Source: Candidatus Moranbacteria bacterium GW2011_GWC2_37_8 (GTDB lineage: Bacteria; Patescibacteriota; Minisyncoccia; Moranbacterales; GWC2-37-73). From it: a stretch of 34,918 nt of DNA. The translations under genes and the position numbers were made by a program. Where the stretch lies: the NCBI GenBank assembly GCA_000992165.1, contig LBTS01000012.1:1-34918 (forward strand). The letters are read 5' to 3'. How positions within the stretch are numbered: position 1 is the stretch's first letter; each line of letters starts with the position of its first letter. The notes beneath the pieces are model-generated. The model was not told the origin of the DNA and ran no database searches. It worked only from the letters and a program-made list of their open reading frames with translations. This document shows, piece by piece, positions 1 to 34,918 of this stretch.

Positions 1-118
1 CGAAATCTCTTGATTCTTAGGTATTTATTCCTAAAAACCCTCAAGAACTTCCTAATTATCATTTTAGAAAAAATCCCAATATGTATTGTATCTCCTACTC
101 TCTTTTTGCTGTTTAGGA

Positions 119-147
119 TTGACTTCTTTTAAATTTTATGCTAAGCT
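119..147 (+). promoter_or_regulatory. Putative sigma70-type promoter of cassette 1 (TTGACT-17-TAAGCT)
   Basis: TTGACT at 119-124, 17-nt spacer, TAAGCT at 142-147; upstream of the 278 ORF and similar to the element at 1242-1271. Confidence 0.5.
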
Positions 148-180
148 TTTATGTTAATGTTCATTGAAAAATAAATCACG

Positions 181-228
181 AACTGGCAGTTGAATAATTT
201 AAATTATTTGATTGTTTGGCTGTCAGTT
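181..228 (+). promoter_or_regulatory. 5' leader stem-loop, copy 1 (AACTGGCAG...CTGTCAGTT)
   Basis: Inverted repeat with one G-U pair; the same stem recurs at 1306-1354 ahead of a different ORF. Confidence 0.65.
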
Positions 229-277
229 TGTGCAAAAATCAACCACCAACTTATTAGTCCAAAGGAGGGATTAAATC

Positions 278-1081
278 ATGTTAACGACATTATGCTCAGT
301 ATGCTTTCAAGATGTTGAAGTGCTGGATTACAATGCGGAAACGGTAGTTCCGAAGAATCACATGAATCATGATATGCAGCACTGCGTTGGCTCTGGATGT
401 GCAGGTCTTACCTGGGAGCAGTTTGAAGTGTTGGCACAGGAGCACTTTGACGAAGACAGTCACAAGCACATGGTGCAGACGGAGAGCATTAATTATGACC
501 TCGAGTGCTACTTCCGTCGTTTCGCAATGTCGCCTGAGCCGATGGCTCTGACGTGGAAACAGGTGCAGCAGCTGAGCATCTACAAGAGGATTCTCCTTCT
601 GGAGCATCTGGTATCGAAGAGGCAGGTTTTTGAAAAACATCTGCCCAATGATTTCGCTGGCTTTGTTGATGGCATCACGAAACTGCTCTCGGGCATAGAT
701 AAGAGAGATTTCTGGTGCGGGGATGAAGATTGCATTTATCCTACGAGAAAAAAGTTAAACAAGGGCGTCATTGAGCGAAACGGAATAAGGGCATTTTTAA
801 CCACACAATCGCATTTCTCTAACGGGGTGAATCCCAGCATGCATTTCGAAGGAAATTTCAACTACTATCCCGAGGAATCTCCTGCTAGGTGCAACACGAG
901 GCCTGAAGATTTTTCCTGCCCGCCTGATGCAGAATTTGAAATAGTGAAAGCGGCTAATGGCGAAATCATCACCCGTATTTTCGTGGACGTAATGCCAGGG
1001 AGTCCCGTGTTGGAATGGATTTTCCCGTCTGCAACAAATGCTTTAGATGAAGTTTACAGGAAATTTATAGCTGGCTTATAA
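278..1081 (+). CDS. Hypothetical protein with N-terminal Cys/His cluster (CSVC...H...H...C...C)
   Basis: 267-aa ORF; AGGAGGG Shine-Dalgarno upstream; terminator downstream; no family recognised. Confidence 0.8.
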   Translation: MLTTLCSVCFQDVEVLDYNAETVVPKNHMNHDMQHCVGSGCAGLTWEQFEVLAQEHFDEDSHKHMVQTESINYDLECYFRRFAMSPEPMALTWKQVQQLSIYKRILLLEHLVSKRQVFEKHLPNDFAGFVDGITKLLSGIDKRDFWCGDEDCIYPTRKKLNKGVIERNGIRAFLTTQSHFSNGVNPSMHFEGNFNYYPEESPARCNTRPEDFSCPPDAEFEIVKAANGEIITRIFVDVMPGSPVLEWIFPSATNALDEVYRKFIAGL

Positions 1082-1116
1082 TAGCCGCTAAAATTTTTTT
1101 TGAAAGAACTGCAATG

Positions 1117-1148
1117 AAACCGCACGCTTGAATAAGGTGCGGTTTTTT
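1117..1148 (+). terminator. Rho-independent terminator
   Basis: AAACCGCAC...GTGCGGTTT stem followed by a T tract. Confidence 0.8.
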
Positions 1149-1241
1149 CATACTTAATTCAACATTAAAGTCCGAACTTCATCCAAGGCTCGGAGCTAGT
1201 TAAAAAAGAGGTTTATAGTGGTCTCTTTTTGCTGTTTTGGC

Positions 1242-1271
1242 TTGACAAAAGTTCAGATTTTGTACTAATCT
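1242..1271 (+). promoter_or_regulatory. Putative promoter of cassette 2 (TTGACA ... TAATCT)
   Basis: TTGACA at 1242-1247 and TAATCT at 1266-1271; preceded by CTCTTTTTGCTGTTT as in cassette 1. Confidence 0.5.
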
Positions 1272-1305
1272 TCATTATCATTGTTGTTTGAAAAAATGAA
1301 TCATG

Positions 1306-1354
1306 AACTGGCAGTTTAACAATTAAAATTATTTTGATTATTCAACTGCCAGTT
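1306..1354 (+). promoter_or_regulatory. 5' leader stem-loop, copy 2 (AACTGGCAGTT...AACTGCCAGTT)
   Basis: Perfect 11-bp inverted repeat, homologous to 181-228. Confidence 0.7.
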
Positions 1355-1396
1355 TGTGGGGGAGTATTATGCGACATTTAACCAAGGGAGAACAGA

Positions 1397-1642
1397 ATGA
1401 ATACACAAATTGTAAAGAGGGGATTTAAAGAAGAACTACAAGATGTTTTCATTGCAAACTTAGCTGAAGGACAAAATGAACATAGCCCTGCTGCCGTTTC
1501 TCACTTCGTTGGGAGCGATGAAGTCACCATTCGCAGCACTAATCAAAGAAGCTATGGGTCGATTCCGATTAATGGAAGGGAAAGCCTAAAGCTTCTGCGC
1601 GACGCCATGATTGAAATCTGCAGGATGGAAGGCATCGAGTAG
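1397..1642 (+). CDS. Hypothetical protein, 81 aa
   Basis: ORF with AAGGGAG Shine-Dalgarno, between the leader stem-loop and a terminator. Confidence 0.7.
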   Translation: MNTQIVKRGFKEELQDVFIANLAEGQNEHSPAAVSHFVGSDEVTIRSTNQRSYGSIPINGRESLKLLRDAMIEICRMEGIE

Positions 1643-1679
1643 TATTTACAAGGTGATATTTAGCATTTTCATGCAGTAG

Positions 1680-1711
1680 CGCACGACCTTCGGGTACGTG
1701 CGTTTTTTTAT
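1680..1711 (+). terminator. Rho-independent terminator
   Basis: CGCACGACC-TTCG-GGTACGTGCG stem followed by T7. Confidence 0.8.
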
Positions 1712-1795
1712 ATCTAATTCAAATTTAGTGTAGCTGCCGGCAAATCTACCTCCTATTGTATGTAATTTAAAGAACATAGATGAGTAATAATAAAT

Positions 1796-2284
1796 ATGGA
1801 TAATGACAAGCAAATAAGAAAATATTTATTGTGGATATTGGATGGGGGAGATGCTCACATGAATTTTGATAGTATTCTAAAGGATTTTCCCATGAATCAA
1901 ATTAACGTTGTTTTCCCGGGAAGTACTTATTCATTTTGGGGCGCGCTAGAGCATGTGCGAAGAACGCAAGAAGATATTATTGATTTTATTGAAAATCCTA
2001 AATATAAAGAGCGAAAGTGGCCAGAAGATTATTGGCCACGAAAAGAAATTCTGGCATCTGCTTCGGATTGGAATAAGACCATAAAGAAATATAAACAAGA
2101 CTTAGAAATACTTAAAAAGATTATCACAAATCCACAAACAAATTTATATGAAAAAATTCCGCACGGCAGTGGCCAGACTGTTTTTCGTGAAATCCTTTTA
2201 ATTGTTGATCACACCTCATACCAACTTGGTGAGCTAGCCACCATGCGAAGAGTTTTTGGCCATTGGGATATCACGCATGAATAA
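1796..2284 (+). CDS. DinB-superfamily-like protein
   Basis: 162-aa ORF; pattern such as SFWGALEHVRRTQEDIIDFI...LLIVDHTSYQLGELATMRRV resembles DinB/DUF664 helices. Confidence 0.65.
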   Translation: MDNDKQIRKYLLWILDGGDAHMNFDSILKDFPMNQINVVFPGSTYSFWGALEHVRRTQEDIIDFIENPKYKERKWPEDYWPRKEILASASDWNKTIKKYKQDLEILKKIITNPQTNLYEKIPHGSGQTVFREILLIVDHTSYQLGELATMRRVFGHWDITHE

Positions 2285-2335
2285 ATTGAGAAATCTTGTA
2301 AAACACGCAGGATTTCATGAAGCAGAATAAAAATT

Positions 2336-2773
2336 ATGAAAATCAAAAGAATAGACCACGTGGGAATTGTCGTAAATAACCTTTCTGCGGCGAAAGAATT
2401 TTTTATTGACCTTGGACTTGAATTGCAAGGCGAAGCTCGACTAGAAGGAGAATGGCTTGATAAAATAGTTGGTCTTAATAATGTCAAAACAGAAATTGTG
2501 ATGTTTCAATCGCCAGATGGTCATCTAAATCTGGAATTAGCCAAATTTGTTGCGCCCGCAGATGAAAGCGAAGTCGAGCGTCCACTAGCAAATACCTTGG
2601 GTATCCGCCATATTGCATTTGTTGTCGAAGATATTGAAGCTGTTGTTGCCAAATTGAAAAAGAAAGGTGTGGAATTTTTTAGTGAGATACAAACATATGA
2701 AGACAGCTACAAACTTTGTTATCTTCGTGGACCGGAGGGTATTATTTTAGAGTTAGCGGAAGAAATTAAATAA
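2336..2773 (+). CDS. VOC family (glyoxalase / methylmalonyl-CoA epimerase-like) protein
   Basis: IDHVGIVVNNLSAAKEFFIDLGLEL...GIRHIAFVVEDIEAVVAKLK...YLRGPEGIILELAEE. Confidence 0.85.
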   Translation: MKIKRIDHVGIVVNNLSAAKEFFIDLGLELQGEARLEGEWLDKIVGLNNVKTEIVMFQSPDGHLNLELAKFVAPADESEVERPLANTLGIRHIAFVVEDIEAVVAKLKKKGVEFFSEIQTYEDSYKLCYLRGPEGIILELAEEIK

Positions 2774-2833
2774 AATAGATATTGAAAATGGAGCGGAATT
2801 GTGGCGGCTTTAATTTATCCAATTTGAATAAAG

Positions 2834-2862
2834 TTGACAAATTATTAAAAATATTGTATGCT
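2834..2862 (+). promoter_or_regulatory. Putative promoter (TTGACA-17-TATGCT)
   Basis: Hexamers with a 17-nt spacer upstream of the ATP-grasp ORF. Confidence 0.6.
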
Positions 2863-2944
2863 TAATATCTTGTGAAATGAGGGACTCTTTTGCAATATCG
2901 CATTCAAAAAACTTTATCTAGATTAACATGAACCTTTTAACTAT

Positions 2945-3940
2945 TTGGCAGTATTGGGAATAGCACATGGTTTCTTAAGTCTTGAAATATTTATGAAAAA
3001 AAATCCTCTTATTATCAAAAACGCTGTCTTGAATATGGGTGGCACTATTGAAGAATTTATTCCTGAGCGAGGATGTTTCTATATTAATGTGTTAGGAAAG
3101 TGTATTCTATTGGAGCGAAAAATTTCCATCACGCGGCAATCATTTGTGAGTGGTCAATTGACCAGATGCAAAGATATTACCAATGAGCTCTTGCGCATCA
3201 ATGGTTTGCCGACGCCTGAAACGAGATGTTTTTATAAAAAAAGTTATTTAGCAGCAGATGTGGAAAAGAAGCTTGCTGAGCTTCATTTTCCAATCATTTT
3301 GAAAGATGCTCAAGGCTCAAATAGTCGTGGAATTTTTCCATTGATTGGGAATATCAAGGACGCCATGATTGTGCTTGAAGAGGAATTGCCGCATTATCGC
3401 AGTATGATTGCACAGGAAATGGTGTTCGGAAAAGAGTATAGGATATTAATCTTGGATGAAAAGGTTATCGGAGCGCTTGAAATGATTCCGCCGTATGCTG
3501 TTGGGGATGGCGTTTCCACTATCCGTAACATTATTGAAAAAAAACAGTCTTCAACGGAAAAAAGAACTGAATTCGATGAAAAACTAGAACAGATTTTGCA
3601 AGAACAAAATTTCACGTTGGAAAGTATCATGTCTAAAAATGAAATTGCATATATTAAAAAAAGTTCATGTCTGGCTGAGGGTGGAGAAACTCGCGATGTG
3701 ACTGATAGTGTGCACTCAGATATTGAAAAAACTTGCGTTGCTGCTTCCAAGGTTGTTGGAAAATATTTAGTTGGCATTGATGTGATGTGCGAAGATATTT
3801 CTTTGGATCCTAAAAAGCAGACGTTTAATATCATCGAAATAAATGGCAAGCCTGATTTATATATCCACTACAATCCCTCCCATGGTCAAACTAGAAATGT
3901 AGTGGAAGACATTGTTAAATTCATGGTCAAGGTTTCTTAA
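2945..3940 (+). CDS. ATP-grasp protein resembling the ATP-grasp domain of cyanophycin synthetase / GshAB
   Basis: FPIILKDAQGSNSRGI, GDGVSTIRNIIEKK, SCLAEGGETRDVTDSVHSD, VGIDVMCEDIS, FNIIEINGKP; start codon uncertain (2945 or 2993). Confidence 0.75.
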   Translation: MAVLGIAHGFLSLEIFMKKNPLIIKNAVLNMGGTIEEFIPERGCFYINVLGKCILLERKISITRQSFVSGQLTRCKDITNELLRINGLPTPETRCFYKKSYLAADVEKKLAELHFPIILKDAQGSNSRGIFPLIGNIKDAMIVLEEELPHYRSMIAQEMVFGKEYRILILDEKVIGALEMIPPYAVGDGVSTIRNIIEKKQSSTEKRTEFDEKLEQILQEQNFTLESIMSKNEIAYIKKSSCLAEGGETRDVTDSVHSDIEKTCVAASKVVGKYLVGIDVMCEDISLDPKKQTFNIIEINGKPDLYIHYNPSHGQTRNVVEDIVKFMVKVS

Positions 3941-3999
3941 AAAATCTGACTTAGACTAAATAAAAACCATCAAAAAAAATTTTTAATCAAGTAATCAAA

Positions 4000-4086
4000 T
4001 AAATAGGTATTAACCCCGGGACTTGATGTTAATACGCCCGCCCGCTTCGATACGCGAAGCATTTCGGGCAGGCGCTCGGAAATAAA
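4000..4086 (-). repeat. Modular intergenic palindromic repeat, copy R1 (inverted orientation)
   Basis: Reverse complement carries CCGAGCGCCTGCCCGAAATGCTTCGCGTATCGAAGCGGGCGGGCG...CCCGGGGTTAATACCTATTTA, shared with R2-R5. Confidence 0.85.
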
Positions 4087-4090
4087 AAGA

Positions 4091-5056
4091 ATGAATATTT
4101 TCTATCCGATTCAAATATTGGCTGATTGGCTGACTTACTCAGCGTTTCAAATTATTCCGGAAACACTGCTGGCCAGTGCAGTTAATTTTTTTATCTTCGA
4201 TACAATTAAAATTATTTTGCTTTTGCTTGTGATCATTTTCTCAGTTTCAATTATCCGTTCATTTTTACCTCCCGAAAAAATTAGAAACATTCTTTCGCAT
4301 GAGAAAAAATATGTTGGAAATTTCCTAGCTTCACTTTTGGGAATTATCACGCCATTTTGTTCTTGCAGTGCGGTGCCATTATTCCTAGGATTTGTGCAGG
4401 CTGGCGTTCCTCTTGGCACCACTTTTTCTTTCTTGGTGGCTTCTCCAATGATTAATGAAGTCGCGTTAGTGTTACTACTGGGAATGTTTGGATGGAAAAT
4501 TGCACTGCTCTACATCGTTAGCGGGCTCTTGATTGCGATATTCGCTGGAATGGTTATCGAAAAAATGGACGTGAGAAGCTTAGTGGAGGAATTCGCACTT
4601 AATGGAAACGGAAAAAATCTTAATCTTCCCGAATTAAATTGGAAAGAAAGAATAGAATATGCAAAAACATATACTCTGGATATTGTGAAGAAGGTCTGGA
4701 TCTACGTTGTGATTGGAGTTGGTTTGGGCGCATGGATTCACGGATATGTCCCAGCTGATTTTTTAGCTCAGTATGCAGGAAGCGGTAGATGGTATGCTGT
4801 TCCGCTTGCAGTTTTGATTGGTGTCCCGCTTTATTCTAATGCTGCCGGGGTGATTCCACTTGTGGGAGCACTTACAGAAAAAGGTGTAGCCATGGGAACA
4901 GCGCTGGCTTTTATGATGGCTGTGACAGCACTGTCGCTCCCTGAATTTATGATTTTAAAGAAGGTAATGAAGACAAGACTCATACTACTTTTTGCGGGTA
5001 TCGTTGGAATGGGAATAATTTTTACGGGATATTTGTTTAATATAATTTTAAAGTAA
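4091..5056 (+). CDS. Permease of the ArsP/DUF318 (COG0701) family
   Basis: Multi-TM protein with FCSCSAVPLFLGFVQAGVPLG...ASPMINEVAL signature. Confidence 0.85.
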   Translation: MNIFYPIQILADWLTYSAFQIIPETLLASAVNFFIFDTIKIILLLLVIIFSVSIIRSFLPPEKIRNILSHEKKYVGNFLASLLGIITPFCSCSAVPLFLGFVQAGVPLGTTFSFLVASPMINEVALVLLLGMFGWKIALLYIVSGLLIAIFAGMVIEKMDVRSLVEEFALNGNGKNLNLPELNWKERIEYAKTYTLDIVKKVWIYVVIGVGLGAWIHGYVPADFLAQYAGSGRWYAVPLAVLIGVPLYSNAAGVIPLVGALTEKGVAMGTALAFMMAVTALSLPEFMILKKVMKTRLILLFAGIVGMGIIFTGYLFNIILK

Positions 5057-5075
5057 TGTTTTTCATGTATTTAAT

Positions 5076-5106
5076 AAAAAGCTACCAGAATTGGTAGCTT
5101 TTTATT
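5076..5106 (+). terminator. Rho-independent terminator
   Basis: AAAAAGCTACCA-GAAT-TGGTAGCTTTTT. Confidence 0.85.
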
Positions 5107-5256
5107 TATTGTCGAGCGAGTGAAGACATCAAAGAGGTCTGATACCTCGCGGCTTGGCACAGTCGTTCGCGAAAGATATGTCTTGCCGCGGAAACCCAAA
5201 GGGTTCGGGGCTTGCCTACCGGTAGGCAAGCTTGCCCGGGGTTAATACCTATTTAT
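5105..5256 (+). repeat. Modular intergenic palindromic repeat, copy R2
   Basis: GAGCGAGTGAAGACATCAAAGAGGTCTGATACCTCGCGGCTTG...CGGGGTTAATACCTATTTA shared with R3, with extra modules. Confidence 0.85.
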
Positions 5257-8200
5257 TTTTTCCTATCGTATTTCCATTTTTCTCCTTCAAATGTTTGATA
5301 AAGTAACGGAAAGATTACGAGTGTCAAAATGGTGGACGCTGAAAGGCCAAAGATAATAGCCCAAGCTAAGCCCTCCCAGACAGGATCGGTGATTATTGTA
5401 AGTGAGCCTAGGATGGCGGTAAGTGACGTCAGGAGGATAGGCAACAATCGAACGCGACCAGCCTCCATGAGCGCATCAGTAAGTTCCATGCCGTGCTCTT
5501 TGAGTTCATCTAAGTATGCAAGATAAATGATGGCATTTTTTACAACGATTCCGGCTAATGCAATAACTCCAATCATCGATGTTGCATTAAAGTAAGTCCC
5601 TTTTGTAGCTCCCAATATTGCAAATCCAACAAGTACTCCAATCATAGCTAGTGGAATAGTTGCCATGATAAGAAGGGGCACAACAACTGAACGTAATTGA
5701 ATGACGAGCACAAAATATATCAGTAAAAGAGCTACAGCCATAGCTGTTCCAAGGTCGCGGAAAATCTCAAGTGTCAGTTTCCATTCGCCATCAATGCGGA
5801 TTTCCGCGCTTTGTCCGGCTGCATTTTCGTAAGTGACTCCTAGCGGAGACCAAGAGGTAATGTGACCTGTATTGTCAGAAAGATGATAGCTGAGAAGTTT
5901 TGGAAAAAGATCCAGCACTGCATACATGACGCTTCGATTTCCCATTTCTCCGCTCACATAAATGACCTTCTGGCGAGAGTCGGTGGCAATTTCACTTTGT
6001 TGGGCAAGAGGTTGCTCAAGTAGTAATTCAGATATGGGGACAGTCTGTCCAGTTGAGCTTTTCACGGTAAGTCGCGAAAGATCATTCGTGCTTTGGCGAT
6101 CTTGAGATTCCATGCGAACTCTGACAAATTGCTGTTCTGCTTGGCGTTCTCCGAAATTTGGAGTTGCGGAATAGCGGGCAACATTAATGCCAGATAGAGC
6201 ACCATGAAGAGTTTCAATGATTGCAGCAGGAGATATCCCAAGTCTGCCAGCTTTTTCAATATCAACTGCATATTGTTTTTCGTATGAGCGTTGCGAAGTA
6301 GTGGTTTTAAGATCGACAATTCCAGGTATACCGCTTGAAATTTTTTCCAAATCTTGTGCTGTCGCTGTCAGTAGTTCCTGATCATCGCCCTGAACTTTTA
6401 GAAAAAAAGTAGAACGTACTGGAGGTCCTGGTGGATCCTCAACAACTGTTATTTTTGCGTCGCCTTCACTTATTAGAACTTCTTGATTTAAAGTGTTGCG
6501 TAGGCGCTGCGCTATTTGTTCTGATGTTTCTTTACGCTCCTTGTGTGGAGTGAGATTTATTTTCAGTGTTGCCTGATTTTCTCCTGAGCGCATGAAACTT
6601 CCCTTGAAAAGACCATTGAAATCAGATATTGGTGCAGCTCCTATAAAGCTTTCAATACTGGTAATCTCTGGAGAATTCAGGGCGGAATTTTCAAGCCTAG
6701 AAGAAACCTCTTTGGTTTTGATATATGAGGCTGAGCTTGGCAGGTCTAAATAAATGTAGAATTGCTCCTTATCGGCTTTTGGCAACATGCGAAATTGTAC
6801 AATCTTAAGCAAAGGCAGTAGTAGGGAAAGAAAAAGCAGGACTCCTGCTGAAGCAAGAACAATATTTTTCTTACGTTTGTTTCTGGTCAAGACGCCGATT
6901 AATTTTGCATAGGAATCTTCAACGCGGTGGATTGATTTTACGAAAATATTTTCATGCTCCTCAATCTTATGCGAAGAAAAAATTCCGGTAAGTGCAGGAT
7001 TTATTGTGAAAGCTATGAAAAGCGATACAAGTAATGTTATGGATACGAAAAAGGGAATAGGACTCATGTATGGCCCCATCATGCCACTTACGAATGCCAT
7101 TGGAATAAATGCTAGCAAAATAGTTATAGTGGACATGAACACTCCCATTCCGACCTCATCAACCGCCTCTATGATTAAAGTCGATTTGTGTTTACCCGGG
7201 TTATTCTTGATGGTGCGGTGTACATTTTCAATAATGACGATAGCGTCATCCACTAAAAGTCCCAGTGCTAAGATAAGCGCAAAAAGTGTAATGCGGTTTA
7301 CTGTTTGCCCTGCCAGCAATCCTATTCCAAAAGATGTGAGCAGGGTAAGAGGGATTGAAATTGCGACAATCAAGGAATTCCGCAGGCCCAAAAAAGCCAT
7401 AAGAATAATAACTACAATCAAGATGGATAAGATAAGATGTTTCGTGAGTGTGGAAATTTCTTCATGGGCAGTTTCTCCATCATCTCGCATGACTGATAAA
7501 TTTACGGAAGAAAATTTATTCCGTTTTTGAATCTCAGTAAGTTTTTCGCGGACTGAACTTGTCACACTGCTGATGTTGGCACCTTTTATTTTAGCAATCG
7601 TTACATAGGCTGCATCTTTCGAGTCAGAATCCCTTTGGGCAAGATGAACATTGCTGGTTATTTCTCCAGGACCTTCGGTTATTTTTGCTACATCTGCTAG
7701 TTTCACGGGTTTGTCCTGGTCTGAAATGATAACAATATTTGCCGCATCATTGGCGGATGAAATGCTACCATTAATTCTTAGGACGCCTGTGTCGCTGCCA
7801 TTTTTAAGTGGCTCATTCGTATAAATGCCGTTCGTACTTTTTAAAATTCCAATCACATCAGAAATGGTCAGATGATAGTAAGATATTTTTTCGCTATCAA
7901 GCTCGACTTGCAGATTGTTATTCATTCCTCCGGTTACCTCAACTTTTGATGTGCCGCTGACAAGCTTAAGTTCGTCTGACAGATCGAAAGCTAGAGCTCT
8001 AAGAGCCTGCGGTGAATAATTGTCAGATGTTAGTGCTATGCTGATTATTGGGACATCATCCGGATCCATGGTGACTAATGAGGCATCACTCGCACCAATT
8101 GGTTTTTGATACTCATTATCTCGCAGTTTTTGAGAAAGTGAAATTTTTGCATCTTCGGCTGGGGTGCCCACTTTAAATTGCACCATGACAACGCTTTGCC

Positions 8201-8516
8201 CTCCATCGAATGAGTGTGAGATAAGCTGATCAATATTGGGGAGTTGACTTATGGCATCTTCCATTGGACGGGTAACAAGTTCATGAACTTGTTTGGCGTT
8301 AGCTCCTGCAAAGTTAGTTGAAACAGTAAAAGCTGGAGCAACAATGTCAGGATTATAAGCCTTTGGCATCAAAATGAAGCTGCCGATTCCCCAGATGACA
8401 ATAAAAAGCATGGCTAAAATATTTAGTTCGCGATTTTTTACAAACACCCTGGCCATTTTTCCAGCAAGACCTAATTTTTTTATTGGTTCAATATCGTTTG
8501 AATTAATTTGTTTCAT
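5253..8516 (-). CDS. Efflux RND transporter permease subunit (AcrB/HAE family)
   Basis: 1087 aa; N-terminal hydrophobic segment, LGLLVDDAIVIIENV, GIVVKNAIIYLAYLDE and RND architecture. Confidence 0.93.
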   Translation of the reverse strand: MKQINSNDIEPIKKLGLAGKMARVFVKNRELNILAMLFIVIWGIGSFILMPKAYNPDIVAPAFTVSTNFAGANAKQVHELVTRPMEDAISQLPNIDQLISHSFDGGQSVVMVQFKVGTPAEDAKISLSQKLRDNEYQKPIGASDASLVTMDPDDVPIISIALTSDNYSPQALRALAFDLSDELKLVSGTSKVEVTGGMNNNLQVELDSEKISYYHLTISDVIGILKSTNGIYTNEPLKNGSDTGVLRINGSISSANDAANIVIISDQDKPVKLADVAKITEGPGEITSNVHLAQRDSDSKDAAYVTIAKIKGANISSVTSSVREKLTEIQKRNKFSSVNLSVMRDDGETAHEEISTLTKHLILSILIVVIILMAFLGLRNSLIVAISIPLTLLTSFGIGLLAGQTVNRITLFALILALGLLVDDAIVIIENVHRTIKNNPGKHKSTLIIEAVDEVGMGVFMSTITILLAFIPMAFVSGMMGPYMSPIPFFVSITLLVSLFIAFTINPALTGIFSSHKIEEHENIFVKSIHRVEDSYAKLIGVLTRNKRKKNIVLASAGVLLFLSLLLPLLKIVQFRMLPKADKEQFYIYLDLPSSASYIKTKEVSSRLENSALNSPEITSIESFIGAAPISDFNGLFKGSFMRSGENQATLKINLTPHKERKETSEQIAQRLRNTLNQEVLISEGDAKITVVEDPPGPPVRSTFFLKVQGDDQELLTATAQDLEKISSGIPGIVDLKTTTSQRSYEKQYAVDIEKAGRLGISPAAIIETLHGALSGINVARYSATPNFGERQAEQQFVRVRMESQDRQSTNDLSRLTVKSSTGQTVPISELLLEQPLAQQSEIATDSRQKVIYVSGEMGNRSVMYAVLDLFPKLLSYHLSDNTGHITSWSPLGVTYENAAGQSAEIRIDGEWKLTLEIFRDLGTAMAVALLLIYFVLVIQLRSVVVPLLIMATIPLAMIGVLVGFAILGATKGTYFNATSMIGVIALAGIVVKNAIIYLAYLDELKEHGMELTDALMEAGRVRLLPILLTSLTAILGSLTIITDPVWEGLAWAIIFGLSASTILTLVIFPLLYQTFEGEKWKYDRKK

Positions 8517-9606
8517 ATGGTGTAGCTAATGAGCCATTTATTAGATATTGTTGACCTTGGGTTACAATTTTTTGATGGGCAGCAATTCCTTCGGAAACTT
8601 CAATGGAGTTGCCGTTTTCATTTGCAATTTTTATTAGTTGCTCTTTGGCGATGTTGTTTTCATCTAAAGTGAAAACAACAGAATCTCCTCCGCGAGAAAC
8701 AACAGAGTTTCTAGGAATTGTGATTGATGGCTGCTGCCTTGGAGTCAATATTTCCCCATGCAGGAAATCTCCTAAGTGAACTGAACTTGTTTCATCGTTT
8801 AGATGGATACGTACCAGCGTTTTAAGACTTAATGAATCAACTCCAGGGGCTACCGTGGTTACGATGCCTGAAAGTGGAATGCCAGAGGGGGATTGCAAAC
8901 TAACTATTGCTCCATTTGTAATTCTGTGTCCGTTAGAGGCAGAAACATAAGTTTCAATTTCTAAATTGTTTTGCGTATGAATGCTGATTAGTGGAGAAGA
9001 GAAATTTGCAAAACCGCCAACACGACTATGAATAGCAGTGATGATTCCTGAAAAAGGCGCTACTAGAATAAAATTATTTTTGCCACTCCGCGCAATTGAA
9101 AGCGCTCCTTCGGCAGAAGTAAGCTGAGTCTCAGCTCCCTGAATCTGAAGATCGCGACCACGCTTGGCGCTTTCTATTGCTTCTTCATCAGCTGACTCTT
9201 TGGCTTGATCAACTAGCTGATCGTAATAGTTTTTAGTTTCTGTGAGTGTTTTTTTGATGGCAGCCACGCTGGCATTGGCGGCTGCAATTTGAGTATCCGA
9301 TTGATTCGCTTCAATAATAGCTAGCACCTCTCCTTTTTTTACTTGTTCTCCTTCATGTTTGAGTATGTTTAGAATTTTTCCACTAGCCATAGGTGCAATG
9401 TCAGCGCGATTTTCTCCCCGCACAAAGCCAGAAATCTCTATTGGTATGGTGCTTTCAGCTATTTTGGCGCGAGTTATTTTTACTGTTGGAACTACCTTGG
9501 ATTGTTCGGCATTGCTAGTTGATTTTAGTGACAAAATTATTGCCAAAATAATTATAATCACGATTAAGGGCCCAATTAACTTCAGCCAAGATTTTTTTTT
9601 CATCAA
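8503..9606 (-). CDS. Efflux RND periplasmic-adaptor (HlyD/MFP) subunit
   Basis: N-terminal TM, GEQVKKGEVLAIIEA, LVAPFSGIITAIHSRVGGF; overlaps the RND gene by 14 nt; TTG at 9606 or ATG at 9603. Confidence 0.9.
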   Translation of the reverse strand: MMKKKSWLKLIGPLIVIIIILAIILSLKSTSNAEQSKVVPTVKITRAKIAESTIPIEISGFVRGENRADIAPMASGKILNILKHEGEQVKKGEVLAIIEANQSDTQIAAANASVAAIKKTLTETKNYYDQLVDQAKESADEEAIESAKRGRDLQIQGAETQLTSAEGALSIARSGKNNFILVAPFSGIITAIHSRVGGFANFSSPLISIHTQNNLEIETYVSASNGHRITNGAIVSLQSPSGIPLSGIVTTVAPGVDSLSLKTLVRIHLNDETSSVHLGDFLHGEILTPRQQPSITIPRNSVVSRGGDSVVFTLDENNIAKEQLIKIANENGNSIEVSEGIAAHQKIVTQGQQYLINGSLATPYETN

Positions 9607-9650
9607 TTTAATTTACATTAATTATTTCAGTAAGCCTGACAGTCGGCTAT

Positions 9651-9685
9651 TTGACATAATACCCCAGGGGGGTATATTATGTCAA
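9651..9685. promoter_or_regulatory. Overlapping divergent promoters with embedded CsoR/CstR-type operator-like palindrome
   Basis: TTGACATAATACCCCAGGGGGGTATATTATGTCAA: TTGACA-18-TATTAT readable on both strands; G/C-tract core ATACCCC...GGGGTAT. Confidence 0.75.
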
Positions 9686-9715
9686 GTAGGTAATTAATAT
9701 TTAATAATAATCAAA

Positions 9716-9916
9716 ATGAAAAATGAAGGAACTATAGAGAGAGCACTACAGACTTTAATTTCAGTCGCATTGTTTTCAGGAGCATTTTTTTGGGTGGACG
9801 GAGGGTGGCAGATCTTACTTTTCGTTTTAGCGTCTGCAGTTGCATTTTTCGCTGTTATTGGTTTTTGTCCGATGTATAAATTACTCGGTATTAATACTTA
9901 TAAAAATAATAAATAA
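9716..9916 (+). CDS. DUF2892 (YgaP-like transmembrane) family protein
   Basis: 66 aa, two TM segments, GTIERALQTLIS...GFCPMYKLLGINT. Confidence 0.8.
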   Translation: MKNEGTIERALQTLISVALFSGAFFWVDGGWQILLFVLASAVAFFAVIGFCPMYKLLGINTYKNNK

Positions 9917-9928
9917 GCAATTTTAACT

Positions 9929-10072
9929 TATTGTCGAACGAAGCGAGTGAAATGATTCGTTAGCAAACGAGCATTTCCGAGCGAGTGATGACATCAAAGA
10001 GGTTTAATACCTCGCGGCTTGCCGCGGAAACCCGAAGGGTTCGGGGCTTGCCCGGGGTTAATACCTATTTAT
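9929..10072 (+). repeat. Modular intergenic palindromic repeat, copy R3 (simplest copy)
   Basis: TTATTGTCGAACGAAGCGAGTGAAATG...CCGAGCGAGTGATGACATCAAAGAGGTTTAATACCTCGCGGCTTGCCGCGGAAACCCGAAGGGTTCGGGGCTTGCCCGGGGTTAATACC. Confidence 0.85.
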
Positions 10073-10158
10073 ATATAAAAAATGCAGCTCTTAGCTGTAT
10101 TTTTGCTACTTGAAAACAAATGGGCAGGAATTCGTATTATGTGTGTTACCATTAAATT

Positions 10159-10734
10159 ATGCATGAAGAAGCTGTACAATCTGACGTTGATTTAATTGAG
10201 CTGTCTAAGCAAAATCCAGAGTCCTTCGGGCTTTTGATGACGCGTTATCAAGGACCGCTTTTTCACTATATTCGTCGCATGACGCAGCTTCCACACGATG
10301 ACATTCAGGACTTGCTGCAAGAAGTCTTCATTAAGATTTATCAGAAGCTTAATGAATATGACGAAGAATTGAAATTTTCTAGTTGGGCGTATCGCATTGC
10401 GCATAATCATGTTATTGATTATTTCCGCAAAGTTGGAGCTCGAGTTCAAATTAATTCACTTGAGGACTATGAGTGGGAAAAAATTATTAGTGCCAGTGTT
10501 CAGATTGAGAAAGCTATTGTCGATAAAGATTGCGTTGAAAAAATTAAAATTTGCATGCAGGAATTGCCAATGAAATATAGAGAAGTAATGATACTTAGAT
10601 TTGTGGAAGAAAAGGAATATGAGGAAATTATGGATATCTTGAAAAAACCGAAAGGATCAGTAGCGACATTGATAGCTAGAGGAAAAGAAATATTGAATAA
10701 GAAAATTAAGGAGCAGAATATTAATTGCTTTTAA
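10159..10734 (+). CDS. ECF-type RNA polymerase sigma factor
   Basis: DDIQDLLQEVFIKIYQKL, FSSWAYRIAHNHVIDYFRK, LPMKYREVMILRFVEEKEYEEIMDILKKPKGSVATLIARGK. Confidence 0.9.
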   Translation: MHEEAVQSDVDLIELSKQNPESFGLLMTRYQGPLFHYIRRMTQLPHDDIQDLLQEVFIKIYQKLNEYDEELKFSSWAYRIAHNHVIDYFRKVGARVQINSLEDYEWEKIISASVQIEKAIVDKDCVEKIKICMQELPMKYREVMILRFVEEKEYEEIMDILKKPKGSVATLIARGKEILNKKIKEQNINCF

Positions 10735-10738
10735 AAAT

Positions 10739-11500
10739 ATGAAGAATTTAATTGAAAATACTATAGGAAAGATAAAGCAGCAGCAGCTAAAGCCAGCGCC
10801 AAAATGGAAATATCTTGCGAGAAAATACGGCAGCTGGAGTGTATTTGGTCTGATTGTTGTTCTTGGTAGTTTGTCGCTTTCCGCGGGATATTTTATTATC
10901 GCTAATTTGGATTGGGATTTGTATCGCTTCATGCACCAAAGCATGCTTGGATATTCGCTATCCATCTTCCCATATTTTTGGGCAATTCTAATTGCCATAT
11001 TTTTGGCTGCGGCATTTTTTGATATTCGCAAAACTGAAACGGGCTATCGTTTTAGTTGGCTTAAAATCTCGCTTATAACACTGGGAAGTATTATTCTCTT
11101 GGGTTTGATTATGTCACTATTTGGGATAGGCGGCAGATTTAATTCAATGATGACAAAGGGTGTTCCATATTATGGAAAACATATGATGGTGACAAGGGAG
11201 TCACAGTGGATGCAGCCAGAAAAAGGTTTCTTAGCTGGCACGATAAATTCAGTTTCTGATAACGAAATTGTTATCAGTGACTTGAATAGAAGAAATTGGA
11301 ATGTCCAGTTTAGTGAAAAAACATTAATTAGGCCAAGTGTTGATATTAAACAAGGAGGTATGATTAAGATAATTGGAAAAAAGCTTGGCGAGAATAAATT
11401 TGAGGCCAGCGAAATCAGACCATGGATAGGTAGGGGAATGATGGATGGTCAGCAGAGAAGATTTATGATTAATGGCAGCGGTATGATGCGGAATAATTGA
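10739..11500 (+). CDS. Membrane protein co-transcribed with ECF sigma (candidate anti-sigma), Met-rich C-terminus
   Basis: Starts 4 nt after the sigma gene; 3 TM segments; C-terminal beta-like domain and GRGMMDGQQRRFMINGSGMMRNN. Confidence 0.65.
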   Translation: MKNLIENTIGKIKQQQLKPAPKWKYLARKYGSWSVFGLIVVLGSLSLSAGYFIIANLDWDLYRFMHQSMLGYSLSIFPYFWAILIAIFLAAAFFDIRKTETGYRFSWLKISLITLGSIILLGLIMSLFGIGGRFNSMMTKGVPYYGKHMMVTRESQWMQPEKGFLAGTINSVSDNEIVISDLNRRNWNVQFSEKTLIRPSVDIKQGGMIKIIGKKLGENKFEASEIRPWIGRGMMDGQQRRFMINGSGMMRNN

Positions 11501-11570
11501 AATGAAAACTTTTGCTGTCAGCTTCGTTATATATTGTGCTAGCAGCAGTTAATAAATAAAGTAAAAAAAC

Positions 11571-11996
11571 ATGATTAAAAAAGGAGTTATTTTCGGGGCA
11601 TTAGGATTGGCAGTTATTGGTGTGAGTGCTTATGCAGTAGGTGCGCTTGCTTCACAAACTCGTCAAGGACAATTTGGTCCTAATTATACATCAGAGCGCC
11701 ATGAGCAAATGCAAAAAGCATTTGAAAATAATGATTTTGCGGCATGGAAAGAACAAATGGGAACTCGCGGATCAGCCAATTTGGTTACCCAGGAAAATTT
11801 TGCACGTTTTTCTGAGATGCATAAATTGATGCTTGATGGAAGAATTGATGAAGCTAATAAAATAAAATCAGAGCTTGGCCTCGGACAAGGAAGAGGCAAC
11901 AGTAAAGGAGCGATGGGCGGCCAGCGTGGACAAAATCGAGGGGGAAATTTTGTTGATGCTAATAGTGATGGAACTTGCGACCATCTTCAAAAATAA
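11571..11996 (+). CDS. Secreted protein with Gly/Asn/Gln-rich tail and C-terminal DANSDGTCD calcium-loop-like motif
   Basis: N-terminal signal/TM segment; downstream of the sigma operon; terminator after the stop. Confidence 0.65.
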   Translation: MIKKGVIFGALGLAVIGVSAYAVGALASQTRQGQFGPNYTSERHEQMQKAFENNDFAAWKEQMGTRGSANLVTQENFARFSEMHKLMLDGRIDEANKIKSELGLGQGRGNSKGAMGGQRGQNRGGNFVDANSDGTCDHLQK

Positions 11997-12020
11997 GTCG
12001 CAAATTGTCCAGTAAATATA

Positions 12021-12056
12021 AAAAGTTACGTAATTAATTTACGTAACTTTTTTTAT
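12021..12056 (+). terminator. Rho-independent terminator
   Basis: AAAGTTACGTAA-TTAA-TTTACGTAACTTTTTTT. Confidence 0.85.
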
Positions 12057-12280
12057 TATCAAGCAAAGTGAGAGAAATGAAAATTAATATTTTCATTTCC
12101 GAGCGCCTGCCCGAAACGCTTCGCGTATCGAAGCGGGCGGGAGCGCAGATACCAAAAGGTTTAACCTGCCTGCCGGTAGGCAGGTACCTCGCAACTTGTC
12201 CACCTCGGCGAGCCTCGAACGAGACGGGCTGCGTGAGCCCGTTGGGTCCATGGCTCTGCCCTGTGGGCATAATATCTTCT
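12051..12280 (+). repeat. Modular intergenic palindromic repeat, copy R4 (largest, several nested modules)
   Basis: Shares CCGAGCG[CCTGCCCGAAACGCTTCGCGTATCGAAGCGGGCGG]GAGCGCAGATACCAAAAGGTTTAA with R5; 20-bp palindrome at 12165-12184. Confidence 0.85.
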
Positions 12281-12360
12281 TATTTAAATATTTGTAATGG
12301 TGCAATTTCTTTCTTTTGCAATTGTAATAATCTTAAGGATAAATCTAAAAATTTTATTAT

Positions 12361-13251
12361 ATGCGAAAAATAACGCCATTTCTATGGTTTAAAGATAACG
12401 CTCAGGAAGCGATAGATTTTTATGTCTCTATTTTTTCAAAGGCAGAGAGTAAGAAGAGTACTCACTATACCGAAGAAAGCGCGGAAGCATCAGGTCAGCC
12501 AGAAGGTACAATAATGACATCAGAATTTCAACTAGAAGGTCAAGATTTTGTGGCTCTTAATGGCGGGCCTATATTCAAATTTACGCCAGCAATTTCTTTC
12601 TTCGTTAGCTGCCAGGAGCCGGATGAAATTGAAAAATTATGGGAGAGGCTTTCGCATGGCGGCAAGGTCCTGATGGAATTGGATAAATATCCATTCAGTG
12701 AAAGATATGGTTGGCTTGAGGATAAATTTGGAGTTTCTTGGCAATTGAATTTTGCGGATGCCGAGCAGAAAATTAAACCAGCTTTAATGTTTACTGGAGA
12801 TCAATTTGGAAAGGTTGAAGAAGCTATGAAATTTTACACAGCCTTATTTGAAGGTTCTGGCATCGATAAGATTGAGCGCTATACTGCTGGAGAAAATGAT
12901 AAGGAAGGAGCGATTAAATATGCTGAATTTACTCTTAGCGGTAAAAACTTTGTTGCCATGGAAAGCAGCATGGAGCATGCTTTTACTTTCACTCCGGCCA
13001 TCTCATTTGTTGTTGACTGTCAGGCGCAAGAGGATGTGGACAAATTCTGGGAAAAACTTTCGGAAGGTGGCGAGAAAGGACAGTGTGGATGGCTTGAGGA
13101 TAAATTTGGAATCTCTTGGCAAATCGTTCCGGCAGCTTTGGGAGAAATGATGAGCGATCCAGATAAGGAAAAATCCAGACGAGTAATGAAAGCCATGCTT
13201 GAAATGACGAAACTTGATATTGAAAAATTAAAACAAGCTTACGAAGAATAG
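12361..13251 (+). CDS. Tandem PhnB-like / VOC two-domain protein
   Basis: KITPFLWFKDNAQEAIDFYVSIF; two copies of FTPAISF.V.CQ...WLEDKFG.SWQ. Confidence 0.85.
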   Translation: MRKITPFLWFKDNAQEAIDFYVSIFSKAESKKSTHYTEESAEASGQPEGTIMTSEFQLEGQDFVALNGGPIFKFTPAISFFVSCQEPDEIEKLWERLSHGGKVLMELDKYPFSERYGWLEDKFGVSWQLNFADAEQKIKPALMFTGDQFGKVEEAMKFYTALFEGSGIDKIERYTAGENDKEGAIKYAEFTLSGKNFVAMESSMEHAFTFTPAISFVVDCQAQEDVDKFWEKLSEGGEKGQCGWLEDKFGISWQIVPAALGEMMSDPDKEKSRRVMKAMLEMTKLDIEKLKQAYEE

Positions 13252-13282
13252 TTCACATAATTTTAATTTTTAAATTGAATGT

Positions 13283-13711
13283 ATGGAAAACACTATTAAA
13301 ATTAACAATAGTAGGTTGCAAGACATCGCGCTTCTTGTAATGCGAATAATAATCGCGATAATTTTTATTTATGCTGGCTTGGCCAAATGGACTTTTTGGT
13401 CATCGCATCCAGCGGAGATGACTGACGGGATGTTGAATCTTATCAAATTTCTTTCAATTGTAGAGCCCCTCGGCGCCGTGGCCCTCGTTGTCGGCTTTTT
13501 GACCAGATGGGCGGCAGCAGGTCTTGCTATCATAATGCTTGGAGCAATTTTTGTTTTGAAATTCACAATGCAAATTGGTTTTTTTACGAGTCCGACAGGT
13601 GTGGGCCTTGATTATAACCTGCTTATTTTTGGAGGTTGCATCGCACTAATGACTTTTGGAGCAGGTAGTTGGTCGCTGGATAAATTGTTGCTGAACAAGT
13701 CTACAAGATAA
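13283..13711 (+). CDS. DoxX family membrane protein
   Basis: 142 aa, 4 TM; LLVMRIIIAIIFIYAGLAKW...VEPLGAVALVVGFLTRWAA. Confidence 0.75.
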   Translation: MENTIKINNSRLQDIALLVMRIIIAIIFIYAGLAKWTFWSSHPAEMTDGMLNLIKFLSIVEPLGAVALVVGFLTRWAAAGLAIIMLGAIFVLKFTMQIGFFTSPTGVGLDYNLLIFGGCIALMTFGAGSWSLDKLLLNKSTR

Positions 13712-13739
13712 ATTTGCTTGGAATATTAATGATGAAACT

Positions 13740-13769
13740 CTTAAGAGCAGGCTTGGGCCTGCTCTTAAG
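13740..13769. repeat. 13-bp perfect inverted repeat hairpin after the DoxX gene
   Basis: CTTAAGAGCAGGC-TTGG-GCCTGCTCTTAAG; no T tract on the + strand. Confidence 0.75.
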
Positions 13770-13831
13770 GATGAAAAAAACTTGCTGAACAAAATTTTAA
13801 TTTGATTGTATTAAGATAGTGAATAAAAAGT

Positions 13832-14392
13832 ATGAACAAGATATCTAAAATTTTTCCAATGCCCATCCTATTATTTTCTGTAGCCGGAATATTTTTTTCA
13901 TTTAGCAATATTGTTTTTGCTCAGCAGAGCAATTATTTAATTGAAAATAATTTTGTCATGAAAAGTTCCAGTGAGAACATCTTTGATTATTATCAGAAAA
14001 CAAAAGACAAATATTTATATATTGAAGTTGCATTAAATGATTCTAATGTTTTGGCTGCTGATGAATCCATGCATGTTCAAGTCAATGATACAACTTCGGT
14101 AAAAGTAAAGGAGACGCTGGTTAAGAAAAATCTTCCGCCCAAAAATCTGAATACTTCCGGTGGTGGGATAGGATTGCCTGGCCCTATTCTTTCTGAAATC
14201 AAAGTTGTTAATGGGAAAAATGTGTGCGAGCACAAAAAAGATAAACCAAAAAAGAGTAAAAAAAATCCCAAAGGTCATATTGATGGGGAGTGTTGCCTTG
14301 ACCCAGGTGAAACACCGAATTCTCTTTGCTATTATCCACAGGCACAATATGGAAAGCTCATTCAAAAATATTTAAATAATGGAAAGAAATAG
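13832..14392 (+). CDS. Secreted hypothetical protein
   Basis: 186 aa with an N-terminal signal peptide (PMPILLFSVAGIFFSFSNIVFAQQ). Confidence 0.65.
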   Translation: MNKISKIFPMPILLFSVAGIFFSFSNIVFAQQSNYLIENNFVMKSSSENIFDYYQKTKDKYLYIEVALNDSNVLAADESMHVQVNDTTSVKVKETLVKKNLPPKNLNTSGGGIGLPGPILSEIKVVNGKNVCEHKKDKPKKSKKNPKGHIDGECCLDPGETPNSLCYYPQAQYGKLIQKYLNNGKK

Positions 14393-14443
14393 CTGCCTTT
14401 TAAAATCAGATGCAATACATTTGCCAATTTCGGCGTATAATAG

Positions 14444-15631
14444 ATGCAGAAAGCTTTTAAGGATTGTAAAATGGATTTGCAAAAACAGATTAAAACTTCT
14501 TACGCCATTGCTATAATATTGATGGTTTCTTCTTTTGTAAGCATCGGTTTTTTGTTTTATGAAAAAAATCTTAAATTTGAAGAGCCGATAGTTATTATTG
14601 CTGCTAAAAAGCAGCATAAAATAATGGGCTATGATAGGATTGAGCGACCAAAACCGCCAGCAGTTTCTATGAAGAGGCTTAAGGCACAAGGTTGTGTGGC
14701 CGATGGATTGCTTTCAGAATATCATCCAGAAAATGATAACTTTGTAGAACTTATAAATAGGTCGAATTGTTATTATTTGCATCGAGCGATTGAAACCTGG
14801 CTGAAGCCTCCTGATTTTGAAACGGTCGGATATGTCATGAATCAAATGAAAAAGAAAGATTTGGTTTATGGAATGTTCATAGCCGAAGCTATTGATTTCA
14901 GGGCGCATTATTTAAATGAGCTTACGGGCAAGGAGTTTGATTTTCGAACAATGTGCCGAGGGGGGAGCGAACAGGCTTGGGGAGAAGGAAGTTGCAAACC
15001 GACGTTCGCCAGTGGTGAATATCGAGAATACATCCAATACATAACTAGCAAAGCGATAGATGCTGGTGTTCAAAGTTTTACTTTTGGTCAAATATACATG
15101 CAGGAAGATCCTGCGGAGGATCGTGCGCCTAAGATTGTTGCCAACATGAGGAAATATGCAAAAGAAAAAGGCGTGGACATCGTGATTGGAGCTCAAACTG
15201 GCGCAATTGAAGATGAAAATTATTTGAAACTTTTTGATTATATCGAAGGAGGTGTTGGACTAGATGCTGATGGCAATGTGGAAGATGGACCCTGTTATTC
15301 AGGCAGGGGTGGATGTTGGGCGCTGCTTTGGCATGATAATTTTGCCAGCAAAGCTAATAATGTTTTGCTCCATCTGGATTGGACTGGAATTCCAAGTGAC
15401 GATTTGGACATTTTTGCAAGAATGACAAAAGAAAAAAGAGCTGAAACGTTAAAGAATCTTTATGTTAAATTTTCTTCAAAAAATATGGGCTTTATGATGC
15501 CATATTTTGGTGTGCTTTATAAGGATAATGGAGGATGTTATGGACCTAAAAAAAGATTTTATTCACCTGACAATGATTATTCATGTAAAGACGAAAATGC
15601 TATCAACAAAATTATATCCGGTGTATATTAA
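14444..15631 (+). CDS. Membrane-anchored hypothetical protein, possibly TIM-barrel/glycoside-hydrolase-like
   Basis: 395 aa; N-terminal TM then ECAQ-type loops (MFIAEAIDFRAHYL, FTFGQIYMQEDPAEDRAPKIVANMRKYAKEKGVDIVIGAQTG); start uncertain. Confidence 0.6.
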   Translation: MQKAFKDCKMDLQKQIKTSYAIAIILMVSSFVSIGFLFYEKNLKFEEPIVIIAAKKQHKIMGYDRIERPKPPAVSMKRLKAQGCVADGLLSEYHPENDNFVELINRSNCYYLHRAIETWLKPPDFETVGYVMNQMKKKDLVYGMFIAEAIDFRAHYLNELTGKEFDFRTMCRGGSEQAWGEGSCKPTFASGEYREYIQYITSKAIDAGVQSFTFGQIYMQEDPAEDRAPKIVANMRKYAKEKGVDIVIGAQTGAIEDENYLKLFDYIEGGVGLDADGNVEDGPCYSGRGGCWALLWHDNFASKANNVLLHLDWTGIPSDDLDIFARMTKEKRAETLKNLYVKFSSKNMGFMMPYFGVLYKDNGGCYGPKKRFYSPDNDYSCKDENAINKIISGVY

Positions 15632-15645
15632 ATATGTGACATTCA

Positions 15646-15686
15646 CAATTTAGCAATTTAACCATTTAACAATTTAACAATTTAAA
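15646..15686 (+). repeat. CAATTTAA short tandem repeat array abutting the rubrerythrin start
   Basis: CAATTTAG CAATTTAAC CATTTAA CAATTTAA CAATTTAA then ACCCATG. Confidence 0.8.
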
Positions 15687-15689
15687 CCC

Positions 15690-16190
15690 ATGTCTAAAAC
15701 AACAGAAGATTTAAAAGCTGCTTTTGCTGGTGAATCCCAAGCAAATAGAAAATATTTGGCTTTTGCAAAAGTTGCTGAAGTTGAAGGAAAAGCTAATCTT
15801 GCTAAACTTTTTAGGGCTGTAGCAGAAGGAGAAACTATTCATGCATTGAAGCACTTGAATACCTTAGGAGAAATAAAAACATCTCTGGAGAATGTCAAAG
15901 CTGCCTTAGCCGGAGAAACATATGAGATTGAAACAATGTATCCATCTTTTATTGCTGATGCTCAAGCTGAAGGAGAAAAAGCCGCTGAAATGAGTTTCAC
16001 GGGAGCAAATGAAGTTGAGAAAATTCACCAAGGACAATTTGCTGCCGCACTCGCAAAGGTAGAAGCAGGTGAAGACATTGAAGCTAAAGAATATCATGTC
16101 TGCCCAGTCTGCGGAAACCTTTTTGACGGCGAACTACCTGACAACTGTCCGATTTGCAAAGTATCAAAAGAAAAGTTTATTAAAGCGTAA
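15690..16190 (+). CDS. Rubrerythrin family protein
   Basis: LKAAFAGESQANRKYLAFAK, ETIHALKHL, YHVCPVCGNLFDGELPDNCPICKVSKEKF rubredoxin-like end. Confidence 0.93.
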   Translation: MSKTTEDLKAAFAGESQANRKYLAFAKVAEVEGKANLAKLFRAVAEGETIHALKHLNTLGEIKTSLENVKAALAGETYEIETMYPSFIADAQAEGEKAAEMSFTGANEVEKIHQGQFAAALAKVEAGEDIEAKEYHVCPVCGNLFDGELPDNCPICKVSKEKFIKA

Positions 16191-16215
16191 AACAAATTTA
16201 GATAAACTTACTATT

Positions 16216-16258
16216 GGCAGGGATTGAATTGGAAGGATCCCTGCCCCTTTTCTTTTTT
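16216..16258 (+). terminator. Rho-independent terminator
   Basis: GGCAGGGAT...ATCCCTGCC followed by CCTTTTCTTTTTT. Confidence 0.75.
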
Positions 16259-16269
16259 CTGTAATGTGT

Positions 16270-16309
16270 TAGAATATTAATCCAGTGACTTTTTCATTGG
16301 ATTTTTTTT
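16270..16309 (+). promoter_or_regulatory. -10-like TAGAAT immediately followed by a terminator-like hairpin upstream of ABC-F
   Basis: TAGAAT at 16270-16275; AATCCAGTGA-CTTTT-TCATTGGATT plus T tract. Confidence 0.5.
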
Positions 16310-16317
16310 ATTTATTA

Positions 16318-16354
16318 CCTAAAAAGCTAAAAAGCTAATGCCTAAAAAGCTATT
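16318..16354 (+). repeat. CTAAAAAG repeat block upstream of ABC-F; 32 nt identical to the block before obg
   Basis: AAGCTAAAAAGCTAATGCCTAAAAAGCTATTA also present (reverse complement) at 31904-31936 region. Confidence 0.85.
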
Positions 16355-16362
16355 AAAAATAT

Positions 16363-17776
16363 ATGGCAAATAATGATGTTGCAGTTAGATTTAATAAGGT
16401 TTCGTTTGAATACGGACATGATAAGCCCATTTTGGATGAGGTGTCTTTTTCGCTTAGAAGAGGCACGAAAATGACCTTAATGGGACAGAATGGCGCTGGA
16501 AAAAGCACAATTTTGAATTTGATTACTGGTGAGCTCAAAGCGCATGACGGTTCTATTTTTTTGGATGACAGACTAAAGATTGCTTATGCGAAACAGGTTA
16601 TTCCGCGCGACCAGCTTGATTTGACCGTAAAAGAATTTTTTGAAAAATGTTTTGATGAAAAAATATGTGAATTTGAAAGCGCCTCATGATAAAATTATCC
16701 GCGCCTTTTCTGGTGGACAACAAGCACGATTACTTTTGGCTTCAGCTTTGATTCAGAATCCTGACTTGCTTATTCTGGATGAGCCTACAAATAATTTGGA
16801 CAAAGGTGGGATCGCTCATCTTACTGAATTTTTGGTTGGATATCAGAAAACTTGCATCGTGATTTCGCATGATGCTGATTTCTTGAACGCCTTCACGGAT
16901 GGAGTTTTGTATTTGGATGTCTTTACTCAAAAAGTTGATCAATATCTGGGAGATTATTATGTAGTGGTGGCTGAAATTGTTGCACGCATCGAAAAAGAAA
17001 AGATGAAAAATGCTCAATATGAAAAAGAAATAATTGCCAACAAGGAGAAGGCAAACTTTTTTGCAAATAAAGGAGGTAAGATGCGTCTGGTTGCTCGTAG
17101 AATGCGCGAGAAGGCTGAGGAAATGGAAGAAGCTAAGGTTGATGTCAGAAAGGAAGATAAGGCCATCAGGGCCTTTACAATTCCTGCTCAGAACGATTTA
17201 GGAGGACAACTTTTGAAAATAACATCGCTAACGGTTATCAAGAACCATCATCCATATCCGATGGAGGCAAATGTTGTTCTCAAAAAGAATCAACATCTTC
17301 TTTTGTCCGGTCCCAATGGAATCGGAAAAAGCACCTTGCTTGAATCTTTAGCTGCTGGCAAGGCTGAAGGCTCTGAAATTGCGGAAGGTGTACGCGTTGG
17401 ATATTATCGCCAAGATTTTTCTACTATGAATTTCGATGATACCGTCTATGAATCATTGGCAAACATCATGAATAGGACTGACGAGCAGCAGCTTCGCTCG
17501 GTAGCATCAGGATTTTTGATTGACAGCAAAATGATAAATTCAAAAATCGGAACACTTAGTGAGGGTCAAAAGGGATTGGTGGCTTTCGCGCGACTTGTGC
17601 TTCAGCAGCCAGGCTTATTGATTCTCGATGAGCCGACCAACCACATAAACTTCCGCCATCTTCCAATTATTGCCGAAGCGCTTAGCAAATTCGAAGGAGC
17701 TATGATCTTGGTTTCGCATGTAAATGAATTTGTCGAGCAAGTTAGGATTGATGAGATTCTAGATTTGGACAGATAA
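16363..17776 (+). pseudogene. ABC-F ATPase gene interrupted by a frameshift/deletion between Walker A and signature of NBD1
   Basis: Frame 1 16363-16689 (GQNGAGKSTILNLITG, ...VKEFFEKCFDEKI) continues in frame 2 from about 16660 (VNLKAPHDKIIRAFSGGQQARLLLASALIQNPDLLILDEPTNNLD...). Confidence 0.85.
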
Positions 17777-17867
17777 AGTCGTATCAGTGGTGCCAAAAAT
17801 ATGCGGTTGTCGCAAAATGGCGCCAAGATGTTTGGGCTGAAAAAGAGGCCTAAATTATAGCTAGCCA

Positions 17868-17896
17868 TTGACTTTTTCTGCTCCATATGCTAGTAT
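17868..17896 (+). promoter_or_regulatory. cspA promoter (TTGACT-17-TAGTAT) with about 95-nt leader
   Basis: Consensus-like hexamers with a 17-nt spacer; long leader before ATG 17991. Confidence 0.7.
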
Positions 17897-17990
17897 TAAT
17901 ATGCAGCAAGAGGTATGCTAGCGTAGTTTCGTCGAGCTTATACCGCAACAAAGCCCACACCTGCACTTAACTTAAAACAATACAATCGCA

Positions 17991-18191
17991 ATGACACAAG
18001 GAACAATCAAAAGATTGACTGATCGTGGATTCGGATTCATCACTCCAGATGGTGGTGACAAGGATCTTTTCTTCCATGCAAAAGAACTTCAGAACGCTGA
18101 GTTCAATGAATTGCAAGAAGGAGCACGCGTTGAATTCGAAGTTAGCGAAAGCCCGAAAGGACCTAACGCTATCAACGTTTCACGAATCTAG
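17991..18191 (+). CDS. cspA: Cold shock protein
   Basis: QGTIKRLTDRGFGFITPDGGDKDLFFHAKEL; CSD RNP motifs. Confidence 0.95.
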   Translation: MTQGTIKRLTDRGFGFITPDGGDKDLFFHAKELQNAEFNELQEGARVEFEVSESPKGPNAINVSRI

Positions 18192-18221
18192 TCTATACTT
18201 TTTAGTATATTCAAAATTATC

Positions 18222-18249
18222 AAAAAACCCTTTTCGGAGGGTTTTTTGT
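18222..18249 (+). terminator. Rho-independent terminator
   Basis: AAAAAACCCTTTTCGGAGGGTTTTTTG. Confidence 0.85.
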
Positions 18250-18290
18250 TTAGATGACGGTTGTGGTAAACTAGACAATATGAACAAGTT

Positions 18291-19211
18291 ATGGATTTAG
18301 AAATATTGGGCTGGCGTAGATACAGCCAATCACAAAAAAATATAGAAAATTTTTCTTTGGAAAATATCGCGCGCGTAGCTGTGGAAAACAGGGGCGGTTA
18401 TTTGCTGTATTCGCAGTTTGGAGAATTGGAAGGAATTGTGCAGGGGAAGTTCATCAAAAAAGCTGAAAAAGAAAGTGATTATCCCAAGGTTGGAGACTGG
18501 GTGAATATTGTAAAACTTCAAGGTGAGCAAAAGGCTGTAATTGAAAGTATTTTGCCAAGATTTTCCAAACTTTCTAGGCGGCGTATTTCCAAAGATCGCA
18601 GTGAAATTAATAAACAACAAGAAGAGCAAATTATTGCGACAAATATTGATATTGTGTTTATCATGCAAGGGCTAGACGCGGATTTTTCTTTGGAAAGATT
18701 AAACAGATATATGGAAGCCGTGAAAAATGGGGGAGCGCATCCTGTTGTGCTTTTGAATAAGTGTGATTTGATTAAAAATCCAACAGAAAAAAAAGCCGAT
18801 GTTTTAGCTGAAAATCCCGGTGGAGAAATATTTTTAGTGAGCGCAAAAACTGGGCATGGCTTGGCTGAAGTGAAAAATTTGATAAGTGAAAAATCTGTAG
18901 TTTTTGTTGGATCTTCTGGTGTGGGAAAATCTACCCTCGCCAATGCTCTTTTGGGGATTGATTTGCAAAAAATTCAGGAAGTGCGTGTTAATGACAGCAA
19001 AGGAAGACACACAACCACCAAAAGAGAAATGTTTCTTTTATCTTCTGGCGGCATTTTGATTGACACTCCTGGAATGCGAGAGCTTGAGCCATGGGAAAAG
19101 CAAACTGAATTTGCACAGGAAAAAGCCAAGAATAATGCTAAGCGAAAGATCAAAAATGGACGACTTGCACGAGCATTAATTAAGCGACCAGAGTTTACGA
19201 AGGATAAATAA
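18291..19211 (+). CDS. rsgA: Ribosome small subunit-dependent GTPase A, lacking the usual C-terminal Zn-binding motif
   Basis: LLNKCDLI, SAKTGHGL, FVGSSGVGKSTLANALLG, KGRHTTTKREMFLLSSGGILIDTPGMRELEPW. Confidence 0.9.
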   Translation: MDLEILGWRRYSQSQKNIENFSLENIARVAVENRGGYLLYSQFGELEGIVQGKFIKKAEKESDYPKVGDWVNIVKLQGEQKAVIESILPRFSKLSRRRISKDRSEINKQQEEQIIATNIDIVFIMQGLDADFSLERLNRYMEAVKNGGAHPVVLLNKCDLIKNPTEKKADVLAENPGGEIFLVSAKTGHGLAEVKNLISEKSVVFVGSSGVGKSTLANALLGIDLQKIQEVRVNDSKGRHTTTKREMFLLSSGGILIDTPGMRELEPWEKQTEFAQEKAKNNAKRKIKNGRLARALIKRPEFTKDK

Positions 19212-19304
19212 AATCATGTGTTTTTGTCTGAATTTAATGCTCGTATCATTTTTTCTTGCCTTTCCCTCTCGAGTCGGCCGTGAAATATATTACAAAATAA
19301 CATA

Positions 19305-19718
19305 ATGAACAAAAGCAATCTGAACAATTTATTGAAAAAATTATATTGCAAAAATCAAAAAGAGATTTTTGTTTTTAATGCTCCGCGCGAATTCCTATCA
19401 GTTTTATGGGATATTGGAAAAATAGTTAAAGTAAAAAGAACAGTGCAGGGAGATGAGAGAATAAATTTTGCGTTGGTTTTTGTACGTACATCGAAAGAAG
19501 TCGAAAAACACGCTGTTATTTTGGAAAAAAATTCAGAAAAGGGTGCTATTGTATGGTTTGCCTATCCTAAGAAATCTTCCAAAACATATACCAGTGAGCT
19601 TTCGCAAGAAAAAGGCTGGGAATCATTGAATTCAATAGGCTATCAAATTGTCAGTTTGATTTCGATTGACAATGATTGGACAGCAATGAGATTTAAAAAG
19701 GAGCAGGAGCGGCAATAG
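19305..19718 (+). CDS. DUF3052-like hypothetical protein
   Basis: 137 aa; WFAYPKKSSKTYTSELSQEKGWESLNSIGYQIVSLISIDNDWTAMRFK. Confidence 0.6.
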   Translation: MNKSNLNNLLKKLYCKNQKEIFVFNAPREFLSVLWDIGKIVKVKRTVQGDERINFALVFVRTSKEVEKHAVILEKNSEKGAIVWFAYPKKSSKTYTSELSQEKGWESLNSIGYQIVSLISIDNDWTAMRFKKEQERQ

Positions 19719-19732
19719 GCCGCTTTTTTTGT
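19707..19732 (+). terminator. Rho-independent terminator overlapping the stop codon of the preceding gene
   Basis: GCGGC-AATAG-GCCGCTTTTTTT; stop TAG at 19716-19718 lies in the loop. Confidence 0.75.
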
Positions 19733-19791
19733 TTGTAAGAATGATATCTTCAAAGCGTATTAACTATAGGATTGTATTGATAATAAAAGCA

Positions 19792-20223
19792 ATGAAAAAA
19801 ATTATTAAAACAGAAGAAGAATGGAAAAAAATTCTCACGCCGGAGCAATTTCATGTTATGAGAGAAAAAGGAACAGAAGATCCATATTCATGCGCTTGGC
19901 TCAAAAAAGATTCAGGGAAAGGCATATTTTATTGTGCGGCCTGCGATCTACCACTTTTTTCCAGTGAGACAGAATTTGAATCAGGAACTGGTTGGCCTAG
20001 TTACTTTAATCCAATAGACAGCGAAAATGTTGAAGAATTGGAAGATGATAGTCTGGGCATGAAACGTACTGAAGTAAGATGCGCGCGCTGTCAGTCGCAT
20101 CTGGGGCATGTTTTCAATGATGGACCAGCTCCATCAGGTAAAAGATATTGCATTAACTCAGTATCGCTAAATTTCAAGGCTAAATATTCAATGTCATTCC
20201 CGACCAGATCTGGTCGGGAATGA
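19792..20223 (+). CDS. msrB: Peptide-methionine (R)-S-oxide reductase
   Basis: CAACDLPLFSSETEFESGTGWPSYF...RCARCQSHLGHVFNDGPAPSGKRYCINSVSLNF; start reassigned to ATG 19792. Confidence 0.95.
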   Translation: MKKIIKTEEEWKKILTPEQFHVMREKGTEDPYSCAWLKKDSGKGIFYCAACDLPLFSSETEFESGTGWPSYFNPIDSENVEELEDDSLGMKRTEVRCARCQSHLGHVFNDGPAPSGKRYCINSVSLNFKAKYSMSFPTRSGRE

Positions 20224-20231
20224 CATTGAAT
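20186..20231. repeat. 46-bp perfect palindrome spanning the 3' end of msrB
   Basis: ATTCAATGTCATTCCCGACCAGA|TCTGGTCGGGAATGACATTGAAT. Confidence 0.95.
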
Positions 20232-20245
20232 TCCAGCGTTGTTTT

Positions 20246-20812
20246 ATGAGCAACAAAGAATATAAATTAGAGTCTATTGTTTTAGGAGGTGGTTGCTTTT
20301 GGTGTTTGGAGGCAGTTTATTTGCGCGTTAAGGGCGTTAAGTCAGTTGTTTCTGGCTACGCAGGAGGATTAGATTTGGATATGCCTGTGAGCGGACCAAC
20401 TTATGAACAAGTTTCTTCGGGAAAAACTGGTTTTGCTGAAGTTGTTAAGATAACTTTTGACCGCACAGTAATTTCCTTGGAAGATATTTTACATATATTT
20501 TTTTCAATCCATGATCCGACAACCCTAAATCGCCAAGGAAGTGACATTGGGACCCAATATCGCTCAATTATTTTATTTAATGACGAAAATCAATACAATA
20601 CGGCGGATAAAGTTTTAAGAGAAATAGCTGAAAAAAATCTTTATGAAAATAAATTCATTGTAACGGAGCTTAAAAAACTTGAAAAATTTTATTCAGCTGA
20701 AGATTATCATCAGAATTATTTCGCTAAAAATTCTGAAAATGCCTACTGCCGATTAGTGGTGGCACCAAAAGTCGCTAAATTTCGAGAAAAATACTCTGAA
20801 TTTTTTGTTTAA
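20246..20812 (+). CDS. msrA: Peptide-methionine (S)-S-oxide reductase
   Basis: VLGGGCFWCLEAVYLRVKGV, YEQVSSGKTGFAEVV, DPTTLNRQGSDIGTQYRS, YCRLVVAPKVAKF. Confidence 0.95.
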   Translation: MSNKEYKLESIVLGGGCFWCLEAVYLRVKGVKSVVSGYAGGLDLDMPVSGPTYEQVSSGKTGFAEVVKITFDRTVISLEDILHIFFSIHDPTTLNRQGSDIGTQYRSIILFNDENQYNTADKVLREIAEKNLYENKFIVTELKKLEKFYSAEDYHQNYFAKNSENAYCRLVVAPKVAKFREKYSEFFV

Positions 20813-20819
20813 AAATAAT

Positions 20820-21488
20820 ATGAAAAAAGTATCTTTATTTTTTTCTATCATCCTTGTCCTTGTTTTTGCAATCTTTATTATGAATAGGAAGGAAATGGAT
20901 AAGGCAAAAGAGGACCAGGCTCTTATTAACGATATCAAAATAGAGCAAAATGAAGGAAATTTAGATGAAATCTCAAAGATTATCGTTTTCTCTGAGCCTA
21001 TTGAAAAGGCAAGTGAAAGAGTTACTAAGAAAAATTTTGGAATATATGTGACGCCGAAAAATTCACCCGTGCAGCCTGAAAAGTTTCAAGGATATCATAC
21101 CGGCGTTGATTTTGAAATTTTTCCGGGAGAGGAAGAGTCTGACGTTTTTGTTAAGGTTATTTGTACAGGAAGATTGCTTTCAAAGAGGTTTGCAAGCGGT
21201 TATGGAGGCGTGGCTACGCAGGAATGTCAACTTGAAGATGCACCAGTAGTAGTTGTTTATGGTCATTTAAATTTAGAAAGCATTAAACATGATTCTGGAG
21301 ATAGGCTAAATGCTGGAGATGACCTGGCAATTCTTGGAAAAGGATATAGTGCTCAGACAGACGGCGAACGCAAACATTTACATTTGGCAATTCATAAAGG
21401 AAATGCAATCAATATTCTGGGATACGTTAAAAATAGGGAACAACTTTCTAGTTGGATTGATCCCTGTCAATATTTTTGTGAAAAATAA
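20820..21488 (+). CDS. M23-type metallopeptidase domain protein, secreted or anchored
   Basis: N-terminal hydrophobic segment; YHTGVDFE, VYGHLNLE, GERKHLHLAIHKG. Confidence 0.8.
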   Translation: MKKVSLFFSIILVLVFAIFIMNRKEMDKAKEDQALINDIKIEQNEGNLDEISKIIVFSEPIEKASERVTKKNFGIYVTPKNSPVQPEKFQGYHTGVDFEIFPGEEESDVFVKVICTGRLLSKRFASGYGGVATQECQLEDAPVVVVYGHLNLESIKHDSGDRLNAGDDLAILGKGYSAQTDGERKHLHLAIHKGNAINILGYVKNREQLSSWIDPCQYFCEK

Positions 21489-21514
21489 AATGGTATTGAT
21501 ACCTTTTTATTTTT

Positions 21515-21703
21515 TTATTATCAAGCGAAGTGAGCGAAATGAAAAATTAATATTTTTCATTTCTGAACGCCTGCCCGAAACGCTTCGCGTATCGAAGCGG
21601 GCGGGAGCGCAGATACCAAAAGGTTTAATACCTAGCAGCTCTGCTGCGTGGGCCCAAAGGGTCCAGGGCTCTGCCCTGGGGTATGATACCTTTTATCTTT
21701 CAT
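21515..21703 (+). repeat. Modular intergenic palindromic repeat, copy R5
   Basis: TTATCAAGCGAAGTGAGCGAAATG...CGCCTGCCCGAAACGCTTCGCGTATCGAAGCGGGCGGGAGCGCAGATACCAAAAGGTTTAATACC... Confidence 0.85.
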
Positions 21704-21770
21704 AATTTCTTTTAGCTAAGGCAAATAAGTAGAAAAATAAAATCTAAATGCATTTACAGACGATAAAACC

Positions 21771-22874
21771 TGTCCATGATGAGATACATAGGTAACACTT
21801 CTAAAATTAAGAAGTATGTTATCAAAAAGCCTTTTTGATGCTAGAAATGACGATAGATTAACAAATTGGAAAGGTTTTCATATTGTTGAAGACCTTGTTC
21901 AAATCTATCGTATGGTATACAACTTAGATAAATACTCAACACTATCCAAGAGCGCTAGGAATCGTCTCAAATGGATGGACTACTATCGCCAGTGCGAGAA
22001 TGCATCCAAGACCTGCAGACACTTCGGAATTTCCAGAAAAATCTTCTACAAATGGCATAACATTTTTGACCCAGAAAACTTGTTCTCCTTGGAAGACAAA
22101 AGCAAAGCCCCAATCAACACAAGAAAGCGTGAAATTACCCAGGTCGAAGAAGACAGGGTTGTGGCTCTTAGAAAAAGAAATCTCTGCTATTCAAAGTTTA
22201 AGCTGGAAAAACTCTACCTACAGGAGTATGGCGAGTGGGTGTCTAGCTGGAAGATTCAAAATGTCATCCTAAAACACAATCTCTATCCCAACCGAGTAAG
22301 AACCCAAAGAATCACTAGAAAGCGCTTAAAAGCTAAGAAAAAGGAGCGTATCACTAAACTGCAAAAACAAAAACAAAGCGGATTTCTGCTTTGTCTAGAC
22401 ACTGTTCAACTACGAAGAGAAAATGATAAGCGCTATGTGTTCACAGGAATTGATTTCCATTCCAAGGTTGCATTTGCTAGAATGTACAAAAATATTAATT
22501 CACTCAATGCTGCAGATTTCCTGAATCGCTTGCTGTATCTCGTTAACGGTAACATCCAAAACATCCAGACAGACAATGGATCGGAGTTTCACAGATATTT
22601 TGAAACAGCCTGTGATAAATTAAATCTGAATCATTACTGGTCGCGTCCAAGAACTCCTAAAGACAATGCAGTCAATGAGCGTTTCAATCAGACTCTCCAA
22701 CACGAATTTGTAAACTTTGGCAATTTCACTGCTGATACCGAAAAGTTTAACCTTAAGCTCACTGAATGGCTGATAGAATACAATTTCAGGCGTCCCCATG
22801 AAACCCTAGCTTATGCTACACCCATAAATTTCCATAATTCAATGCAAGTGTTACCTATGTACCCTTCAAGTACA
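21771..22874 (+). mobile_element. IS481-like insertion sequence, apparently complete
   Basis: TGT...ACA ends, roughly 30-bp imperfect TIRs with a 16-bp perfect core (TACATAGGTAACACTT 21785-21800 / AAGTGTTACCTATGTA 22846-22861), flanked by AAACC 5-bp direct repeats (21766-21770, 22875-22879). Confidence 0.85.
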
Positions 22875-22883
22875 AAACCTTGA
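21816..22883 (+). CDS. DDE (rve) transposase, IS481-like
   Basis: LCLDTVQL, IQTDNGSEFHRYF, PKDNAVNERFNQTLQHEF, EYNFRRPHETLAYATP. Confidence 0.92.
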   Translation: MLSKSLFDARNDDRLTNWKGFHIVEDLVQIYRMVYNLDKYSTLSKSARNRLKWMDYYRQCENASKTCRHFGISRKIFYKWHNIFDPENLFSLEDKSKAPINTRKREITQVEEDRVVALRKRNLCYSKFKLEKLYLQEYGEWVSSWKIQNVILKHNLYPNRVRTQRITRKRLKAKKKERITKLQKQKQSGFLLCLDTVQLRRENDKRYVFTGIDFHSKVAFARMYKNINSLNAADFLNRLLYLVNGNIQNIQTDNGSEFHRYFETACDKLNLNHYWSRPRTPKDNAVNERFNQTLQHEFVNFGNFTADTEKFNLKLTEWLIEYNFRRPHETLAYATPINFHNSMQVLPMYPSSTKP

Positions 22884-22908
22884 CTTTTTGCATTTTATCA
22901 TGTATACT
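22880..22908 (+). promoter_or_regulatory. Strong consensus-like promoter just outside the IS right end (TTGACT-17-TATACT)
   Basis: TTGACT 22880-22885, TATACT 22903-22908; no sizeable ORF immediately downstream. Confidence 0.55.
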
Positions 22909-23019
22909 GATATGGTGCTTAAAAATGAATATCTGGATATTTTGCTGGGCCCACATTACTTTAGAGGGGACAATGAAAATATTTTATCTAATCAATAAGG
23001 TATTTTTTTTATTTTAGAG

Positions 23020-23075
23020 CGAAGTCGAGAGAATTGAAAGTAATCTTTCAAATTCCGAGCGAGTGAATAAAAGCT
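23020..23075 (+). repeat. Degenerate partial copy R6 of the modular repeat
   Basis: TAGAGCGAAGTCGAGAGAATTGAAAGTAATCTTTCAAATTCCGAGCGAGTGAA resembles the 5' module of R3/R4. Confidence 0.55.
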
Positions 23076-23208
23076 CATTGCCAAAATGCAAAAATAGAAA
23101 CAGAATATTGTTTGCGAGCGAGTAAAAATTAATTAGGGCTTACGCGTTACTATCATATTTTAAACGGGTGAATAGGGTATTTAATGTGTGTGCCTTGAAA
23201 AAACAAAA

Positions 23209-23358
23209 ATGTCTAAATTTGAAATGCTTAAAAAATTGGAGTATTTAGTGGCCTTTCAGACTAACTGTTTAGAAAAAGGTGATTGGGATGATTTTGATCG
23301 ACTTCAAGATAGTATTAAAAAATTGGAAGCTAATATTCTTCATCATGTGGGAGAATGA
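23209..23358 (+). CDS. Small hypothetical protein, 49 aa (MSKFEMLKKLEYLVAFQTNCLEKGDWDDFDRLQDSIKKLEANILHHVGE)
   Basis: Hand-translated; helical acidic small ORF, absent from the ORF track because of length; convergent with the SET gene. Confidence 0.45.
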   Translation: MSKFEMLKKLEYLVAFQTNCLEKGDWDDFDRLQDSIKKLEANILHHVGE

Positions 23359-23362
23359 ATTC

Positions 23363-23896
23363 TTAAGATGTAATTAATTTTCTCAATTGGCAATAGGGGC
23401 ATTTGCAGCCGTTGGGTTTTATGAGAGTTAAAAAATATTCAGCTCCGTAATCGTAGCTAAGTTCTTCACCTTCGGCAATGTCACGAAGCGCATATATTAA
23501 TATCATCCGTCTGTTTATCTGCACCTCGCAGTTTGGTTTGCAAGAATGATTAATATAGCGGCTTAAGTTTTCTCTTCCTTTTCCGTCGATAGCCCAGCGT
23601 GAATTAATTTTGAATAAATATTTACCGCCACTGGCGCCTGTTTGTCGCGTAGGTATAAGTTCTCCGGTATATTCGATAATAAATGTTCCTCGGGGTATGT
23701 TTTTCGTGGTAAAAAGACCCAGCCCCGAAACTGAACGTTTAACTTTTAAGAATTCCTTTTTTAAAGTTTTTTGATACTCTGGCATAAATTTGCAATACAT
23801 ATTTTTACTACAAAAGTACTTCGCAAATATTTTGGTTTGAATGGAATTATTGTATTTAGGTGTAATAACAGTAGACATTGAAAACTTAATATTCAA
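23363..23896 (-). CDS. SET-domain protein-lysine methyltransferase-like protein
   Basis: GLGLFTTKNIPRGTFIIEYTGELI, RYINHSCKPNCEVQ, EGEELSYDYGAEYF, CKCPYC post-SET; start may be internal (MPEYQKTLKKEF). Confidence 0.9.
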   Translation of the reverse strand: MNIKFSMSTVITPKYNNSIQTKIFAKYFCSKNMYCKFMPEYQKTLKKEFLKVKRSVSGLGLFTTKNIPRGTFIIEYTGELIPTRQTGASGGKYLFKINSRWAIDGKGRENLSRYINHSCKPNCEVQINRRMILIYALRDIAEGEELSYDYGAEYFLTLIKPNGCKCPYCQLRKLITS

Positions 23897-23936
23897 AAAT
23901 CTTTTGAATTATCCTCATTAGATTTTTACAATTATT

Positions 23937-24557
23937 ATGAATGAGAAAGAACTGTATAGTATTTTAGCGGATGAGAAATCAATCCAGAATTCAATCAAAT
24001 CTTTGAATGGAAATGGATTCGAAGCTTTGGTGGTGGAAACTGCCACTGAAGCGAAAGAAATGGTTCTCAGGATGCTTCCCAAGAGAGCTGAAGTTATGAC
24101 TATGACATCCGTAACTCTTGATACTATTGGGATTTCAAAAGAAATAAACGAGAATGGAAATTATAGTAGTGTTCGAGAAAAACTTTCCTCAATGAATAGG
24201 GAAACTCAAGTCAGTGAAACCCAAAAACTCGGAGCAGCTCCCGATTGGGTTATTGGAAGCGTGCATGCTGTGACGGAAGATGGTAAGGTGATGATCGCAT
24301 CAGCGACCGGAAGTCAATTGCCAGCTTATGTGTATGGATCTAGCCACGTTATTTGGATTGTAGGTTCACAAAAAATTGTTAAGGATATGGAAGAAGGTCT
24401 TAAGCGTATCTATGAATATGTTTTTCCACTTGAAAACGAACGTGCCATGAAAGCCTATGGAATGGGCAGCGGTGTTAATAAGTTGCTGATAGTAAATAAG
24501 GAAGTTTCGCTTGGCCGCATTACAATTATTATAGTGAAGGAAAAATTGGGTTTCTGA
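23937..24557 (+). CDS. LUD-domain (LutC/YkgG-like) protein
   Basis: VMTMTSVTLDTIGISKEI, PDWVIGSVHAVTEDGKVMIASATGSQLPAYVYGSSHVIWIVGSQKIV. Confidence 0.85.
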   Translation: MNEKELYSILADEKSIQNSIKSLNGNGFEALVVETATEAKEMVLRMLPKRAEVMTMTSVTLDTIGISKEINENGNYSSVREKLSSMNRETQVSETQKLGAAPDWVIGSVHAVTEDGKVMIASATGSQLPAYVYGSSHVIWIVGSQKIVKDMEEGLKRIYEYVFPLENERAMKAYGMGSGVNKLLIVNKEVSLGRITIIIVKEKLGF

Positions 24558-24578
24558 AGAGCTGAGTTTCTGGTCAAA

Positions 24579-24608
24579 AACATGCCAAAGGCAGGGCATG
24601 TTTTTTGT
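24579..24608 (+). terminator. Rho-independent terminator
   Basis: AACATGCC...GGCATGTT followed by TTTTGTT. Confidence 0.8.
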
Positions 24609-24746
24609 TGCTAAAATTGGACTGCAATAATCGACGAGTAATTGTATGAAGATTGTTATTAATTATGTATAGAATTTTATTTTCGCTAAGACGTATTACT
24701 TTATGTGTATAATTTTAAATAATTACATGAAAGGAGGCGAGAATAT

Positions 24747-25004
24747 ATGATGTACCGCTATGATTATCCAAATATGATGTACGGATTCGGTTTCGGGTGG
24801 ATTTTTATGTTAATTTTCTGGGGTGTTATCATCTGGGCTATTTTTACTTTGGTTAAATATTTTACGGAGAAAAATGGTTATGGATACGGAAATAGGAACA
24901 AGGATGATGAGGCAATGAGAATTTTGAAGGAGCGCTATGCCAAAGGAGAAATAAACAAGGAGGAATTTGAAGAGAAGAAAAATGTTTTAGCAAACAGGCA
25001 TTAA
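24747..25004 (+). CDS. Small membrane protein with C-terminal SHOCT domain
   Basis: N-terminal Met/aromatic TM; DEAMRILKERYAKGEINKEEFEEKKNVL; AAAGGAGGCG RBS. Confidence 0.88.
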   Translation: MMYRYDYPNMMYGFGFGWIFMLIFWGVIIWAIFTLVKYFTEKNGYGYGNRNKDDEAMRILKERYAKGEINKEEFEEKKNVLANRH

Positions 25005-25025
25005 TTTAATTTCCTTTTGCAAGAT

Positions 25026-25409
25026 ATGAAATGTGGATTAAAGAAAAAAGTTACATTGCCCTTTGCTCAAAGTATAGCCAATATTAAAAAAGAACTTTCC
25101 AATGAAGGATTTTTAGTTTTGACTGAATTTAACATGCGAGCGATATTGAAAGATGCTCTTGGTGTTGAGTTTGAAAGTTATATATTGTTGGGCGTTTTAA
25201 ACCCAGCTTTTACTCATCGTATTTTAATTTCACAAAAAGAAGCTGGAATATTTCTTCCAATTCAAATCGCCATTTACGAAGAATTTGGAGAAATCTGGGT
25301 GTGCTCCGAATTAGCAAGTGACTCGATGGGTGGAGCTGAAAATCCGCAATTGGCTGATATTGCAGCAGAAATGGATATTTCGATTGGCAGAGCTATGGAG
25401 CGAGTATGA
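25026..25409 (+). CDS. DUF302 domain protein
   Basis: KKEL-GFLVLTEFNMRAILKDALGVEFESYILLGVLNPAFTHRIL...LPIQIAIYEE; ATG at 25026. Confidence 0.85.
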   Translation: MKCGLKKKVTLPFAQSIANIKKELSNEGFLVLTEFNMRAILKDALGVEFESYILLGVLNPAFTHRILISQKEAGIFLPIQIAIYEEFGEIWVCSELASDSMGGAENPQLADIAAEMDISIGRAMERV

Positions 25410-25639
25410 TTTTTGTATTTCAAAAAGATATGCTAGATTGCTTATATAGTAATAATGAATTGAAATATATGATTCCGAGGTGGTTTATTTGGCTATGCAT
25501 AATAATTGGATCTTGGATTGGTGCCTATATCCCAATGCTTTGGGGTGGGAGTGTCTTTTCTTTTTCTTCAATAATTTTTTCAACAATTGGCGCTTTCGTT
25601 GGAATTTGGGCTGCACTGAGAATCGGAAATTCAATATGA
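25406..25639 (+). CDS. Small membrane protein
   Basis: 77 aa, two TM segments; overlaps rarA start by ATGA; true start may be 25469. Confidence 0.55.
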   Translation: MIFVFQKDMLDCLYSNNELKYMIPRWFIWLCIIIGSWIGAYIPMLWGGSVFSFSSIIFSTIGAFVGIWAALRIGNSI

Positions 25640-26844
25640 AAAAACAATCATTGCTTCAAAATGCACCTTTGGCTGATAGAATGCGTCCTCAAACCCTTGA
25701 GGAATTTTTCGGTCAGGATGAATTAGTTGGAGAGGGATCATTTCTTAGAAGTGCAATAAAGGAAGACCGCGTGCCATCAATGATTCTATGGGGACCGCCA
25801 GGAAGTGGCAAAACGACTTTAGCTTCAATCATAGCAGGCGAAACAAAATCTGAATTCATTCAAATCAGCGCGGTAACTAGTGGAATAAAAGAATTAAGAA
25901 AAGTTATTGCTGAAGCTCAAGAAAACGAGTGGCAAAAAAAGAAAACCATTTTATTCGTGGATGAAATCCATCGTTGGAACAAATCCCAACAAGATGCACT
26001 TTTGCCGCATGTGGAACATGGATTGGTAACGCTGATTGGCGCAACGACTGAAAACCCAAGCTTTGAAGTTAATAGTGCGCTTGTTTCGCGGACGCGCGTG
26101 CTCGTGCTAAAAAAACTTGAACCGGAAAATATGGAAAAAATAATTTCCCGCGCTCTTTCTGATGAGGAAAGGGGACTGGGAAAGATGGGAATAGAAATTG
26201 ATGAAAAGATGATCAAGGAAATCGCTTTGCTTTCTAATGGTGATGCACGCATGGGGCTTAATACTTTAGACTTGGCTTCAGCTCAAAATAAAAAAATAAC
26301 ACGCGAAGTCATAAGACAGGTTATTCAGAAATCGCATCTTTATTACGATAAGGCTGGCGAGGAGCATTATAATATAATTTCAGCTCTTCATAAGTCGATG
26401 AGAGGCGGCGATGAAAACGCAGCGCTTTATTGGTTGGCGAGAATGTTGGAAGGCGGCGAACAGCCAACATATGTTGCAAGAAGGCTTTTGAGATTTGCGT
26501 CTGAAGATGTCGGACTAGCCGACAACTTCGCTTTGGTTTTGGCAAATAATGTTTTCGATGCCTGTCATAAATTAGGCATGCCGGAATGCAGTGTGCATCT
26601 GGCACAGCTAGTGGTGTATATGTCTAAATCTCCCAAGAGTGTGAAAACTTATTTCGCGTATAATAAAGCCAGGAAAGATGTTGAAGAATATGGAAACCTG
26701 CCAGTGCCGATGCATATTCGCAATGCACCAACTAAGCTCATGGAAAAATTAGGATACGGAAAAGGCTATAAATACACGCCAGTCGAAGATAGTGAGGGGC
26801 AAGAATACCTGCCCGCCGAACTTCAAAAAAGAAAATATCTTTAG
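25636..26844 (+). CDS. rarA: Replication-associated recombination protein A (AAA+ ATPase)
   Basis: [78 protein letters not shown] track start (25480) too early. Confidence 0.93.
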
Positions 26845-26858
26845 TTATAGAAAATAAC

Positions 26859-26891
26859 AAACGGAGGCCTGTGGGGTCTCCGTTTTTTTTT
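26859..26891 (+). terminator. Rho-independent terminator
   Basis: AACGGAG...CTCCGTT followed by T9. Confidence 0.85.
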
Positions 26892-26907
26892 GCATCGATG
26901 TGCTCTG

Positions 26908-27045
26908 TTATTTCTTTTTGCATCTTTTGCACTTTGGGCTGTTACCAGTACTTCGTTTTCGTGTGCACTCAGGACTACCTTTTTTCAAGGAACATCCCTC
27001 TTTTTGCCTCACTTTTACGGTCGTAATTCTAATCGCTCCTTTCAT
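26908..27045 (-). CDS. Small Lys/Arg-rich four-cysteine protein, 45 aa (MKGAIRITTVKVRQKEGCSLKKGSPECTRKRSTGNSPKCKRCKKK)
   Basis: Hand-translated; GAGGAGG Shine-Dalgarno 7 nt upstream, TATAAT upstream; not in the ORF track. Confidence 0.6.
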   Translation of the reverse strand: MKGAIRITTVKVRQKEGCSLKKGSPECTRKRSTGNSPKCKRCKKK

Positions 27046-27125
27046 GCTGCCTCCTCGAACTAGAATTAAAAAGCATTTATATTATAATAACAAAAAAACA
27101 TATAAAATCAAATAATGACTCATGT

Positions 27126-27554
27126 TTACTTTCCATTAAGTGAAACCATCATTAAGCTCGCTAAAATAGTTAGCAATGTTCCAAATCCCGCCACTGCCAT
27201 AATAAGAAGTATTGGCCAGGCAAGGGGAGTTGTGAAGTATGCAAAGCCAACAAATAGTGAAACCCAGGCGCCTGTGCACCAGGGACAATCTAAAAGGTCA
27301 TGCAGCGTCAATTTTAGCCCATAGGTTGCATCTGAAAATGCGTCGCGCACAAAGTCTGAAACCAAATCATGAACCAAGAGTCTAGTGATTCTGAATGTTG
27401 CCAGAGCTAGCATAAAAAAATCAAAAGTTGGAATATGATTTGGAATTTTTCCGAGTTTGTTTAAAGATACAATCATAAGAATGATGAGTGCTAAATAAAT
27501 TGTTGAAGTAATGAAATGCCAGAAGTGCTGATCTTTTTTATAATCAATTTCCAT
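27126..27554 (-). CDS. DUF1360 family membrane protein
   Basis: LALATFRITRLLVHD...LLDCPWCTGAWVSLFV. Confidence 0.85.
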   Translation of the reverse strand: MEIDYKKDQHFWHFITSTIYLALIILMIVSLNKLGKIPNHIPTFDFFMLALATFRITRLLVHDLVSDFVRDAFSDATYGLKLTLHDLLDCPWCTGAWVSLFVGFAYFTTPLAWPILLIMAVAGFGTLLTILASLMMVSLNGK

Positions 27555-27680
27555 ATTAGTCAGTATTAAATTATTCCTATCCTAATTAATACGGCTTTGA
27601 TTTGAAATAAATTTCCTTCCAATTTTTCGTGTCTGATGTTGTCATGTTTGTATGATTATATGATTAAATGACTTAAGCTA

Positions 27681-27758
27681 TTGCTTTTTTCTTAATTTGG
27701 GTGTATAATGGATTTATAAGAATAGATAGAGTAGAAACGGGTGAAAGCCCGTTTTTGC
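27681..27758 (+). promoter_or_regulatory. Promoter (TTGCTT-17-TATAAT) followed about 20 nt after the predicted TSS by hairpin ACGGGTGAAAGCCCGT plus T tract
   Basis: TATAAT 27704-27709; hairpin 27737-27752; same hairpin core at 32352-32367. Confidence 0.6.
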
Positions 27759-27828
27759 TTTGTTTTTATGCCTAAATGGCTTAGTAAAGCCAATAAAAAT
27801 AAAAATAAAAAATTAAAAAGGAAGTATT

Positions 27829-28587
27829 GTGGCAAAAAGTATGCGTAAAAAAGCAACTACAAAAAAATCAAAAGCGTTAGTTAAGGCTAAGAAAGCTAAA
27901 ACTGCGATTATGATCAAAACCACAAAGGTAGCCAAAAAGATTAAGGCTGTCTCAAGGGTTAAAATGATTAAAAGAATTCGCAAGACCACGAAGTCGCTTT
28001 TTACTCTTGGTAATTTGAATTCAATTCATGCTCGTATTTTAGTGCTCATTCTCCTGATTATTTTTATGGCTACTTTCGTGCTTGCTTCTCAACTGAAATC
28101 ACTGAGCGATCCAGCGGAAAGTGATGCCTATAATCAACCGCCACAAATAAAAAAACAATCTCCACTGGAAAAAGAAATCACTGAAATGACTGAAGGTTAT
28201 CCTATTGCAAAGATGATGCCGTATATTTTAAAAAAAGATCCTAAGACAGCCATGTTTTTAGTGGCAATCGCAAAAAAGGAAAGTGCTTGGGGAAAACGAA
28301 AACCAGTTCTGGATGGACAAGATTGTTTCAATTATTGGGGATTCCGTTTGAAGGCTGAAAAAATGGGTTCAGGAGGACATACTTGTTTCGATTCTCCTAA
28401 GGAAGCTGTAGAAACGGTAGCTCAGCGCATAGATCAATTAGTTGAAGAGGAGGACATAGATACACCTTCCGATATGATTGTTTGGAAATGTGGTTACGGT
28501 TGTCAGGATCAACCAAAATCACTTAGTGAGAAAAAATGGATCAATGATGTGGATTTTTATTATAGTGCGATGAATGAATACTTATAG
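27829..28587 (+). CDS. Membrane-anchored glucosaminidase/lysozyme-like protein with Lys-rich N-terminal tail
   Basis: GTG start with RBS; MAKSMRKKATTKKSKALVKAKKAKTA... then TM; AIAKKESAWGKRKPVLDGQDCFNYWGFR. Confidence 0.75.
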   Translation: MAKSMRKKATTKKSKALVKAKKAKTAIMIKTTKVAKKIKAVSRVKMIKRIRKTTKSLFTLGNLNSIHARILVLILLIIFMATFVLASQLKSLSDPAESDAYNQPPQIKKQSPLEKEITEMTEGYPIAKMMPYILKKDPKTAMFLVAIAKKESAWGKRKPVLDGQDCFNYWGFRLKAEKMGSGGHTCFDSPKEAVETVAQRIDQLVEEEDIDTPSDMIVWKCGYGCQDQPKSLSEKKWINDVDFYYSAMNEYL

Positions 28588-28589
28588 AT

Positions 28590-28617
28590 AGTAACTAGTA
28601 ATCAGTAACTAGTAACT
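28590..28617 (+). repeat. Heptanucleotide tandem array AGTAACT/AGTAATC x4
   Basis: AGTAACT AGTAATC AGTAACT AGTAACT. Confidence 0.9.
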
Positions 28618-28655
28618 AATTACAAGAAACAAGATACAAACAATAATTAAAAATT

Positions 28656-28686
28656 AATCCCTGGAATTTTTCCAGGGTTTTTTTGC
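28656..28686 (+). terminator. Rho-independent terminator
   Basis: CCCTGG-AATTTTT-CCAGGG followed by T7. Confidence 0.85.
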
Positions 28687-28780
28687 TCTTTTTAAAGATT
28701 TAGAAATATGCTATGATGGAAAAACGTTGAATTAATTAATTACCAAACACTTATTATTAATAACTAATAACATGATGCAT

Positions 28781-28808
28781 GTTATAAGTTATAAGTTATA
28801 GGTTATGA
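28781..28808 (+). repeat. Heptanucleotide tandem array GTTATAA x4 before ATG 28817
   Basis: GTTATAA GTTATAA GTTATAG GTTATGA then GTTAAATTATG. Confidence 0.9.
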
Positions 28809-28816
28809 GTTAAATT

Positions 28817-29191
28817 ATGCAGAATATCCAAGATGTTTTCAATCACATTCGTGAAATGAAAAAAGAGCAAAAAGATTTGCGCGACATGTATAAAGACGCG
28901 CTTGTGCAGGCGGATGAATACGAAGAAATTGTGGAAAAAATAGCCACACTTCGTGAAAAGAAAAAAGAAATTGAAACTCGAATTCAAATGCAGCTTGGTC
29001 GCGCTTACGAAAAATTTGAAGACTTGAAAAGAGAAGTTGAAACAGAAAAGGAAATGATGAACGATATCGCGCTATCTACTTTGATGAAGGGTGAAACTGT
29101 CGTTGTGAAAGATGAATATGATAATGAATATGAACCGAACTGGAAGGTGGGATTCAAGAAGGCGAATGGTGGAACAACAACGGGAGAGTAG
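28817..29191 (+). CDS. Coiled-coil hypothetical protein
   Basis: 124-aa ORF rich in heptad-like E/K/L; upstream repeat array. Confidence 0.75.
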   Translation: MQNIQDVFNHIREMKKEQKDLRDMYKDALVQADEYEEIVEKIATLREKKKEIETRIQMQLGRAYEKFEDLKREVETEKEMMNDIALSTLMKGETVVVKDEYDNEYEPNWKVGFKKANGGTTTGE

Positions 29192-29256
29192 TTATTTTAT
29201 ATTGATGCTATAATTTGGAATTATTCTTGCATTTTATTGCATTTTCTTTACACTTA

Positions 29257-29321
29257 AGTCATCAGTAATCAGTAGTCAGTCATCTTTGTATTTGATGATT
29301 GATGACCTGTGACTGATGACT
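29257..29321. repeat. Inverted heptanucleotide array: 4 direct + 4 inverted units
   Basis: AGTCATC AGTAATC AGTAGTC AGTCATC - TTTGTATTT - GATGATT GATGACC TGTGACT GATGACT. Confidence 0.9.
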
Positions 29322-29379
29322 TTTGATTTTTAAAGGGAATTTATTCATTTTATTGTATCGTTACGATATTTTTTAATTT

Positions 29380-30360
29380 ATGTCTAGGAATAATTTTTGG
29401 GAAAAATTGAAGAAGCCTTTTTTTGTTTTGGCGCCTATGGCGGATGTGACTGATTTTGCGCAGCGTCAAATGTTGGCTAAACATGGAAAGCCTGATGTTA
29501 CCTATACAGAATTCGTGAGCGCGGATGGTTTGGCAAATGAAAGGGGTAGGGAAGTTTTAGTTAAAGAACTTCACTTTAATGAAAATGAGCGTCCGATTGT
29601 GGCGCAAATTTTTGGTGCAAAACCTGAGAACATCAAAATTGCAGCGTCTTTGGTTGCAGAACTTGGTTTTGACGGTCTAGACATCAATATGGGATGTCCT
29701 GATAAGAATGTGATCAAACAAGGCGCAGGATCTGCTCTGATGAAAAATCCGAAGTTGGCACGCGAGATTATTCGAGCAGCCAAAGAAGGTGCTGGGGAGA
29801 TGCCAGTAAGCGTGAAAACGCGTATTGGTTTCAATAAAAATGAAATTGAAACTTGGCTCCCGGAACTTTTGGCTGAAAAACCTGCAGCTATTACTATTCA
29901 TGGGCGAACTAAAAAAGAAATGTCAGAAGTCGATGCCCATTGGGATGTGATTGCGCGCGCCGCTCAAATAGCCGAAGGAAGCGGAGTTTTGATTTTGGGA
30001 AACGGCGATATCAAAAATTTGGAAGATGGAAATTTAAAAGCCAAAGAATCGGGAGTTGATGGAATCATGGTTGGTCGCGGCATTTTTGGCGACCCATGGT
30101 TTTTTAATAAAAAAATAGATATCAACGATATTCCACTTTCGGAAAGATTTAAAGTGATGATTGAACATACTATACTTTTTGAAAAAGAAATTTCCAGCAA
30201 AAATATCAAAGGATTTCATGTGATGAAAAAACATTTCAAAGCGTATGTTAGCGGGTTTGATGGCGCCAAGGAACTTCGTGCAAAATTGATGGAAACAAAT
30301 AATTCAACAGAAGTTGAAGAAATAATTAAGAAATACCTAGAGGAAAATAATGTGAAATAA
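29380..30360 (+). CDS. dus: tRNA-dihydrouridine synthase family protein
   Basis: FVLAPMADVTDFAQRQ, GLDINMGCPDKNVIKQGAGSALMKNP, VSVKTRIGF, ITIHGRTKKEMS, GVDGIMVGRGIFGDPWFF. Confidence 0.95.
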   Translation: MSRNNFWEKLKKPFFVLAPMADVTDFAQRQMLAKHGKPDVTYTEFVSADGLANERGREVLVKELHFNENERPIVAQIFGAKPENIKIAASLVAELGFDGLDINMGCPDKNVIKQGAGSALMKNPKLAREIIRAAKEGAGEMPVSVKTRIGFNKNEIETWLPELLAEKPAAITIHGRTKKEMSEVDAHWDVIARAAQIAEGSGVLILGNGDIKNLEDGNLKAKESGVDGIMVGRGIFGDPWFFNKKIDINDIPLSERFKVMIEHTILFEKEISSKNIKGFHVMKKHFKAYVSGFDGAKELRAKLMETNNSTEVEEIIKKYLEENNVK

Positions 30361-30366
30361 AATTAG

Positions 30367-30437
30367 AGTAATCAGTCATCAGTAATCAGTAATCGCAACT
30401 GTGAATTTTGATGACCGATGACTGATTACCGATTACT
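30367..30437. repeat. Inverted heptanucleotide array: 4 direct + 4 inverted units
   Basis: AGTAATC AGTCATC AGTAATC AGTAATC - 15 nt - GATGACC GATGACT GATTACC GATTACT. Confidence 0.92.
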
Positions 30438-30513
30438 CGAGATCATGTTATATGTAAGTTCTTATTCTTGCATGGTATACTTCAAAAAGACGTAATTATT
30501 TATTATAAATTTT

Positions 30514-30870
30514 ATGAAAATTTTATTTCATTGGTTTCTTTCAGCCTTGGCAATCGTGATAACCGCATATTTGCTGCCGGGAATAGTTCTGAAAGGTTTT
30601 TTTGCGGCTTTGATTGTTGCAATTGTGCTTGGATTTTTCAACACAATTATCAGACCAATTCTAATTTTGCTTTCACTTCCAATCCAATTTCTGACTCTCG
30701 GACTTTTCACTTTTGTTATCAATGCCGCGCTTGTTATGCTGACAAGCAGGATTGTTCCCGATTTTCATGTGGAAAGTTTTGGTTGGGCGCTTCTTTTCAG
30801 TTTAGTACTTTGGGCTGTGAATGCAATGCTGCAACACTTTGAACCGAGTGAAAAAAATTCGAACAACTAA
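30514..30870 (+). CDS. Phage-holin-superfamily-IV-like (PF04020) membrane protein
   Basis: Four TM; GFFNTIIRPILILLSLPIQFLTLGLFTFVINAALVMLTS. Confidence 0.85.
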   Translation: MKILFHWFLSALAIVITAYLLPGIVLKGFFAALIVAIVLGFFNTIIRPILILLSLPIQFLTLGLFTFVINAALVMLTSRIVPDFHVESFGWALLFSLVLWAVNAMLQHFEPSEKNSNN

Positions 30871-30894
30871 GAATCAAAAATTTTTAGATAACAA

Positions 30895-30926
30895 AAAAAC
30901 TGAGCTTCATATTGCTCAGTTTTTTG
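30895..30926. terminator. Bidirectional terminator between convergent genes
   Basis: AAAAAACTGAGC-TTCATATT-GCTCAGTTTTTT. Confidence 0.85.
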
Positions 30927-30941
30927 TTGCCTATAAGAGTC

Positions 30942-31904
30942 CTATTTTTCTTTTTCAAGTTCATTCAAAATATTTTTCACCTTTTGAATTTCGTCCCAAT
31001 CGTGAATCGATATCGGAATAGCTTTCTTGTTTATTTTCTTTGCCTCCTTCAGCTTCTCTTTTAAAATTTCAGGAGTTACAGTGTCGGAGCGGGAAACTAC
31101 GATGTATTCAGGTTTTTCCAATAGTGTTGGGTTGAAAGATCCAAGTTCAGCCCTGATGGTTTTGTAGTCTGCTGTAATATCTTCACTGTCAGCCGCAAGA
31201 AAATGAAAAATGATTTTTGTACGCTCAACATGTTTTAAGAATTTTATACCAAGTCCTTTTCCGTCAGAGGCACCTTCAATAAGTCCAGGAATATCAGCCA
31301 AAATCAAACTGTTGTAAACTCCAAGATTAGGTTCCAGTGTTGTGAATTGATAATTTGCAACTTTCACGTTTGCATTCGTAAGTTCGTTCAGAAGAGAGGA
31401 TTTTCCAAGATTGGGAAGTCCAACGAATCCGATATCGGCAATCATTTTCAGTTCCAGTCTTAGTTCAAATTCTTGCCCAGGCTTACCCTCTTCAAATTCT
31501 TTTGGGGTGGTGTTTTTTGATCCGCGGAATTGAAAATTACCACGACCTCCTCGTCCACCTTTGGCGATCAAAATTTCCTGGCCAACCTTGGTGATTTCCT
31601 GAGATTCTCCTGTTGTCAGATTATTAATCACTGTCCCAACCGGAATTTTTATCATTTCATTTTTAGCATCTGGACCATCGCAAAATTGACCCTTTCCTTC
31701 GCGGCCGTTTTCAGCATTAACTTGCTTTCTAAAACGAAATTGGTTTAGGGCGTTAAGATCTGAGACGCCAACAAAAATGACACTTCCTCCGTGTCCTCCG
31801 CTTCCTCCGGCAGGACCGAGACTCATTAGGTTCTTGTTGAACGCAACGCATCCCTTGCCGCCGTGTCCTGCTGAAACTTCAATTTTAATATCGTCGATTA
31901 ACAT
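30942..31904 (-). CDS. obg: GTPase Obg/CgtA
   Basis: GGKGCVAFNKN...GGSGGHGGSV, GLPNLGKSSLLNELTNA, ADIPGLIEGASDGKGLGIKFLKH. Confidence 0.95.
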   Translation of the reverse strand: MLIDDIKIEVSAGHGGKGCVAFNKNLMSLGPAGGSGGHGGSVIFVGVSDLNALNQFRFRKQVNAENGREGKGQFCDGPDAKNEMIKIPVGTVINNLTTGESQEITKVGQEILIAKGGRGGRGNFQFRGSKNTTPKEFEEGKPGQEFELRLELKMIADIGFVGLPNLGKSSLLNELTNANVKVANYQFTTLEPNLGVYNSLILADIPGLIEGASDGKGLGIKFLKHVERTKIIFHFLAADSEDITADYKTIRAELGSFNPTLLEKPEYIVVSRSDTVTPEILKEKLKEAKKINKKAIPISIHDWDEIQKVKNILNELEKEK

Positions 31905-31940
31905 AATAGCTTTTTAGGCATTAGCTTTTTAGCTTCTTAG
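31904..31940 (-). repeat. CTAAAAAG repeat block touching the obg start codon; 32 nt identical to 16318-16354 block
   Basis: Reverse complement CTAAGAAGCTAAAAAGCTAATGCCTAAAAAGCTATT immediately precedes ATG. Confidence 0.88.
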
Positions 31941-32026
31941 ACAATGCAGAATAACACGAGAACGAAAAAATGTAAAGGCCACTCGTCTTGTTTGATAGGC
32001 TCGATTTTGGTGATAGTATTAGTGGT

Positions 32027-32314
32027 ATGAAGCAGAAAAAAATAACAACAATTGAAGATTTGGCAGTGATGATGAAAGAGGAATTTGAAAGATCTGATAA
32101 AAACACTGACAAAAAAATCGAAAATCTTGCCACTATGATGCAAGGTGAGTTCTTGGCAATTCATGAAAGATTTGACGATTTGGAAAGCGAAATTAAGTAA
32201 GTCAAAAGAGATATGGAGGATTTAAAGCTGCGGATGACTGAAGTTGCTTTCAAATTTGAAATAAGAGATTTGGAAAAGAGAGTTAAGAAATTGGAACTTA
32301 GACTTGCAAAGTAG
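32027..32314 (+). pseudogene. Small coiled-coil protein gene interrupted by an in-frame TAA at 32198-32200
   Basis: MKQKKITTIEDLAVMMKEEF...DDLESEIK*VKRDMEDLKLRMTEVAFKFEIRDLEKRVKKLELRLAK: same frame continues after the stop. Confidence 0.7.
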
Positions 32315-32376
32315 GATTTTCTGTGCTATAATAAATTTAGATATAAGAAAGACGGGTGAAAGCCCGTCTTTTTATT
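32304..32376 (+). promoter_or_regulatory. Promoter (TTGCAA-17-TATAAT) followed by hairpin GACGGGTGAAAGCCCGTC plus T tract
   Basis: TATAAT 32327-32332; hairpin 32351-32368; same layout as 27681-27758. Confidence 0.6.
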
Positions 32377-32413
32377 TTTTTTAAATTAATTAATCAAAAA
32401 TAAAAACAAAAAT

Positions 32414-32797
32414 ATGAGAGAAGGAGAAACGCTCAAACCATCGCGATTTGATCCGCGAAATGAAAAATTTAAAGACGCTAAACATTCTGAATTGCCACGA
32501 ATTATGCGTGGCGATTACGTGAAGGCCGATGGTGGCGGGTTTATTTCTAAGGAAACTGCAGCTGAGCAGGAAGCAATGGATATACTTGCTAAAGATATAA
32601 ATAAAACTCGATCACTGAAAGATAAACTTTTGGGGAAAAATAAGGAAACAGGACTAGGGCTTCAACAAGAAACTGCTTTTGCGATGAACGATGAATCTTT
32701 TCCTCTTGGTTCAGAAAAAAGCCTAATTGAAATAAGGGAAGAAGGTGAACAAAAAGATGCGGCAGAATTAAATAGAATCAGAGAAAAATCGAAATAA
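32414..32797 (+). CDS. Hypothetical protein, 127 aa
   Basis: ORF after the leader hairpin; no family recognised. Confidence 0.65.
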   Translation: MREGETLKPSRFDPRNEKFKDAKHSELPRIMRGDYVKADGGGFISKETAAEQEAMDILAKDINKTRSLKDKLLGKNKETGLGLQQETAFAMNDESFPLGSEKSLIEIREEGEQKDAAELNRIREKSK

Positions 32798-32912
32798 TAT
32801 TAAAGCACGCATAAAGTTTCTTTGAAGGTGTGTTGAGGCACGCCTTCTTGCTATTTCTATTATTGTGTGTTATTGTTGCTTGTAAATTAATTACGGTTAT
32901 TGTTGAGTTTGC

Positions 32913-32955
32913 ATTTGTATATTCGTATATTTGTAGCAAATTTGTACATTTGTAG
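32913..32955 (+). repeat. Octanucleotide ATTTGTAN array x5 before ATG 32961
   Basis: ATTTGTAT ATTCGTAT ATTTGTAG CAA ATTTGTAC ATTTGTAG. Confidence 0.88.
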
Positions 32956-32960
32956 GAAAA

Positions 32961-34226
32961 ATGAAAAAATTAATCGAAGAGCAATTTGACGTGGTTGTGA
33001 TTGGAGCAGGTCCTGCTGGGATGATGGCGGCTATTAGGGCTGCACAAAAAGGCGCCAGAGTCGCCTTGGTTGACAAGAAAGAAGAACCCGGCAAAAAGCT
33101 TTTAATGGCAGGCGGAGGACGCTGTAATATGACACAAGACGAGAATAATATCGTTGAACTTTCTAATCTCTACAAAAATGGTAGGTTTTTGCTTTCAGCA
33201 TTCGGAGCATTTCGTCCAGGAAATGTTCGGGAGTTTTTCGAGGGTCATGGAGTGCCAACAAAAGTAGAAAAAAGCGGAAGAGTTTTTCCTGTTAGTGACA
33301 AAGGGCAAGATGTGCTCGAAGCCTTGATAAAAGCTGCCAAAGAAAACGGCATCACTTTTCTATATAAAGCCCACGTGGTGGATTTTTCTTTGAATAGTGA
33401 GAATGAGATTGTGAAAATCAAACTGAAAAAACGCGAACTTTATCCGAAAAATGTTATCATCGCAACTGGCGGAATGTCATATCCTGCGACAGGTTCAATG
33501 GGGGATGGATATGCCTGGGCTGAAAAAATGGGACATAAGATTATCGAACCGAAGCCGGTTTTGGTGCCTATTAAAACAACAGATGATTGGGTTGGAGAAC
33601 TTCAAGGAGTAAGTGTAAGTTCTGTTTCCATTTCTGTTTTTCAACATAATAAAAAACAATTTTCAGATAGCGGAGATTTGATGTTTGCGCATTTTGGACT
33701 TTCTGGTCCATTGGCTTTGAATATGAGCCGAGGAATTGGTAAAGTTTTAGCTAAGGATGAAAGCGATATCAAATTGGTTATTGATTTGAAGCCGTATTTA
33801 TCGGCCGAGCAGCTTGATGAGATAGTTCGTAAGGACTTTGAAAGAAATGCTGACAAGAAATTGAATAATTGTTTGGCAGATGTTTTTTCTCCAAAACTTT
33901 TGGATTTTCTGTTTAGATATTCAGGTTTAGATTTGGAAAAGCATGCCGCAAAAATTTCAAGAAAAGAGCGTATGCATCTGGTCAATCTTTTCAAGCACTT
34001 GGAAATGAATTTGGATTCCTTATTTGGTTTTGATAGAGCGATGGTTACAAGCGGAGGAGTTTCTACCAAGGAAATCGATTCCAAAACTATGAAATCAAGA
34101 ATTGTTAAAAATCTTTTTTTTGCCGGCGAAGTTCTGGACGCAGATGGTCCGACTGGCGGATACAATCTTCAACTTTGCTGGAGCACCGGCTTTTTAGCAG
34201 GAGAGTCTGCTGCTAAAAATTTATAA
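32961..34226 (+). CDS. HI0933/BaiN-like NAD(P)/FAD-dependent oxidoreductase
   Basis: FDVVVIGAGPAGMMAAIRAAQKGARVALVDKKEEPGKKLLMAGGGRCNMT...FAGEVLDADGPTGGYNLQLCWSTGFLAG. Confidence 0.93.
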   Translation: MKKLIEEQFDVVVIGAGPAGMMAAIRAAQKGARVALVDKKEEPGKKLLMAGGGRCNMTQDENNIVELSNLYKNGRFLLSAFGAFRPGNVREFFEGHGVPTKVEKSGRVFPVSDKGQDVLEALIKAAKENGITFLYKAHVVDFSLNSENEIVKIKLKKRELYPKNVIIATGGMSYPATGSMGDGYAWAEKMGHKIIEPKPVLVPIKTTDDWVGELQGVSVSSVSISVFQHNKKQFSDSGDLMFAHFGLSGPLALNMSRGIGKVLAKDESDIKLVIDLKPYLSAEQLDEIVRKDFERNADKKLNNCLADVFSPKLLDFLFRYSGLDLEKHAAKISRKERMHLVNLFKHLEMNLDSLFGFDRAMVTSGGVSTKEIDSKTMKSRIVKNLFFAGEVLDADGPTGGYNLQLCWSTGFLAGESAAKNL

Positions 34227-34334
34227 TTTCGAATTTTGAATTTTGAATAAATTTCAAAATGTCTCAATTTTTAATGCCTCAAACATTTAATCATTCAGAT
34301 TTTATTCAAAATTCAAAATTAAAAATTCGAAATT
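34225..34334. repeat. AT-rich inverted repeat built from GAATTTT / AAAATTC units
   Basis: AATTTCGAATTTTGAATTTTGAATA ... TATTCAAAATTCAAAATTAAAAATTCGAAATT. Confidence 0.8.
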
Positions 34335-34397
34335 TCTTTATTTAAATCTTTTAAATAAGGCAAAAAGTGCAGCGTTTGTAGTTTCACTACCCATTGA

Positions 34398-34428
34398 CAT
34401 ATTGGCCAAGTTCCTGTATACTGGGCTT
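34398..34428 (+). promoter_or_regulatory. RRM gene promoter (TTGACA-17-TATACT) with long leader
   Basis: TTGACATATTGGCCAAGTTCCTGTATACT; about 95-nt leader before ATG 34523. Confidence 0.75.
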
Positions 34429-34522
34429 AATTGTAAGTGTCTTACTGGTTTTGCCCAAGTGGTTAAAATTAAGAGAGGAGGTCGCCTTACGAGGTAATAA
34501 GTTCACAAAAGCGAAAAAAACT

Positions 34523-34810
34523 ATGGCAACAAAACTCTATGTAGGTGGCCTTCCATATTCAACTACGGAAGATCAAATGCGAGACCTTTTTGCTCAAGCA
34601 GGATCTGTGACATCAGCAACTATCATCAATGATAAAATGACTGGTCGTTCAAAAGGATTCGGATTCGTTGAAATGTCTATGTTTGACAAAAAAGAGTACG
34701 AAGGACGTACTTTGACTGTAAATGAAGCTCGCCCAATGGAAGCTCGTCCTCCCAGGCGTGATTTCAATGGCGGTGGTAACGGTGGTTACGGAAGCCGAAA
34801 CAACTACTAG
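34523..34810 (+). CDS. RRM-type RNA-binding protein with apparently shortened RRM
   Basis: MATKLYVGGLPYSTTEDQMRDLFAQAGSV...RSKGFGFVEMS then MFDKKEYEGRTLTVNEARP; Gly/Asn-rich tail; ORF track start (34394) too early. Confidence 0.9.
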   Translation: MATKLYVGGLPYSTTEDQMRDLFAQAGSVTSATIINDKMTGRSKGFGFVEMSMFDKKEYEGRTLTVNEARPMEARPPRRDFNGGGNGGYGSRNNY

Positions 34811-34830
34811 TTAATAGTCGTTGAGTCAAT

Positions 34831-34862
34831 AAAAAAAGAGGCAGCAATGCCTCTTTTTTTGT
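34831..34862 (+). terminator. Rho-independent terminator
   Basis: AAAAAGAGGCA-GCAA-TGCCTCTTTTTTT. Confidence 0.85.
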
Positions 34863-34918
34863 GTTTTAAAGCGATGGACAAAAGTCAAAAAGTGTGCTAT
34901 ACTTGAATAGTTAAAAAA

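Follow-up and report, generated by a model that had tools for sequence, protein, structure and literature searches.

A recurring promoter, box and RNA hairpin ahead of unrelated accessory genes in Moranbacterales

Two unrelated genes lying in tandem near the end of a contig of Candidatus Moranbacteria bacterium GW2011_GWC2_37_8 would, in the best explanation we can offer, be separate transcription units that use the same recurring chassis, an explanation which, taken as a whole, we hold tentatively, at slightly less than an even chance. The chassis is wider than a single stem: it consists of a sigma70 promoter with an extended −10 element, a box, often a hairpin, a Shine-Dalgarno (SD) sequence and an unrelated gene, and points to a shared, undescribed way of expressing accessory genes. 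The promoter/box/hairpin architecture, covariation at the RNA level, the unrelated cargo and the presence of nusB with an adjacent RNase III gene are established here. The window, i.e., the whole stretch of 34,918 nucleotides that was analysed, is contig C12 of a genome of 826 kb in 48 contigs (own genome, G000) and begins at the contig end; G, C and L numbers label sampled genomes, contigs and loci, respectively.

Both units display the same order of elements, namely, TTGAC, 17–18 nt, TAAGCT or TAATCT, approximately 10 nt, GTTCATT or GTTGTTT with GAAAAA, hairpin, SD sequence, gene and terminator, and everything that the initial annotation had listed was found where it had been placed. In the first unit (all features on the forward strand), promoter 1 (119–147), which was aligned to nine other leaders, has the −35 TTGACT (119–124), a 17-nt spacer and the extended −10 TGC-TAAGCT (139–147). 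Box 1 (159–176), GTTCATT followed by GAAAAATAAAT, was delineated by leader alignment and by comparison with the rRNA leaders of the same family, the boxA region of which (CTTGAAAAATAAAT) it resembles. Leader hairpin 1 (177–232) comprises a 23-bp stem (177–199/210–232) and a 10-nt loop, and is followed by the SD sequence AAAGGAGGGA (261–270), ORF1 (278–1081; 267 aa) and terminator 1 (1116–1148). A terminator-like hairpin with a T tract (1204–1230) lies directly ahead of promoter 2, a layout equal to that at L015, L017 and L020; CTCTTTTT, previously taken for a shared element ahead of copy 2, forms the 3′ arm of this hairpin. Promoter 2 (1242–1271) consists of TTGACA (1242–1247), an 18-nt spacer and TAATCT (1266–1271), and leads into box 2 (1283–1301; GTTGTTT followed by GAAAAAATGAAT, placed by leader alignment and the boxA profile described below), leader hairpin 2 (1301–1359; 16 + 2 + 8 bp with two 1×1 mismatches), the SD sequence AAGGGAG (1384–1390), ORF2 (1397–1642; 81 aa), which is unrelated to ORF1, and terminator 2 (1679–1709; GCGCACGACCTTCGGGTACGTGCG plus a T tract). 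Both terminators fold, as had been proposed for the hairpins at the cassette ends. The 2 copies are 92% identical across 25 nt of the promoter block (99–123/1222–1246), 88% across 43 nt of the leader block (167–209/1292–1334) and 81% in the distal stem arm (207–232/1333–1358), and the blocks following the terminators (1143–1162/1703–1722) share 85% identity. BLAST of leader 1 against the whole own genome produced convincing matches to itself and leader 2 only (77%, 134 nt, E 1e-20). A 19-codon upstream frame with its own SD sequence (1370–1429; MRHLTKGEQNEYTNCKEGI) overlaps the ORF2 start in a different frame, reflecting either translational coupling or chance. Farther along the window, positions 21816–22883 hold a frame judged by eye to be an IS3/integrase-core-like transposase.

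The hairpin is selected as coding-strand RNA. Leaders 1 and 2 fold at −33.6 kcal/mol (z −4.02) and −33.5 kcal/mol (z −3.49), respectively, with 0 of 200 shuffles equal. The initial annotation described a perfect stem in copy 2 and pairing preserved in copy 1 by one G-U substitution; the pairing in copy 1 is indeed kept, albeit by several G-U pairs, and the copy 2 stem carries two upper-stem mismatches at sites that are paired in copy 1. The covariation check suggested there was run on ten aligned leaders and the stem covaries: two-sided changes affect 11 of the 23 stem pairs and 93.9% of the cells are paired, either figure being reached by 0 of 500 shuffles and slid-pairing controls having at most 43% of cells paired, with derivation of the stem from the same sequences biasing the cells-paired figure but not the comparison of two-sided changes with shuffles. 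The hairpin family has 36 G-U pairs against 6 A-C mismatches, and a set of 20 long hairpins unrelated in sequence, the detection of which weighted G-U and A-C equally, has 64 against 20 (p 1.6e-6). This excess of G-U over A-C indicates that pairing is maintained on the coding strand. The 20 unrelated leaders have 22–31 paired positions and the stem in the window 23 bp, that is, at least 20 bp of near-perfect dsRNA with no sequence requirement. Located between the predicted start site and the SD sequence, the hairpin is conserved in pairing and length and differs in sequence among loci; both this freedom and the transcript-start box had been overlooked. A riboswitch was rejected, the stem sequences varying by locus and there being no conserved internal loop. 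Searches of Rfam gave no match at the gathering score in the window, the best sub-threshold matches being chance-like miRNA models.

The search for additional copies that had been recommended was run with a covariance model and recovered at least 8 more, from other genera and families within the order. The exact stem pattern located one extra copy among the 132 genomes of the order, in G111 from another family, with promoter, leader and SD sequence in place; model R1, built from the two window leaders and that of G111, added leaders in G099, G103, G131 (two tandem paralogous units), G118, G087, G116 and G110, once the matches without a promoter (L083, L087–L089, L091 and L093–L099) were discarded. 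Aligned from the −35 element to the stem end, the ten leaders have TTGAC, the extended −10 and a TTATTAGTTCTTT-like block in common. A promoter-plus-leader model (R2), applied order-wide, retrieved sites that keep the promoter and box and differ in the stem, both in the own genome (G000:C9:19407–19532, minus strand) and elsewhere (G103:C49, G114:C6 = G116:C4, G102:C28, G130:C11, G094:C16, G104:C51, G053:C30 and G098:C2); weak matches lacking a convincing hairpin or start (G110:C54, G110:C55b, G094:C28, G095:C77 and G116:C58) were left out. In the own genome, of which 809,563 nt were searched, just three leaders rise above the rest, namely, the window pair and that on C9. The first pass of the genome search scores 26–36 candidates per genome, and thus some copies are missed. 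Plain BLAST of leader 2 within the family returned promoter pieces only, and of the 46 loci matching the exact stem pattern in 85,462 genomes, inspection recognized this leader in the G111 contig alone, the others being chance matches or unrelated palindromic repeats. Plasmid and phage records yielded no match, nor did the literature, outside of subscription papers, yield a description of such a leader. In G131 (L109, G131:C13), the tandem leaders are ~1.2 kb apart and stand ahead of two paralogues of 190 aa and 86 aa; an additional small gene lies in between. The sites in G114 and G116 (L149 and L150), two assemblies of one genus, lie in 3,989 identical nucleotides, representing a shared element or cross-binning, with imperfect repeats of ~150 bp close to either end. 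An orfA-like transposase frame, judged by eye, follows downstream of the C9 cassette (L147).

The box, TAGTTCNTT (GTTCNTT), often followed by GAAAA, is located just past the predicted start site, the mRNA being predicted to begin at or shortly ahead of GTTAGTTC. Searched without the stem, as TTGAC-N14-17-TGNTA-N11-18-TAGTTCNTT, it occurs behind promoters far more often than expected by chance, and does so elsewhere in the phylum as well: there are 32 matches in 27 of the 132 genomes of the order (expected, 1.2; reversed pattern, 2) and 33 in 24 of the 384 genomes of a phylum sample (expected, 3.6; reversed pattern, 6), with the own genome in both samples and the expectations calculated from how densely such promoters and the word occur in the own genome and hence from its composition. 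A long hairpin (score ≥36) follows 18 of the 58 retrieved boxes compared with 12 of 600 random stretches from the same loci (p 3e-13) and 1 of 46 promoters without the box, which links the hairpin to the box. At many box sites, however, the leader is short and runs straight into the SD sequence, and some hairpins stand behind weak boxes. The housekeeping genes PurE and GroES are also found behind the box, which may therefore reflect a start-site preference of some promoters. At L304 (G690:C29), the promoter of a groES-like gene overlaps a CIRCE-like inverted repeat and the predicted transcript opens with the box (TGTTAGTTCATT). At L290 and L305 (G367:C1, same class), leaders with box and long hairpin precede secreted-protein and lipoprotein-like genes without an SD sequence.

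The box is probably a boxA, a probability that we place somewhat above even from sequence comparison. The rRNA leaders of the order carry the boxA [GC]AAC(T/C/A)TT(G/A)A(A/C)AA, and the profile derived from them, which covers 11 positions past TT that the search pattern does not impose, peaks exactly at the box register (−6.5, compared with a mean of −11.1 and sd of 0.8 for other registers, p < 1e-4, and with −10.0, sd 0.7, for shuffles of the same letters). The first window site (win1), G111 and G098 fit the profile well, the fit of many sites is poor and the base following C in GTTCNTT is variable; simple identity of the box with the rRNA boxA was rejected, the likeness being statistical rather than site by site. 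In window copy 1, TTGAAAAATAAAT has an exact 13-nt match in the 16S leader of G006, a member of the same family. The sole homologue of ORF1 found in the order, in G074 (L311, G074:C2), is a separate 134-codon frame with 44% identity in the C-terminal part; its transcript, from a like promoter and without the hairpin, has a predicted start, TTCTCTTTAACATTATC, resembling the E. coli boxA. NusB is encoded in 129 of the 132 genomes of the order, including the own genome (G000:C15:29614–30003), where an RNase III gene (G000:C15:28692–29387; Pfam E 9e-39, dsRNA-binding domain included) is located 130 bp downstream of nusB on the same strand (G000:C15:28692–30075, minus strand). Upstream of 16S, the rRNA leaders of the order (L162–L187) have in common a block close to AATCGCAATTTTTTGCGGTTAGTCC, located downstream of boxA and forming a short hairpin that is conserved.

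The claim that one chassis serves different cargo genes is borne out directly, the clearest pair being cassette 2 of the window (family f1) and the cassette of G111 (family f10), which have leader and terminator in common and encode proteins without alignment; the near-identical terminator occurs nowhere else in the own genome. Searches with ORF1 revealed no family in Pfam, NCBIfam or PHROGs, and ORF2 had no significant family match, its best NCBIfam score being well under the cut-off. Elsewhere, the cargo includes a NUDIX protein (G099), a possible SemiSWEET (G103, with a score below the cut-off), secreted proteins, membrane proteins, PurE, GroES and numerous proteins without a family. By the standards of the own genome, third-position GC is high in ORF1, ORF2 and the C9 gene, ORF1 (GC3 0.52) ranking in the top 2% of the genome's long ORFs. 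In two genera, different cassettes (L115, G087:C15, and L118, G110:C48) stand ahead of a neighbour gene that is 69% identical and, by eye, encodes a dihydrofolate-reductase/RibD-like protein of ~199 aa. The sharing between cassette 2 and G111, the high GC3 of the cargo and the G087/G110 neighbour favour a presumptive exchange of genes within the chassis.

We tentatively propose, at not quite even probability, that a boxA-like Nus-factor site and a long dsRNA hairpin, acting as an RNase III target or stabiliser, form a reusable mRNA leader for accessory genes; Nus binding, cleavage, benefit, exchange route and mobility are what we infer beyond the observations. The sigma70 promoter would produce an mRNA with the boxA-like element (GTTCNTT, often with GAAAA) in its first nucleotides, usually followed in the window's family by an RNA hairpin of 22–31 bp, the SD sequence, one accessory gene and its own terminator. 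NusB, ribosomal protein S10 and other Nus factors would bind the element on the nascent mRNA, as on rRNA, and thereby set the processivity or translation of orphan genes. The hairpin, free in sequence and kept in length and pairing, would be a dsRNA element at which RNase III cuts or which shields the 5′ region of the mRNA, and the chassis would be handed between loci and lineages while its gene is exchanged. That this amounts to a phylum-wide regulon, one that recruits the machinery of rRNA antitermination through a 5′-end boxA and a free-sequence hairpin to express horizontally acquired, changing orphan genes in exchangeable promoter-leader-gene-terminator units, we consider unlikely.

The main rival holds that the hairpin alone is functional, as a 5′-UTR dsRNA stabiliser or RNase III site, the box being only an initial transcribed sequence that strong promoters favour, without any part for Nus factors. 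Its free sequence, kept length and strand-specific pairing are indeed the expectation for RNase III or a decay barrier, RNase III is encoded and many sites match the rRNA boxA weakly; however, the rRNA boxA profile coincides with the box register, the ORF1 homologue has an E. coli-type boxA and no hairpin, and other box sites without a hairpin occur, making this explanation somewhat unlikely, if less so than the phylum-wide regulon. Alternatively, the leader and terminator unit could move or recombine and swap its cargo, with regulation being secondary. Despite unrelated cargo under a common leader and terminator in two families, tandem cassettes in the window and in G131, own-genome cargo atypical in GC and a patchy distribution, the lack of matches in plasmid and phage records and the unlike flanks of related cassettes render such a mobile family improbable. 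Least probable by far is an element acting at the DNA level, in which a dimeric regulator would use paired AACTGNCAGTT palindromes as its operators, or the inverted repeat would be a recombination site: in copy 1 and G111, two changes destroy the second-arm palindrome and RNA pairing survives via G-U, the bias towards G-U over A-C is strong and the stem sequence varies by locus, although each arm is near-palindromic by itself in close copies.

If the proposed boxA reading is right, rRNA-type antitermination signals would serve mRNAs throughout a poorly studied bacterial group, offering a handle on the expression of newly acquired orphan genes in tiny-genome bacteria and a sequence tag to find such genes and their regulon. 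The covarying leader family is absent from Rfam, and the proposed connection between NusB, RNase III and accessory genes is testable.

Among known systems, the lambda PL leader carries nutL and then an RNase III hairpin ahead of N; the order of promoter, boxA, candidate RNase III hairpin, SD sequence and gene is alike, whereas no N or boxB partner is known here and many unrelated genes are involved instead of one. Integron gene cassettes likewise combine unrelated orphan genes with a structured element of variable sequence, which in their case is an attC-type site 3′ of a promoterless gene. Here, by contrast, the hairpin stands between promoter and start codon as coding-strand RNA and each unit has its own promoter and terminator; an attC-type recombination site was rejected, the hairpin being inside the leader 5′ of the gene and a promoter being on each unit. 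In the rRNA leader, boxA and the leader-trailer helix belong to the rrn antitermination complex (PMC10250234), and the present leaders share with it a boxA, or its likeness, near the transcript start followed by long dsRNA of the kind that RNase III recognises, but have no rRNA, a local hairpin for a helix and a protein gene next. Known boxA-regulated mRNAs, with 0–7 sites per genome surveyed, include the suhB 5′ UTR of Enterobacteriaceae, where boxA lies at most 50 nt from the start codon and reduces suhB translation, and a ParE-like toxin gene of Citrobacter koseri (PMC5725501). As in those mRNAs, a boxA-like sequence is located in the 5′ UTR of protein-coding genes of unrelated functions; unlike in them, the box described here occupies the predicted 5′ end, and a long hairpin often comes next.
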